A stretch of DNA of 64,000 nucleotides from Proteus columbae (GTDB taxonomy: Bacteria > Pseudomonadota > Gammaproteobacteria > Enterobacterales > Enterobacteriaceae). The position numbers were made by a program, and so were the translations under genes. This document shows positions 1 through 64,000 of this stretch, piece by piece. The DNA is taken from contig NZ_CP043925.1 of the NCBI RefSeq assembly GCF_009914335.1, positions 1,736,001 through 1,800,000 on the forward strand, read 5' to 3'. Under the pieces are notes generated by a model. The model was given only the letters and a program-made list of their open reading frames with translations, did no database searches and was not told the origin of the DNA. Position 1 is the first letter of the stretch. The number at the start of each line of letters is the position of its first letter.

Positions 1-150
1 AAAACGGGCGGTGGTGAAAATGGGCTTCATGTCGGTATTTATGATACTGATAATACATTTATTCATGCATCAACTAGCAAAGGGGTAACTCGTTCATCCC
101 TTGATAATGTCTATTGGAAAAAGACATTTTGGCAGGCTCGCCGATTGTAG
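1..150 (+). CDS. nlpC: NlpC/P60 family cell-wall hydrolase, C-terminal fragment
   Basis: Only the last 49 codons lie in the window; frame 1 is open from base 1 to a TAG at 148-150. The peptide contains HVGIYDTDNTFIHASTSKGV and ends FWQARRL. This is the C-terminal part of the NlpC/P60 cysteine-peptidase fold, including the His of the HVGIY strand, and resembles E. coli lipoprotein NlpC. The family cleaves peptidoglycan stem peptides. Naming it nlpC rather than another NlpC/P60 paralogue rests on the tail sequence and on the E. coli-like order toward aroH and ppsA further on. The catalytic Cys and any lipobox would lie upstream, outside the window. Confidence 0.7.
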   Translation, partial: KTGGGENGLHVGIYDTDNTFIHASTSKGVTRSSLDNVYWKKTFWQARRL

Positions 151-227
151 TTTCGTGCCATTTAACAGCCTAATATATTGAGAGTTATGGTATCGTATAC
201 CTTATTTTCTTCATATAGGTATTCCTT

Positions 228-1247
228 ATGTCAGGCAAATTGCGTCTGTTAATTTCCGAGTCTTATGATCCTTGGTTTAACCTTGCTGTTGAAGAGTGTA
301 TTTTTAGACAAATGCCCGCTGATCAACGCGTACTTTTTCTTTGGCGTAACGATAATACGGTAGTTATTGGTCGAGCACAGAATCCATGGAAAGAGTGTAA
401 CACCCGTAAAATGGATGAAGATGGTGTGAAATTAGCTCGCCGTTCAAGTGGTGGTGGGGCTGTTTTCCATGATCTTGGCAATACCTGTTTTACCTTTATG
501 GCAGGAAAGCCAGAATATAATAAAACAATTTCAACTCAAATTATTCTTGATGGATTATTAAAAGCAGGCATTAATGCTACGGCATCAGGACGTAACGATT
601 TGGTGGTTCCTCAAGATGATGGTGAAAGAAAGGTTTCTGGATCAGCCTATAAAGAGACTAAAGATCGTGGTTTTCATCATGGTACATTATTAATAAATGC
701 TAACTTATCTAGATTAGCTAATTACCTCAATCCAGATCCGAAAAAACTTCAAGCTAAAGGTATCACGTCTGTTCGCTCTCGAGTGGCTAATTTGATCGAG
801 CTTCAACCTAATATTACCCATGAAAAACTTTGTGAAACTATCACTGAAAGCTTTTTTGAATACTATGGTGAACGAGTAGAAGCAGAGATTATTTCACCGC
901 AAAAATTACCTGATTTACCCGGTTTTGAAGAAACTTTCACTAAACAAAGTAGTTGGGAGTGGAATTTTGGACAAGCACCTGCGTTTTCACATCTTTTAGA
1001 TAATCGTTTTAAATGGGGGGGCGTTGAGCTACATTTTGATATCGAGCGTGGCAACGTTATTAGAAGTCAAATATATACAGACAGTTTAGATCCTGCGCCA
1101 TTAGAAGCATTATCAGAGATGTTGGTAGGGCAACGTTACACACCCGAGTCTCTAAAAGCGCTTATTGAGCAACTCACTCAGCGATATCCTAATAATAAAA
1201 TAGAGCTTAACGAGCTTCAAGAATGGCTTGTGACAGCGATAGCGTAA
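228..1247 (+). CDS. lplA: Lipoate-protein ligase A
   Basis: Activates free lipoate with ATP and attaches it to the lipoyl domains of 2-oxoacid dehydrogenases and GcvH (lipoate salvage, cytoplasm). The 339 residues match the E. coli length (338). The family signature [15 protein letters not shown] is at residues 71-85, and KVSGSAYK carries the catalytic Lys (about 135). The C-terminal accessory domain is present. The ATG follows a short AGGT-like ribosome site and a 77-bp gap after nlpC. A strong hairpin terminator follows at 1285-1314. In E. coli lplA lies elsewhere, so its place beside nlpC is a lineage difference. Confidence 0.95.
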
Positions 1248-1284
1248 TTTTTATCAACGTTAGAAAACGATAAACAATAAGCAT

Positions 1285-1314
1285 AAAAAAACCAGCTAAA
1301 AAGCTGGTTTTTTT
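1285..1314 (+). terminator. Bidirectional terminator between lplA and pqrA
   Basis: ACCAGCT at 1291-1297 pairs with AGCTGGT at 1302-1308, flanked by A-run and T-run, so it can serve both convergent genes. Confidence 0.85.
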
Positions 1315-1341
1315 ATGAAGAATAATGTGATGCGAAATTGA

Positions 1342-1710
1342 TTAGTGATTTTCACATGACATAAAGCAATGAGTGTCTGGCATTTTGCCATTTTCTCTAA
1401 ATTTAGCGGGTGTAGTATTGAAATGCTTTTTAAAGATACGTGTAAATGTTGCTTGAGAGCTAAAACCATACATTAAAGCGATATCTAAAATAGACATATC
1501 TTTTTCTTGTAATGATTTAGCAGCTTCTAATAAGCGACGTTTGCGAACATATTCGCCTAATGTGCAGCCTTTAAAATCTTTAAAAATGCGTTGCAAGTGC
1601 CACTTAGAGTAGCCACTTTTATTTGCAATCGTATCGATTTTTATACCTTCGTTACGTTGTAACTGGGTTTCTAACCATTTCAGAATATCATTAACGACAT
1701 TTTCAGCCAT
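1342..1710 (-). CDS. pqrA: AraC/XylS-family MarA/SoxS-like activator PqrA
   Basis: A short one-domain AraC-family activator with two helix-turn-helix motifs (IDTIANKSGYSKWHLQRIFK and ILDIALMYGFSSQATFTRIF) and no effector-binding domain. It therefore belongs to the MarA/SoxS/Rob class, which raises efflux and lowers porin levels. From ATG 1710 it has 122 residues, as I recall for Proteus PqrA (quinolone resistance). The frame extends to a GTG at 1722, but GGGAGG at 1715-1720 sits just before ATG 1710, so the inner start is preferred. CCCAC and GTGGG at 1718-1734 can form a hairpin that covers part of this ribosome site. Confidence 0.85.
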   Translation of the reverse strand: MAENVVNDILKWLETQLQRNEGIKIDTIANKSGYSKWHLQRIFKDFKGCTLGEYVRKRRLLEAAKSLQEKDMSILDIALMYGFSSQATFTRIFKKHFNTTPAKFRENGKMPDTHCFMSCENH

Positions 1711-1806
1711 AAAACCTCCCACAAAAATGGTGGGGACACAGTGCCCAAGTAAATAGAATAGTAACGTATGTTATTTATAACCTATTTTAAGCATGAGGAA
1801 AATAAC

Positions 1807-1826
1807 AGGTAGGCAAAAAGTGCTTT
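1807..1826 (-). promoter_or_regulatory. Marbox-like site upstream of pqrA
   Basis: On the minus strand AAAGCACTTTTTGCCTACCT fits the marbox pattern AYNGCACNNWNNRYYAAAY at 11 of 14 defined positions. It lies about 100 bp upstream of the pqrA start, where autoregulation would be expected. Inference from sequence pattern only. Confidence 0.35.
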
Positions 1827-1828
1827 TC

Positions 1829-1847
1829 GTGATTGATAATCATTATC
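1829..1847. promoter_or_regulatory. Fur box in the pqrA-hmuV gap
   Basis: GTGATTGATAATCATTATC matches the 19-bp Fur consensus at 16 of 19 positions, with the 13-bp core exact. The target is unclear. It is about 120 bp upstream of pqrA (minus) and about 78 bp upstream of a small plus-strand reading frame. The heme operon ends, rather than begins, on the other side. Confidence 0.65.
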
Positions 1848-1924
1848 ACAACGATAGGTGTGACTTATATAGTTTAAGTAAGGTTCAGTTTGCTGAATAT
1901 TTCTGATTAAAAGTGATATTTTGT

Positions 1925-2032
1925 ATGACTTTTACTTTGTTGAATTTATTGATTTATTTTTTTAGTTTAATAGTTCTGTTATACCTTTTATTTTTCGCTC
2001 TGTTATGCTTTTTGGTGCGAAATACAAGCTAA
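1925..2032 (+). CDS. Possible 35-residue hydrophobic small protein
   Basis: An ATG frame encodes MTFTLLNLLIYFFSLIVLLY followed by LLFFALLCFLVRNTS. It is almost entirely hydrophobic with a positive C-terminal end, like a one-span small membrane protein. It lies downstream of the Fur box at 1829-1847. Against it: no Shine-Dalgarno sequence is visible, and T-rich DNA yields hydrophobic frames by chance. I do not recognise a family. The rest of the 1711-2237 gap holds the marbox-like site, the Fur box and the heme operon terminator. Confidence 0.2.
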   Translation: MTFTLLNLLIYFFSLIVLLYLLFFALLCFLVRNTS

Positions 2033-2173
2033 TCATTGATTAAGGTGTATTTGAAATTCAATTTATTTGACTGAGTATCGAAAAATTAAAATAAGATTTA
2101 TTAATCAATCGATGTGATATTACCTTCACCATTTTATTTTCAATTGCTAAGTTTATTGATAATAAATTAACTA

Positions 2174-2207
2174 AGCCACCTATTAGAAAGTAATGCTAAA
2201 AGGTGGC
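2174..2207 (-). terminator. Probable terminator of the hmu operon
   Basis: AAGCCACCT and AGGTGGCTT form a 9-bp stem just past the hmuV stop, followed on the minus strand by a T/A-rich stretch. Confidence 0.5.
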
Positions 2208-2237
2208 TTGGTAATAAAAATTTAGGTAGTGCTCTTT

Positions 2238-3032
2238 TTAGGGGCGTAGAAAAACTTGAGGATATATATGTTCTGGATGAGTATTAACACTCACATCTGC
2301 ACCATACCATTTTTGTATATTTTCTGTTGTGAGTACGCTGTGTGGTGTACCTTCACAAACTAACTTTCCTTGATGCAGTAATAAAATTCTATCAGCATAA
2401 AGAGACGCTAAATTAAGATCATGCAAAACACAACACACCATAAGATTTTGTGTTTTTGCCAATTTTTTTAATAAACGTAAGCTGTGTTGCTGGTGGTAAA
2501 GATCAAGTGCGGAGGTTGGTTCATCAAGGAACAATACGGCTTCTTGTGGTGTAGGGTGCCATAATTGCGCTAACACTCTAGCAAGTTGTACTCGCTGTTG
2601 TTCTCCCCCCGATAATTGACGATAGTCTCTATCTTTAAATTTTAAACAGTCTGTTTGGAGTAGTGCGGTTTCAATTGCCATTTTTTTATGTTGTTGCCCA
2701 TGAGGTGTTCTTCCCATAGCAACCACTTCTTCGACTGAAAATGAAAATGAGAGCTGACTATTTTGTCGCATAACAGCACGGTTTTGCGCTAATTGCTGGC
2801 TATTCCATTGTGAATAGTTTTTTTGTTTAAAATAACATTGACCTTGTGTTGGTGTTGTATAGCCTGTTAATAAGCGTAATAGCGATGATTTTCCTGCGCC
2901 ATTAGGGCCAATAATGGTAACTAATTCCCCAGCATTAAACGAAAGCGACACATCATCAATAATGGTCTTATTGCCGATTCGGTAAGTTAAATTATTTCCA
3001 TAGAGTAATGGCGTGTTTTGTTTTTCAATCAT
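2238..3032 (-). CDS. hmuV: Heme ABC transporter ATP-binding protein HmuV
   Basis: ATPase that powers heme import through HmuU across the inner membrane. Walker A GPNGAGKSS is at 42-50, the ABC signature LSGGEQQRVQLARV begins at 140, and Walker B VLFLDEP is at 166-172. The start ATG at 3032 overlaps the hmuU stop (ATGA) and follows AGGAAGA. A TTG further upstream would add 12 residues inside hmuU and is less likely. Length is 264 residues, within the HmuV/BhuV range. Last gene of the hemP-hmuR-hmuR-hmuS-hmuT-hmuU-hmuV operon. Confidence 0.93.
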   Translation of the reverse strand: MIEKQNTPLLYGNNLTYRIGNKTIIDDVSLSFNAGELVTIIGPNGAGKSSLLRLLTGYTTPTQGQCYFKQKNYSQWNSQQLAQNRAVMRQNSQLSFSFSVEEVVAMGRTPHGQQHKKMAIETALLQTDCLKFKDRDYRQLSGGEQQRVQLARVLAQLWHPTPQEAVLFLDEPTSALDLYHQQHSLRLLKKLAKTQNLMVCCVLHDLNLASLYADRILLLHQGKLVCEGTPHSVLTTENIQKWYGADVSVNTHPEHIYPQVFLRP

Positions 3033-4033
3033 GACATTCTTCCTGCGGGTTGTCGTAAGATCAGCCAAAGGAAATAAGGACCACCAATTAATCCTGTAAT
3101 GAGCCCCACAGGGATTTCTGCTGGAGATACCAATGTTCGTGATAATGTGTCAGCAGCGAGTAATAGTGTCGCACCACCTAAAATAGTGGCAGGTAATAGC
3201 CATACATGATTACTCCCAATGCGCATACGAATAAGGTGCGGAACAACAAGTCCAATAAATCCAATAACACCACTCAGTGCGACAGCACAGCCAATTAAAA
3301 TGGCGCTAAGAAGTAACAAAATAAATTTGGTTCTTCTTACATTTAGCCCTAAGTAATGCGCTTCTTCATCACCAAGTTGTAATAGGTTTAATTTATGGCT
3401 TTGCCAACATGCCAAAATGCTAACAGGAATGATCACAAGGGTTGCAATAGATAAGGTTTTCCAGTCAATCTGGCTTAATGAACCCATCATCCAAAGTGAG
3501 AATTGACGTAACTGTTGGTCGGTACTGATGTAACTTAATACACCAATAAAAGACATACATAGCGCATTGATAGCAATACCGGCAAGCAATAACCGCGCTA
3601 AATTACCATCACTTAATTGATGCAATGAGAAGATAATCATTGCCACAATTAAACCGCCAATAAAGGCGGCAACAATATGACTGTAAAATGCAAAGGCTGG
3701 TGAAAAAGAGAACGGTAGAATAATCACAATGGCAACCATTAGTGCTGCACCGCTACTAATACCAAGTAGACCAGGATCAGCTAATGAGTTTCTAAATAAT
3801 CCCTGCATTATCGCGCCTGATATTGCTAAAGCTCCTCCAACAAGAATGGCTAATAATACGCGAGGTAGACGGATATCTAGCCAAATTTGCCATTCCATAT
3901 CATCAAAAGAGCTATTCCATAATGTATGAAACGAAAGGGCTAATGCACCGCTATTCACAGAAATTAATGTAACCGTAGTGAGTAAAAAGAGTAAAACTAA
4001 AATACTCATCCACGGTGAACGAAAACGAGACAT
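3029..4033 (-). CDS. hmuU: Heme ABC transporter permease HmuU
   Basis: FecCD-type permease of 334 residues with about ten membrane segments. It carries the typical sequences DIRLPRVLLAILVGGALAIS near residue 55, GIAINALCMSFIGV in the middle, and GVIGFIGLVVPHLIR near 262. It transports heme with HmuT and HmuV. Its ATG overlaps the hmuT stop by one base (TAATG), and its stop overlaps the hmuV start by four bases, which indicates translational coupling. Confidence 0.93.
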   Translation of the reverse strand: MSRFRSPWMSILVLLFLLTTVTLISVNSGALALSFHTLWNSSFDDMEWQIWLDIRLPRVLLAILVGGALAISGAIMQGLFRNSLADPGLLGISSGAALMVAIVIILPFSFSPAFAFYSHIVAAFIGGLIVAMIIFSLHQLSDGNLARLLLAGIAINALCMSFIGVLSYISTDQQLRQFSLWMMGSLSQIDWKTLSIATLVIIPVSILACWQSHKLNLLQLGDEEAHYLGLNVRRTKFILLLLSAILIGCAVALSGVIGFIGLVVPHLIRMRIGSNHVWLLPATILGGATLLLAADTLSRTLVSPAEIPVGLITGLIGGPYFLWLILRQPAGRMS

Positions 4034-4848
4034 TATTGCTCCAATGCTTGACGAATTTGATGCATGACTTCTGGTGTTGAAAGGGTAAAGCCTAATAATC
4101 CCATATCATCAACAATAACATAATGCTTGTTTTTACCCGCTGGTGTGTATTTTATGCCAGGTAACTCCCATAGTTTTTCAATTCCGCCAATACCTTTAAT
4201 ACCTTCTTTGGTTACTAGCAAAATATCAGGTTGGCTTGCAATAACACCTTCTTGAGAAAGTGGGCGATAGCTTGTAAACCCTTGCATGGCATTTTTACCG
4301 CCAACCAGTGAAATAATGGTATCCGCAGCTGTATTTTGACCCGCAGCCATTGGAACAACACCACCATGACTCATGATATAAATGACTTTCTTATCGATAG
4401 GAGTGGTTGAAATTTGCTTAATAGAGAGGGCGAGTTTCTCTTTTAGTTGATTGCCTTCTTGTTCTTTATTTAAAACTGTCGCAATGGTGTCTATTTTTTC
4501 ATTAATGGCTTCTAATGAATGTGTACCTGTAATCGTTTTAACAGCAACTCCAGCCTCTTTAATACGACGTAATGCTAAAGAAGGGCGAGCGAGTTCACTG
4601 GTAATGATCAACGTTGGTTTGACAGATAAAATTCCTTCTGGGTTTAGCATTCGCATATAACCCACATCAGGAAGTGTTTTCACTTGTTCAGGAACTAAAC
4701 TGGTGCTGTCTCTTGCAATAACTTGCTCACCTGCACCTAATGCGAAAACAATTTCTGTAATATCGCCACCAATAGTAACGATACGTTCATTGGCCGAAGT
4801 GATGGACGATATGACGCTACACAGGATCAAAAGAAGCCATTTTTTCAT
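4033..4848 (-). CDS. hmuT: Periplasmic heme-binding protein HmuT
   Basis: Substrate-binding component of the heme importer, a class III (BtuF-like) binding protein of 271 residues. The N-terminus MKKWLLLILCSVISSITSA is a Sec signal peptide, with the mature protein starting near NERIVTIGGDITEIVFALGA. This is followed by DVGYMRMLNPEGILSVKPTL, the usual family segment. GGAG lies nine bases before the ATG. It sits 15 bp after hmuS and is coupled to hmuU. Confidence 0.93.
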   Translation of the reverse strand: MKKWLLLILCSVISSITSANERIVTIGGDITEIVFALGAGEQVIARDSTSLVPEQVKTLPDVGYMRMLNPEGILSVKPTLIITSELARPSLALRRIKEAGVAVKTITGTHSLEAINEKIDTIATVLNKEQEGNQLKEKLALSIKQISTTPIDKKVIYIMSHGGVVPMAAGQNTAADTIISLVGGKNAMQGFTSYRPLSQEGVIASQPDILLVTKEGIKGIGGIEKLWELPGIKYTPAGKNKHYVIVDDMGLLGFTLSTPEVMHQIRQALEQ

Positions 4849-4863
4849 TAAATCATTCTCCGA

Positions 4864-5913
4864 TTAGGCGATTTTAGTGAGGGTATTCACTTGTTCACGC
4901 CACTGTAGTTGCTCAGCAGTACCTTCAGTGCGTTGTCCGTAGAGTTGAGCAATTTGCTGCCCCTTGTTATCAAAGATTTCAAGGCTGGTAACAAACCCAT
5001 CTTGAGTAGGTTTACGTGTTACCCAACTCTCTGCAATTTCACTTTCAATTAAATGAAGTGTAAAAGCAGGATTGAAAACGTTGATCCAAACTTGCTCACT
5101 ATTTTCAAATTGATGCGGTACTAGACGATCAATTTGGCCTGTAAAAATTTGTACACAGCCACGGCTACCGACAAATATCATGATCTCGTTTTGCGCTTCT
5201 TTAGCGAGCTCTAATAAGGTTTTCAGTGCGTTGTTATCAACTTGATAAGCAAGGTCATCAGGAACCGCTTTGAATGCTTGTTGACGACTTAAGTTATTTT
5301 CTTTTAGTAATTTGAAGAATTGGTGAACGTCAGTCATTGAACGCCATTGTTGTTCAAGTTGTTCCGCTAATTCATTACTAACAGGTGTGTTTGAGTATGG
5401 TTCAACAGGAGTGATATCTAAAACGGGGTTTTCTTCAGATAAAAATGCTTGAATAAGTGCATTCCATTCATCCATATTCGTGTTATCTGTTGCATAGACT
5501 TTATGTAATGCATCACCATGCATATCAAAGAATTGAATGCTATAACGCGTTCCTTTTGATGTTTCTTCGGCAAGTGCAAAAATACTTGACCAATAAGCGA
5601 AGAAAAAGCGTAAATCCATTGCACGCGGATTTAAGATTAACCCTGCGTGATCGTTAAAACGGGCATTTGTGTATTCACCAAGGTGTTCATGAACGGCAAT
5701 ATCATTACGAGTAATCGCTTTGACTTCACCTACTTTACTCAATGCTTTTAATAATTCTTGTACATCATTGCGTAGACGCTTTGCATCGTGTCCTACACGG
5801 GCATGAGTGAGTTCGGCTTCACTGACATTTAAGTAAGTAGCGAGATCTCGTGCATATGATGCTTTTTTGTCCGCTTTAGCTTGCAGGTAGCTCTCATAAA
5901 GAGGTTTATTCAC
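4864..5913 (-). CDS. hmuS: Heme-degrading / heme-chaperone protein HmuS
   Basis: Cytoplasmic HemS/ChuX-superfamily protein with two similar halves. It takes heme after import and releases iron or hands heme on. The frame opens at GTG 5955, seven bases inside hmuR. A second GTG at 5913 has ATAGGAG five bases upstream and gives MNKPLYESYLQAKADKK, which matches the start of Yersinia HemS-type proteins. I prefer 5913 (349 residues). The N-terminal part has YARDLATYLNVSEAELTHAR. The C-terminal half ends QLQWREQVNTLTK. Confidence 0.9.
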   Translation of the reverse strand: MNKPLYESYLQAKADKKASYARDLATYLNVSEAELTHARVGHDAKRLRNDVQELLKALSKVGEVKAITRNDIAVHEHLGEYTNARFNDHAGLILNPRAMDLRFFFAYWSSIFALAEETSKGTRYSIQFFDMHGDALHKVYATDNTNMDEWNALIQAFLSEENPVLDITPVEPYSNTPVSNELAEQLEQQWRSMTDVHQFFKLLKENNLSRQQAFKAVPDDLAYQVDNNALKTLLELAKEAQNEIMIFVGSRGCVQIFTGQIDRLVPHQFENSEQVWINVFNPAFTLHLIESEIAESWVTRKPTQDGFVTSLEIFDNKGQQIAQLYGQRTEGTAEQLQWREQVNTLTKIA

Positions 5914-5948
5914 AGAAACTCCTATTATATCGTTGATTTTATTGTTAA

Positions 5949-7976
5949 TTACCACTGATAACTCACAAGTACTTTTGCATTTCGTCCTTCTTGAGGAATA
6001 CCTGCAGAAGAGTAATACGTTTTATCAAATGCGTTACCCAGTACAAATGAGGTTGTTAATCCTTTTAATGAGGCATTACCTTCATAACGAAGGTAGAAAT
6101 CATTAACGCCATAACCTGCTTGTTGGCGATTGGTTGGGCGATTAAAACGGTCATGCTTGGTAAAGTCCGTTTTTTTGGTAAATTGACCGACCCAACCCAC
6201 AGAAAAATCGGTACTTGGTACAGGAACATCAAAGCGACTGGTTAATGTATCTGGCTCAATTGAGGTAATTGAGGCATTTGTCGCATTATCTTTTCCTTTG
6301 GTATGGTTATAAGCTAAATCCCAATTAAAGAATTTTGATTGATAGCTCATCGAAACATCCCATCCCCAAATAGTTGCTCTTGGAATATTTGTTGACTGTG
6401 TATATCCCTGAAAAATAGCAACATCTGCATCAATATAATCTTTTGCGCGAGTATTGAAATGGGCAGCTTTAATTTTCAGATTATCATTATTAGATAATAA
6501 GTCGTCGAATTGAAAACCTAACCCATATTCAGTAGTTGAATTGGTTTCAGGCTTTAAATTAGGGTTTGGACGCCAATAGTTTGTTGGCGCGCCAGGGAAA
6601 GGTGCATCAAAATGTTTTGCATCGTTATACATCTCACCTAAAGTTGGCGCTCTAAATGCTTGTGAGTAAGAGGTATACAGCATTGACCAGTCAGTTGGTG
6701 TGATACTGATTGCCCCTTTTGATGACCATTTATCCGCAGTAATGTCATCATAACGATCGTTTTGGCTCTTATATTTGTCAAAACGTGTTCCTAAAATTAG
6801 GGAGACAGGTAAATCACGTAAAGTGACTTCATCTTGTACCCAACTGGACATAAAACGGATATCGGCTTGTGGGAAGCTTTCTGCATTTTGGCTTGGTGAT
6901 TGTTTTTGTTTATAAACCTCGCCACCATAAGTCAATCCATGTGATGCAAAGCTGTACGTACCCACTTGTGAGCGGTTTTCGAGTTTTACGCCATAGGTTT
7001 TTTGCTCTCGACCTTCAAATCCTTTTTGTACCGTTTTGGCATTGATATCAACTTCACTGTAATAAGCCTGTGTTTTCAAATTAATCCATTGTGAATCTGA
7101 AGGATCAAATTGATAGGTTAACTGAACATCTTTTTGTGTTGTGGTGCGATCAGTTTCTACGTTTGCAGGTGTTGGGCCACTGGCAACTTGAGGGTTTTTA
7201 GGTTGATTTGTATTGTTATGGTAATAGCGGAATTGTCCACTTAATGTGTTGCTATCATCAATTAGCCAGCGCCCTTTGGAAAGTAGATTGATAATGGTTT
7301 CATCATTTTGAGCACGATAACCCCCACCGTAACGAGTATCACCTTTATCACGGGCTGAGAATGCGACGAGTCCATCAAGGTTATCGTGTCGGCCAAAAGC
7401 CGTAACACCCATACCTTGACTGTGCTGGGCGGTATTACCAAGACCAGTAACACGTACGCCACCTTGTTCGTGTTTTGAAAGCAGATCGCTTGCATCAACC
7501 GTATCGTAAGCGATAACACCGCCAAGGGCACCGCTACCATATAACAGAGCAGAAGGACCTCGAATAACTTCAACTTGTTTTATAAGCAGAGGATCAACAA
7601 AAATACTGTCGATATGACCGGTGTCTGTTCCTTGGCGAACGCCATCTACAAGTGTCAGTATTCCATTTTTACTGTATCCTCGCATACTGATGGTTTCACC
7701 ATTAGTACGACCTGCGCCTGAAATTGAAATGCCAGGCACATGGCGAAGTAATTCAGAAGCACTTCCTGCTGTTTCTGACAACGCATTGTTATTTTTTATA
7801 ACTGTTGACATCATCGGTAATGTAAAGCTATCACGCTCATTACCCGTCGCATAAACTGTAAGCACTTCTGTTTTTTTCTTCTCATTAGTTTGCGTCTTCT
7901 CTTGTGCAGATACACAAGCAGAAGAAACTGCAATTGCCAGCAAACTGAATTTAATCAATAGGGATGACTGAGACAT
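5949..7976 (-). CDS. hmuR: TonB-dependent heme receptor, hmuS-proximal copy
   Basis: Outer-membrane receptor of 675 residues with a signal peptide ending near SSACVSA and a TonB-box-like TEVLTVYATG. A plug domain (RGYSKNGILTLVDGVRQGTD) precedes a 22-strand barrel ending in aromatic YQW. The heme-receptor hallmarks FRAPTLGEMYND and NPNLKPE flank a segment with a His (AKHF), the arrangement known from HemR/HmuR. It is the second of two adjacent receptor genes, 71 bp after the first. Proteus mirabilis literature numbers such receptors hmuR1 and hmuR2; I do not assign the number. Confidence 0.93.
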   Translation of the reverse strand: MSQSSLLIKFSLLAIAVSSACVSAQEKTQTNEKKKTEVLTVYATGNERDSFTLPMMSTVIKNNNALSETAGSASELLRHVPGISISGAGRTNGETISMRGYSKNGILTLVDGVRQGTDTGHIDSIFVDPLLIKQVEVIRGPSALLYGSGALGGVIAYDTVDASDLLSKHEQGGVRVTGLGNTAQHSQGMGVTAFGRHDNLDGLVAFSARDKGDTRYGGGYRAQNDETIINLLSKGRWLIDDSNTLSGQFRYYHNNTNQPKNPQVASGPTPANVETDRTTTQKDVQLTYQFDPSDSQWINLKTQAYYSEVDINAKTVQKGFEGREQKTYGVKLENRSQVGTYSFASHGLTYGGEVYKQKQSPSQNAESFPQADIRFMSSWVQDEVTLRDLPVSLILGTRFDKYKSQNDRYDDITADKWSSKGAISITPTDWSMLYTSYSQAFRAPTLGEMYNDAKHFDAPFPGAPTNYWRPNPNLKPETNSTTEYGLGFQFDDLLSNNDNLKIKAAHFNTRAKDYIDADVAIFQGYTQSTNIPRATIWGWDVSMSYQSKFFNWDLAYNHTKGKDNATNASITSIEPDTLTSRFDVPVPSTDFSVGWVGQFTKKTDFTKHDRFNRPTNRQQAGYGVNDFYLRYEGNASLKGLTTSFVLGNAFDKTYYSSAGIPQEGRNAKVLVSYQW

Positions 7977-8047
7977 GCAGATGGATCTCCGTTATTTAAT
8001 GGGCTGTTAAAATACAGCCCTTTGTTATGTAAATTATTGCTCCTCAT

Positions 8048-10222
8048 CTACCAGCGATAACTGATGGACATTTTGATATTTCGACCTTCTTGTGGCACAC
8101 CTAATGCCGAGAAATGTTCTCGATTAAACGCATTGGCGAGCACTAACGCGGCTTGAATATCTTTATTGTTTTGAGATTGATAACTAATTGAAAAATCGTG
8201 AATACCATAGCCCGGATATTGGGTAATAAGTTCTTGCATTCGATTTGTAGTTTTGCCTTTTACATGAGGCGCTTGTCCTCGATGTGTGCCTTTATTCGCG
8301 GTAGTACCAGCGAATTTTCCTGACCACCCTAATGAGAATGGGGTTTTAGTAACAGGAAGTTGAATAAAGGTCGTCAGTATTTCAGGGCGAACAGGCGAAA
8401 TGGTTTCATGTGTGGTTAACTCAAGGGTATGAGTACGGTTATAACTTAAACCTAGAGAAATTAATGGGTGTGAATAACGCAGACTAAGATCAATACCTTC
8501 AATCATTGCTTCGGGAATATTAAATGCTTGGAGATTTAATTTACCCGCAAATGAACTTGAATGCCAAGGACCATAAGTAATGTAATCCTTTGATTTAGTA
8601 TCAAAATAAGCTGCTTTTAAAATGAGTTTATCTTGTTGTGATAAAAGCTGTTTAAATGAGAAATCAGCGCCATATTCCCAAGTGCTATTTCTTTCAGGTT
8701 TTAAGTTTGGATTAGGCACCCAATGCGCATTAAAAAAACCCGCTTTAAAATGGAATGAATCATTAAACATTTCATTTAAAGTTGGCGCGCGAAACGCAGT
8801 TGAATAGGTAGAATAAAGTTGTAACCAACGTGTTGGTGTGAATGTTAACGTGATATTTTCAGTTGTTCCTCGATAACTCGATGTATGTTTTTCTGCTTGT
8901 AATGTTTTAGCCGAAAATTTACTGAAGAAAGGATCAAGCCCTTCACCAGGTATATTTTTGTAATAGTGATAACGTATACCCGTTGTGAGTGTGAGAGGGA
9001 GTGATGGTGTACTGAGAGAACTTTGCAACCAACCTGCGATATAATTCATTTTCGCTAAAGGAAAGTTTTTTGCTTCTTCATTTGATTGCATTTTCTGCTG
9101 ATAAGCTTCTGTACCAATAATCACAGATTGATTGAATGTGTCAAACCAATTGATACTGGCATTATCTTCAAATTTAAGCCCGTAAGTCGATTGTGTACGT
9201 GCTTCGTATTTACCTATTTTACCTTGGATATTTTTTTTTAAATCTGACGTTGTTAATTTAGTATCCGTTAAAAAAGTTTGGTTAATATCAAACTGTGAAT
9301 AGTAAAGATAAGTGGTTAAATCTAACCATGAGTTTGTATCAGAAACATAGTGGTGAGTGAGCGCATAATTTTTTTGCTGAGTGTCGCGCTGCATCTGGTT
9401 ACTTTCATTCTTGCCAAATCCGCCCATTCGATGCAAAACTTCTCGTTGTTCACCTGAATTATCATAATGGCGAGCTGAAATAATAAGCGTTTGATTTTCA
9501 GTTGGATAAAAATAAGCTTTTGCAAAGAAATTTTTAATATGCTCGTGATTTTCTAATTTATCACCATTAGCAAGACGAATAGGACCACGTTGACGTTGGC
9601 TATACGCAAATAAACCTTCTACAATATCGTGTCTTGCTGCAATAATGCCACCATAAGAAAAATGGCGATCTGCTGATGAAACTGAGCTAAATAGTTTTGC
9701 GCCTAATTTTTTATCCGTACCTAATATGGAACGAGGATCAAGAGTATTAAACGCGACAACTCCTCCCATAGCACCTGCACCATGCAAAGTGGATGCGGAG
9801 CCATGTTTTACATCAACACGTCTAATTAAAGAGGGATCAAGAAAGATACCACCTAAATTATTTATGGTGTTCTCTAGTGGTTGATGAATTCCATCAACGA
9901 GGATCTTGATACCTTTTTGGTCGTATCCTCGCATCAAAATATTCGAGCCATTCGTGATACCCGTTCCTGATAACGTCACACCAGCAACATCTTTTAATAT
10001 TTCACCAGTAGTTGATGCGGTTTGTGTTTTAGCCGAAGAAGTATCAATAACAGAGTGAAAGTCTGAGGATCGATCGTCGTTATAGCCAATAACAGTAAGA
10101 GAGTCCGTTCCTGTATTTTCAGGGTGTGCAGAGGCAATAGGGGAATACAACAGACAAAGTGCTGTTGCTATACCTGAATATTTGAAATGTTTTTTCAGCA
10201 TACACATACCATAAATATCCAT
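8048..10222 (-). CDS. hmuR: TonB-dependent heme receptor, promoter-proximal copy
   Basis: A 724-residue paralogue of the next gene, with signal peptide (ALCLLYSPIASA), TonB-box-like DSLTVIGYN, plug (RGYDQKGIKILVDGIHQP), FRAPTLNEMFNDSFHF and NPNLKPERN, and the same C-terminal EGRNIK..SYRW ending. The two proteins share the plug and barrel ends but differ clearly in the middle, which suggests older duplication with divergence toward different heme sources. The ATG at 10222 follows AAGGAC; two more in-frame ATGs (the last at 10201) are possible. First large gene after hemP. Confidence 0.92.
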   Translation of the reverse strand: MDIYGMCMLKKHFKYSGIATALCLLYSPIASAHPENTGTDSLTVIGYNDDRSSDFHSVIDTSSAKTQTASTTGEILKDVAGVTLSGTGITNGSNILMRGYDQKGIKILVDGIHQPLENTINNLGGIFLDPSLIRRVDVKHGSASTLHGAGAMGGVVAFNTLDPRSILGTDKKLGAKLFSSVSSADRHFSYGGIIAARHDIVEGLFAYSQRQRGPIRLANGDKLENHEHIKNFFAKAYFYPTENQTLIISARHYDNSGEQREVLHRMGGFGKNESNQMQRDTQQKNYALTHHYVSDTNSWLDLTTYLYYSQFDINQTFLTDTKLTTSDLKKNIQGKIGKYEARTQSTYGLKFEDNASINWFDTFNQSVIIGTEAYQQKMQSNEEAKNFPLAKMNYIAGWLQSSLSTPSLPLTLTTGIRYHYYKNIPGEGLDPFFSKFSAKTLQAEKHTSSYRGTTENITLTFTPTRWLQLYSTYSTAFRAPTLNEMFNDSFHFKAGFFNAHWVPNPNLKPERNSTWEYGADFSFKQLLSQQDKLILKAAYFDTKSKDYITYGPWHSSSFAGKLNLQAFNIPEAMIEGIDLSLRYSHPLISLGLSYNRTHTLELTTHETISPVRPEILTTFIQLPVTKTPFSLGWSGKFAGTTANKGTHRGQAPHVKGKTTNRMQELITQYPGYGIHDFSISYQSQNNKDIQAALVLANAFNREHFSALGVPQEGRNIKMSISYRW

Positions 10223-10303
10223 AAAAAGTCCTTGTATATGGAGTTATTTAGCTGGCTGCCTAGCTGAGTTGATAGGTGGCTTGCACGTTATTGTCAAAAA
10301 AGA

Positions 10304-10486
10304 TTATTTAGTCAGGATAAGTTTTCCTGCTTTAGTTTGGCGTAGTTGGTACAACTCTCCGTTATGTTGAATGTAAACCATGCCATCTTTACCTAATAAC
10401 TCAATACTATTAATCGATTGAATTATTGAAGAATGAGAATTCTGCTTAGTTAAAGAACTATCCAAATTATTAGCTTTTTTATTCAT
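10304..10486 (-). CDS. hemP: Hemin uptake protein HemP/HmuP
   Basis: A 60-residue protein with the HemP-family core SIELLGKDGMVYIQHNGELYQLRQTKAGKLILTK. Homologues begin heme-uptake loci in many Gram-negatives, and in rhizobia and Bradyrhizobium HmuP acts as a co-activator of heme receptor genes. The N-terminal 25 residues are polar and poorly conserved. It is the first gene of the operon, about 20-40 bp downstream of the strong Fur box, and 81 bp before the first receptor. Confidence 0.88.
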   Translation of the reverse strand: MNKKANNLDSSLTKQNSHSSIIQSINSIELLGKDGMVYIQHNGELYQLRQTKAGKLILTK

Positions 10487-10507
10487 AATACACTAAGAGT
10501 AATAAGC

Positions 10508-10534
10508 GTTATCATTATGATAATCATTATCGTT
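10508..10534 (-). promoter_or_regulatory. Fur box / promoter region of the heme operon
   Basis: CATTATGATAATCATTATC (10513-10531) matches the Fur consensus at 17 of 19. Further GATAAT-like hexamers on both sides suggest overlapping dimers. It sits directly upstream of hemP. Confidence 0.88.
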
Positions 10535-10714
10535 AACAAAAGTGTTTAGACAAGCTTTTTTTAACGTAAATAAGTAAATTTAAGTCATATTGTGAGTAAT
10601 AGAGAGGTAGGTGATGAAATTTAAAACAATGGAATAAAATAGGCTGATATTTTACCTGAATATAAAGTCAGGAAGAGGGAAAATCAGGAGGAACATAATG
10701 AATATAAAAGATAA

Positions 10715-10740
10715 AAGGGGATAAGGATATCCCCTTAAAA
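10715..10740 (-). terminator. Terminator of aroH
   Basis: AAGGGGATA, loop AGGA, TATCCCCTT: a perfect 9-bp stem next to the aroH stop, with T-rich DNA beyond it on the minus strand. Confidence 0.8.
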
Positions 10741-10746
10741 AAAAGA

Positions 10747-11796
10747 CTATTGAAATCGGCTCTCAACGGCTTGTGCTAATAACTCAAGAAGTTGTTCTGT
10801 ATCATTCCAGCTTAAACAAGGATCAGTGATTGATTGCCCATAATTAAGAGGTTTATTTTGCACAACTTTTTGGGAGCCTTCTTGTAAAAAGCTTTCAGCC
10901 ATCACGCCAACAATCGCTTGTGAGCCATCTTTAATTTGTTGACCAACATTTCTGGCTACTTCTAATTGACGACGATGAATTTTTTCACAGTTGCCATGGC
11001 TAAAATCGATAATAAGATGCTCTGGTAAATCCACTTGTTTTAGTGCATCAACCGCGTCAGCGATATCGCTTGCGTGATAATTAGGTTTTTTACCTCCGCG
11101 CAGAATAATATGACCATACGGATTACCACTGGTTTGGTAAATTGTCATACGACCATTTTTATCTGGCGATAAGAAGGTGTGACCAACACGAGAAGCACGA
11201 ATAGCGTCAATCGCAATACGGGTATTACCATCAGTGCCATTTTTAAAGCCAACAGGGCAAGAAAGCGCGGAAGCCATTTCACGATGAACTTGGCTTTCAG
11301 TCGTTCTAGCACCAATGGCACCCCAACTAATTAAATCTGCAATATATTGGCCTGTGACCATATCGAGAAATTCAGTTGCAGTGGGTAAACCTAACGCATT
11401 TATTTCAATTAATAGCTTTCTTGCAAGGCGAATACCTTCGTTGACGTTACAAGAGTTATCGAGGTAAGGATCAGAGATTAAACCTTTCCAGCCAATGACC
11501 GTACGTGGCTTTTCAAAGTAGGTTCTCATGACGATTTCTAAGCGGTCATGATAACGTTCTTTTAGCTGATTAAGCTTAGTGGCGTACTCTTTGGCAGCTT
11601 TAGGATCATGAATAGAGCAAGGCCCTACAATCACTAATAGTCGCTTGTCTTCTCCGGTAAGGATCGCTTCAATGCGTTTACGTGCTGATGTGATATTTTG
11701 GATTATCTCATCAGAAATGGGGAACTCTTTTGCTAAGGTTTCTGGTGTTACCAGACTGTCTAAAGCCTTAGTCCGTAGTTCGTCTGTCTTTAACAT
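10747..11796 (-). CDS. aroH: 3-deoxy-7-phosphoheptulonate synthase (AroH-type)
   Basis: Condenses phosphoenolpyruvate with erythrose-4-phosphate, the first step of aromatic amino acid synthesis. The 349 residues include GPCSIHDPKAAKEYA near 57, KPRTVIGWKGL, and GARTTESQVHREMAS. The N-terminus (TDELRTKALDSLVTPETLA) is closest to E. coli AroH (348 residues, Trp-sensitive) rather than AroF or AroG, and the aroH-ppsR-ppsA order agrees. No TrpR operator is visible upstream. A CRP-like site is present instead. Confidence 0.88.
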   Translation of the reverse strand: MLKTDELRTKALDSLVTPETLAKEFPISDEIIQNITSARKRIEAILTGEDKRLLVIVGPCSIHDPKAAKEYATKLNQLKERYHDRLEIVMRTYFEKPRTVIGWKGLISDPYLDNSCNVNEGIRLARKLLIEINALGLPTATEFLDMVTGQYIADLISWGAIGARTTESQVHREMASALSCPVGFKNGTDGNTRIAIDAIRASRVGHTFLSPDKNGRMTIYQTSGNPYGHIILRGGKKPNYHASDIADAVDALKQVDLPEHLIIDFSHGNCEKIHRRQLEVARNVGQQIKDGSQAIVGVMAESFLQEGSQKVVQNKPLNYGQSITDPCLSWNDTEQLLELLAQAVESRFQ

Positions 11797-11832
11797 AATT
11801 CATCTCAATAAATATACAGGGTAAGTCTACCC

Positions 11833-11848
11833 AGTGATTAAGATCACA
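11833..11848 (-). promoter_or_regulatory. CRP-like site upstream of aroH
   Basis: On the minus strand TGTGATCTTAATCACT fits TGTGA-N6-TCACA at 9 of 10 positions, 37-52 bp upstream of the aroH ATG. Pattern match only. Confidence 0.4.
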
Positions 11849-11917
11849 ATAAACGAAATTCAGCTAATTTCAACAGCGTTCACAGAGAAAAACGAATAAA
11901 AAAGTCGCTATAAAGGG

Positions 11918-12784
11918 TTAAAACATTCTTCTTGCTAATCCCATAGAATCAATTACCTTGGTTGAAATTTCTTCAACAGAATAATTCGTGGTGTTGAGAT
12001 AAGGGATATTGTTTTTTCTAAAAAGCGCTTCTACTTCGGACAATTCAATTCTGCATTGACGAATAGAGGCATAACGGCTATTTTCGCGGCGTTCACCACG
12101 AATAGCGGCAAGACGTTCTGGCGCAATGGTTAAGCCAAATAATTTATGCTGATATTCTTTTAGTTCTGCGGGGAGTTTTAGGAAATCCATATCATCCGCA
12201 GTAAATGGATAGTTAGCTGCTTGAATACCAAATTGCATTGCTAAATAGAGGCTGGTGGGTGTTTTCCCGCAACGAGAAACACCAATTAAGATCACTTGTG
12301 CTTGATCGAGATTACGTAATGATATGCCATCATCATGGGAAAGAGTGTATTCGATGGCGGCAATACGAGCATCGTATTTACTAAGATTTTTTTCAGTCAG
12401 TCCATGAGTTTTATTTAATTTTGGCGATGCCTGGATCCCTACTTCTTTTTCAAGTGGTATTACGAGAGATTGCACAATATCCTGACAAAAACCTTCACTG
12501 CTATTTATTATCTGTTTAACTTCAGGGCTGATAATAGAATAAAAAACAAGGGGCTTAGCGCCACTCTTTTTATAAATTTCAGAGATTTTCTGTTTTATTT
12601 CTTCAGCTCTTTCCACAGTAGAAACAAAAGGTAGTGTATAACTTTTCATTTTTAATGGAAATTGAGAAAGTACCGCATGGCCTAATACCTCAGCCGTAAT
12701 CGCTGTACCATCAGAGATAAAAAAGACTGTTCTATCAATGGGTTCATTATTATCACAATTAATAGAATTCAAGCTTAATATCAT
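11918..12784 (-). CDS. ppsR: PEP synthase regulatory protein (kinase/pyrophosphorylase)
   Basis: DUF299 bifunctional enzyme that inactivates PpsA by ADP-dependent phosphorylation and reactivates it by phosphorolysis. [21 protein letters not shown] is N-terminal and the P-loop [11 protein letters not shown] is central. [14 protein letters not shown] follows, and the C-terminus SMGLARRMF is typical. ATG 12784 (288 residues) follows GGTGA; the GTG at 12793 is less likely. It is divergent from its target ppsA, as in E. coli. Confidence 0.93.
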
Positions 12785-12877
12785 AACGCTCACCTTTTTT
12801 TAGCTGAATTAGCAAATCAAACAATATTATCTAAAGCATTTTTAGTGATTATAAAGGATAAAAAAATAAAGTTTTCT

Positions 12878-12893
12878 GGTTGATCGATTCACC
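12878..12893 (-). promoter_or_regulatory. Cra (FruR)-like site upstream of ppsA
   Basis: The minus strand reads GGTGAATCGATCAACC. The TGAATCG half-site is intact and the other half is degenerate, which is common for this asymmetric operator. It lies 110-125 bp before the ppsA ATG. Cra activates ppsA in E. coli. Confidence 0.5.
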
Positions 12894-13002
12894 TTTCTAT
12901 ATTCAGCATCACATTGTGATACGCTTATTTCAGTTGTCGTTTTGACAGCGGGTTTTTCTTTTTTTCTCTCTCTCATAATTGTTTAAAAAAGGATTGTTCT
13001 CA

Positions 13003-15375
13003 ATGTCCAGCAATAGCCTCACCCCGTGCAATGTGCTTTGGTATAACCAATTAGGTATGAATGACGTTGATCGTGTTGGTGGGAAAAATGCTTCCCTCGG
13101 TGAAATGATCACAAACCTAGCGGAACTGGGTGTTTCTGTTCCTAATGGGTTTGCTACCACAGCGCAAGCGTTTAATGATTTTCTGGAACAGAGCGGTATC
13201 AATCAGCGTATTTATGAATTGCTTGATAGCGTTGATGTTGATGATGTTAATCAACTGGCTCAAGCAGGAAATCAAATTCGCCAGTGGGTAATTGATACAC
13301 CTTTTACGCCTCAGTTTGAAAAAGATATTCGCGATGCTTATCTCACATTAAGTGAAGGTGAATCTGAAGCTTCATTTGCCGTTCGTTCATCTGCGACTGC
13401 AGAAGATATGCCTGATGCTTCTTTTGCAGGTCAACAAGAGACGTTTTTAAACGTTCAAGGTATTGATGCCATACTCGTTGCAATCAAACATGTATTTGCC
13501 TCGTTATTTAACGATCGAGCAATCTCTTATCGTGTTCACCAAGGTTACGATCATCGTGGTGTTGCATTATCTGCGGGTGTTCAACGTATGGTGCGTTCTG
13601 ATCTTGCTTCTTCAGGTGTGATGTTTACTATCGATACTGAATCTGGCTTTGATCAAGTTGTCTTTATTACATCAGCTTATGGTTTAGGTGAAATGGTAGT
13701 ACAGGGTGCTGTTAACCCAGATGAGTTCTATGTACACAAGCCAACTTTAGCAAAAGGTTTACCTTCTATTGTTCGTCGTAATCTTGGCTCTAAAAAGATC
13801 CAAATGGTTTACGCGGATAGTGTTGAACATGGTAAACAAGTTCGTATCGAAGATACACCAGAGTCACTGCGCAATCGTTTCTCTTTGACTGATCATGAAG
13901 TTCAAGAGCTGGCTAAACAAGCTGTATTGATTGAACGTCACTATGGTCGTCCAATGGATATCGAATGGGCTAAAGATGGACATAATGGTCGTTTATACAT
14001 TGTTCAGGCACGTCCAGAAACAGTTCGTTCTAACCAACAAGTTATGGAGCGCTATCAGTTAAATGAAAGTGGCTCTGTTATTATTGAAGGTCGTGCTATT
14101 GGTCATCGTATTGGTACAGGTGCCGTTAAAGTTATTCATAACTTAAGTGAGATGGATAGAATTGAAGCGGGTGATGTGCTGGTTACTGACATGACAGACC
14201 CAGATTGGGAACCTATCATGAAAAAAGCCTCTGCGATTGTAACTAACCGTGGTGGTAGAACATGTCACGCTGCAATTATTGCCCGTGAATTGGGTATTCC
14301 AGCTGTTGTAGGTTGTGGTGATGCAACAGAATGTATTGCTGAAGGACAAGTTGTAACCGTTTCTTGTGCTGAAGGTGACACAGGATTTGTTTACGATGGC
14401 AAACTGAATTTTTCTATTCAAAGCTCCGCAATCGATAATATGCCTGAATTAGGGCTCAAAATTATGATGAACGTCGGCAATCCTGATCGTGCATTCGATT
14501 TTGCGGGCCTACCAAATGATGGTGTCGGTCTTGCGCGTTTAGAATTTATTATTAACCGCATGATTGGTGTGCATCCTCGTGCATTATTAGAGTATGACGA
14601 CCAAACTGAAGCACTGAAAGCCGAAATCAATGAAATGATGGCGGGCTATGACTCTCCAGTTGAGTATTACATCAGTAAACTAACGGAAGGGATTGCAACA
14701 TTAGCAGCGGCATTCTGGCCTAAACGCGTTATTGTTCGTTTATCTGACTTTAAATCTAACGAATATGCCAACTTAGTAGGAGGCGATCGTTATGAGCCAG
14801 ATGAAGAGAACCCAATGCTAGGATTCCGTGGTGCGGGTCGTTATGTTTCTGACGATTTCCGTCGCTGCTTCTCCCTTGAGTGTGAAGCAGTAAAACGTGT
14901 TCGTAATGATATGGGCTTAGAAAATGTTGAAGTCATGATCCCATTTGTTCGTACTGTACGCCAAGCTGAAGAGGTGATTGACGAATTAGCGGCAAACGGT
15001 TTGAAACGAGGTGAGAACGGCTTAAAAGTCATTATGATGTGTGAAATTCCATCAAATGCCTTATTAGCGGATAAATTCTTAGAACACTTTGATGGTTTTT
15101 CTATCGGCTCTAACGACATGACCCAATTAACATTAGGTCTTGACCGCGATTCTGGTGTGGTTTCTGCACTGTTTGATGAACGCAATGATGCAGTGAAAGC
15201 CTTATTATCAATGGCAATCCAAGCCGCAAAACGTAATGGAAAATATGTGGGTATTTGTGGTCAAGGACCTTCTGATCATGAAGATTTCGCACAATGGCTA
15301 ATGGAAGAGGGAATTGATAGTTTATCGTTAAACCCAGATACCGTAATTAAAACTTGGGTAAAATTAGCACAATAG
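13003..15375 (+). CDS. ppsA: Phosphoenolpyruvate synthase
   Basis: Makes phosphoenolpyruvate from pyruvate and ATP in gluconeogenesis. From ATG 13003 it has 790 residues (E. coli 792) and begins [18 protein letters not shown]. The reading frame runs back to a TTG at 12979, but the family start and GGA upstream favour 13003. The N-terminal ATP-binding domain is followed by [14 protein letters not shown] with phospho-His about 422. The C-terminal PEP-binding barrel has [18 protein letters not shown] and [10 protein letters not shown]. Regulated post-translationally by PpsR next door and probably by Cra. Confidence 0.97.
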
Positions 15376-15397
15376 AATTAATATCATCGTTATAAAT

Positions 15398-15430
15398 AAA
15401 AAGCTCACAATATTACGTGAGCTTTTTTTA
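15398..15430 (+). terminator. Terminator of ppsA
   Basis: AGCTCAC at 15402-15408 pairs with GTGAGCT at 15417-15423, followed by T7. Confidence 0.85.
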
Positions 15431-15451
15431 TACAATTATTAAATAATAGGC

Positions 15452-15580
15452 AAAAAAAAAGCCTATCATGGGCTGACAGGCAAAGACTACACACAGCAAT
15501 ATTTTATATTCTTTAATCCCGCCAATTAATCTATTAATATGAACGGCGAAATTATTAATTCGATGAAACATTTGTTTCGT
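15452..15580 (-). ncRNA. rprA: RprA-like small regulatory RNA
   Basis: On the minus strand ATTGCTGTGTGTAGTCTTTG is followed by a stem (GCCTGTCA ... TGATAGGC) and T9. This is the conserved 3' half of E. coli RprA, which lies in the same place next to ydiK. RprA, with Hfq, activates rpoS translation and represses csgD. The 5' end is estimated near 15580 from a TATAAA -10 (15586-15591) and an RcsB-like box further up, giving about 129 nt against 105 in E. coli. The 5' half is diverged, so the exact start is uncertain. Confidence 0.82.
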
Positions 15581-15617
15581 TGATATTTATATTAAGAGAA
15601 ATGCGTTAATTATGCTC

Positions 15618-15631
15618 TAAGAATTATCTCA
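15618..15631 (-). promoter_or_regulatory. RcsB-like box of rprA
   Basis: TAAGAATTATCTCA matches the RcsB consensus TAAGAATATTCTTA at 11 of 14 and is centred about 44 bp upstream of the predicted rprA start, as expected for Rcs activation. Confidence 0.55.
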
Positions 15632-15791
15632 ATAAAAAGAATATTGGTTTATTTAAAATTGAATATAACTTGCTGGTAACAAACAGGTTTAAAAAAATGT
15701 AATTTGTTTCAAGATGTAAGTTTTAATATAGAAATATAATGATTTATTCCTAAATTGATAATCTTTATTAAACTTTGCTCTGTTATTTTTA

Positions 15792-15821
15792 GAGCATGTA
15801 AGTAGCTACACTTACATGCTC
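15792..15821. terminator. 12-bp hairpin after ydiK
   Basis: GAGCATGTAAGT and ACTTACATGCTC form a perfect 12-bp stem with a 6-base loop, ten bases past the ydiK stop. There is no strong T-run on the minus strand, so it may stabilise the mRNA end rather than terminate. Apart from rprA and this hairpin the gap 15431-15830 holds nothing I recognise. Confidence 0.5.
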
Positions 15822-15830
15822 CATTATTAT

Positions 15831-16943
15831 TTATTCTTTTTCGATAAAGTTTTTATTCATAAATTCTACTGTTTCAGTTAAATCAGGATTAGGTTTTGGT
15901 ACTTCATTAATCCATGCATTTAATAAACTATGTGCAACAGCGAGAACAACAGGACCAATAAATAAACCAATCATACCTAATGTTAAAATCCCACCAATAA
16001 CGCCTGTGAGAATTAATACCATAGGCAAATCGGCACCCATCTTGATTAAATAAGGTCGTAATACACCATCCATTGTTGCAACAGCACCACCCCAAATCAC
16101 CATGACAATGCCCCAAGTGGTATCACCCGTCCAAAATAGCCATAAAATTGAAGGGATCAATACTAATAAAGGACCTAATTGAGCAAGGCAGCAAATAAAC
16201 ATAAGGACGGTTAATACCGTAGCATAAGGTACGCCAGATACAGCAAGGCCGATACCACCAACAATAGCCTGAATTAAGGCAGTTAAAACCACACCTAATG
16301 CAACGGCGCGAATAGACATAGATGCAAGTAAGATTGCGGCATCACCGCGTTGGCCTGCTAAGCGAATAGCAAAATGACGCAACCAAGATACGACATTTTC
16401 ACCTTGTAAAAACAGTAAGCCGGAAAATAACAACATCACCCCCAAATGTAGGGCAAATCGACCAATATTTAAGGCTTGAGCAAAAAACCAGTTTGCAGCT
16501 TGCCCAACATAAGGTTGGATTTTTGAGATTAACGCATTACCCCCTGAGACAAGAATAGAGTGCCATGTATCATAAAGCTTACTCCCTATCATAGGGATAT
16601 CGTTAAGCCATAATAATTGCGGTGGCTGAATATTCGACGGTGATTTCGCTAATTCAATTAAGGGGGCACTATTATCAATGACGCTACTAATTAATAAGAT
16701 AATAGGGATAACGAAGATCAGTAATATCAAAATCATCATTATCATGGTTGATAGCCAACGATATTTTACCCGTTTTTCAATAATAAGAAGTAAAGGCCAC
16801 GTTGCTACAACAATCATTCCAGCCCAAATAAAACCCACAATAAAGGGATTTAGTATCCAAAAACTGGCGATAATAAAAAAAGAAATAAAAAGAACAGTGA
16901 ATAAAACTTTGGGTATATCTGTATGGATCTGCGGTTTTTCCAT
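15831..16943 (-). CDS. ydiK: AI-2E family (UPF0118) membrane transporter YdiK
   Basis: Integral membrane protein of 370 residues, the same length as E. coli YdiK. About eight hydrophobic segments are grouped as three N-terminal (residues 12-90) and the rest after 150. The C-terminal half carries GVVLTALIQAIVGGIGLAVSG and PYLIKMGADLPMVLILTGVIGG, the most conserved family stretch. The substrate of YdiK is not established; other family members export autoinducer-2 or act as Na+/H+ antiporters. Divergent from ydiJ. Confidence 0.92.
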   Translation of the reverse strand: MEKPQIHTDIPKVLFTVLFISFFIIASFWILNPFIVGFIWAGMIVVATWPLLLIIEKRVKYRWLSTMIMMILILLIFVIPIILLISSVIDNSAPLIELAKSPSNIQPPQLLWLNDIPMIGSKLYDTWHSILVSGGNALISKIQPYVGQAANWFFAQALNIGRFALHLGVMLLFSGLLFLQGENVVSWLRHFAIRLAGQRGDAAILLASMSIRAVALGVVLTALIQAIVGGIGLAVSGVPYATVLTVLMFICCLAQLGPLLVLIPSILWLFWTGDTTWGIVMVIWGGAVATMDGVLRPYLIKMGADLPMVLILTGVIGGILTLGMIGLFIGPVVLAVAHSLLNAWINEVPKPNPDLTETVEFMNKNFIEKE

Positions 16944-17159
16944 GGTTTTAAATCCCTACACGAATAAAAATGCTAGAAGCAGATGAATAAACATTGCAAA
17001 TATCACGTTGTTTATATCACTACGCAATTTGCCAGAATTGTATGATAAGGTGAACAGGTATCGGTCTGAAAGTACAAAATGAGGCAAAGTACCTCTTAGC
17101 ATACATTTCAACATCTAAAATTAAGCAATGTGGACTATTAGATTAAAGAGCTATAACAA

Positions 17160-20100
17160 ATGATCCCACGTATATCGCAAGCACCGCAAGTCAGTGAACT
17201 CACAACAGAATTTCTTGATACCCTTCGAAAAAACGGTTTTACCGGTGATGTCTCCAGCAGTTACGCTGACAGACTCACTATGGCAACAGATAATAGTATT
17301 TACCAGTTATTGCCACAGGCGGTTGTTTTTCCTCGCTCAACAGCCGATGTAACTATTATTGCTCGCTTAGTTGATGAGCCTCGATTTCATTCTCTTTCTC
17401 TGACTCCAAGAGGAGGAGGAACAGGGACTAATGGACAGGCTTTAACAGATGGCATTGTTGTTGATTTATCTCGCTATATGAAACGTATTATCGAGATAAA
17501 CCCAGAAGAACGTTGGGTAAAAGTGGAAGCTGGTGTCATTAAAGATGAATTAAACCTCTTTTTAAAACCGTATGGCTTCTTTTTTGCACCTGAGCTATCT
17601 ACCAGTAACCGCGCCACATTAGGCGGAATGATAAATACTGATGCATCAGGGCAAGGTTCAATGGTTTATGGTAAAACCTCTGATCACGTTCTCGGTGTTA
17701 GAGCGGTTTTATTAGGTGGTGAACTGCTTGAAACGCGGGCTATGGATACCGCGTTAGCAGAAAATATTGCCCAAGAGAGCTCTGCAATCGGTAAAGTTTA
17801 TCGTACTGTTTTATCTCGTTGCAAAGAGCAGCGAAAGCTTATTCTTGAAAAATTTCCTAAATTAAATCGCTTTTTAACTGGGTATGATTTACGTCATGTC
17901 TTTAGTGATGACATGAAAAGATTTGATTTAACACGAATTTTAACAGGCTCAGAAGGAACACTTGCGTTTATTACTGAGGCAACGCTGGATATCACGCCAA
18001 TTCCTAAACAGCGCAGTCTAGTCAATGTAAAATACGATTCTTTTGACTCAGCATTACGTAATGCACCTTTCTTAGTTAAAGCGAATGCACTTTCTGTTGA
18101 AACTGTTGATTCCAAAGTATTAAATCTCGCTCGTGAAGATATTGTGTGGCACTCCGTTAAAGAGTTGATCACTGATATCCCTGATAAAGATATGCAAGGC
18201 CTTAATATTGTTGAATTTGCGGGTGATGATGAAAATCTTATCGCTTCACAAGTCGCATCATTATGCCAACGCTTAGATTTATTAATGAAAGAAGGTCAGG
18301 GTGGTGTTATCGGTTATCAAGTCTGTGAAGATCTGGCAGATATAAACCGTATTTATGCCATGCGTAAAAAAGCGGTTGGTTTATTAGGTAATGCAAAAGG
18401 GCAAGCAAAGCCAATTCCTTTTGTAGAAGATACCTGTGTGCCACCAGAGCATCTTGCTGATTATATTACAGAATTTAGAGCATTACTTGATAGCCATCAG
18501 CTCAATTATGGCATGTTTGGACATGTTGACGCAGGCGTATTGCACGTAAGACCTGCGCTTGATATGTGTGATCCACAACAAGAATTATTGATGAAATCCA
18601 TCTCAGATGACATTGTCATGTTAACAGCCAAATATGGTGGGTTACTCTGGGGTGAACATGGAAAAGGCTTTAGAGCGCAATACAGCCCCGAATTTTTCGG
18701 TGAAACGCTCTATCATGAACTGCGTCAAATCAAAACGGTGTTCGATCCTCGAAATAGACTGAATCCTGGGAAAATATGCCCTCCATTAGAGGTCGATGAA
18801 CCTATGAAGCAGGTTGATACTATCAAACGAGGTACTTTTGATCGCACAATTCCTTTATCTGTGCGTCAAGATTTCAAAGGTGCATTAGATTGTAATGGTA
18901 ATGGACTTTGCTTTAACTTTGATGCCAAAAGCCCCATGTGTCCTTCAATGAAAATCAGCGGACAACGCATCCATTCACCCAAAGGACGAGCTGCACTTGT
19001 AAGAGAGTGGCTACGCTTATTAACAGAGCAAGGCGTTAGCCCAAAACAACTTGAATCTAGCCTTGAAAATAATAAACCTAGCTTAAGAGGTTTAATTGAG
19101 AAAACACGTAATACTTGGAAAGCCAAACGTGGCGAATATGACTTTTCTCATGAAGTTAAAGCAGCAATGAACGGTTGTTTGGCTTGTAAAGCTTGTTCAA
19201 CGCAATGTCCGATTAAAATTGATGTGCCATCGTTTCGTTCTAAGTTTACTGAGCTTTATCACCAGCGCTATTTACGTCCGTTAAAAGATCATATTGTCGC
19301 TAATGTTGAGTTAACTACGCCGATTATGGCAAAAGCACCGGGATTCTTTAACTTTTTTATGAAACAACCGTTGGTGCAATCGTTAAGTAAACACGCTATT
19401 GGTATGGTCGATTTACCTTTATTGTCATCACCGACATTAAAACAGCAATTGGCTGGGCATAAAGCGTTAGATATGACGTTAGAAGACTTAGAGCGGTTAT
19501 CTGAAAAGCAACGTAGTCATCATGTGCTGGTGGTTCAAGATCCTTTCACCAGTTATTACGATGCGAAAGTCGTCGCTGATTTTATCAAACTGATTGAAAA
19601 AATTGGATTTAAGCCTGTTTTATTGCCATTCTCACCTAACGGTAAAGCACAGCATATTAAAGGTTTTTTACAGCAATTTAGTAAAACGGCGCAAAAAACC
19701 TCAACCATGCTTAATCGTGTTGCAAAATTAGGTATCCCTATGGTGGGAGTCGATCCTGCATTAGTGCTTTGTTATCGTGATGAATATCGTGAAATACTGG
19801 GTGATAAACGTGGGGATTTTAATGTTCAACTTGTTCATGAATGGCTAAGTAAATTGGTATCTGAGCCAATAGCAGTTCGCGATGATGCTGAAAAATGGTA
19901 TCTTTTTGGGCACTGTACAGAAGTGACGGCACTACCACAAAGTATGAAACAGTGGCAGGTTATTTTCCAACGTTATGGGCAGCAACTCGAATTTGTGAGC
20001 ACTGGATGTTGTGGAATGGCAGGTACTTATGGACATGAACTAAATAATTATGAAAACTCGTTGGGCATTTATCAACTCTCATGGGGTAATGCATTAAAAA

Positions 20101-20216
20101 CGTTACCAACAATGCGTTGTTTAAGCACCGGTTACTCTTGTCGTAGTCAAGTGAAACGTATTGATAATATTGAGCTAAAACACCCACTACAGGCACTTTT
20201 GGAGATTATGCCATGA
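17160..20216 (+). CDS. ydiJ: FAD/Fe-S D-2-hydroxyglutarate-type dehydrogenase YdiJ
   Basis: A 1018-residue protein, exactly the E. coli YdiJ length. The N-terminal FAD PCMH domain has [20 protein letters not shown] at about 80-100. A GlcD-type C-terminal oxidase domain ([15 protein letters not shown]) comes next. Then come two Cys clusters for Fe-S centres (CNGNGLCF...MCPSM and [13 protein letters not shown]), and a CCG-type domain ends the protein (STGCCGMAG). E. coli YdiJ has been reported to oxidise D-2-hydroxyglutarate. It precedes menI with a 4-base ATGA overlap. Confidence 0.93.
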
Positions 20217-20626
20217 TATGGAAACGTGAAACGACACTTGAGCATCTTAATCATATTGGGCAAAATAATATGATGAGTCATCTAGGTATTGAATTGACCT
20301 GCCTTGGTGATGATTATCTTGAAGGAACAATGCCGGTTGATCATCGTACTAAGCAGCCTTTGGGGCTTTTGCATGGTGGTGCTTCTGTTGTTTTAGCTGA
20401 AACATTGGGCTCTGTTGCGGGTTATCTTTGTACTGAAGGCGAACAGAAAATTGTGGGTTTAGAAATTAACGCTAACCACATTCGTTCTGCTAGAGACGGT
20501 AAGGTAAGAGGTGTATGCAAACCTATTCATTTAGGGCGCTCACACCAAGTTTGGTCAATAGAAATATTTGATGATGAAGGTCGTCAAGTGTGTATTTCTA
20601 GATTAACAACATCTGTTATTTCTTAA
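20213..20626 (+). CDS. menI: 1,4-dihydroxy-2-naphthoyl-CoA hydrolase (hot-dog thioesterase)
   Basis: A 137-residue hot-dog thioesterase equivalent to E. coli YdiI (136), which releases 1,4-dihydroxy-2-naphthoate in menaquinone synthesis. [19 protein letters not shown] at about 61-79 carries the catalytic Glu. The C-terminal strand region [19 protein letters not shown] is typical. Its start overlaps the ydiJ stop, so the two are co-translated. A terminator follows. Confidence 0.92.
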
Positions 20627-20644
20627 AGAATAAAAAAGACATAT

Positions 20645-20679
20645 GCACAAAGTGAAATACTCGCTTTGTGCGTTTTTTT
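20645..20679 (+). terminator. Terminator of ydiJ-menI
   Basis: GCACAAAG at 20645-20652 pairs with CTTTGTGC at 20664-20671, followed by GT7. Confidence 0.85.
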
Positions 20680-20753
20680 ATGTTTATAGATAATGTCAAA
20701 AAGAATAAAAATAGAGAGAGAAAATAGAATTATTTCTTTATTTAGATTTTATT

Positions 20754-20772
20754 TTTAATGATAATCATTATC
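20754..20772 (+). promoter_or_regulatory. Fur box upstream of the orphan lipoprotein
   Basis: TTTAATGATAATCATTATC matches the Fur consensus at 17 of 19, 29 bp before the ATG of the next gene. Confidence 0.85.
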
Positions 20773-20800
20773 TTCATAATAAAAGATAAGACGATCAATA

Positions 20801-21421
20801 ATGTTAACTATTTATAAATTCAACACTACAGTATTATTAATTGCAGGTTTATTAATCAGCGGATGCGATAATAATTCTACCTCTGAAACGAGTAATGATA
20901 TAAGTAATATTCCAGTACAAACTGTTTCTGGCTTTAATATGGCTTATCCCACTTCATTTACAATGAGCAGAGAAGATACTGAAAATTATTTTAAATCATT
21001 ACCAGATAATATTCAGGACGTCACAACAGAAATGATGGTTTATAAATCAGAGCCTATTTGTGATTTGACAGAAGTTCGTCTGGTTTATTTTAAAATGATT
21101 GATGCAATGAGTTACGATGTGGATGCGGGAGCACAAGGCATAGTTGATAATATTGCGGTAATAGATGGTATGAATGAAATATCCACATTGATAAAACCAT
21201 TAACTATCCCAAATGTGGAAAGCCGACATGTCTTTTTTGAAGGGAAATACGCAAAAGAGAATGTGAGCTATGAAGGTGTTTTAGCGGCTGATCTTAAAAC
21301 GAACCGAGTATGGCAACTACAATTGATTAGCAACTTCAATAGCCAATCGAACAAACAAAAAAACAGTCAAATCCTTGAATGTACAAACAAATATATTCAA
21401 ACCATCACTATCAGTAAATAA
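20801..21421 (+). CDS. Iron-regulated lipoprotein of unknown function
   Basis: 206 residues with an N-terminal hydrophobic stretch and lipobox LISGC (lipid-modified Cys 22), then a Ser/Asn/Thr-rich linker. The mature part has only two further Cys (CDLTEV near 88 and LECTNK near 196) that could form a disulfide. There is no Lol-avoidance Asp immediately at +2-+3 beyond CDN; the +2 residue is Asp, which in enterobacteria tends to keep lipoproteins in the inner membrane. I do not recognise the family. The upstream Fur box implies expression under iron limitation. It stands alone between menI and sufA, with a weak ribosome site. Confidence 0.8.
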   Translation: MLTIYKFNTTVLLIAGLLISGCDNNSTSETSNDISNIPVQTVSGFNMAYPTSFTMSREDTENYFKSLPDNIQDVTTEMMVYKSEPICDLTEVRLVYFKMIDAMSYDVDAGAQGIVDNIAVIDGMNEISTLIKPLTIPNVESRHVFFEGKYAKENVSYEGVLAADLKTNRVWQLQLISNFNSQSNKQKNSQILECTNKYIQTITISK

Positions 21422-21486
21422 GTTCAAAGAGCACACAATCCAATAAGAGGTCATCGCATAAGTGGTGCTATCTTATCCTTCATAAT

Positions 21487-21557
21487 AAGCATAAAAGTGA
21501 ATGTAAACAGAGCTAATAGGCTGTAATGTAAAAATACATTTTTATGCTTTTTTCTCT
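21487..21557 (+). terminator. Branched hairpin with T-run between lipoprotein gene and sufA
   Basis: AAGCATAAA pairs with TTTATGCTT (outer 9 bp) and AATGTA with TACATT (inner 6 bp), then TTTTTCTC follows. It probably ends the lipoprotein transcript. The long inner loop is unusual. The rest of the 21422-21839 gap holds the sufA control region. Confidence 0.5.
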
Positions 21558-21773
21558 AAATTTCAGTGATAACATATAAAGTGTATTTATATTGCAACTT
21601 ATGTGCGTATTGTGCGAAATATAAGAAAAATTAAAAGTTTTATTTTTTGTAATGAAAGAGCGGAAAAGTGTTATATTACATTGCGTTAACATTAATTGTT
21701 AACAAGGTAACCCTAAAAATAGAACAAAAAATACACATTTATAGAATATCCTTTCAAAAGACATGGTTGAAGT

Positions 21774-21792
21774 GATAAGGGTTATCATTACC
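21774..21792 (+). promoter_or_regulatory. Fur box of the suf operon
   Basis: GATAAGGGTTATCATTACC matches the Fur consensus at 15 of 19, 47 bp before the sufA start. E. coli suf is likewise Fur-repressed. Confidence 0.75.
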
Positions 21793-21839
21793 ATTAGTGT
21801 CAGGAAAGATATCAATCTCCTTTCGAAATGAGGTCAGAA

Positions 21840-22208
21840 ATGACAAACAACGTTGAAACTTTTTCTCTTAATGACACAGCTTGGCAAGGCATTGTATTAA
21901 CGGATAATGCAGCAAAGCATATCTGCCATTTAGTTGAGAAAAACCCAGAAAAACAAGGGCTTTCCTTAAGTATTAAACCCTCTGGTTGTACAGGGTATGG
22001 TTATGTTATTGAACTCGCTACTGCCCCAAATGATGATGATCTTGTTTATGAACATAATGGAGCAAAACTCTTTGTCTCATTAAAAGCAATGCCATTTATC
22101 GATGGGTTGGTTGTTGATTATGTTCGTGAAGGACTTAATCAAATGTTTAAATTTAATAATCCTAAAGCTCAAAACGTCTGCGGATGTGGTGAGAGCTTCG
22201 GGGTATAA
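21840..22208 (+). CDS. sufA: Fe-S assembly A-type carrier SufA
   Basis: A-type carrier that delivers Fe-S clusters made by SufBCD. From ATG 21840 it has 122 residues, as in E. coli. The three cluster-binding Cys are in SGCTGYG and the terminal CGCGESFGV. The frame starts 12 bases earlier at another ATG, but GAGGT lies between the two, so the second is preferred. First gene of sufABCDSE, behind a Fur box. Confidence 0.95.
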   Translation: MTNNVETFSLNDTAWQGIVLTDNAAKHICHLVEKNPEKQGLSLSIKPSGCTGYGYVIELATAPNDDDLVYEHNGAKLFVSLKAMPFIDGLVVDYVREGLNQMFKFNNPKAQNVCGCGESFGV

Positions 22209-22225
22209 CATAGTGAAGTCAGATT

Positions 22226-23728
22226 ATGTCTCAGAGCAATGTTGAAATTGGTGATGAAGTTCAGGGATGGCTAAGCGATCACCACTATAAAGAAGGTTTT
22301 TATACCGATATCTCAACCGATACCTTAGAAAAAGGATTAAACGAAGCGGTTGTACGTGCAATATCGGCAAAAAGAAACGAACCAGAGTGGATGCTGGAAT
22401 TTCGTTTAGATGCTTATCGCCATTGGTTAGAAATGGAAGAGCCTCATTGGCTAAAAGCAGATTATCCATCGCTTAATTATCAAGATTATAGCTATTATTC
22501 AGCGCCATCTTGTAGTTCATGTTGTGCTAATGGCAGTTGTGCTGGTGGCTCGAATGAAGCTGTTATGAGTGATAAACAAGCCACGCAAGATTATTTAACC
22601 AAAGAAGTTGAAGATGCTTTTAACCAACTCGGTGTACCTGTAAGAGAAGGGCAAGCCGTTGCTGTTGATGCTATTTTTGATTCTGTTTCCGTTTCAACAA
22701 CATATCGTGAAGAGCTTGCTGAACATGGCATTATTTTCTGTTCATTTAGCGAAGCTATTCAAGAATATCCTGATTTAGTGCGCCAATATTTAGGCACCGT
22801 TGTATCAAGCCATGATAACTACTTTGCTGCATTAAACGCTGCGGTCGCATCTGATGGTACTTTTGTCTATATTCCAAAAGGGGTTCGTTGCCCAATGGAA
22901 TTATCGACTTATTTTCGTATTAATGCGGCTCAAACAGGTCAATTTGAACGAACTATTTTGGTTGCTGATGAAGGTAGTTACGTCAGTTATATCGAAGGTT
23001 GTTCAGCACCTGTTCGTGATAGCTATCAGCTTCATGCCGCTGTGGTTGAAGTTATTATCCATAAAGATGCCGAAGTAAAATACTCTACTGTGCAAAACTG
23101 GTTCTCTGGTGGCGATAGTGAAGGCGGCATTCTTAATTTTGTGACTAAACGTGCTATTTGCGAAGGCGAAAACGCCAAAATGTCATGGACGCAATCAGAA
23201 ACCGGTTCTGCGATCACATGGAAATATCCAAGTGTGATTTTAAAAGGGGATAATTCAAGCGCTGAATTTTTCTCTGTTGCCTTAACCAATGGCAATCAAC
23301 AAGCAGATACGGGCACTAAGATGATCCATATCGGCAAAAATACCAAATCAACCATTATCTCTAAAGGTATTTCTGCAGGTAAAAGCCAAAACAGTTACCG
23401 TGGACTCGTAAAAGTACTCCCTAGTGCGCAAAATGCCCGTAACTTTACCCAATGTGATTCCATGTTAATTGGTACGCAGTGCGGTGCGCATACTTTCCCT
23501 TATGTTGAAGTAATGAACAACTCAGCACAGCTTGAACACGAAGCGACAACGTCACGTATTGGTGAGGATCAGTTGTTCTATTGTCGTCAGCGTGGATTAA
23601 GCGAAGATGATGCAATCTCAATGATTGTAAACGGGTTTTGTAAAGATGTGTTCTCAGAATTACCGCTGGAATTTGCTGTGGAAGCACAAAAATTATTAGC
23701 AATCAGCTTAGAACATAGCGTCGGTTAA
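22226..23728 (+). CDS. sufB: Fe-S cluster scaffold subunit SufB
   Basis: Scaffold protein of the SufBC2D complex; 500 residues (E. coli 495). Conserved [15 protein letters not shown] is near 42, YYSAPSC.SC near 90, and [10 protein letters not shown] carries the conserved Cys that receives sulfur in the active site. The C-terminal [19 protein letters not shown] is almost identical to E. coli. The N-terminal Cys-rich patch ([10 protein letters not shown]) has the same place as the variable one in E. coli. It follows sufA by 17 bp. Confidence 0.97.
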
Positions 23729-23772
23729 CTATTAACCAAATTCTGAGTATAAAGATACCGAAGGCATATATT

Positions 23773-24519
23773 ATGTTAGAGATTAAAAATTTACATGTCA
23801 GTGTTGAAGGCAACGAGATCCTAAAAGGATTAGATTTGCAGGTTCGTGCAGGTGAAGTTCACGCGATTATGGGGCCAAATGGCTCGGGTAAAAGTACCTT
23901 ATCAGCAACACTTGCTGGTCGTGATGAATATGAAGTCGATGAAGGTTCAATCACCTTTAAAAATAAAGATTTATTGGAATTAGAACCAGAAGATCGCGCA
24001 GGTGAAGGCATCTTTATGGCATTTCAATATCCTGTTGAAATACCCGGTGTCAGCAATCAATTTTTCTTACAATCTTCTGTAAATGCAGTGAGAGAATATC
24101 GTGGTCAAGAGCCATTAGATCGCTTTGATTTTGAAGATTTTATTGAAGATAAAATTAAATTGCTAGATATGCCACAAGATTTGTTAACACGCTCAGTTAA
24201 CGTGGGATTTTCTGGTGGTGAAAAAAAACGTAACGATATTTTGCAAATGGCTGCGTTAGAGCCTGAATTATGTATTTTAGATGAAACAGACTCAGGACTT
24301 GATATCGACGCATTAAAAATCGTTTCTAATGGTGTTAATAGCTTACGTGATGGTAAACGTGCTTTTATTGTTGTAACACATTACCAACGCATTCTTGACT
24401 ATATTAAACCTGATTTTGTACATGTGCTTTATCAGGGAAAAATCATTAAATCTGGTGATTTTTCATTGGCGCAAAAATTGGAGGAACAAGGTTATGGCTG
24501 GCTTATTGACCCTCAATGA
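23773..24519 (+). CDS. sufC: Fe-S assembly ATPase SufC
   Basis: ABC-type ATPase of the SufBC2D scaffold, 248 residues as in E. coli. Walker A is GPNGSGKS at about 35-42, the ABC signature VGFSGGEKKRNDILQ near 150, and Walker B CILDETDSGLD near 172. It drives the conformational change that exposes the SufB-SufD assembly site. Its 3' end overlaps sufD by 26 bases. Confidence 0.97.
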   Translation: MLEIKNLHVSVEGNEILKGLDLQVRAGEVHAIMGPNGSGKSTLSATLAGRDEYEVDEGSITFKNKDLLELEPEDRAGEGIFMAFQYPVEIPGVSNQFFLQSSVNAVREYRGQEPLDRFDFEDFIEDKIKLLDMPQDLLTRSVNVGFSGGEKKRNDILQMAALEPELCILDETDSGLDIDALKIVSNGVNSLRDGKRAFIVVTHYQRILDYIKPDFVHVLYQGKIIKSGDFSLAQKLEEQGYGWLIDPQ

Positions 24520-25801
24520 AAAGCGTGAAAAACAGCGCCAAGTTGAACTGCGTAATCAACAAGCATTAAAAACGTTTTCAACGTTATATCATCAACGTAA
24601 AGGTGACGAAAATCTGAATGCACGTAATCACTGGTTACAAGTTGAAAAAATAGGCTTTCCCGCTTATCGTCATGAAGATTGGCACTATACGCCATTAGAA
24701 GAAACGTTAAGCCAAAGTTATCAACAATTGCCGCCTTTTGATGTGCAAAGCTTAATAGCTAAACAAGCTTTATCTTTTGATTGCTATCGTATTGTAATGG
24801 TGAATGGCTCATTCTCACCGACAGAAAGCAGTAAAGATTTTGGTCCTTATCAAGTGACGTTACTTGATAATCAAAGTGAATTACCTAAAGCGGTAAATGG
24901 TGAAATTTTCCTGCATTTAGTTGAAAGCTTAGCGCCACATCCTTTGTTGATTACCCTGAAAACGGGTGTTATTGCGGATAAACCACTTTATATCCTCAAT
25001 ATTACTCAAGGTGATCAAAGCGCAGAGGTAAATAGTGCAAATTATCGTTTTCACCTTGATGTTGGTGCAAATACTCAGATGCAAGTGGTAGAGCACTATA
25101 TTAGCAGTGACAACGAAAACCGTCATTTTACAGGGGCAAGATTAACCGCAGCGATTGGTGATAATGCCTTTTTTAACCATATCAAATTAAGTTTTGAGAA
25201 TGGCGTAAGTCAGCATTTTGCTCATAACGATCTGACAATAGGTCGTGATGCTCGTGTCAATAGTTATGCTTTCTTATTAGGCGCTAAACTTAGTCGTCAT
25301 CACACGAGTTCGGCACTAAAAGGTGAAAATACAGAGCTTTCAATGAATAGCGTTGTATTACCTAAAGCAGGCGAAATAGCGGACACCCGTACATGGCTGG
25401 TTCATAGTGAGAAAAATTGCCAGAGTCGTCAACTGCATAAAAGTATTGCGATGGATGCGGGGAAAGCTGTATTTAACGGTATGATCACGGTGACACCTCA
25501 AGCCTTAAAAACAGATGGTCAAATGACTAATAATAATCTGTTGCTGGGTGAGAAAGCGCAAATCGATACTAAACCACAGCTTGAAATCTATGCTGATGAT
25601 GTGAAATGTAGTCATGGAGCCACTGTGGGGCGAATTGATGATGAGCAACTATTTTATTTGCGTTCACGCGGTATTTCTTTAAGTAACGCCCGTAAAATGA
25701 TCATCCATGCATTTGCGGCTGAATTAACTGAATCGCTAGAAAATAGTGTGATCAAGGCGCATGTATTAGACAGAATTAATCAGCGCTTATTAGAGGTATA
25801 A
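24494..25801 (+). CDS. sufD: Fe-S scaffold subunit SufD
   Basis: SufB paralogue that completes the scaffold and is needed for iron entry; 435 residues from ATG 24494 (E. coli 423). The start MAGLLTLNEK matches the E. coli MAGL start and follows GGAGG inside sufC. The open frame continues 99 bases upstream, but that part lies within sufC. The typical sequence YRHEDWHYTPLE is near 57, and CSHGATVGRIDDEQLFYLRSRGI near 370 holds the conserved His. Confidence 0.95.
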   Translation: MAGLLTLNEKREKQRQVELRNQQALKTFSTLYHQRKGDENLNARNHWLQVEKIGFPAYRHEDWHYTPLEETLSQSYQQLPPFDVQSLIAKQALSFDCYRIVMVNGSFSPTESSKDFGPYQVTLLDNQSELPKAVNGEIFLHLVESLAPHPLLITLKTGVIADKPLYILNITQGDQSAEVNSANYRFHLDVGANTQMQVVEHYISSDNENRHFTGARLTAAIGDNAFFNHIKLSFENGVSQHFAHNDLTIGRDARVNSYAFLLGAKLSRHHTSSALKGENTELSMNSVVLPKAGEIADTRTWLVHSEKNCQSRQLHKSIAMDAGKAVFNGMITVTPQALKTDGQMTNNNLLLGEKAQIDTKPQLEIYADDVKCSHGATVGRIDDEQLFYLRSRGISLSNARKMIIHAFAAELTESLENSVIKAHVLDRINQRLLEV

Positions 25802-25812
25802 AATAGGGCATT

Positions 25813-27051
25813 ATGACGCACTCCATTGAAAAAGCGCGAGATGATTTTCCAATTCTTTCACAGCAAGTGAAAGGAAAACCTCTGGTTTATCTCGACAGTG
25901 CCGCAAGTGCTCAAAAACCGGCTTGCGTCATTGAACATGAAAAACAATTTGCCTTAACACAATATGCCGCGGTTCACCGCGGCATTCATACCTTGAGTGC
26001 AAATGCGACAACCTTAGTTGAAAATGTCCGTAAAAAAGCCAGTGATTTTTTAGGTGCCAATAGCGAAGACGAGATTGTTTTTGTTAAAGGAACAACCGAA
26101 GGCATTAACTTAATTGCGAATGTTTATAGCCAACGATTTTTGAATGATGGTGACAATATCATCATCACAGAAATGGAACATCATGCAAATATTGTTCCTT
26201 GGTATATGTTGGCAAAACAGTATGGTTTTAATGTTCGTGTGTTACCGCTATTACAAGACGGCACGCTCGATTTAGCTCAATTACCTCGCTTAATCGACGA
26301 ACGAACTAAATTATTCAGCCTTACGCACCAATCAAATGTATTGGGCACAGTGAATCCTATCGCTCAAATTATTCGTGATGCTCGCCAATATGCTATTGAT
26401 CAAGGAGGGGAGTTACATATATTGGTTGATGGGGCGCAAAGTGCCATGCATCAAACAATTAATGTTTCACAACTTGATTGTGACTTTTTTGTTTGTAGCG
26501 GCCATAAACTTTATGGACCTACTGGCATTGGTTTGCTGTATGGTAAAAAAGCGATACTGGATGAATTACCGCCTTGGGAAGGCGGTGGCGCAATGATAAA
26601 ACATGTTCATATTAATGGTGATATTACCTACGCAGATGCACCTTGGCGCTTTGAAGCGGGAACACCTAATATAATGGGAATGATTGGCTTAGGTGCTGCA
26701 TTAGATTATCTTTCACAGTTAGGTATGAATAATATTGCTGAGTATGAAAATAGTATAATGAAGTATGCCCAAGAGCAGTTGCAAAAAGTAAAATCTTTAA
26801 CGCTTTATGGCAATGATTCTCGACAAGGTGTGATAGCGTTTAATTTAGGTAAACACCATGCTTATGATGTTGGGGCATTTCTTGATAATTATGGTATTGC
26901 GATTCGTACAGGGCATCATTGTGCAATGCCAATTATGGATTATTACCAAGTTCCTGCAATGTGTCGTGCATCTCTTGGTTTATATACCAATAAAAATGAT
27001 ATCGATGCGTTGGTTAATGCGCTATTACGTGTTGAAATGTTATTAGGTTAA
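25813..27051 (+). CDS. sufS: Cysteine desulfurase SufS
   Basis: PLP enzyme that takes sulfur from cysteine as a persulfide for Suf cluster assembly; group II desulfurase, 412 residues (E. coli 406). The PLP Lys is in [11 protein letters not shown] (K232) and the catalytic Cys in RTGHHCAMP (C370). THQSNVLGT and DGAQS are the usual PLP-pocket motifs. It follows sufD by 11 bp and hands sulfur to SufE, the next gene. Confidence 0.97.
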
Positions 27052-27072
27052 AGATTAAAAAAGAGGTTATTC

Positions 27073-27501
27073 ATGGCAGTGGCCAATTTGCCAGATGAAG
27101 CAAAATTATTACGCAATTTCTCTCGTTGTCAGGATTGGGAACAACGTTATCTCTATATGATGGAGTTGGGCGAGCGCCTTCCACCATTAACAGATGAACA
27201 ACGCACTTCAGCTAATTTTATTGAGGGTTGCCAAAGTCAAGTGTGGATCGCTGTTGCTCTTAATGAGAATAAGCAACTCATTCTCGCTGGTGATAGCGAT
27301 GCAGGTATTGTCAAAGGCCTTGTTGCCTTGGTAATTATCTTATTTCAGGGGAAGACGCTCGAACAAGCATTAGCCACAGATGTAAAACAGTATTTTTCAT
27401 CACTAGCGCTAGAAAGCCACTTAACACCTTCTCGAACTCAAGGCTTGCATGCGATGGTCACGACACTGATTAAGCGTTTTTCAGAATACGCTGTAGCATA
27501 A
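27073..27501 (+). CDS. sufE: Sulfur acceptor SufE
   Basis: Accepts persulfide sulfur from SufS and passes it to SufB; 142 residues (E. coli 138). The acceptor Cys is C53 in FIEGCQSQVW. Last gene of the suf operon, 21 bp after sufS. Confidence 0.96.
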   Translation: MAVANLPDEAKLLRNFSRCQDWEQRYLYMMELGERLPPLTDEQRTSANFIEGCQSQVWIAVALNENKQLILAGDSDAGIVKGLVALVIILFQGKTLEQALATDVKQYFSSLALESHLTPSRTQGLHAMVTTLIKRFSEYAVA

Positions 27502-27560
27502 ATGTTACCTAATCCCACATTAATGTTCTAAACTGACTTATTATATGAATGGCATAACAA

Positions 27561-27574
27561 TGATAATGTTATCA
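27561..27574. promoter_or_regulatory. Palindrome upstream of ldtE
   Basis: TGATAATGTTATCA has TGATAA and TTATCA arms two bases apart. It resembles a Fur half-site pair but is one base too short for the usual 7-1-7 layout. It lies 42 bp before ldtE. Confidence 0.3.
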
Positions 27575-27615
27575 TCATAATAGTCAGTTTATTTTATTTC
27601 TAACACACGGGATAA

Positions 27616-28536
27616 ATGATGAATAAATGGTTAACCCTATTGGGAGTATCGCTGTTAGGGATGAACAGCCACTTATCTTATGCGACAGAATACCTGTTAC
27701 CCACTGATGGTCAGCGTATTATCGGCGAGAATGTTTCGTATATCGTGCCGGATGATAAGCGTTCACTAGAAGCTATTGCGTCTGAATATCAAGTGGGATT
27801 GCTTAATATGATGGAAGCAAATCCTGGTATTGATCCGCTTTTACCTGATGCAGGTAAAACATTAAATATTCCATTGCAGATGATTTTGCCTGATACGGTA
27901 CATAAAGGTATTGTCATCAATCTTGCCGAATTGCGTCTTTATTATTACCCGAAAGAGGGTAGCACCGTTGATGTTTATCCTATCGGCATTGGTCAATTAG
28001 GACGAGAAACGCCTGAAATGGTGACGTCCATTTCTCAGTTGATTAAAGATCCTACATGGACTCCGACAGCAAATATTCGTAAAAACTATGCAGCAAAAGG
28101 GATCTCGCTCCCTGCGGTCGTTCCTGCTGGCCCTGAAAATCCAATGGGAGCTTATGCATTAAGATTGGCTCATAGTCGTGGCGAATATTTAATTCACGGT
28201 ACAAATGCAGATTTTGGTATTGGATTAAGAGTGAGTTCAGGCTGTATTCGTTTAAGACCCAATGATATTGAGACGTTATTTAACGTAGTGCCTAAAGGTA
28301 GCCGTGTTCAGGTTATCAATAAGCCGATTAAATTTACTGAAACTGCGGATGGTAGACAGTTTATTGAAGTTCATCAGCCATTATCACGTAATGAAAATGA
28401 CGATCCACAAACCATGCCTCTTACATTCACGAAGCAATTTAATACTTGGTATGAAAGTGGCAAAGTCGATAAAAATAAAGTCGATGCAGAGCTTATTCGT
28501 CGTTCTGGTATTCCTGTAGAGGTTACAGCCTACTAA
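27616..28536 (+). CDS. ldtE: L,D-transpeptidase LdtE
   Basis: Periplasmic enzyme; E. coli LdtE makes 3-3 peptidoglycan cross-links. The signal peptide ends near SHLSYA. A LysM-like segment (SYIVPDDKRSLEAIASEYQV.LLNMMEANPG) precedes the YkuD catalytic domain with HGTNADFGIGLRVSSGCIRL, where Cys 210 is the nucleophile. Length is 306 residues against 334 in E. coli, with a shorter C-terminal end. Placement between suf and lpp matches E. coli ynhG. Two ATGs in tandem leave the start ambiguous by one residue. Confidence 0.93.
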   Translation: MMNKWLTLLGVSLLGMNSHLSYATEYLLPTDGQRIIGENVSYIVPDDKRSLEAIASEYQVGLLNMMEANPGIDPLLPDAGKTLNIPLQMILPDTVHKGIVINLAELRLYYYPKEGSTVDVYPIGIGQLGRETPEMVTSISQLIKDPTWTPTANIRKNYAAKGISLPAVVPAGPENPMGAYALRLAHSRGEYLIHGTNADFGIGLRVSSGCIRLRPNDIETLFNVVPKGSRVQVINKPIKFTETADGRQFIEVHQPLSRNENDDPQTMPLTFTKQFNTWYESGKVDKNKVDAELIRRSGIPVEVTAY

Positions 28537-28642
28537 GTTTGGATGATATTTTATAAATAGCAAAAGACCTCTTTATAAAATCAATAGCGTTAAAGATACC
28601 TTACTATAAGTCATATTATTTTACTGATAATAAGGAAATTTA

Positions 28643-29164
28643 GTGAGAGTTGCAGTTAATAATGAAAATCTGATAAAGAGAAATAACACTATCACGCCTA
28701 GCATGGCGGATAATTCTGGTTTGCTATTTAATAAGTTATCTCAGGCGAGAAATAGCTGTAAAACGTTTTTAATTGGGGATAAAAAGCTAAAAAGTGAAAA
28801 TATTCAATTAATGTGCGAGGAGCTTCTTCAACGAGTCATTCCTAAAGAGGGATGCAGAGAATATGAGTTAATTGAAATAGAAACTTTGCCTGATCTGGTT
28901 AGCTCAAGAGTATCTTACTCAAAGTATTCAAAGTCAGTGACAGAGTTATTTAATATTCTAGAGAATGAATTAAAAAAAGTCAGTGGCATGGAATATTTTG
29001 TACTGACGAGATCTCAACAAAAAAATGTTGATAAAATTAAGGATACATTCAGTCAGATATCTACTCAAACAGATAAAAACATCAGATATAACTCATACCT
29101 AGCAACGAATCTTAATTTAAATGAGCGTATAAAAACCCTTGGTATCGACACACTTAACAATTAA
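28643..29164 (+). CDS. Orphan protein of unknown function
   Basis: 173 residues from a GTG start with AAGGAA upstream. No signal peptide, no membrane segment, two Cys in the first half (NSCKTF, LMCEEL) and one more in KEGCREYE. It is Lys/Asn/Ser-rich and mostly helical in appearance, with a coiled-coil-like stretch around SVTELFNILENELKKV. I recognise no family. It sits between ldtE and lpp where E. coli has nothing, and its codons are AT-rich even for this window, so it may be a lineage-specific or acquired gene. It shares the convergent terminator with lpp. Confidence 0.65.
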   Translation: MRVAVNNENLIKRNNTITPSMADNSGLLFNKLSQARNSCKTFLIGDKKLKSENIQLMCEELLQRVIPKEGCREYELIEIETLPDLVSSRVSYSKYSKSVTELFNILENELKKVSGMEYFVLTRSQQKNVDKIKDTFSQISTQTDKNIRYNSYLATNLNLNERIKTLGIDTLNN

Positions 29165-29180
29165 TAACCTTATAAAAACC

Positions 29181-29212
29181 AAAGCCCTAACAATGTTAGG
29201 GCTTTGTGATTA
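29181..29212. terminator. Bidirectional terminator, orphan gene / lpp
   Basis: AAAGCCCTAAC at 29181-29191 pairs perfectly with GTTAGGGCTTT at 29195-29205. On the minus strand GGTTTTTAT follows, serving lpp. Confidence 0.85.
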
Positions 29213-29253
29213 ATGCTTACCTAAAGCTGTTTTCAGCCTATCAGTGAGTCAAA

Positions 29254-29493
29254 TTACTTTTTATAAGTAGTGACTTGGTTATCTAAACGCTGATTTGCGC
29301 GAGCTGCTTCGTCGTAAGCTGATTTAGCTTCAGCGCGAGCAGATTGTACATCACCACTTAGTTGCTGAACTTGAGTATTCAGGCGGCTTACATCAGAAGA
29401 GATTTGATCTAATTGTGCATTATTACTAGAAGAACAACCCGCTAATAAGCCTGAAGCCAGAATCACCGCACCTAGTACAAGTTTCGCTTTCAT
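29254..29493 (-). CDS. lpp: Major outer membrane (Braun) lipoprotein
   Basis: Ties the outer membrane to peptidoglycan. From ATG 29493 (AGAGG upstream) it has 79 residues. The lipobox is LLAGC (Cys 20), followed by [19 protein letters not shown], and the protein then forms heptad repeats as a trimeric coiled coil. It ends TTYKK, whose terminal Lys is linked to the murein stem peptide (YRK in E. coli). The open frame extends 15 residues upstream, but those lie outside the family. LdtE-type transpeptidases are relatives of those that attach Lpp. Confidence 0.96.
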
Positions 29494-29758
29494 AGTTACA
29501 ACCTCTATTATTAGTTTGTGTAAAGGAACAAGTAGCATTTATATGAAACCATTAATAAGTATGGCACATATATAGGAAAATGCTGGATTTATTTATCACA
29601 TTCTACGGAGCTATTAGTTGAACAATAGAAAAAATAACACCTAAAACGCAAATATTCAGTACAAAAAATGCGTGTTATTTCACAAAAGATTTTTATTCAT
29701 AAAAGTCTGATAGAAAAACATTTTATCTACATTGTTCTATTGTTACTTATATTTATAG

Positions 29759-30817
29759 CTATAAAGCACCACCTAAATTTACTTTTATGAAAATGGGTTC
29801 TACTTCATTTCTAAACGATTCAAGTGTAAATTTTTGGAAGTTGAGATCGTTGTATCCCCTAAAGAAGAGTATTCCGCGTTCTAAATCCGTTAGTGTTGTC
29901 CATACTGAAAATTCACTAGTATGAAGTGCTTTTAACGTATCGTGACCTAATAGGGGATCAATAGTGGCGTTTTTAGGTCGATCGAATCTATTCATGATAT
30001 GTGCTAATTCAACTAACTGTGTATCCGGATCAGACACCTTGTGATAGTAGGTTGTGTAGTAAACAGCACGAATAAATCTATCTACAGAAGTGTCAGAATT
30101 GGGCAACGAGGCTAAAGCAATTCCACTGTCAGGTTGTTTTATTTTCATATTTCCTAATGTGCTGGTGGAAATATTAACATTCGAAAGATGGGTGTAATTA
30201 TTTAAATTGGTTAAATGCCATGGAAATAACGGACCATTGGTCATGCAATAAGTAGGATTATCATAAATATGTAATTTTCCATCAGAAACTTCAATAACAA
30301 TACAAGCTCCTGTTTTGTCATAAAATGCATAATGGAAAGGGCTGGGTAAGTTACGTAAAAGGAGTAGTTTTTGTGACCAAAATACCGTTTTAGGGATCGC
30401 GAGTTTTAATTCTTCAACGGTTTTATATTGTGCTAACGCCCATTCACCAATTGCCGCGATAGGCACTGAAGTTGCGTAATCTTGTGGGCTAATATCATCG
30501 AGATTTGAATCGGGTAACATATTTAAGCTAAAAGAGAGTCCCTGAGAATTAACACCTTCAAGTACGTCTTTTGTGCCTTCTAAATTGATTGGCGCAACGA
30601 TCGCCATAAAAGGATATTTGACAGTATATTTTAATCCAAGGGTGCCATCAGGGGCCTTTTGCTGGAAAGTATGTTCTTTAGGATAATATGCAAATATTGA
30701 AGCAGGCTTGTCTACTGAAAATTCCATTGTTCTACCATGATAAATACGATTTTTCTTATCTTTAATCGCGAGGGTAGTGCAAGCGAATACTCTACTATCA
30801 ATGTTATTTTCTGGCAT
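29759..30817 (-). CDS. Linear amide C-N hydrolase (choloylglycine hydrolase family)
   Basis: Ntn-hydrolase of the choloylglycine hydrolase / penicillin V acylase family, 352 residues. The likely N-terminal nucleophile is Cys 13 in FACTTLAIKDKKNRIYHGRTMEF, exposed after removal of a 12-residue propeptide. GRTMEF supplies the conserved Arg, NSQGLSFSLNMLP the Asn region, and YCMTNGP the later Asn. No signal peptide is visible, although many Gram-negative members are periplasmic. Substrates in the family include conjugated bile salts, penicillin V and acyl-homoserine lactones; which applies here is unknown. Divergent from gadB. Confidence 0.85.
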   Translation of the reverse strand: MPENNIDSRVFACTTLAIKDKKNRIYHGRTMEFSVDKPASIFAYYPKEHTFQQKAPDGTLGLKYTVKYPFMAIVAPINLEGTKDVLEGVNSQGLSFSLNMLPDSNLDDISPQDYATSVPIAAIGEWALAQYKTVEELKLAIPKTVFWSQKLLLLRNLPSPFHYAFYDKTGACIVIEVSDGKLHIYDNPTYCMTNGPLFPWHLTNLNNYTHLSNVNISTSTLGNMKIKQPDSGIALASLPNSDTSVDRFIRAVYYTTYYHKVSDPDTQLVELAHIMNRFDRPKNATIDPLLGHDTLKALHTSEFSVWTTLTDLERGILFFRGYNDLNFQKFTLESFRNEVEPIFIKVNLGGAL

Positions 30818-31261
30818 AGTTTATTCCTAATAGAATTAATTCAGTATTTGTAATACATAGTATTGGATATAGCCATTTATATAAGATATTTTTTATATTT
30901 GTTTAATATAGCGTTACTTTTGTATTAGACCAAACATAAATCTCATAGGGTAAAAAATAATAATAAGTACTAGATGAGGGCATTTTACTCAGTAAAATGG
31001 CGCTGTTTTTTTATGATGTTAATGTTGTTTTTATGATAATGAAATGTTTTTATGATAGGTGTTTGTACTTATAATTTTTGTTATTTCAATGTTTTACATT
31101 GAAGTTTGATTTTTTTTTAAAACAAAATCTCGCATTAATTGTAAAGTTCAAAAATTAAATTTGAATTTTATTTCTCACTTTTTATATTGTTGACTATCTT
31201 TAATAAATAAGCATTAAGCTTATTCCATGTCTTATAATATTTATTATTGTAGGGTAATAAT
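30818..31261. other. 444-bp AT-rich gap, divergent control region of hydrolase and gadB
   Basis: No gene is seen. The stretch is very AT-rich, as expected for H-NS-silenced promoters. CATTTTAC / GTAAAATG at 30981-30999 forms an 8-bp hairpin followed six bases later by T7, a possible terminator of a short leader transcript. I could not identify a GadX or GadE box. Confidence 0.5.
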
Positions 31262-32653
31262 ATGAAAAACAAATCATCAAATTATAATGACCTAGATGAT
31301 GTATATGCATCTCTCGATCTCTCTCAATCCTTACCTAAAACAAAAATTCCACAGAAAGAAAATAATCCACGTAACGTTTTTGATGCTGTTCGTGATGAAT
31401 TAATGTTAGATGGAAACTCAAGACAAAATTTAGCGACATTTTGTCAAACTTGGGTTGATGATGAAATACGCGATTTAATGGATCTTTCTATCGATAAGAA
31501 CATGATAGATAAAGATGAATATCCGCAAACAGCTGAAATTGAAAATCGTTGTGTTCATATGTTGGCTGATTTGTGGTGTTCGCCTGATGCATTAAATACA
31601 TTAGGTTGTTCTACTATCGGTTCATCCGAAGCCGCAATGTTAGGCGGGTTAGCATTAAAATGGCAATGGCGTAAAAAACGTATTGCACAGGGAAAACCGA
31701 CTGATAAACCGAACTTGATTTGTGGTCCTGTTCAAATTTGTTGGCATAAATTCGCTCGTTATTTTGATGTGGAATTAAGAGAGATCCCTTTAGAAGGTGA
31801 TCGTTTAATGATGAGCCCAGAAGAAGTCATTAAGCGTGTGGATGAAAATACCATTGGGGTAGTTCCAACATTAGGCGTTACTTTTACCTGTACCTATGAG
31901 CCTGTTAAAGCGGTTCATGACGCATTAGATAAACTTCAAAAAGAAACGGGATTAGATATTCCAATTCACGTTGATGGTGCAAGTGGGGGCTTTTTAGCAC
32001 CATTTTGCGCACCTGATATTGAATGGGATTTCCGTTTACCACGAGTAAAATCTATTAATGCCTCGGGGCATAAATTTGGTTTAGCACCATTAGGTGCGGG
32101 TTGGGTTATTTGGCGTGAAGCAAAAGATCTTCCTGAAGAGCTTATTTTTAATGTGAACTATTTAGGCGGCAATATGCCTACTTTTGCGCTGAATTTCTCA
32201 CGTCCTGGTGGTCAAATTATCGCTCAATATTATAACTTCTTACGCTTAGGCCGAGAAGGATATGCAAAAATTCATAATGCTTGCTACTCAACAGCACAAT
32301 ATTTAGCAAGGGAAATTGAAAAGTTAGGCCCTTTTGAAATGATATTTAGTGGTGACTGTAAAGAAGGTATCCCCGCATTAGCATGGAAACTAAAAAAAGG
32401 GGCTAAAGTCACTTACTCTTTATACGATGTTGCAGATAAATTACGTAGTCGTGGTTGGCAGGTTCCCGCTTACTCTATGCCAGCCAATCGGGAGGATTTA
32501 GTGATCCAGCGTATTTTAGTTCGCCATGGTGTAAGTCTAGATCTTGCTTCATTACTAGTGGATGATTTCAAACGTACGCTAGAGTATTTTGATAAGCATC
32601 CTGTCTGCAATCCTCTATCAGCAGAAGATGGTAGAGGTTTTAACCATAGCTAA
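31262..32653 (+). CDS. gadB: Glutamate decarboxylase
   Basis: PLP enzyme converting glutamate to GABA with uptake of one cytoplasmic proton (acid resistance). It has 463 residues (E. coli 466). The PLP Lys is K271 in [28 protein letters not shown] and [12 protein letters not shown] are conserved. The C-terminal tail ends GRGFNHS with His 462, the equivalent of the E. coli His 465 that plugs the active site at neutral pH, so the pH switch looks intact. The N-terminal membrane-recruiting segment is diverged. Followed by gadC. Confidence 0.96.
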
Positions 32654-32667
32654 ATTCTGTTCGTTTT

Positions 32668-32706
32668 GAGGTTGAGGATCTTTATCTATTCTCAACCTCT
32701 TTCTCG
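32668..32706 (+). terminator. Hairpin between gadB and gadC
   Basis: GAGGTTGAG at 32668-32676 pairs with CTCAACCTC at 32691-32699, then TTTCTCG. The weak T-run suggests partial termination that would make more GadB than GadC. Confidence 0.5.
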
Positions 32707-32756
32707 ATAATAATTAGACTGTAATTATTTTTCTGAATAAAGTTCAGGAGGATTGT

Positions 32757-34313
32757 ATGACTACATCATCAACAAATTCAGCACCAAAACAACTTACATT
32801 AGTTGGTTTTTTTGCTATTACCGCTTCGATGGTTATGGCGGTATATGAATATCCGACTTTTGCCACATCTGGTTTTAGCCTTGTTTTCTTCTTACTTTTA
32901 GGTGGATTGCTGTGGTTTATTCCTGTTGCGTTATGTGCAGCTGAAATGGCTACCGTAGAAGGCTGGCAAGAAGGGGGAATATTTGCTTGGGTATCGAATA
33001 CATTAGGAGAACGCTGGGGGTTTGCCGCCATCTCTTTTGGTTATCTACAAATTGCTATTGGTTTTATTCCTATGCTTTACTTCGTCTTAGGCGCGCTTTC
33101 TTATATTCTCAATTGGCCTGAATTAAATACCGATCCAGTAATTAAAACAGTCGCAGCTTTAATTATTCTTTGGGTATTAGCATTTACGCAATTTGGCGGT
33201 ACAAAATATACGGCATCTATTGCCAAACTTGGTTTTTTTGCAGGTATTTTATTACCTGCTTTAATTTTAATTATTTTAGCTGTTAGCTATTTAATGAGTG
33301 GAGCACCATTAGCGATTGAAATAAGCGCAAAAACCTTTTTCCCTGATTTTACCCAAATTGGAACATTAGTGGTTTTTGTTGCATTCATTTTAAGTTATAT
33401 GGGCGTAGAAGCTTCAGCAACTCATGTTAATGAGATGAAAAATCCTGGACGAGATTACCCCATCGCCATGTTTTTACTCATGATAGTGGCAATTTGTTTA
33501 AGCTCTATTGGGGGATTATCTGTTGCAGCAGTGATACCTAATAATGAAATTAATTTATCAGCAGGCGTGGTACAAACGTTCAGTGTTTTAGTCTCCCATT
33601 TCAGTAGTACACTTGATTGGACGGTTAGGATTATTGCTACGTTATTATTGCTAGGAGTTTTAGCTGAGATAGCTTCTTGGATTGTAGGGCCTTCTCGTGG
33701 CATGTATGTTGCCGCTGAAAAAGGAATTTTACCGAAAGCGTTGGCGAAGGTGAATAAAAACGGAGTACCTGTTGCTTTAGTGATTTCTCAATTATTGATA
33801 ACAAGTATTGCGATCATTATTCTGACTAACACTGGTGGTGGCGGTAATATGTCATTCTTGATTGCTTTAGCCTTAACGGTCGTTATTTATCTTTGTAGTT
33901 ATTTCATGCTTTTCTTAGGGTATATGCAACTTACTTGTAAGCAAGTAGATAAAAAACGGGCATTTAGTATTCCTGGTGGTAAAAACGTTAAACTTATTGT
34001 TGCAATGGCTGGTTTATTACTCTCTATTATTGCGTTTGTGGTTTCTTTTTTCCCACCAAGCTCTTTGCCAAACGCAAGTAGTGATAAAACGTATGTGACC
34101 TTACTGATAGTCGGCTTCTTTGTTATCTTTGCTTTACCCTTTATTGTTTACGCGTGTCGTTCTAAACAAGGTAAAACACTCAGCAACGTGTCTTTAGTTC
34201 ACATTAAAAGCCATAATGCGCCAGCAGGGCACTTTTTTATTCATCCTCGTGCTCGTGCAACACATTATCTGTTATTAGAAAATAAAGAAGAGACAAATAA
34301 GAATAACGTGTAA
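32757..34313 (+). CDS. gadC: Glutamate/GABA antiporter
   Basis: APC-family inner-membrane antiporter that imports glutamate and exports GABA, completing the acid-resistance cycle with GadB. It has 518 residues (E. coli 511) and about twelve membrane segments. The cytosolic C-terminal plug that closes the channel at neutral pH is conserved ([30 protein letters not shown] region near residue 480). AGGAGG lies nine bases before the ATG. Confidence 0.95.
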
Positions 34314-34362
34314 TAAAAAGACGAACAGGTAAAGGAAATTGTCACTAATAAATAAAGCATTA

Positions 34363-34397
34363 AAAAAACACCACTTCAAATATTGAAGTGGTGTTTT
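34363..34397. terminator. Bidirectional terminator, gadC / pykF
   Basis: CACCACTTCAA and TGAAGTGGTG form a long stem flanked by an A-run and a TTTT. Confidence 0.85.
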
Positions 34398-34427
34398 AAA
34401 TTGTAAAGCGACTAAATGAATAAAGAA

Positions 34428-35840
34428 TTACAGAACGTGAACAGATGAAGTATTTGTTGTACCGCTATCAACTAATGCGCCAGTTACCATAACAACACGG
34501 TCACCTGAATGAGCTAAACCACTTGCTAATGCCGCTTCTTTACCAATACGGTAGAAGTCATCAGTAGAAGAGATTTCGTTAACTAATTGTGTTGTTACAC
34601 CTTTAACTAACAGTAACTGACGAGCTGTTTCTTCGTTGTTTGTTAATGCTAAGATTGGTGCAGTTGGGAAGTATTTACGGATAGAACGAGCTGATTTACC
34701 ACCGAAAGTTGCAACAACAATCAGAGGTGCATCTAAGTTTTCAGCCATTTCTACCGCACCGCGACAAACTGCTTCAGTTACGCGTAATTTCGCAGCTGTT
34801 TGTTTGTAATCAAGGCGAGATTGCATGATACGGTCTGTACGCTCACAGATAGTTGCCATGATAGTCACAGCTTCTACTGGGTATTTACCTTTAGCACTTT
34901 CACCTGACAACATAACAGCATCAGTACCATCTAAGATAGCATTCGCAACGTCACCCGCTTCAGCACGAGTAGGGCGTGGGTTTTTGATCATTGAATCTAA
35001 CATTTGCGTTGCAGTGATAACCACTTTACGCGCAGCGTTACATTTTTCGATCATCATTTTTTGTGCAAAGATAACTTCTTCAACTGGGATTTCAACACCT
35101 AAGTCACCACGAGCAACCATGATGCCGTCAGAGGCTTCTAAGATCTCATCAAAATTGTTTAAACCTTCTTGGTTTTCAATTTTTGAGATGATCATAATGT
35201 TTTCGCCACCGTGTGCATTTAAGTGAGCACGCATTTCTTCAACGTCAGAACGTTTACGAATAAATGATGCAGCAACGAAATCAACGCCTTGCTCGCAACC
35301 AAAGATAAGATCTTGTTTATCTTTTTCAGCTAATGCAGGTAAACCGATAGAAACGCCAGGTAAGTTAACACCTTTGTTTTCACCTAAGTCACCGTTGTTT
35401 AAAACTTCACAAACAACTTCTGTATCAGTTACAGCCGTTACTTTCATGCCGATAAGACCATCATCAACTAAAACAGTGTTACCAACAGTTAAGTCTTTAG
35501 CGAAACCTTCGTAAGTTACAGCAACGCGGTCTTTGTTACCCACAACAGTTTTGTCTGTGGTGAAAGTGAAAGTTTGACCTGCAACTAAAGTAACATCATT
35601 ACCACCTTCTAATTTGATGGTACGGATTTCTGGGCCTTTAGTATCTAATAAGATAGCGGCTTTTTTGCCTGTTTTAGCGCAAACGTTACGCAGGTTTTTG
35701 ATACGGTTGCCATGCTCTTCATAGTCACCGTGAGAGAAGTTTAGACGCATAACGTTCATGCCTGCGTCTAGTAATTGATTCAGTTTTTCTTCAGATTCGG
35801 TTTTTGGCCCGATGGTGCAAACAATTTTTGTCTTTTTCAT
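34428..35840 (-). CDS. pykF: Pyruvate kinase I
   Basis: Converts phosphoenolpyruvate and ADP to pyruvate and ATP; 470 residues, as in E. coli Pyk[17 protein letters not shown] starts the barrel. [34 protein letters not shown] (catalytic Lys region) and [14 protein letters not shown] follow. The C-terminal domain binds the activator fructose-1,6-bisphosphate. A Cra-like operator lies about 255 bp upstream. It competes with PpsA, encoded 20 kb away, for the same step. Confidence 0.97.
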
Positions 35841-36094
35841 GGCAGTCTATTTAATGGTTGTATTGTAATGGATGAATAAGGATTAATGTCGCCGTTTTCT
35901 ATTAACTGTATCAACGGTGCAAAACAGGATGTACATACTTATCTCTAATGGAGTAAGTTGCGCAACATGTTAATGGTTCAGCAACATCATAAAAATCTTG
36001 TCACTATTTTGTTTCAAGGGTTGGTAGACATCTTACATTATAGTCTATCACGATTCATTTGTTCTGTTTTCTAAAGATGCCCGTAAATCAATAC

Positions 36095-36110
36095 GCTGAA
36101 ACCTTTCAAC
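36095..36110 (-). promoter_or_regulatory. Cra (FruR) operator of pykF
   Basis: GCTGAAACCTTTCAAC is a close match to the Cra consensus GCTGAATCGTTTCAGC. Cra represses pykF in E. coli. The remaining gap (35841-36310) shows nothing else I recognise. Confidence 0.7.
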
Positions 36111-36310
36111 AAAATTATGTTTCGTATTATAGAGGTTAATTTCTATGAAGAAAATCGAAAAAAGGTAAATTTAAGTGATGTGATCAAAATACAGCGCTGA
36201 CTGCTTGTTTTTTAAACAATTTGTTGCGCAATAAAATATTGCAAGCTAGATTAATTATTTTGTAGGGTAGGTAAGATGAACAAAAATAAGAAAATATAGA
36301 GAAAGAGAAA

Positions 36311-36387
36311 TGGTGCGTCCAAGTGGACTCGAACCACCGACCCCCACCATGTCAAGGTGGTGCTCTAACCAACTGAGCTATGGACGC
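36311..36387 (-). tRNA. valW: tRNA-Val (GAC), copy 1
   Basis: A 77-nt cloverleaf with encoded CCA. The acceptor stem is GCGTCCA / TGGACGC, the D-arm AGCTCAGTTGGTTAGAGC, the anticodon loop CTTGACATG (anticodon GAC, valine), and the T-arm GTTCGAGTC. E. coli carries the valV-valW pair in the same neighbourhood. Confidence 0.97.
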
Positions 36388-36416
36388 ACTGTATTGAGAT
36401 GTTGCCGAAAAATAAA

Positions 36417-36493
36417 TGGTGCGTCCAAGTGGACTCGAACCACCGACCCCCACCATGTCAAGGTGGTGCTCTAACCAACTGAGCTATGGACGC
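36417..36493 (-). tRNA. valV: tRNA-Val (GAC), copy 2
   Basis: Identical in sequence to the copy 29 bp away. The two are probably processed from one minus-strand transcript. A TAATAT stretch followed by CGTCCCC about 30-40 bp upstream could be the -10 and GC-rich discriminator typical of stringent tRNA promoters. Confidence 0.97.
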
Positions 36494-36641
36494 ATTATCT
36501 ATTGGGTGACAACGGGGACGAATATTAACGAGATGATTCGATTCTGGCAAGAGGAAAAACACAAATTTATATTCAACTGCTCGTATTTAAAGCTATTTGT
36601 TGATATTTGTGTCATTCCCTTGCCTAAATAACCGTTTATCT

Positions 36642-38015
36642 TTAACGCTCAGAGCGTAATAACACCACTTCATCAGATTGGCGTTGGATCCACCAAATAC
36701 GGGAACCCATCATAATTGCTGAGGCAGTTAAACCTAGAATAAAGCCAATCCAGAAACCAGCAGGTCCCATCGCTTCAACAACGTAATTAGTACGCCCTAA
36801 GATATAACCAGAAGGCAATCCGATTACCCAGTAGGCAATAAAGGTAATAAAGAAGATAGAGCGGGTATCTTTATAACCTCGTAATACACCTGAACCAATA
36901 ACTTGCACAGAATCTGATAACTGATAAAGCGCAGCGAATAACATAAGATGAGATGCTAATGTCACCACTTCAATATCATCGTTATACATTAATGCGATTT
37001 TTTCTCTAAAGATGATAGAGAAAATCGCAGTACAACTTGCCAACATTAGCCCAACAGCAAGTGCTGTAATGGCTGAAGTGCGGGCTTGTTCTGTGGAGCG
37101 TTGTCCTAAGTTATGACCAACACGGATTGTTGCCGCTATTCCCAATGACAGAGGGAACATAAACATCAGGGAACTAAAGTTAAGTGCTATTTGATGACTA
37201 GCAACCGCAGTAACGCCTAAAGGTGAAACTAATAATGCAACAACAGCAAAGAGTGTTACTTCAAAGAATAAGGCTAAACCAACGGGTAATCCTAAAAATG
37301 TAATACGTTTTATTGTGTGGAAATCAGGACTTACTAAACGTTTCTTTGGCATAACATCACGTTGTGTCGGTGCACGACGCACGTAATAACGCATCATTAA
37401 GAACATAGCCCAGAAAACAGAGGCCGTTGCAACACCGCAACCAATACCCCCTAATTGTGGTGCGCCAAATTTACCGTAAATAAACGCATAGTTAACAGGG
37501 ATATTAATTAATAAGCCAATAAAACCAATTATCATGCCGGGTTTTGTTTTAGATAATCCCTCACATTGGCTTCTTAGTACCTGATAGTAAAGGCAACCTG
37601 GCGCACCCCACATAATGGCGTGAATAAATCCAATGGCCTTTTCGGCTAATTCCGGTTCGATATCATGTTGCGCTTCAATAATAAAACGGCTGTTATAAAG
37701 AATAGCAATTACCATGATTGATAAGAAAGTGGCGAGCCAAAAACCTTGCTGTGTACGATTAGCAATGTGTTTTCGTTGTCCTGAACCATTTAATTGTGCA
37801 ACGATTGGGGTTAATGCCATTAATATGCCTTGGCCTAACAAAATCGTTGGTAACCAAATAGACGTACCTACTGCCACTGCCGACATTTCTGTGGCATTTA
37901 CAGCACCCGCCATGACAGTATCAACTACACCCATTGCTGTCTGGGAAAATTGCGCGATGATAACGGGGATACCGAGAGCAAGTAAGCTACGCGCTTCTCT
38001 TATGTACTTCTGCAC
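36642..38015 (-). CDS. mdtK: MATE family multidrug efflux protein MdtK
   Basis: Na+-coupled (MATE/NorM) drug exporter with twelve membrane segments. From GTG 38015 it has 457 residues, the E. coli length, and begins [26 protein letters not shown] lies just upstream. The frame runs 15 codons further up with no family support. [14 protein letters not shown] is in helix 1-2, [19 protein letters not shown] in the middle, and [24 protein letters not shown] in the second half. Divergent from ribC, as in E. coli. Confidence 0.95.
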
Positions 38016-38323
38016 GCATACACCTTTATTTATTATAAGAAAATGAAAGGAAGAGAACAAACGTCGTATTGTTAAAATGACGTAAAGAGATCCTCAAGAC
38101 CGCTTATTCTAATGATAAAAGTTTAATTAGCAACGAAAGAAGTTTAGCTTTTCAAGCACAGAATTTTGATAATTTATTAGGTGTTTTTACGTTATATTTA
38201 ACGGCAATAATCGATAAGGAATAAATGCGATAATTGTTCCTTTGTATTAATACGAGCTATGTTATCCTTAATAGCATAAACATAAATTGAGTTTACCAGT
38301 TTATCGATCCAAGGAGATGTAAG

Positions 38324-38995
38324 ATGTTTACAGGTATTGTTCAGGGAAAAGGGCGGGTTATTGCTATCGAAGATAAAGGCGATTTTCGTACCCATATCAT
38401 TGAATTACCCAGCGAGTTAGTCGGCAATTTAGAAACAGGTGCTTCTGTTGCAAATAATGGTTGCTGTTTAACGGTCACTAAAATTGAAGGTACACATATT
38501 AGCTTTGATTTGGTGAAAGAGACATTACGTTTAACTAACCTTGGTGAATTAAAAGTCGGCTCCGAAGTAAATATTGAACGTGCGGCTAAGTATGGTGATG
38601 AAATTGGCGGGCATGTGATGTCTGGTCATATTGTAACAACTGCCGAAGTTGCCAAAATCATTACCTCAGAAAATAATCTACAAATATGGTTTCGTATCTT
38701 TGATAAAGCATTAATGAAGTATATTTTACACAAAGGTTTTATTGGTATTGATGGAATAAGCTTAACTGTGGGCGATGTGGTGAATAACCGTTTTTGTGTC
38801 CATTTAATTCCAGAAACTCGAGATAGAACAACATTAGGTCGTAAGCGCCTTGGTGATAAAGTCAATATTGAGCTTGATCCTCAAACTCAAGCGATTGTCG
38901 ATACAGTAGAGCGCGTTATGGCACAACAAGCACAGCAACAAGCTTTATTTGCAACACAACAAATTGAAAATAAAGAACAAGCTTCACACAATTAA
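38324..38995 (+). CDS. ribC: Riboflavin synthase, alpha subunit
   Basis: Makes riboflavin from two molecules of 6,7-dimethyl-8-ribityllumazine; 223 residues (E. coli 213; gene also called ribE). Two lumazine-binding repeats, MFTGIVQGKGRVIAIEDKGD and GDEIGGHVMSGHIVTTAEV, are followed by CVHLIPETRDRTTLG. The Q-rich tail (MAQQAQQQALFATQQ) is a slightly extended version of the E. coli end. AAGGAG precedes the ATG. No FMN riboswitch is seen in the upstream gap. Confidence 0.96.
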   Translation: MFTGIVQGKGRVIAIEDKGDFRTHIIELPSELVGNLETGASVANNGCCLTVTKIEGTHISFDLVKETLRLTNLGELKVGSEVNIERAAKYGDEIGGHVMSGHIVTTAEVAKIITSENNLQIWFRIFDKALMKYILHKGFIGIDGISLTVGDVVNNRFCVHLIPETRDRTTLGRKRLGDKVNIELDPQTQAIVDTVERVMAQQAQQQALFATQQIENKEQASHN

Positions 38996-39031
38996 TGATT
39001 AATGTTGTTGTTCTTAAAAGAGAACCAAAGA

Positions 39032-39066
39032 AAAAGCCAGTTTATCAATCAAACTGGCTTTTCTCT
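39032..39066. terminator. Bidirectional terminator, ribC / cfa
   Basis: AAAAGCCAGTTT and AAACTGGCTTTT flank a 7-base loop. Confidence 0.85.
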
Positions 39067-39082
39067 TGTTATAAAAAAATAA

Positions 39083-40237
39083 TTAACGAGGGATCTGTAA
39101 ACCGCCAATATGGCCTTTAGGGCTTAGTACTATTTGCCATAACTGAATATCTCTGGCACGAAATGCGCCAGCACAGGCATTAAGATAATAGCTAAACATA
39201 CGTTTAAAACGCGGTGTGTAGTTAGATTCAATATTCGGCCAACACGCTAAAAAACGCTGATACCATGCCATTAATGTTTTATCGTAATCAGCGCCAAAGT
39301 TATGCCAATCTTCCATCACAAATTTATTGTCCATTGCATGAGCAATTTTTTGAATAGACGGTAAACACCCATTAGGAAAGATATATTTGCTTATCCAGCT
39401 ATCTACATTCACTTTATCGCGGTTAGAACCAATGGTGTGCAATAAAAACAGACCATCTTCTTTTAAATTATGACGAACTACATCAAAATAAGTTGCATAA
39501 TTTTTAGGCCCAACGTGTTCGAACATCCCCACTGAAACTATGCGATCAAATTTTTCATGTAAATCACGATAGTCTTCTAAAATAATATTAACATCAAGTC
39601 CTTGGCATCGAGCTTGTGCTAGTTTTTGTTGCTCAACAGAAATGGTGACACCCGTAACAGATACGCCAAAGTATTTGGCTGCGTAGCCTGCTAGTCCACC
39701 CCAGCCACAGCCAATATCCAATAAGGTCATACCTGGCTTTAAATCTAATTTTCGGCAAATTAAATCTAATTTATGCTCTTGGGCTTGGGCTAAATTATCT
39801 GCATTTTTCCAGTAACCACAGGAATATTGCATATTAGGATCAAGCATGGCGGTAAATAGATCATTACCAAGATCGTAATGCTCTTTACCTACCATCCATG
39901 CGCGTTTTTGTGTTTGCAGATTAAAAAGGCGGGCTGTCGCAATCTTGAAAATATCACGTAGATTTTGTGGGAGCTTATTTTCAAGACCAGCACGTAAGAC
40001 TTTATGAAAGAATATATCCAGCCGCTCACAATCCCACCAACCATCCATATAACTTTCGCCGAGACCTAATGAGCCTTGCTGTAATACTCTTTTATAAAAA
40101 TTCTGATTATGAACCTGAATATCATAAGGTTCTGAACCATTAATTCGAATATCTGTGTGAGCTAACAGTTCTATTACGATCTTTTCATAAGGATCGTTGG
40201 AGGTCTTTCGGCCTTCTTCTACACAAGATGTACTCAT
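39083..40237 (-). CDS. cfa: Cyclopropane-fatty-acyl-phospholipid synthase
   Basis: Adds a methylene from SAM to unsaturated acyl chains of membrane lipids in stationary phase or acid. From ATG 40237 (CGGAGAG upstream) it has 384 residues (E. coli 382). The N-terminal lipid-binding domain has GSLGLGESYMDGWW. The SAM motif LLDIGCGWGGLA is near 170, MFEHVGPKNYATYF near 240, and the C-terminus AGAFRARDIQLWQ. The frame extends 12 codons upstream without support. The long leader (to 40483) is where E. coli cfa mRNA is targeted by sRNAs. Confidence 0.96.
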   Translation of the reverse strand: MSTSCVEEGRKTSNDPYEKIVIELLAHTDIRINGSEPYDIQVHNQNFYKRVLQQGSLGLGESYMDGWWDCERLDIFFHKVLRAGLENKLPQNLRDIFKIATARLFNLQTQKRAWMVGKEHYDLGNDLFTAMLDPNMQYSCGYWKNADNLAQAQEHKLDLICRKLDLKPGMTLLDIGCGWGGLAGYAAKYFGVSVTGVTISVEQQKLAQARCQGLDVNIILEDYRDLHEKFDRIVSVGMFEHVGPKNYATYFDVVRHNLKEDGLFLLHTIGSNRDKVNVDSWISKYIFPNGCLPSIQKIAHAMDNKFVMEDWHNFGADYDKTLMAWYQRFLACWPNIESNYTPRFKRMFSYYLNACAGAFRARDIQLWQIVLSPKGHIGGLQIPR

Positions 40238-40483
40238 ATACTCTCCGCGTAAACTAAGCGGGTTTTGAAACATAAAGCTAAGAAAGGATGTGTACAGATT
40301 GATAGTATTAAAATGGTATTGTGTTCATTATGAATTGAACGAATAGAATTAATAAAACAACTAATCTGACATAATCAGCAAATAATCTGTTTAATGTCTC
40401 AAAATCCGAAAGAAAAATAAACAAAACGCTATTACAGCGTATAGGTAAGTATAGAGACGTAGCATATTTTTCTCTAGAAAAGA

Positions 40484-40516
40484 AAAAGGCCATTTTTTAT
40501 AAAATGGCCTTTTTAA
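40484..40516 (-). terminator. Terminator of punC
   Basis: AAAAAGGCCATTTT and AAAATGGCCTTTTT form a strong stem with a 4-base loop just past the punC stop. The rest of the 40238-40542 gap holds the cfa leader, where I see nothing more. Confidence 0.85.
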
Positions 40517-40542
40517 GATGATTCTTAAAATAAGGAGAGCGA

Positions 40543-41760
40543 TTATTCTGCGGTTTGAATCGTGTGCTTGGTAACAGATTTATTGCGCTGAATAAAGTAG
40601 CCAACCGCCATTGGAATTGCTGTTAACGCCATAATTGCAGTGGTGTTAATCAGAGGTTGTTGGCTGATAAATGCGGACACAATAAAACTTGCTAAGCTAC
40701 AAAGACCCAGTTGAAGTGCATTTTGTAATGCAGCTGCTTTACCACTAATTTCAGGGTAAGCAGATAAAGCATTAGATACTGCGATTGGATATGATGCACC
40801 ATTCATTGCAGCCATAATACAGAATGGAATTAAAATAGTCGTTAATGTTGGCTCAGTAAATTTAGCAACAAGGTATAACGCAGTCATACTGACAGCATAA
40901 CCAATTAACAACAGTGGCAGTAGCGTTTTACCTGTCATTTTTGACAGTAAAATACGACAGCCATAACCACCTACCATAAATGCAATAGTTTGTGGAATAT
41001 AACTTAAACCGATATCCTGTGGAGAGTAGCCCATCTTTTCAAGAATGATTGGTGAGCCAGCTAACCAAGCAAAGAAACCTGCACTACAAGAAGCGTAAAC
41101 TAATACGTTACCTGTGTAGAGAGGGGATTTTAGTAAAGTCGTAAATGAAGCGGTAGATTGGTTTTCATCAGTGACTGATTTTTGTTTAATGTTTTTTAGC
41201 ATTAATGTCGGTAACATTAGAACTAATGTTACAGCCATTAACACCATGAAAATCATACGCCAGCCACCGTGATTTAATAACGAAGCACCGATTAAAGGTG
41301 CAAGTGCTGGTGATAATGCAACCAGTGGCATAATTAAAGCAAAAACGTGCTGAGCGCGAGATTCATCAAAACGGTCGATGACAAGAGCTTGCCAAATAAC
41401 AGCGGCAGAGCAAACGCCGAAAGCTTGTAGGAAGCGCATAGCAAGTAAGCCAGTTGCACTCTCAACCCACAGCATACCAAGACAGCCTAAAGAGAAAAGG
41501 CTTAAACCAATAAGTAGAATAGGCTTACGACCGACTTTGTCAGAAAGAGGTCCCCAAAGTAATTGAGCAACAGCAAAGCCAAATAAAAAGATACTTAAGC
41601 TATTACTAATAGCACCTTCGCTGATAGAGAGTTCACGCTGCATCATACCAAATGCAGGTAAGTACATATCAATAGCTAAGTAACCTAGCATACTCAAACC
41701 CGCTAGGTACACCATAAAGCTCATAGGTGTTTTTGATTGTGTGGAAGTTTTAGAATTCAT
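40543..41760 (-). CDS. punC: Bcr/CflA-type MFS transporter PunC (YdhC)
   Basis: Major-facilitator protein of 405 residues with twelve membrane segments. It has LAIDMYLPAFGMMQRELS at helix 1 and GPLSDKVGRKPILL between helices 2 and 3, the MFS A-motif. In E. coli, PunC (YdhC) is reported as a purine nucleoside transporter activated by PunR. The divergent LysR gene next to it and the cfa/purR neighbours reproduce the E. coli locus. Confidence 0.9.
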   Translation of the reverse strand: MNSKTSTQSKTPMSFMVYLAGLSMLGYLAIDMYLPAFGMMQRELSISEGAISNSLSIFLFGFAVAQLLWGPLSDKVGRKPILLIGLSLFSLGCLGMLWVESATGLLAMRFLQAFGVCSAAVIWQALVIDRFDESRAQHVFALIMPLVALSPALAPLIGASLLNHGGWRMIFMVLMAVTLVLMLPTLMLKNIKQKSVTDENQSTASFTTLLKSPLYTGNVLVYASCSAGFFAWLAGSPIILEKMGYSPQDIGLSYIPQTIAFMVGGYGCRILLSKMTGKTLLPLLLIGYAVSMTALYLVAKFTEPTLTTILIPFCIMAAMNGASYPIAVSNALSAYPEISGKAAALQNALQLGLCSLASFIVSAFISQQPLINTTAIMALTAIPMAVGYFIQRNKSVTKHTIQTAE

Positions 41761-41878
41761 TTTATTTTCTATGCTATGTGATGTAGAACATTTTATGTAT
41801 TGTAACTAAGACCTATTTTACTTGTGAAACGGGAATATTTGGTTAATGCTGTGAAAAATTTTCAAAGGAATAAACTCT

Positions 41879-42781
41879 ATGTGGTCAGAATACTCTTTAG
41901 AAGTTGTTGATGCAGTTGCAAGAACAGGAAGTTTTAGCTCCGCTGCTCAAGAATTGCACAGAGTGCCATCCGCCGTTAGTTACACTGTTCGGCAATTAGA
42001 GGAATGGCTTGCCGTTCCTTTGTTTGAGCGCCGTCACCGTGATGTAGAATTAACCGATGCAGGTAAAATTTTCATCAAAGAAGCACGATCTGTTATCAAA
42101 AAAATGAATGACACTCGGCATCTTTGTCAACAAGTTTCTAATGGGTGGCGCGGTCAATTTAGTATAGCAGTTGATTGCATTGTTAAACCTGAAAGAACAC
42201 AACAACTTATTCTCGATTTCTACCGCCATTTTCCTGATATTGAGCTGTATGTCTACCCTGAAGTGTTTAATGGCGTATGGGACTCCTTAGTTAATGGTCG
42301 TGTTGATTTAGCGATTGGTGCAACAAGAGCCTCACCAATTGGTGAACGTTATAGTTTTAGAGATATGGGATTTATGCCTTGGCGCTGTGTTTGTCATGTT
42401 GATCACCCTTTAGCGAAAGCACAACATCCATTAACGGATGATGAGATGCGACCTTATCCAAGTTTATGCTTAGAAGATACTTCACGCAGTTTACCAAAGC
42501 GTGACACTTGGGCGCTAAATAATCAGCGTAGAATGGTTGTTCCGACATGGGATATGGGGCTTGAATGCTTGTTAGCGGGATTATGCGTAGGAATGGTGCC
42601 TTGGCATCGTGCTGAACCTTTAATTGAACAAGGTAAGCTGGTTACTTTACAACTGGCACAACCATTGCCAGACAGCCCATGCTGCCTGACGTGGGTCGAT
42701 AAAAGTGAATCACCCGCTTTGACATGGTTGTTAGATTATCTTGGAGATAGCCAAACCTTAAATGAGGAATGGCTTCGCTAG
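41879..42781 (+). CDS. punR: LysR-type regulator PunR (YdhB)
   Basis: 300 residues (E. coli 310). The N-terminal winged helix (SLEVVDAVARTGSFSSAAQELHRVPSAVSYTVRQLEEW) is nearly identical to E. coli PunR, and a substrate-binding co-inducer domain follows from about residue 90. It probably activates punC in response to purine nucleosides. AAAGGA precedes the ATG. Its stop is only 26 bp from the convergent purR stop. Confidence 0.93.
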   Translation: MWSEYSLEVVDAVARTGSFSSAAQELHRVPSAVSYTVRQLEEWLAVPLFERRHRDVELTDAGKIFIKEARSVIKKMNDTRHLCQQVSNGWRGQFSIAVDCIVKPERTQQLILDFYRHFPDIELYVYPEVFNGVWDSLVNGRVDLAIGATRASPIGERYSFRDMGFMPWRCVCHVDHPLAKAQHPLTDDEMRPYPSLCLEDTSRSLPKRDTWALNNQRRMVVPTWDMGLECLLAGLCVGMVPWHRAEPLIEQGKLVTLQLAQPLPDSPCCLTWVDKSESPALTWLLDYLGDSQTLNEEWLR

Positions 42782-42807
42782 AAATCAGATAGCCGAATAA
42801 ATCTGAA

Positions 42808-43833
42808 TTAACGACGGTAGTCAATAAAAGGACCGTCAGCAACTGAACGGCGCTCAACTAATCGTGGATGAACTTCGATTGTTTGGGCGTCTTCGCGTTT
42901 GTTGACGATGCGATCAAGCAACATTGACAAAGCCATTTGACCTAAACGCTCTTTTGGCTGGTGGACTGTGGTTAATGCTGGCGTAAAATAACGCGCATTA
43001 CGAATATTGTCGTAACCCACAATGGAAATATCGAAAGGAACACGTAAACCTAGCTCATCAGCGGCACAAATTGCGCCCATTGCCATCACATCACCACCAC
43101 AAAAAACAGCAGTAGGGCGATGTTTTTGATTTAGCATCTGATACATGGCTTTATAACCAGATTCTGGCTCAAAGTCGCCTTGTACAATCCACTCATCTTT
43201 TACTGTGATTTTTGCTTCTTCCATGGCTTTTAAGAAACCTTGTAAGCGACCACCACCGGTATTACGTTCTAATGGACCAGGGATAATACCAATATCACGA
43301 TGACCACGTTCAATAAGGTAACGACCCGCAATATAGCCACCATGAAAAGCATTATCGATAATCGTATCGGTAAAGTCACCACGCGCCTTACCCCAATCCA
43401 TGACAACCATTGGAATATTACGATAGCCTTCTAACAGTGTCAGAAGGTGATCGGGGTATTCAGAACACATGACTAATAACCCATCAACACGTTTTTGTGC
43501 CAGCATCGCTAAATAGGCTTTTTGTTTATCGAGGTTATTATGTGAATTACATAAAATCAGTGTGTAGCCTTTGCTATAACAACTATTTTCAACAGCTTCA
43601 ATCACTTCAGCAAAGTAAGGAGCTTCACTGGACGTGGCTAACAGGCCAATAGATTTGGTGTGATTGACTTTTAAACTACGCGCAACGGCACTAGGCGAAT
43701 AATTTAATTCTTTTATAGCGGCCCAAACTGCTGCCCGTGTGTTCTCAGCAACAAAACGTGTTTTGTTGATCACATGAGAAACAGTCGTGGTTGATACGCC
43801 TGCGCGTTTTGCCACGTCTTTTATTGTTGCCAT
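42808..43833 (-). CDS. purR: Purine repressor PurR
   Basis: LacI-family repressor that binds hypoxanthine or guanine and represses purine synthesis genes; 341 residues as in E. coli. The N-terminal helix-turn-helix [20 protein letters not shown] and hinge [14 protein letters not shown] are followed by the periplasmic-binding-like core, ending [17 protein letters not shown] could not see a convincing PurR box in its own promoter. Confidence 0.97.
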
Positions 43834-44101
43834 GGTGTGGAAAACTCCTGACCTTCATTGGTCTCTTTTATCTAATTTTATGGTTTAACTGCCAGTATAG
43901 TCATACATAGGGCAAACACTGGCAATAATTTAGCGATTAGCTGTGAATTTTGTATGATCTAGCTCAAAAGTGAAAGTATTAATCAATGTTATAAATTGTG
44001 CACTAGTCGCTATTTTAGCAAATTTTGATATGTGATAATAATTAACCATGACAAGGTTATGGTTAAAAAAGTGTATTATAATCATTTTGAGGGAGAAATA
44101 G

Positions 44102-44185
44102 ATGGATACGGATCTGAAATTTGGTTTGAGTACAGCAGTAGCAGCGCTTGTTATGATTGTTTTATTTTCGACTATGTTGTTCTAA
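44102..44185 (+). CDS. ynhF: Small membrane protein YnhF
   Basis: A 27-residue protein, MDTDLKFGLSTAVAALVMIV plus LFSTMLF, with a GAGGGAG ribosome site seven bases upstream. It resembles E. coli YnhF (29 residues, starting MSTDLKFSL), a stress-associated one-span inner-membrane protein located at the same spot between purR and sodB. The short polar N-terminus and single hydrophobic helix agree. A terminator follows 60 bp downstream. It is too short for standard gene calling. Confidence 0.85.
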   Translation: MDTDLKFGLSTAVAALVMIVLFSTMLF

Positions 44186-44244
44186 TCACTGCTTTATAGA
44201 ATATCCGATCAATTTAAATAATAGATTATCGAATATCTGAATAT

Positions 44245-44275
44245 AACAAAGGGCTCAAGGCCCTTTGTTATTTTG
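44245..44275. terminator. Terminator of ynhF / sodB
   Basis: AACAAAGGGC at 44245-44254 pairs with GCCCTTTGTT at 44260-44269, followed by ATTTTG on the plus strand. Confidence 0.8.
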
Positions 44276-44322
44276 TCACCAAAAATGAATCTCAATCACT
44301 CACCTTTGATTATCAAGCTCAA

Positions 44323-44901
44323 TTAAGCAAGGTTAGCTTCAACAAATGACCAGTTAACCAGTGCCCAGAACTCTTCTAAATATTTAACGCGCGCATTACG
44401 GTAGTCGATGTAGTAAGCATGTTCCCATACGTCTACTGTTAACAGTGGTTTGTCTGCGCCTGAAACTGGAGTAGCAGCATTAGACGTGTTAACAATCGCA
44501 ACTGAACCGTCTGCTTTTTTAACTAACCAAGTCCAACCTGAACCGAAGTTTTTAGCTGCCGCATCATTAAATTGCTTTTTGAACTCTTCAAAAGAGCCGA
44601 ATGCTTTGTTGATAGCATCAGCAACTTTACCTGTTGGTGCGCCGCCTGCATTTGGTGCTAAACAGTTCCAGTAGAAAGTGTGGTTCCATACTTGAGCTGC
44701 ATTATTAAAGATACCACCATCAGTAGATTTGATGATTTCTTCTAAGGATTTGCTTTCTAAATCAGTACCTTTAACCAGGTTATTTAAATTGGTTACGTAA
44801 GTTTGGTGGTGTTTGCCGTAGTGATATTCTAAAGTTTCTTTAGAGATGTGTGGCTCAAGAGCATCTAACGCATAAGGTAATTTTGGTAATTCGAAAGACA
44901 T
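44323..44901 (-). CDS. sodB: Iron superoxide dismutase
   Basis: Removes superoxide in the cytoplasm; 192 residues (E. coli 193). Metal ligands are His 27 (EYHYGKHH), His 74 (WNHTFYW), and the Asp and His in VDVWEHAYYIDYRN. From ATG 44901, AGGAG is seven bases upstream. The open frame extends 31 codons further up with no family support. The bases over the start codon are complementary to the RyhB-like RNA at 62.9 kb, as in E. coli, where RyhB shuts off sodB under iron limitation. Confidence 0.97.
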   Translation of the reverse strand: MSFELPKLPYALDALEPHISKETLEYHYGKHHQTYVTNLNNLVKGTDLESKSLEEIIKSTDGGIFNNAAQVWNHTFYWNCLAPNAGGAPTGKVADAINKAFGSFEEFKKQFNDAAAKNFGSGWTWLVKKADGSVAIVNTSNAATPVSGADKPLLTVDVWEHAYYIDYRNARVKYLEEFWALVNWSFVEANLA

Positions 44902-44904
44902 TGC
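44897..44904 (-). promoter_or_regulatory. RyhB pairing site on the sodB mRNA
   Basis: mRNA sequence GCAATGTC, spanning the start codon, is the exact complement of GACATTGC in the RyhB-like RNA (62932-62939). It is the same place as the validated E. coli interaction. Confidence 0.7.
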
Positions 44905-45089
44905 GTACTCCTTTAAACTATCTATTTCGGGTTTTGTGCCTGAAATCATTCCATCAAAATCATTTGAATTGATAGAATGAGGCAAATGAATCACTAAGTT
45001 GTTACTATTTTGCTAATTATTTTAACAAAAATCTGCTGAAATAACAGCTAAATATCTTTTATCTATAGTTATAAGCCATATAGATTAAT

Positions 45090-45107
45090 TATACTCATAA
45101 GAGTATA
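45090..45107. repeat. Short palindrome TATACTC/GAGTATA
   Basis: Perfect 7-bp arms with a 4-base spacer, upstream of sodB. The arms equal the ends of the ERIC-like element at 49472-49597, so this may be a remnant of one, or chance. Confidence 0.4.
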
Positions 45108-45185
45108 TCCCACAGAGCAACTCGTAAAGCAGTAAAATATCGACTGTGTTTAGAGCCTATATCCTCTGATTGTTGCATTTTCTGC

Positions 45186-46001
45186 TTACTCTATCATCAG
45201 TGTATACATCATTTTCACTACGACTAAGAATAGAAATAATGCAAATATTTGGCGAACTCTTGGAATAGGTAGGCGATAAGCAACTTTTACACCGACAGGG
45301 GCGAAGAGAATGCTGGTAATGCTTATTCCAATAAAGGCAGGTAAATAAACAAAGCCTAAATAATAGTCATCAATATTTGTTTGATTCCAACCATAGATAA
45401 TACCCATGATTGTGCCAATGGAAGCGATGATGACACCAATCATTGAAGAGGTTGCAATACATTTGCGTGTATTAAATCCCCAATGACTTAAAAGAGGAAT
45501 GGTGATAGTCCCACCAGCAATGCCGATAAAGCTGGATATAAAGCCAATTAAAGAGCCACCACTGGTTAATGCCGGTTTTGAAACAACAGGATCTTTCACA
45601 TTTTCTATGCGTTCTGCTTCTTTCTTTTTGGTTAATAATCCATAGATGGTATATACCATGAAAATACAGAACACGATTTGCAATATCGTGTTTGACATTT
45701 TTTGTACCAGAAATGTCCCAACAAGCATACCAATGATAGTGCCGATAGATAATAGAGGAAATTGCTGCCATAAAATGGCTTTATGTTTGTTATGTGAATA
45801 CGCTGAAGATGCTGTGGAAAATATAATGACAGAGAACGAGGTAGATAAGGCAATTTTCATCACCATATCTGTTGGGATAGCTTGTTGACTCACTACATAC
45901 ATAACTACTGGAACAATGATTGCACCGCCTCCTATGCCAAGTAGTCCAGCAAAAAAGCCAGTGATACATCCCACTAAAAGAAACAGCAAAATCATATCCA
46001 T
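45186..46001 (-). CDS. TSUP (TauE/SafE) family membrane transporter
   Basis: 271 residues with about eight membrane segments in two related halves, each starting with a glycine-rich turn: GCITGFFAGLLGIGGGAIIVP at 11-31 and GSLIGFISSFIGIAGGTITIP near 150. These are the TSUP repeat hallmarks. Family members export or import sulfite, sulfoacetate or other organosulfur anions; the substrate cannot be told from sequence. It stands alone on the minus strand between sodB and grxD. E. coli lacks it at this spot. Confidence 0.88.
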   Translation of the reverse strand: MDMILLFLLVGCITGFFAGLLGIGGGAIIVPVVMYVVSQQAIPTDMVMKIALSTSFSVIIFSTASSAYSHNKHKAILWQQFPLLSIGTIIGMLVGTFLVQKMSNTILQIVFCIFMVYTIYGLLTKKKEAERIENVKDPVVSKPALTSGGSLIGFISSFIGIAGGTITIPLLSHWGFNTRKCIATSSMIGVIIASIGTIMGIIYGWNQTNIDDYYLGFVYLPAFIGISITSILFAPVGVKVAYRLPIPRVRQIFALFLFLVVVKMMYTLMIE

Positions 46002-46504
46002 AGTTAATACTCATCAAGGTTTATAACAAACTTATTTATATACATTATATCCTTTTAATAAAGTAGCGTTTTATCTTAATGTATAGATTATGAAATTTAA
46101 TATATTGATTTTGATATAAAAGTGACTTGTTCTTTTCTTCTTGCTTATTCTATAAACCAACACCACCTAAAGCCGTTGTTATTTCATTTCATAATAAAGC
46201 AGTGCTTTATATACTTTAAAATCAAGTGAAGAAAAAATGCGCTTAAAATTAAGAAAGGAAAAACTGCAAAAATAAAAAGGGAGCTAATAGGATAAAACAC
46301 ACTCATAACCATCGGTAACGCATTGATTTATTTTTTATGCTTTATTGTGTTTTTTCTCATCAATAATCTCATAGATTAATACCAACTTATTGTTTTATAT
46401 CGAGAACTAAACTTATATAGAGGTTTCTAATATAAAGTGGTATTCTTCTTTCATGTTTTCCCCTATAAAGCATATCGAATATAAAAGGCTGTAAGGACTT
46501 ACAA
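46002..46504. other. 503-bp non-coding region between the TSUP gene and grxD
   Basis: No gene found. It holds a perfect 8-1-8 palindrome, ATAAAGCAGTGCTTTAT (46194-46210), which is an operator candidate for the TSUP gene. Imperfect inverted ends AATACCAACTT and its counterpart near AAGTGGTATT lie around 46378-46446 upstream of grxD. The rest is plain AT-rich DNA. Confidence 0.4.
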
Positions 46505-46846
46505 ATGACGACTATTGAAAAAATTGAACGCCAGATCAATGAAAACCCAATTATTTTATACATGAAAGGTTCACCAAAATTACCAAGTTGTGGTTTTTCT
46601 GCTCAGGCAGTTCAAGCTATCTCTGCTTGTGGTGAGCGTTTTGCGTATGTTGATATCTTGCAAAACCCAGATATTCGTGCAGAACTACCAAAATATGCAC
46701 ACTGGCCAACCTTCCCACAATTATGGGTAGATGGTGAATTAGTCGGTGGATGTGACATTATTTTAGAAATGTATCAGCGCGGTGAATTACAGAAGTTATT
46801 AAAAGAGACTGCTGATAAATACCGTGGTGAAGAAGAAGCACAGTAA
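46505..46846 (+). CDS. grxD: Monothiol glutaredoxin GrxD
   Basis: CGFS-type glutaredoxin of 113 residues (E. coli 115). It binds a [2Fe-2S] cluster with glutathione and acts in Fe-S transfer, often with BolA. The active site is Cys 29 in LPSCGFSAQAV. WPTFPQLWVDGELVGGCDII is the glutathione-binding part. AAGGA precedes the ATG. It links functionally to the suf operon in this window. Confidence 0.97.
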   Translation: MTTIEKIERQINENPIILYMKGSPKLPSCGFSAQAVQAISACGERFAYVDILQNPDIRAELPKYAHWPTFPQLWVDGELVGGCDIILEMYQRGELQKLLKETADKYRGEEEAQ

Positions 46847-46899
46847 TTAATTTTTATTGTTTCGGTATTGAAACGCATAAAAATAATGAGATCTTCGAT

Positions 46900-46935
46900 A
46901 AAAAAGCCAGTTCATCATTGAACTGGCTTTTTTCT
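46900..46935. terminator. Bidirectional terminator, grxD / rnt
   Basis: AGCCAGTTC at 46905-46913 pairs with GAACTGGCT at 46920-46928, flanked by A6 and T6. Confidence 0.85.
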
Positions 46936-46968
46936 GTTATTCATAAATGTATCAGCGAAATCATAGTT

Positions 46969-47607
46969 TCAAGGTGTAGGCAATGGCCATCCACCAAGCT
47001 TTTTCCAACGGTTAACTAATTCACAAAAAAGTAATGATGTGCGATTAGTATCGTATAATGCACCGTGCGCTAATTTGCTATCAAAGGGAATGCCAGCAGT
47101 GATGCAGGCTTTAGCCAAAATTGTCTGCCCTAATACCAATCCACTTAAAGCCGCTGTATCAAAGGTGGCAAAAGGGTGAAAAGGATTACGTTTTAATCCA
47201 GCACGCTCAGCAGCAGCCATCACAAAGCTGTGATCAAAATTTGCATTATGAGCGACAATAATAGCGCGATTACAATCTGCATCCTTCATTCCTTTACGTA
47301 CCATTTTAAAAATGGCATGAAAGGCTTCATATTCACTGACTGCGCCACGTAAAGGATTAGTTGGATCAATACCTGTAAACTCTAAGGCTGCTGGCTCTAA
47401 ATTAGCCCCTTCAAAGGGTTCAACATGAAAATGTAATGTGTTATCAGGTTTTAGCCAACCTTGCTCATCCATTTTTAGTGTAATGGCGGCGATTTCAAGT
47501 AAACCGTCTGTTTTCGCATTAAATCCACCTGTTTCAACATCAATGACAACAGGGTAGTAACCCCGAAAACGGTTACAAAGCTTATTGGGATTATTTATAT
47601 CAGGCAT
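46969..47607 (-). CDS. rnt: Ribonuclease T
   Basis: DEDDh 3'-5' exoribonuclease that trims tRNA and other stable RNA 3' ends; 212 residues (E. coli 215). The catalytic Asp 23 and Glu 25 are in [10 protein letters not shown], the next Asp is in [10 protein letters not shown], and the His/Asp pair in [13 protein letters not shown]. It follows gloA on the minus strand after 95 bp containing a hairpin. Confidence 0.96.
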
Positions 47608-47661
47608 TAAGTTGTACTTATCCGATAAAAATAGAATATCGGAAATTGATAATCAGTAAGG

Positions 47662-47690
47662 CCAGAAAGATACACATGTTATCTTTCTGG
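47662..47690. terminator. 11-bp hairpin between gloA and rnt
   Basis: CCAGAAAGATA and TATCTTTCTGG flank a 7-base loop. There is no clear T-run on the minus strand, so this may be an RNA stability element rather than a full terminator. Confidence 0.45.
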
Positions 47691-47702
47691 TTTTAATAAA
47701 TA

Positions 47703-48110
47703 TTAGTTACCTAGAGCGTGACTTGCACTTTTGTTTTCGATGAGCTCGATTTTATATCCATCAGGATCTTCAACAAAAGCAATAATTGTTGAGCCACCTT
47801 TTACTGGACCCGCATCACGGGTAACATTACCGCCAGCTTGGCGAATGGCTTCACAGGTTGCGGCAACATCATCAACACCTAATGCTACATGCCCAAAAGC
47901 GGTTCCCATTTCGTAGCTGTTTACACCCCAGTTATAGGTTAATTCGATAACCGCACCAGTGCTTTCATCACCATAACCAACAAAAGCTAACGAGTATTTA
48001 TATTCCTCATTCTCGCTAGTGCGTAGAAGTTGCATACCTAAAACCTTGGTATAAAAGTCGATAGAACGTTGTAAATCGCCCACACGGATCATGGTATGAA
48101 GTACTCGCAT
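47703..48110 (-). CDS. gloA: Lactoylglutathione lyase (glyoxalase I)
   Basis: Converts the methylglyoxal-glutathione hemithioacetal to lactoylglutathione; 135 residues as in E. coli. All four metal ligands (Ni2+ in E. coli) are in place: His 5, Glu 56 (AVIELTY), His 74 (FGHVAL) and Glu 122 (KIELIE). Upstream of rnt on the same strand. Confidence 0.97.
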
Positions 48111-48295
48111 ATAAACCTCTTGTGTTTTTCTAATGATTAAACCCTACAGTTAAACTGATGGCGGAGTACTATAACGCGTTAAAGCCCTAAAGTTCAATTT
48201 TACTACGCCTTTAACAGTTCAATAAATCATGTTGTGCAGATAATATCTCTATTAACTATACTCTATTGTAACAAACAATAGGGAGGGAAAATCAA

Positions 48296-48535
48296 ATGCA
48301 AGAACAATTAGAATTTTTTGATATTCCTAGTCCTTGTATTGGGCGTTGTGAAATGAATGCGCAAGGATATTGCGTTGGGTGCTATCGCAGTCGCCAAGAG
48401 CGGTTTAATTGGTCAACAATGAATCAACAAGAGAAAAGAAATATATTACGACTTTGTCAGCAACGTTATTTAAGAACATTAAAAAAACTGAGTTCTTCAA
48501 TTGAAAGAGAAAATGATCAACTCAATTTATTTTAA
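48296..48535 (+). CDS. ydhL: DUF1289 domain protein (YdhL-like)
   Basis: 79 residues, like E. coli YdhL. The Cys-rich DUF1289 pattern SPCIGRCEMNAQGYCVGCYRSRQER has four Cys that could bind a metal or Fe-S cluster, followed by a helix FNWSTMNQQEKRNILRLCQQR. Its function is not known. GGGAGG lies upstream of the ATG. It sits between gloA and slyA, as the E. coli order suggests. Confidence 0.88.
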   Translation: MQEQLEFFDIPSPCIGRCEMNAQGYCVGCYRSRQERFNWSTMNQQEKRNILRLCQQRYLRTLKKLSSSIERENDQLNLF

Positions 48536-48986
48536 ATGTGCTACTTATTTTTTAATATTAAAATAATAATTAACTATCTTTTTAATTCATTATTGTTATT
48601 TATTGTAGTTATGTGGTTTATTATTTTTTCTTTATTAATATAAAGTTATAACTTTAAAGTGTTATTGCTCTATTTTTATTTGCAATCAATTGATAAAAAT
48701 GGTTTTTTTCTTGGTTTTAGTGTTGGATTTAAAATAATAATAATTATTATGTAAAAAAATATAGATTAGTTTTTATAACAAGGTTATTCTTTATGAACTT
48801 TCTTTGCTAGAAAGAAAAGCTTTAATTATATCTGGAAAATAATTACTTATCTAATAAATGGGGTTATAACTATATTAGTTATTAAAGGTAATGTTTTAAT
48901 TAAAAAGAATAGGTAAATATTGTATTAAAAATGAATATCTAAACTTTGTAATAAGTTGACTGAAAATGCTAATTAAGGAGAGATAA
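48536..48986. other. 451-bp very AT-rich region upstream of slyA
   Basis: No gene or clear RNA is seen. Runs of A and T suggest curved DNA and H-NS binding, which fits SlyA as an H-NS antagonist that regulates itself, but that is inference. Confidence 0.4.
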
Positions 48987-49415
48987 GTGGAATCAACATT
49001 AGGAGCTGATTTAGCGCGTTTAGTTCGATTATGGCGTGCTTTAATTGATCATCGTCTCAAACCATTAAAATTAACCCAAACCCACTGGGTTACTTTGTAC
49101 AATATCAGCCAATTACCTCCAGATCAGTCACAAATTCAATTGGCAAAAGCAATAGGGATCGAGCAACCGTCTTTAGTGAGAACCTTAGATCAACTGGAAG
49201 AAAAAAAGCTGATATGTCGGCATACATGTGCAAATGATCGTAGAGCAAAACGTATAAAATTAACAAAAGAATCTGAGCCTTTTATTAATGAGGTTTATAC
49301 TGTTATAGAAAAAACGAGACGAGAAATATTAGGTGGTATCCAACTAGACGAAATCGAAAGGCTAATAGGTACAATCCAAAAATTAGAAAAAAATATAAAT
49401 AGGTTAAATGACTAA
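48987..49415 (+). CDS. slyA: MarR-family transcriptional regulator SlyA
   Basis: Winged-helix dimer that counteracts H-NS and controls virulence and envelope genes; 142 residues. The start is GTG with a strong [43 protein letters not shown] is the typical N-terminal helix. The DNA-binding part is [44 protein letters not shown]. The convergent gene slyB is 310 bp away with an inserted repeat. Confidence 0.95.
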
Positions 49416-49471
49416 TAATTTCAAATTTAATATATATTCTATTTAAATAAGATTAATGACATGATAATAAC

Positions 49472-49597
49472 TATACTCTAAATAATTTGATGTTCAGCTA
49501 GATAACAAGTGAATGAGTCACTAGGGATATATAAAATATGTCACTGGTGCGAGTAAACGATGTCAACAATACTGAAATTTGAAATATGACGAGTATA
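49472..49597. repeat. ERIC-like intergenic repeat (126 bp)
   Basis: The element is bounded by TATACTC at 49472-49478 and its reverse complement GAGTATA at 49591-49597. The outer 26 bases of each end are inverted copies with about two thirds identity (both end in TTCAG). The centre, AAGTGAATGAGTCACTAGGG ... TGTCACTGGTGCGAGTAAA, resembles the ERIC/IRU core (GTGAATCCCCAGGAG ... GTGACTGGGGTGAGCGA). ERIC is 127 bp. Such elements are non-coding and mobilised in trans, and they fold into long hairpins when transcribed. Confidence 0.78.
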
Positions 49598-49684
49598 TAA
49601 CAAAAATCATTATATAATCCTAATTGTCATAACTAGATTATATATTCGTTCTCTCTTTAGGTTACTTATTATTGAGTCATAAAA

Positions 49685-49717
49685 TAAAACAGGCAACTTT
49701 AATGTTGCCTGTTTTTT
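49685..49717. terminator. Terminator of slyB
   Basis: AAACAGGCAAC at 49687-49697 pairs with GTTGCCTGTTT at 49704-49714, with T-runs on both strands. Confidence 0.85.
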
Positions 49718-49725
49718 GTTGTTCA

Positions 49726-50193
49726 TTAGCGAGGAGAAACAGTTAAGTTATTTCCGTTGCCAATAACTGCAACACGTTGACCTTGGCTATAAACAGTATT
49801 ATCTGCTTTTTGAACGATAGCGACAGTTCTACCACTATCTAAACGGACTTCAATTTGAACACCCTTAGTGGTATTTAAAGCGCCTTGTGCTTGTTGTCCT
49901 GCCATACCACCTGCTATTGCACCCGCGGCTGTTGCAAGATTACGACCTGTACCACCCCCCACAGTGTTACCTAGCATACCACCAAGAACGGCACCACCGA
50001 TAGCGCCTAAAATATTCTCATCGCTACCCGCTTGAATATTTACTGCACGCACAGAAACCACTGTACCATAAGTAATATTTTGAGCTTGTTTTGCTTGGCT
50101 TGCGGTATAAGTGTCACCAGATAGTGAATTTGTATTCACACAACCAGTAAGTACAGTCATTGTAAAAAGACCAATAAGTAAATGCTTAAACAT
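49726..50193 (-). CDS. slyB: Outer membrane lipoprotein SlyB
   Basis: PhoPQ-regulon lipoprotein in E. coli and Salmonella, where SlyB forms rings that protect outer-membrane proteins under stress. From ATG 50193 (TAGGAG upstream) it has 155 residues, as in E. coli. The lipobox is VLTGC (Cys 18). The glycine-zipper GAIGGAVLGGMLGNTVGGGTG spans about 62-82. A beta-rich C-terminal domain ends NNLTVSPR. A GTG two codons upstream is in frame but less likely. I saw no clear PhoP box. Confidence 0.95.
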   Translation of the reverse strand: MFKHLLIGLFTMTVLTGCVNTNSLSGDTYTASQAKQAQNITYGTVVSVRAVNIQAGSDENILGAIGGAVLGGMLGNTVGGGTGRNLATAAGAIAGGMAGQQAQGALNTTKGVQIEVRLDSGRTVAIVQKADNTVYSQGQRVAVIGNGNNLTVSPR

Positions 50194-50414
50194 AGTCACT
50201 CCTAAAGAAAATCTGAGGTAAATTGTTCAGATTATACCAATGTTATCTAGTATCAGTTATAGCTCGTTTTTTGCGTATGTCGACACTGATTTTAATAATA
50301 TATAGCTTACTATATAGTAAAGGCCGATCGTAAAAACAGAAGAGATTTCTGAAAGAAGAGAATATAACATTATATGTTAAAAATTTGCATCATCTTGATT
50401 ATAAGGAAAAGAAC

Positions 50415-51527
50415 ATGATAGCAGGGCGGTATATTGGCGTGATGTCTGGCACAAGCTTAGATGGTGTTGATGTTGTATTAGCTGCAATCAATAATAAGTT
50501 CGTAGCACAACAAGAAAATCACTTTCTGCCTTATCCACAAAATCTACGCCAACGAATTTTAGCTGTTTGCCAAGGGCAACCTACTACCTTGCATGAAATC
50601 GGCCTATTAGATGCCCAACTGGGCGAACTTTATGCGCAAGCAATTATAGAGTTACTCGCAAAAGTAAAACTTAGCGCGAGTGATATTACGGCGATAGGGT
50701 GTCATGGACAAACCGTTTGGCATGAGCCAGAAAGTGATATGCCATTTACTATGCAAATTGGTGACAACAACCGTGTTGCTGCACTCACAGGAATTACGAC
50801 AGTTGGTGATTTTCGTCGCAGAGATATTGCTTATGGCGGACAAGGTGCACCTTTAGTACCCGCTTTTCATCTTGCCGTGTTAGGACACTCTGTTGAAAAA
50901 CGTGTTATTTTAAATATTGGTGGTATTGCCAATATCTCATTGTTATTACCTGGTATTGCAGTCAAAGGCTACGATACAGGGCCCGGAAATATGCTATTAG
51001 ATAGTTGGAATTGGATCCATAACCAAACACCCTATGATGATAATGGTAAATGGGCTGCTACCGGCACTGTAAACGCAACTTTATTGAAAGATATGCTTTC
51101 AGATCCTTATTTTTCGCGTTCAGCACCTAAAAGTACAGGGCGAGAATATTTTAATACACAATGGCTAAATTACCATTTAGCAAGAGTACCTAATGTTTTT
51201 CCTGAAGATGTACAAGCCACTTTAGTTGAATTAACCGCGATAAGTATTGTGCAACAGATCCAATTAAACGGTGGATGTGAACGTTTACTCGTTTGTGGTG
51301 GTGGAGCGAGAAATGGACAAATTATGCATCGTTTAGCTTCATTATTACCAGGTACAGAAGTCGCAACAACGGATAAATATGGTTTAAGTGGCGATGATAT
51401 GGAAGCGTTGGCATTTGCTTGGTTAGCCGCTCGAACTATTGCAAATGAATCAGGGAATTTGCCTTCTGTAACAGGGGCATCAAGAGAAACCGTTTTAGGG
51501 GCGATTTACCCTACAAATCCTCGTTAA
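50415..51527 (+). CDS. anmK: Anhydro-N-acetylmuramic acid kinase
   Basis: Recycles cell wall sugar by phosphorylating and opening 1,6-anhydro-MurNAc to MurNAc-6-phosphate. From ATG 50415 (AGGAAA upstream) it has 370 residues (E. coli 369). [14 protein letters not shown] is the N-terminal phosphate-binding loop, [22 protein letters not shown] lies in the middle, and [12 protein letters not shown] is the catalytic region. A TTG ten codons upstream is rejected. Followed by pdxH after 43 bp. Confidence 0.96.
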
Positions 51528-51570
51528 GCGTGATATGCTGAACGCAGTTTCTCAAAAGAGAGAGTGAAAA

Positions 51571-52224
51571 ATGACAGAACTTGATTTTATTGATGTTGCA
51601 GATTTACGCCGTGAATATATGAAAGGCGGATTACGACGTCATGAATTAACAGAAGAGCCATTAGTCTTGTTCGAAAAGTGGTTAAAACAGGCTTGTGAAG
51701 CACGTTTAAGCGATCCTACTGCCATGTGTGTCGCCACAGTTGATGAAAATGGACAACCCTATCAACGTATCGTGTTACTAAAACACTTTGATGAGAAAGG
51801 GCTCGTGTTCTATACCAATTTGGGTAGCCGCAAAGCCAGTCATTTAGAGCATAACCAAAAAATCAGTCTGTTGTTTCCTTGGTATCCCTTGGAAAGACAA
51901 GTTTGCTTTTTAGGTAAAGCAGAGAGGCTCTCTTCACTCGAAGTGATTAAATATTTTCATAGTCGTCCTAAAGATAGTCAAATTGCAGCGTGGGCTTCTC
52001 AACAGTCTTCTCGCATTTCCGCAAGAGGCGTATTAGAAAGTAAATTTCTGGAATTAAAACAGAAATTCCAAAATGGAGAAGTGCCATTACCGAGTTTCTG
52101 GGGTGGATATCGTGTGACATTTGATTCTGTTGAGTTTTGGCAAGGACGAGAAAATCGTCTACACGATCGCTTTATCTACCAAAAATCACCACAAGGATGG
52201 GACATTGAGCGATTAGCACCTTAA
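51571..52224 (+). CDS. pdxH: Pyridoxamine 5'-phosphate oxidase
   Basis: FMN enzyme that makes pyridoxal phosphate from PNP or PMP; 217 residues (E. coli 218). Conserved sequences are [15 protein letters not shown] at the N-terminus, [24 protein letters not shown] (FMN site), and [13 protein letters not shown] at the C-terminus. It clusters with pdxY here, as in E. coli (pdxH-tyrS-pdxY), supplying the cofactor used by GadB and SufS in this window. Confidence 0.97.
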
Positions 52225-52356
52225 TGCTGTGTTAATAAATTTGCCTCAAAAAGTCTTTTTCTACTGGTACTTAATGTAGTGGCGCTTTATGCTATACCAC
52301 TTGTGTTTCACTTATATTTTAATAGACAAAAAAACAATAAACCGATGGAGTCATTG

Positions 52357-53631
52357 ATGTCTAGCAAGAACCTAATCACACAATTGCAGGAGCGTGGGCT
52401 AATCGCTCAGGTCACGGATGAGGCAGCTTTAGTAGAGCGTTTGGAGCAAGGTCCTATCGCTCTCTATTGTGGCTTCGATCCTACCGCTGATAGCCTGCAC
52501 TTGGGGCATTTGGTTCCTTTGCTGTGTTTAAAACGATTCCAACTAGCCGGGCATAAGCCTGTGGCGTTGGTGGGTGGTGCAACGGGTCTAATTGGTGATC
52601 CTAGTTTTAAAGCCACTGAGCGCAAACTGAATACCCAAGATACTGTTCACGAATGGGTAGAAAAAATTCGTAAACAAGTGTCACCTTTCTTAGATTTCAA
52701 CAGTGGTGAAAACAGTGCGGAATTAGCAAACAACTATGACTGGTTTGGTCAAATGGATGTGCTGACATTCCTGCGTGATATCGGTAAACACTTCTCTGTG
52801 AACCAAATGATCAACAAAGAAGCGGTTAAACAACGTTTAAACCGTGACGATGTGGGTATCTCTTTTACTGAATTTGCCTATAACCTATTACAAGCTTATG
52901 ACTTTGCGTCATTAAATACGCATTTAGGTGTTGAATTACAGATCGGTGGCTCTGATCAGTGGGGTAATATCACTTCAGGTATCGATTTAACCCGTCGTTT
53001 CAATCAGAAACAAGTATTTGGTATGACTGTACCATTAATTACTAAATCTGATGGAACTAAATTCGGTAAGACAGAAGGCGGTGCGGTTTGGTTAGATCCT
53101 AAGAAAACAAGCCCATACAAATTCTACCAATTCTGGATCAATACAGCAGATGCTGACGTTTATCGCTTCTTAAAATTCTTCACATTTATGAGCATTGAAG
53201 AAATTAATGCACTTGAAGAAGAAGATAAAAATAGCGGTCAAGCGCCTCGTGCTCAACGTGTATTAGCAGAACTAGTTACTGGTTTAGTTCATGGTGAAGA
53301 AGGTTTAATCGCAGCTAAACGTATTACAGAAAGCTTATTCTCTGGTGCAATTGCAGACTTAACACAAGCTGACCTTGAGCAATTAGCACAAGATGGTATG
53401 CCAACAATTGAGTTAGAAAAAGGCAGTGATTTGCAACAAGCACTGGTTAACGCAGAATTAGTTCCTTCTCGCGGTCAGGCTCGTACAATGATTGGCTCTA
53501 ACGCAGTTTCAATTAATGGCGAAAAACAAGACAATCCTGAATACGTCTTTGAAGAAAAAGATTTCTTATTTGGTCATTACTCCATTTTGCGTCGCGGTAA
53601 AAAACATTACTGCCTCGTTATCTGGAAATAA
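52357..53631 (+). CDS. tyrS: Tyrosyl-tRNA synthetase
   Basis: Class I synthetase of 424 residues, the E. coli length. HLGH at 48-51 is the HIGH motif, KFGKT takes the KMSKS place, and [11 protein letters not shown] binds tyrosine. The C-terminal S4-like RNA-binding domain has [19 protein letters not shown]. The start ATG 52357 follows GGAG and gives [14 protein letters not shown]; the frame runs 26 codons further upstream without family support. The terminator follows directly. Confidence 0.97.
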
Positions 53632-53639
53632 TTGACAGT

Positions 53640-53671
53640 AAAGGGCAGCCGGTGAGTTGCCCTTTTTCTTA
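53640..53671 (+). terminator. Terminator of tyrS
   Basis: AAGGGCA at 53641-53647 pairs with TGCCCTT at 53658-53664, then TTTCTT. Confidence 0.8.
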
Positions 53672-53753
53672 ATAACAATAAATAAACGTATATACCTCGC
53701 CTATGATGATAAAGCTTGGGTGTTGTGTGTATTCACAATAATCGGTTTATGTC

Positions 53754-54623
53754 ATGAAAAATATACTCTCTATTCAGTCACATGTTGTTTTCGGTCATGC
53801 AGGTAACAGCGCCTCTGAGTTTCCAATGCGTCGTATGGGGGTAAATGTTTGGCCTCTAAATACAGTGCAATTTTCAAATCACACACAATATCCAGAAAAA
53901 TGGACTGGCTGCGTCATGTCAGCAGAACATATTACTGAGATTGTTGATGGTATTGCCGCAATTGGTAAACTTTCACAATGTGATGCCGTACTAAGTGGTT
54001 ATTTGGGATCGGCTGAACAAGGTTTACGCATTGTTGATATCGTTAAAAAAGTAAAACAAGCGAACCCTAACGCCTGGTATTTTTGTGATCCTGTAATGGG
54101 ACATCCTGAAAAAGGGTGTATCGTGCCGCCAGAAGTATCTGGTGTACTGTGTGAAGAAGCGTTACTTATCAGCGATATCATTGCGCCTAATTTGTTAGAA
54201 CTTGAAACATTAAGTGGTGGCAAAGCCCTTCATAATGTTGATGAATGTGTGAAAGCCGCTCGTGAATTGTGCAAACAAGGTCCAAAAGTCGTATTAGTAA
54301 AACACTTATCACGCGCTGGATATCGTCATGATCGCTTTGAAATGCTGCTAGTTACCGCAGAACATAGTTGGCATGTGAGCCGTCCATTAGTTGATTTTGG
54401 TGAGCGTCAACCTGTGGGTGTCGGTGATTTAACCAGTGGTTTAATGCTAGTGGATTTACTTAAAGGTGTTGAATTACAAACTGCATTAGAACACGTTGCC
54501 GCGGCAGTTTATGAAGTGATGCTAAAAACGAAAGAGATGAATGAGTACGAACTGCAACTTGTTGCTGCTCAAGATCAAATGGTGCATCCAACACACAGAT
54601 TCTGTGCAACACAGATAGATTAA
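53754..54623 (+). CDS. pdxY: Pyridoxal kinase PdxY
   Basis: Ribokinase-like salvage kinase that phosphorylates pyridoxal; 289 residues (E. coli 287). [22 protein letters not shown] is the N-terminal signature, [15 protein letters not shown] the central loop, and [17 protein letters not shown] near 220 carries the catalytic Asp and anion hole. It has its own gap of 122 bp after tyrS. Confidence 0.95.
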
Positions 54624-54647
54624 ACCACACAAATCCTAAGAAAAGAA

Positions 54648-54682
54648 AAAGCGGATATGAATATTGCGTCCGCTTTTTTATT
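54648..54682. terminator. Terminator between pdxY and gstA
   Basis: AAAAGCGGA at 54648-54656 pairs with TCCGCTTTT at 54670-54678, followed by T-rich DNA. Confidence 0.8.
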
Positions 54683-54713
54683 GTATTAAGTTTATTTTTT
54701 ATTACGTTTTAAC

Positions 54714-55382
<669 letters not shown>

Positions 55383-55538
55383 TCACTAATATAAGATGAT
55401 AAGAGGTTCTAAGAAATTAGCAAACTCAAATGGTGCGAATAAAAAAGGCTTTTGTAAATCTGTGAACAAGGCAGTTAATTGATGAAAATACACGAAAACA
55501 AATGCCCCTTATATTAATAGGATATAAGACGTCTTCAA

Positions 55539-56243
55539 TTATGACTCTTCAAAGGAGGGTAAAAAAGAAATATCAAGGTAATAGATTTTTGGATTTCGTT
55601 TATCAACATAGACTGTAACAAGCTCTTTATTAATATAAGGCGTGGGATCAAAAAAGATATAACCACTTTTATAACGAATTAATCGATTGTTTAATGTATC
55701 ATGATAATCAGCAATAATTTGATAGGGAGAACGGTGATTAAAACGAATATGACTATTAATAATAATTTCGGATATTTTTACATTGATAGGCATCCCATCA
55801 CGTTTTAGTCGTTGATCCCTTGTTGCTCTTCTTCTGATAAAATACAAAGGGATAAGCCCTGTTGATGCAAATACCAATCCAAAAATACTTAATATAGTAC
55901 CCGCGCCATATAAGCCTAAAAAATTGTTTATTGTTGCTCTTTGTGGATCACTTGGAAGATAAATAACGTTAATCTTTTCACCAAGATAAAAGCGGGATTG
56001 ATTGCCACCTTCCGGTGAGCGAAACGTTATTTCTCTATTATCTTCAGTATTAAATCGAATAATAGGGTGATAAATACTTCTATCATCCGAAGATTTACTC
56101 ACACTTTGGTCAATAACAACACCTGTTGTCTCTATTCCATTTCTTACTACATTTAATTCAGATTTAATAACAAACAACGCCACAACAAAAATAATTGCAC
56201 CAATAAGAGCAAAAATATAAAACAGAAATCTAAATTTCTTCAT
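55539..56243 (-). CDS. DUF3592-like membrane protein
   Basis: 234 residues. A first membrane segment spans about 7-25, and an extracytoplasmic beta-rich domain (about 30-105) follows with TTGVVIDQS and YHPIIRFNTEDNREITFRSPEGG, the DUF3592 pattern. A second membrane segment is at about 108-130, then RRR and a cytoplasmic beta-rich domain. The function is not known. It stands alone between gstA and fabI with its own gap on both sides, and E. coli has no counterpart there. High Asn/Ile content follows the AT-rich codon use. Confidence 0.75.
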   Translation of the reverse strand: MKKFRFLFYIFALIGAIIFVVALFVIKSELNVVRNGIETTGVVIDQSVSKSSDDRSIYHPIIRFNTEDNREITFRSPEGGNQSRFYLGEKINVIYLPSDPQRATINNFLGLYGAGTILSIFGLVFASTGLIPLYFIRRRATRDQRLKRDGMPINVKISEIIINSHIRFNHRSPYQIIADYHDTLNNRLIRYKSGYIFFDPTPYINKELVTVYVDKRNPKIYYLDISFLPSFEES

Positions 56244-56372
56244 ACATTAAGTCCTTTTATTAATAGGTGATTATTTTAGCGCTAGTATAAAAAAAGATTA
56301 TAGGAATAAGCTAAAAAATAGAAGAAAAAAATCAATTAAAAAGTAAGGATAAATAGCAGCATTGTTATAATA

Positions 56373-56406
56373 AAAAAGCCAGCCTTAACAGTAAGACTGG
56401 CTTCTA
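56373..56406 (-). terminator. Terminator of fabI
   Basis: GAAGCCAG(T)CTT and AAG(G)CTGGCTT pair on the minus strand and are followed by T6. Confidence 0.8.
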
Positions 56407-56424
56407 TTTATTTATAGAACAGAA

Positions 56425-57213
56425 TTATTTTAATTCTAATTCATTCATTGCAGCGATGCTGAAACCACCATCTACGTGAATGATTTCACCTGTGATACCA
56501 CCAGATAAGTCAGAGCATAAGAATGCGGCTGTATTACCCACATCTTCCGTTGTTACAGTACGACGCAGAGGAGTTACTGACTCGCAATGGCTTAACATTT
56601 TACGGAAATCTTTGATACCAGATGCCGCTAATGTACGGATCGGACCTGCTGAGATACCGTTAACACGAATACCTTCAGGACCCATAGCATTTGCCATATA
56701 ACGAACGTTAGCTTCTAAAGAGGCTTTCGCAAGACCCATAACGTTATAGTTAGGGATCGCACGTTCAGCACCTAAATAAGTCAGAGTTAATAGAGCTGAA
56801 TTTGGATTTAGCATTTCACGGCTTGCTTTCGCCATAGCAACGAAGCTGTATGCACTGATATCGTGAGCAATTTTAAAGCCTTCACGAGTTACGGCATTAA
56901 CGTAGTCGCCATCTAATTGGTCAGCAGGAGCAAAACCGATAGAGTGAACAAAACCATCGTATTTTGGCCAAACTTTTGCAAGTTCTGCGTACATGGTATC
57001 GATGCTTTCGTCTTTTGACACATCACACTCTAATACGATATTTGAGTCTAATGATGCTGCAAATTCTTCAACGCGTGGTTTCAGTTTTTCATTTTGGTAA
57101 GTAAATGCAAGTTCTGCACCTTGGTCACGCATAGCTTTGGCAATACCATAAGCAATTGATAATTTACTAGCAACACCAGTAATAAGAATGCGTTTGCCGG
57201 TCATAAAGCCCAT
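56425..57213 (-). CDS. fabI: Enoyl-ACP reductase (NADH) FabI
   Basis: Last step of each fatty-acid elongation round; 262 residues as in E. coli. [18 protein letters not shown] binds [18 protein letters not shown] contains the Gly (position 93 region) where triclosan resistance mutations occur in E. coli and is wild type here, and [23 protein letters not shown] carries the catalytic Tyr and Lys. It has the same strand as sap, as in E. coli, with 207 bp between. Confidence 0.97.
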
Positions 57214-57420
57214 AGCTGTATCCTTGTTTTTTCGTAAATCGCGATAATAACATCATTCACAGTTTTATTTATCTGTTAGGTTATCACGCTTATTGTTAAT
57301 AAACGTGGCTGATTCTACCACGACATTTGTAAATTTGTTTAATTTCCCTAGCACCTCCGAGGAGTTAAGGGAAAAGGGTGAAATAATGTGCAATCAACAT
57401 TATGCTTATATTGTTTACAC

Positions 57421-58230
57421 TTAAGTCAAATCTTGACGCCAAGCTTCTGCTGTTAAGGCTTCACCAAAGTGACTTGCTACCAATCTTCGAGTAACTTCAT
57501 GTAATGGTGACGCAAGGACTTCTGCTGTATTACCACGTTCAACGACTTCGCCATTATCCATCACTATGATTTTATCGCTAATATGTTTTGTCATGCCTAA
57601 GTTTTGTGTCACATAAATATAGGCAATATCATGGGTTTCTTGCAGTTCTAACATCAAGTTTATTATTTGTGAGCGTAAAGACATATCCAGCGAAGCTATT
57701 GCCTCATCGGCAATAATGACTTGAGGTTGTAATATCAATGCTCGTGCAAGCGCAATTCGTTGGCGCTGACCTGATGCAAACATATGAGGATAATAGTTTG
57801 CATGTTCAGGTAAAAGACCCACTTGGCGTAATGTTTGATAAATTCGTTTTTCACGCTCAATCGCACTTAAGTCTGTATTCAGGCGTAAAGGGATCTCTAA
57901 TGTTTGACCAATACGCTGGCGCGGGTTTAATGAGTTGGTGGGATCTTGAAATATCATTCTAATTCGCTGACTACGATAAGGGTAATCACCAAAAGTCAGT
58001 TGATGCCCATTAATAAAAATATCGCCACCCGTAGGCTCTGTCACACCTGATAACATTCTCGCTAGTGTAGATTTTCCCGAACCATTAGCGCCAATAATAG
58101 CTAAAGTTTGCTTGGGTTCTAGCGTAAAACTCACAGGTTTTACGGCTTCTAACTGCTGACGCCGAAATAATCCGGTACGATAGCGAAATGTTTTTGATAG
58201 ATTTTTCACCTCAAGCAGCTTATCGAACAT
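57421..58230 (-). CDS. sapF: Sap transporter ATP-binding protein SapF
   Basis: Second ATPase of the Sap ABC system; 269 residues from ATG 58230 (E. coli 268). Walker A is GANGSGKST, the signature region [19 protein letters not shown], and Walker [13 protein letters not shown]. The frame has an earlier start five codons up; ATG 58230 follows GGAG and overlaps the sapD stop by 11 bases. Sap is linked to antimicrobial-peptide resistance in Salmonella and Haemophilus, and SapBCDF to putrescine export in E. coli. Confidence 0.94.
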
Positions 58231-59221
58231 CAGTTGGCTCCACATTTAACGGAAAATGACAAGCCACGGCATGGTTTTTAAATAAACGTAACCTAGGTGC
58301 TTCAATACATTGTCGCTGCGCATAAGGGCAGCGAGGTCCTAAGCGGCACCCCACCGGTAAATGCTCAAGAGAGGGGATTGCGCCGGGTAATGTATTTAAA
58401 CGGCTCTTATGTGCCAATGAGTTGGTAAAATCGGGAATAGAGCGGATCAAAGCCTGAGTATAAGGGTGATAAGGTGTCACTAATAACTCGTCAGGGGATG
58501 CTGTTTCGACGGTTTGACCACAATACATAACCGTAATTTTATTCGCCAATTTGCTCATCCATTGCAAATCATGGCTAATCAACAAAATGGTCATATTGTT
58601 ATTTTGATTAAGTCGAGTCAGTAAACGAAAAATTTGGGTTTGTGTTGCCGGCTCCATAGCGTTAGTCGGTTCATCCGCAATCAGCAATCGAGGCTGATTT
58701 GCAATGGCAATGGCAATCATCACCTTTTGGCATTCACCCTCGGTTAATTCATAAGGATAACTGCGCATAATATCTTTGTGATCTTTAATACCTACACGGT
58801 GCAATAGTTCAATTGCGCGACGCTTTCGCCAATGAAAGCGTTGCCACCAATGGCCTTTAAAAGTCCAACCAGGAATTGCCTGTATAAGTTGCTGCTCAAT
58901 TTTTGTAGCAGGATCAAGACAAGATTGTGGCTCTTGGAAAATCATTGAAACATTATGACCAATGACACGGCGTCTAGCTCTTGGTGATAATTTAAGTAAG
59001 TCGATATCATCAAAACGAAAGCGATCGGCTGTCACACTGATATTATCTTTTGTAACGCCACAAATCGCTTTTGCAATTAAGCTTTTACCCGACCCTGATT
59101 CACCAACAAGACCTCTCACTTCACCTTCATTTAAGGTTATAGAAACACGATCTACCGCTTTTACTGGACCATCGGGTGTCATAAATTCAATGGTTAAATT
59201 GCGTATATCTAATAAAGGCAT
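58220..59221 (-). CDS. sapD: Sap transporter ATP-binding protein SapD
   Basis: Dipeptide-type ABC ATPase of 333 residues (E. coli 330). Walker A is [11 protein letters not shown] at about 37-47, the signature [20 protein letters not shown] (a Sap-specific variant of LSGGQ), and Walker [15 protein letters not shown]. The C-terminal Cys-containing [19 protein letters not shown] motif is typical of oligopeptide ATPases. E. coli SapD also supports Trk potassium uptake. Its ATG overlaps the sapC stop by one base. Confidence 0.95.
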
Positions 59222-60114
59222 TATTCAACTCCCTCATTTATTGCACGCTGTAAACCATCACCTAAAAGGTTCACCAGTAAAACGCTTATCATAATTGTGG
59301 CGCCTGGAATTAAGACTGTCCAAGGAGCAACATATATTAACTCTAACGAATCACCTAACATCGCTCCCCATTCTGGTGAAGGAAGTTGGGCACCTAAATT
59401 GAGAAAACCTAATGCTGTAATATCAAGAATAGCAATTGAGAAAGCGCGTGTTAATTCAGAAACTAATACAGGCGTAATATTAGGCAGTACGGTATACCAT
59501 AAAATGGAAATGTTCGATGCACCATCAAGTCGAGAAGCAATAACATACTCTTTGTTTAATTCATCATTAACCGCAGAGTAAATCATTCTGACTAAACGCG
59601 GTAACAGCGCCAGCCAAATCGCTATCATCGCATGACCAAGACTTGTTCCAACAAAAGCCACAACAATAATAGCAAGCAGTAGGGATGGAATTGATAACAG
59701 GGTATCTAATATATGATTGAGAATAGCGGATTTTAAGCCATGAGTCATACCTGCAAAACAACCGATAATTAATCCCATCAGTGTCGCTGCAAAAGTAACA
59801 ATAAATGCACCACCAAAGGTCATGCTTGTACCAATTAAAATTCGGCTGAATACATCACGTCCTAAATCATCTGTACCAAAGAAATAAGAGACATTGCCGT
59901 TTTGATACCAAGATGGTGGAGTGAGTTGATGGCCAAAAAATTGTTGGTCGAGTGCATAAGGCGCAATATAAGGGCCTATAATACTGAGCACTAAGAGAAA
60001 AAGAACGCCATAAAACCCTACCATTGAGATAACGTCTTTAGAAAAACATTGCCAAATCACCGCAGCGGGTGTGGGTGTTTTTTTCTCTTTATAAAATTGG
60101 CTATCTAAAGGCAT
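59221..60114 (-). CDS. sapC: Sap transporter permease SapC
   Basis: Inner-membrane permease of the DppC type, 297 residues (E. coli 296), with six membrane segments. [20 protein letters not shown] is the family motif after the first periplasmic loop, and [24 protein letters not shown] is the EAA loop that contacts the ATPases. Overlaps sapB by 14 bases. Confidence 0.95.
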
Positions 60115-61066
60115 ATCCCACCTTGTGTTTCATTGGGTTGCTCATTGCGCCCACAATATCTGATAAAACGTTGACAATAATGACCATTGAACCCACCAAC
60201 ATTACACCAGCTGAAATAGCAGAGTAATCTTGTTGACGGATTGCTGTAACCAACCAACGACCAAGCCCCGGCCAGTTAAATACAATTTCTGTTACCATAG
60301 TTAGCGTAAGCATGGTGGAGAACTGTAAGCCTAATTTAGGGATGATTGGAGGTAAAGCATTATGAAGAATATGGCGACGAATAATTGTAAAACGTGAAAG
60401 ACCTCGAGTTGCGGCTGCTTTCACATAGTTCTCTGACATAATTTCTTCCGTACTGTTTCGCATTAATCGAATAACTTCGGTTGTTGGCGCAATAGCCAGA
60501 GTTATTACAGGTAAAATTAAATGCTGTAATACATTAATGATCATTTGTTGACGATAAGGTGAATCAGATAACCACGCATCCACTAATGCAATGCCTGTAA
60601 TAGGCTGCAAGTTATAAAGCAAATCAATACGGCCTGAAACAGGTAGCCAACCCAATTTTAGTGAGAAGAAAAGCGTTAGCAGCAATGCAAGTCCAAATAC
60701 TGGCACAGAGAAACCTAAAAGCGCGAAGTTACTGATAATAATATCAGCGGATTTATTACGCCAAACTCCCGCAATAATACCAGCAGGAATACCTACAATA
60801 AGGGCAAAAAGAAAAGCTAATGTACAAAGCTCCATGGTCGCTGGAAGTGCCTCTACTAATTGCGCTTTGATAGGTTCACCATTGATAGAGGAAATACCAA
60901 AATCAAAATGGATCATATTATGGGCATAAAAAAAGTAGGCATCGGTGAGTGATGCACCACTTAACGGGGCATTTGGTGTGTAATAACTTAGGCTAAAGCT
61001 CACTAGCGACAAAAAGAACAGTGTCACAAGCAATAAAAGCAATCGACGTATTGAATAAATAATCAT
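60101..61066 (-). CDS. sapB: Sap transporter permease SapB
   Basis: DppB-type permease of 321 residues (E. coli 321), six membrane segments beginning [20 protein letters not shown]. The EAA loop is [28 protein letters not shown]. It sits three bases after the sapA stop and overlaps sapC, so the five sap genes form one tight operon. Confidence 0.95.
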
Positions 61067-61069
61067 GGA

Positions 61070-62755
61070 TTATTTTATAGCCTCTTTCTTGTGATTTTGT
61101 TCGTCTACTTCTGCCTCTCGATAAACACCAGCAAAAGACGCATTACCAAAAGTACTCAATACCAATCCTTTAATATCATAACGATATGCTTGCATACGTA
61201 AAGAGTTTGCTAAAGGCAACACTGGTAACTCTTGAGCAAGAATATCTTGAGCTTCATGATAATAATCCATTCTTGAAGCAAGTTGCTGACTATAAAGCGC
61301 TTTTTTCAAAATATCATCAAAGTTAGGTAAACACCAATGACTTAAGTTAGTTTGTGAGCCAATGGCTGCACAGCTAAAGAGAGGACGGAAAAAACTATCA
61401 GGATCGTTACTGTCAGTTGACCAACCAGATAAGGTCATATCATGAGTGCGATCCATCATACTCGTTTCTTGATATCGTCCTTCAATAGGACGAATGCTCA
61501 TTTGAATACCCACTTGCGCTAAGTCTGCTTGAATAAGTTCCGCCATTTTTAATGGGCTTGGATTATAAGATTGTGAGGCGCTAGGTACCCAAAGATTTAA
61601 TTTCAGCCCATCAAGGCCTAGCTCTTTAAGAATTTGTTTCGATTTCTCAGGATTATATTCTGTAATTTTTGCTCGGTTATCATAAGCCCAAGATGCGCGA
61701 GGAAGCACTGATGCTGCCGTTTCTGCCGTACCATAATAAATAGATTCCATTAAACGTTCGTTGTTAATGGCATAAGCAATAGCTTGACGAACTTTAAGAT
61801 CATTTAGGGGTGGTTTGCTGGTGTTAAAGGCTAAATAAGCGATATTCATACCAGAACGCAACGTTAATCTTAGTCGTGGATCGTCACGTAAGACTTTTAA
61901 TTGGCTTGCGGCAGGATAGGCTAAAACATCACATTCACCAGTGAGTAATTTAGATATACGGCCTGTACCACCTGCACCCATATCAATAACAATCTGTTGC
62001 ATTTTGGGTTGGCCTTTCCAGTAATCTTTATTTCTAAATAAACGAACAAATTGCCCTGGTTGATATTCATCTAAAAAGAAAGGGCCTGTTCCTACTGGTT
62101 TCCAATCAAGCTGTGTTTGATCGCCTGATTTTTCTAAATTTTGGGCGTATTCGGCAGAAAGAATAGGGGCGTAATGTGTTGCTAAATGCCATAGAAAAGA
62201 GGCGTCAGGCTCTTTTAAGCTAAATTCTACCGTGTATTGACCTAGTCTTTTTATCGATTGGATATTATTGGCAAAACTTAAGCTGTCAAAATAGGGGTAT
62301 TTCCCGCCATTAATTTGATTGAAAGGATTTTGTGGATTGATCATCCTTTCAAAACTAAAAATAACATCATCAGCGGTAAGTTTACGTGTTGGTGTGAACC
62401 AAGATGTTTGTTGAAAGGAGACATTTTTACGTAAATAAAAGCGGTATGTCGCGCCGTTATCTAATGTTTCCCATCGAGCTGCAATTTCAGGGATCAGGCG
62501 ATAAGTGTAAGGGTCGACATCTAAAAGACGGTCATAGAGCTGTGCAGCTAGAGGATCAATAATTAATCCACTACTTGATAGTTGTGGATTAAAGGTATTT
62601 ACACTGCCATCAACACAGTAAACAAAGCCATTTTGATTAATTGGAGTTGGCTCAAGCGTTATAGATGGTGCTTGTGTTTTTGGTGCTACATCCGCAATAC
62701 AAGTTACGCTTGTAAAGGTGAGTAGCAAAGTACCAATAAATAAAATAGGGCGCAT
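61070..62755 (-). CDS. sapA: Sap periplasmic binding protein SapA
   Basis: Family 5 (DppA-like) solute-binding protein of 561 residues (E. coli 547). The signal peptide MRPILFIGTLLLTFTSVTCIA is followed by a mature protein starting near DVAP. FVYCVDGSVNTFNPQLSSSG is the family opening, and LSGWSTDSNDPDSFFRPLFSC lies in the peptide-binding lobe. In Salmonella and Haemophilus it binds cationic peptides, and in Haemophilus also heme. First gene of sapABCDF, preceded by the ryhB promoter region facing away. Confidence 0.94.
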   Translation of the reverse strand: MRPILFIGTLLLTFTSVTCIADVAPKTQAPSITLEPTPINQNGFVYCVDGSVNTFNPQLSSSGLIIDPLAAQLYDRLLDVDPYTYRLIPEIAARWETLDNGATYRFYLRKNVSFQQTSWFTPTRKLTADDVIFSFERMINPQNPFNQINGGKYPYFDSLSFANNIQSIKRLGQYTVEFSLKEPDASFLWHLATHYAPILSAEYAQNLEKSGDQTQLDWKPVGTGPFFLDEYQPGQFVRLFRNKDYWKGQPKMQQIVIDMGAGGTGRISKLLTGECDVLAYPAASQLKVLRDDPRLRLTLRSGMNIAYLAFNTSKPPLNDLKVRQAIAYAINNERLMESIYYGTAETAASVLPRASWAYDNRAKITEYNPEKSKQILKELGLDGLKLNLWVPSASQSYNPSPLKMAELIQADLAQVGIQMSIRPIEGRYQETSMMDRTHDMTLSGWSTDSNDPDSFFRPLFSCAAIGSQTNLSHWCLPNFDDILKKALYSQQLASRMDYYHEAQDILAQELPVLPLANSLRMQAYRYDIKGLVLSTFGNASFAGVYREAEVDEQNHKKEAIK

Positions 62756-62858
62756 AAATAATGTCTTTTAGAGAAACGATTTTGCTATTGTAACTTAAAA
62801 AACTTTCTATCCCCAAATAGTCAAAAAAACAAAGTGAGAAAAATTCTCAATAAAATGC

Positions 62859-62888
62859 TTTACAAATGCTAATGATAAAGATTATCAT
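62859..62888 (+). promoter_or_regulatory. ryhB promoter with Fur box
   Basis: A -35 TTTACA (62859-62864) and -10 TATCAT (62883-62888) are 18 bp apart. GCTAATGATAAAGATTATC (62868-62886) matches the Fur consensus at 16 of 19 and covers spacer and -10, so Fur would block the polymerase. Confidence 0.8.
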
Positions 62889-62894
62889 CCGTAT

Positions 62895-62994
62895 TGTCCT
62901 TCGGCGGTAAGAGGTTTTCCGCAGAGGGCACGACATTGCTCACATTGCTTCCAGTATTTTTTACTAGCCAGCTCGGGTGCTGGCTTTTTTTTTT
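62895..62994 (+). ncRNA. ryhB: RyhB-like iron-responsive small RNA
   Basis: About 100 nt. The core GACATTGCTCACATTGCTTC followed by CAGTATT, then AGCCAGC/GCTGGCT and T10, equals the core and terminator of E. coli RyhB. The 5' part differs. RyhB, with Hfq, blocks and destabilises mRNAs for iron-using proteins when iron is low. It lies between sapA and pspF, not between yhhX and yhhY as in E. coli. The start position is estimated from the promoter. The terminator stem is at 62966-62985. Confidence 0.92.
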
Positions 62995-63051
62995 GCCTAT
63001 TGTTTACACCCCTCCCAGCCTAGGAGTTAAAAAACTATATTTATCAATAAA

Positions 63052-64000
63052 TTAAGTTATTATTTGATGTTTTTTAATTAGCCCTCTAAATTGATCGTAA
63101 CTTAGTGATAATTTTTCAGCCGCCTCTTTCTGGTTATATAAGCTCTCTTTTAATGCACTATTTACTAATTTTTTTTCTACATCATTTTGCCACTGGCGTA
63201 AATCCAACGGTAATATGGGTAGTGAAAAATTTTCTTTTGGTGATTTTTTTAATGTGGGGGTTTTTGGCGACTGAAGGCCAGCAAAGGGATCAATAATAAT
63301 ATTAGTGAGTACGTTGTCGCAGGTTCCATGACGATAAACTGAGCGTTCAACAACATTTTTTAGCTCACGAATATTACCTGGCCATGAATAATCTAAAAGC
63401 ACTTGGCGCGCACTATCACTAAAACCAGGAAAAAAAGGTAAACCTAACTCTTGGCACATTGAGATAGCGAAGTTTTCAGCAAGCAACATAATATCTGCAC
63501 GTCGCTCTCTTAATGGCGGGAGTCTAATAACATCAAACGCCAATCTATCGAGTAAATCGGCACGAAATTTACCTTCTTCCGCCATTGCGGGTAAATCTGC
63601 ATTTGTCGCGCAAATAAGCCTAACATCCACATGCAGAGATTGACTTCCCCCAACGCGCTCTAAATGACCATACTCAATGACGCGCAGAAGCTTTTCTTGC
63701 ACAAGCATGGGAGCAGTCGCCAGTTCATCAAGAAAAAGAGAACCTCCATCCGCACGTTCAAAACGCCCTTGATGGCGATTTCTAGCACCAGTAAAAGCGC
63801 CTGCTTCATGACCAAAAAGCTCAGAATCAAGTAAATTGTCATTGAGCGCAGAACAGTTGATTGAAATAAAAGGTCCTTGCCACCAAGGAGCAAGATAGTG
63901 TAATCGATGAGCGATCAACTCTTTGCCTGTACCTCGTTCACCAATAATTAATACAGGCTTTTTTAATTGAGCAAGTGCTGAGGTTTGTTCTAATACATCA
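63052..64000 (-). CDS. pspF: Phage-shock-protein operon activator PspF (5' end missing)
   Basis: Sigma-54 enhancer-binding protein without a receiver domain. The frame stays open to the window edge, 316 codons, beginning DVLEQTSALAQLKKPVLIIG. Walker A is GERGTGKE, the sigma-54 contact loop GHEAGAFTGA, Walker B GGSLFLDELATA, and the C-terminal Fis-type helix-turn-helix EAAEKLSLSYDQFRGLIKKH. Only about 15 N-terminal residues should be missing. It activates pspA, probably divergent just beyond the window, as in E. coli where sapA also neighbours pspF. Confidence 0.95.
   Translation of the reverse strand, partial: DVLEQTSALAQLKKPVLIIGERGTGKELIAHRLHYLAPWWQGPFISINCSALNDNLLDSELFGHEAGAFTGARNRHQGRFERADGGSLFLDELATAPMLVQEKLLRVIEYGHLERVGGSQSLHVDVRLICATNADLPAMAEEGKFRADLLDRLAFDVIRLPPLRERRADIMLLAENFAISMCQELGLPFFPGFSDSARQVLLDYSWPGNIRELKNVVERSVYRHGTCDNVLTNIIIDPFAGLQSPKTPTLKKSPKENFSLPILPLDLRQWQNDVEKKLVNSALKESLYNQKEAAEKLSLSYDQFRGLIKKHQIIT

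Follow-up and report, generated by a model that had tools for sequence, protein, structure and literature searches.

The window analysed here, a stretch of 64,000 nt from Proteus columbae, carries between sapA and pspF a real, ordinary and old paralogue of the small RNA RyhB, at a site already published for Erwinia amylovora (PMC4070566). We read this locus, with a probability of about 0.93, as a RyhB of a second, old orthologous class (class A) that is repressed by Fur, induced by iron starvation and works beside three sibling copies in the same genome. The history of the gene is hereby corrected: the sapA-pspF gap is an old, shared second site of RyhB. The more interesting part lies in the multi-copy set to which the gene belongs and above all in a derivative carried by prophages.

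A scan of the window against all of Rfam (cmscan) identified RyhB (RF00057) at positions 62924-62992 on the forward strand, with 82.3 bits against a cut-off of 55 and an E-value of 5.7e-14 for the window. The match covers the full model (1-67) with no non-standard pairs marked, and in the 801-base stretch scanned around it the other Rfam families reached at most half of their cut-offs. An earlier note on this DNA had proposed a RyhB homologue in the sapA-pspF gap and had named the covariance model as a check; both the assignment and the check were borne out. The core, the terminator with ten T, the promoter hexamers and the overlapping Fur box listed there are likewise all in place. The −35 hexamer TTTACA (62859-62864, +) and the −10 hexamer TATCAT (62883-62888, +) are separated by an 18-nt spacer and agree with the consensus at 10 of 12 positions. 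By itself such a promoter match is at chance level (3 sites in the region, 2.9 expected); it gains its weight from its place and from the fact that TTTACA-N18-TATCAT is present in 20/20 Proteus copies of the sapA-pspF RyhB locus. The Fur-box match TGATAAAGATTATCA overlaps the −10 hexamer (62873-62887, +) and shows one mismatch to TGATAATNATTATCA, which we took as the Fur 15-mer consensus for scoring. One mismatch was also found in all 20 Proteus class-A copies, compared to four to seven when each upstream sequence was shuffled once. Further upstream lies the palindrome TGAGAAAAATTCTCA (62835-62849), which is peculiar to the sapA-pspF class.

The predicted class-A RNA extends from 62895 to 62994 on the forward strand, its start being deduced from the −10 hexamer and its end from the T run. 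Its 5′ third (about 62895-62929) is unlike the other RyhB classes compared, in line with the distinct 5′ third noticed earlier, and in the fold of the whole RNA it is predicted to form a hairpin of class-specific sequence (62895-62930, +). The fold of the whole RNA yielded a z-score of −1.99, with 6 of 200 shuffles as good. Among 16 distinct Proteus sequences 90.9% of the cells in helix 1 are paired, and no compensatory changes occur, as no pair is changed on both sides; covariation was therefore rejected as proof of the class-A hairpin, its score being not above that of shuffles. The hairpin is followed by the seed core ACGACATTGCTCACATTGCTTC (62930-62951, +), invariant in the 20 aligned Proteus class-A copies, and by a Rho-independent terminator with a stem-loop of seven pairs, five of them G-C (62966-62985, +), and a U tract encoded by nine T (62986-62994, +); counting the T that closes the stem, the run is ten long (62985-62994). 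Two terminator-like sites were found in the region where 0.7 were expected. Across the 20 Proteus genomes the terminator is as invariant as the core, the linker is nearly so and the 5′ hairpin is variable. Upstream of the gene lies the divergent sapA (61070-62755, −; Pfam SBP_bac_5, PF00496) and downstream the convergent pspF (63052-63999, −, cut at the window end and continuing beyond it; Pfam Sigma54_activat, PF00158), both names being our assignment from Pfam domains plus recall. The window copy thus has the features by which we recognise class A: an upstream sapA and a downstream pspF, each encoded on the opposite strand, together with the palindrome TGAGAAnnnTTCTCA.

The genome of P. columbae (4.11 Mb, one contig) contains four RyhB matches above the cut-off. 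Besides the class-A copy these are a yhh-locus copy, class B (G000:C1:3990796-3990863, 74.1 bits), and two tandem class-C copies at 1444715 and 1448110, 3.4 kb apart (59.1 and 59.0 bits). All four have one core, different 5′ thirds and promoters, and Fur-box matches. The class-B copy is flanked by an HI0933/YhiN-like gene and a pirin gene, with its core 193 nt before the latter. We take the yhh site (yhhX-yhhY locus) to be the site of E. coli ryhB, yhhX presumably lying there between ryhB and yhhW; a review passage agrees on the yhh site in general terms only. The 28 class-B copies taken from further genera of the family have a pirin gene downstream on the same strand, either 0.17-0.45 kb or 1.17-1.48 kb from the core. 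Within Proteus, the sapA-pspF copy and the pirin-side copy are both above the cut-off in 20/20 genomes. The tandem class C also occurs in 20/20 genomes, with 38 copies, doubled in 18 and single in G202 and G207; three of the 38 score just below the cut-off (54.8, 51.8 and 51.8 bits). Weaker matches in the P. columbae genome (27.3 and 19.6 bits) and in Proteus (29.2 and 26.8 bits) lie below the scores of the prophage-borne class D described below and were set aside; the stretch fetched around the 26.8-bit match (L112) does contain, at a different place, a degraded class-D copy. The window locus belongs to a Proteus other than P. mirabilis, being 80.8% identical to that of P. mirabilis ATCC 29906 over 7.6 kb; among ten named Proteus loci compared, it is closest to those of P. 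alimentorum (95.0% over 5.5 kb) and P. faecis (93.8% over 7.9 kb). The presence of RyhB in the genus was known before: PMC3521468 reports ryhB from P. mirabilis and describes it as single-copy in Morganella morganii KT.

The two class-C copies (L038:6716-10179; G000:C1:1444715-1448178) are direct repeats around a segment with a SUKH-domain gene. This segment measures about 1-5 kb and is variable across Proteus, two of the 20 genomes having a single class-C copy, and a phage-type integrase gene is located about 3.2 kb from the tandem region.

How the window gene came to its site can be read in more than one way. The earlier note had correctly placed it away from yhhY and had concluded that the gene had moved or had been gained independently in this lineage; a location not near the pirin/yhh genes and a 5′ third unlike that of the yhh copy would fit such a history. 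However, a RyhB is retained beside the pirin (yhhW-like) gene of the same genome, and likewise in 20/20 Proteus genomes, so the gene has not moved. The claim of an independent gain does not hold either, as seen from the same site in other genera. A scan of named genomes for the class-A upstream signature returned 61 contigs from Serratia, Rahnella, Pectobacterium, Brenneria, Xenorhabdus, Winslowiella, Erwinia, Pantoea, Izhakiella, Rouxiella and Proteus, as well as from one unclassified member of the Enterobacterales. The RyhB core is present in 60 of the 61, and the fetched stretch contains both sapA and pspF in 39 of these, one of the two in 19 and neither in 2; the 61st contig (L174) ends right past the signature, with sapA present and no core in view. 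Without exception, the 97 neighbour matches lie on the opposite strand, with sapA before the RyhB gene and pspF after it as expected, at distances to the best matching piece of 0.2-3.8 kb (median 0.3) for sapA and 0.1-4.8 kb (median 0.1) for pspF. The palindrome TGAGAAnnnTTCTCA, which in the window stands 9 nt before the −35 hexamer, occurs in 19/20 Proteus and 11/11 other class-A copies (30/31 in all; one of the 11, L072, was classed by motif and has neither sapA nor pspF in its stretch) and in 0/149 copies of classes B, C and D. In a tree of 68 hand-chosen copies, which included the promoter sequence that also helps define the classes, class A forms one group (84/63) and has one origin in 85% of the bootstrap trees; classes C and D are separated from A and B at 97/93, class B does not form a single group, support for class C is 67/44, and the tree program warned that the long branch of class D may be misplaced. 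The site is, moreover, in print: an RNA-seq table of Hfq-dependent sRNAs in PMC4070566 places ryhB of E. amylovora in the pspF-sapA gap and gives it an RF00057 match and low counts in the absence of Hfq. Shared synteny and palindrome across eleven named genera, Proteus included, the single tree group and the published Erwinia site thus make a move or a separate gain in Proteus extremely improbable. Judged by synteny and sequence, sapA-pspF is an old second RyhB site common to many related genera; synteny, together with a tree of modest support, argues for retention of an existing site over a new entry. It may have been present in the ancestor of the family or may have spread by later transfers. 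Of 197 genomes sampled across the order, 70 gave a RyhB match, and neighbours of the sapA, pspF or pirin type were absent within 1.5 kb at 20 loci from other families (L018-L037).

The window copy could also be a decaying, redundant duplicate that is kept by chance only. Four copies with the same core in one genome would agree with this, as would a Yersinia pestis ryhB1-ryhB2 double mutant, for which PMC4585118 reports no discernible defect in survival or dissemination after intranasal inoculation. Decay is however difficult to reconcile with a core and a terminator that do not vary in 20 Proteus copies and a Fur box with one mismatch in every one of them, while the sequence downstream varies, and we consider it very unlikely. 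A different proposal, compatible with a Fur-repressed class-A RyhB, gives the region an additional, local role: Fur would also control sapA from a divergent operator here, and RyhB would be one of the two outputs. In support, the gap from the start of sapA to the −35 hexamer of RyhB contains the class-specific palindrome, which is kept across genera and is possibly a second Fur operator or the operator of a divergent sapA promoter. On the other hand, the palindrome departs from the Fur 15-mer at three positions, no promoter could be located for sapA, and weak Fur-like matches are common in the window (29 at up to three mismatches, 10.8 expected), which leaves the sapA operator possible but rather doubtful. 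Closer Fur-box matches with 0-1 mismatch are found elsewhere in the window at 1834-1848, 10500-10532 and 20753-20773, two of them in overlapping arrays.

For the class-A RyhB of the window, Fur repression, use of Hfq and regulation of targets would be expected by analogy with RyhB biology. With iron present, Fur-Fe would occupy the box over the −10 hexamer, and perhaps the upstream palindrome too, and block transcription. Iron shortage would lift the block and give a transcript of about 100 nt, whose core GACAUUGCUCACAUUGCUUC would pair, together with Hfq, with mRNAs of iron-using proteins such as sodB over their start regions and thereby lower their translation and stability. Class A would act beside the yhh-locus copy and the two RyhB-2-like copies, all with the same core but with different 5′ thirds and promoters. 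A probable target, sodB (Fe/Mn superoxide dismutase family), is located in the same window (44323-44901, −), and its start codon is spanned by GCAATGTC (44897-44904), an 8-nt exact complement of RyhB GACATTGC. When the cores were paired with sodB using RNAduplex, the energy for the class-A core did not set sodB apart from background, with 203/500 shuffles as good (rank 27 of 52 genes), compared to 11/500 (rank 7) for the yhh copy, 6/500 (rank 4) and 67/500 (rank 12) for the class-C copies, 44/500 (rank 9) for the prophage copy and 265/500 for a reversed control. The P. columbae genome contains 19 complements to a 17-nt piece of the core at up to three mismatches, compared to 8 for the control: four exact matches are the RyhB genes and two the prophage copies. 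The remaining, non-RyhB matches all have three mismatches, and we claim no new targets from this search.

The window copy shares with E. coli RyhB the core, the terminator, the Fur-box promoter and a score with the family model, but the yhh-locus orthologue of the E. coli gene is another gene of the P. columbae genome, the class-B copy, whereas the window copy resides at sapA-pspF and has a 5′ hairpin of its own as well as an additional palindrome upstream. E. amylovora RyhB occupies this sapA-pspF site too, oriented in the same way relative to its two neighbours; PMC4070566 names two RyhB-family sRNAs for this species, RyhB and its sibling Hrs15, compared to four above the cut-off in P. columbae. 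In Yersinia, RyhB1 and RyhB2 are also siblings at distant loci, one of them in the E. coli context (excerpts of PMC4585118 and PMC4211561). A GATTATCTTT...GAATAGTTGAG signature is common to Proteus class C and to copies from other genera. One of the latter, L115, is preceded by a yeaQ-like gene (PF04226) that starts 216 nt before the match, and yeaQ is connected with Salmonella RyhB-2 in a passage of PMC4228915. Class C is likened to Salmonella RyhB-2/RfrB (PMC4211561 and PMC4228915) by way of such other-genus copies. Unlike Salmonella RyhB-2, Proteus class C is doubled in 18/20 genomes, and its neighbour is a lipid A acyltransferase gene, joined in most genomes by a 5′-nucleotidase gene.

We then counted copies, with stricter filters, in a family sample of 149 genomes: 92 had a RyhB match, two Proteus genomes with four matches each and the other 90 with one to three (eight of them with three). 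The class-A signature was found in 32 genomes and the class-C signature in 14, while the two signatures were combined in no genomes but those of Proteus (G000 and G206). This restriction is that of the sample as scanned, the signature scans having known misses and the third copies of the eight three-copy genomes standing outside the classification. Of 30 class-A signature loci examined, 29 have the core just downstream and G301 (L250) has no RyhB core beside the signature; the class-A scan missed G248 and G097, which are class A by synteny (L136, L119), and the class-C scan, an exact pattern, missed the class-C copy of G080 (L116). Proteus has the largest RyhB set in the sample, consisting of the yhh class, the sapA-pspF class and the doubled RyhB-2-like class. 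In the literature searched, including the accessible parts of PMC4211561, PMC4585118, PMC4070566 and PMC3521468, more than two RyhB siblings per enterobacterium were not described. With at least four RyhB genes that have one core and differ in 5′ thirds and promoters, Proteus offers a natural test of why sibling sRNAs are kept.

RyhB-like stretches were also seen on plasmids, with 81-84% identity over about 65 nt: NZ_CP098171.1, NZ_CP076548.1 and NZ_CP045066.1, which comprise two Klebsiella plasmids and one 11-kb Enterobacter plasmid.

Two further matches in the P. columbae genome (30.1 bits, cut-off 55) lie inside prophages, at G000:C1:1389879-1389957 and 1636327-1636405 (L040:5880-5958 and L041:6328-6406), both on the reverse strand and between a DnaB-type helicase/Hsp20 segment and lysis genes. 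With this score the gene, class D, falls outside RF00057, and we term it RyhB-like, not RyhB. The second half of its core ACGACATGACTTACATTGCTTC is as in RyhB and the first half is changed (GACATTGCTC to GACATGACTT): the GACATTGC half is lost and ACATTGCTTC is kept. The model matched class D 14 times in 12/20 Proteus genomes, and 10 of the 12 loci fetched from other genomes have a prophage Hsp20 and/or endolysin gene nearby (L100 and L104 do not). G211 contains one extra, degraded copy (L112) that was unlisted by the model scan; it has no Fur box in its upstream sequence and was left out of the count of 49 copies. An exact class-D 21-mer retrieved 35 IMG/VR contigs, 31 of which carry an Hsp20 and/or endolysin gene in the piece examined; core identity is selected by this pattern, and by their record names several of the contigs share one source genome and are not independent. 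Only the comparison of the linker and terminator (99.7% ungapped identity in 35 distinct windows) with the hairpin (85.6%) is independent of the search pattern. A Fur-box match with 0-2 mismatches is found upstream of 49/49 counted copies, compared to 4-7 mismatches after one shuffle each. Among 392 genomes of the family class D was confined to Proteus (2 of the 5 sampled), and the INPHARED phage collection gave no match.

Class D has the GGTTGA promoter start in common with both class-C copies and the terminator loop CTCCTAGCG with one of the two, and the 68-copy tree joins D to C, subject to the long-branch warning. The single-sequence fold of class D is strong (z −5.09), and its hairpin shows one compensatory pair, with 84/500 shuffles as good. 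The features shared with class C suggest that class D may be a class-C gene that was taken up by a prophage and re-aimed. The literature searched yielded no prophage derivative of RyhB, PMC13192938 and PMC4104026 describing other prophage sRNAs in the parts available. We give even odds that Proteus, with the largest RyhB set in the sample, also has a prophage derivative that keeps host Fur control but carries a changed seed, so that the iron sensor of the host would fire a re-targeted RyhB. If true, a phage would be wired into the iron control of its host through an RNA.

Nine other IMG/VR contigs (L325-L333) have the canonical RyhB core and class-C-like promoters, within about 350 nt of the stretch end in eight of the nine, as if prophages insert beside a RyhB-2-like gene. 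In one prophage stretch a cspA thermoregulator match lies next to the RyhB-like gene (L005:1836-2264, 223 bits), with a tRNA match further on (L005:2710-2784, 41.7 bits, cut-off 29). In the window itself, a match to Rfam HPnc0260 at 36209-36349 (84.1 bits, cut-off 59) overlaps an oppositely oriented tRNA gene and is probably carried by the tRNA part.
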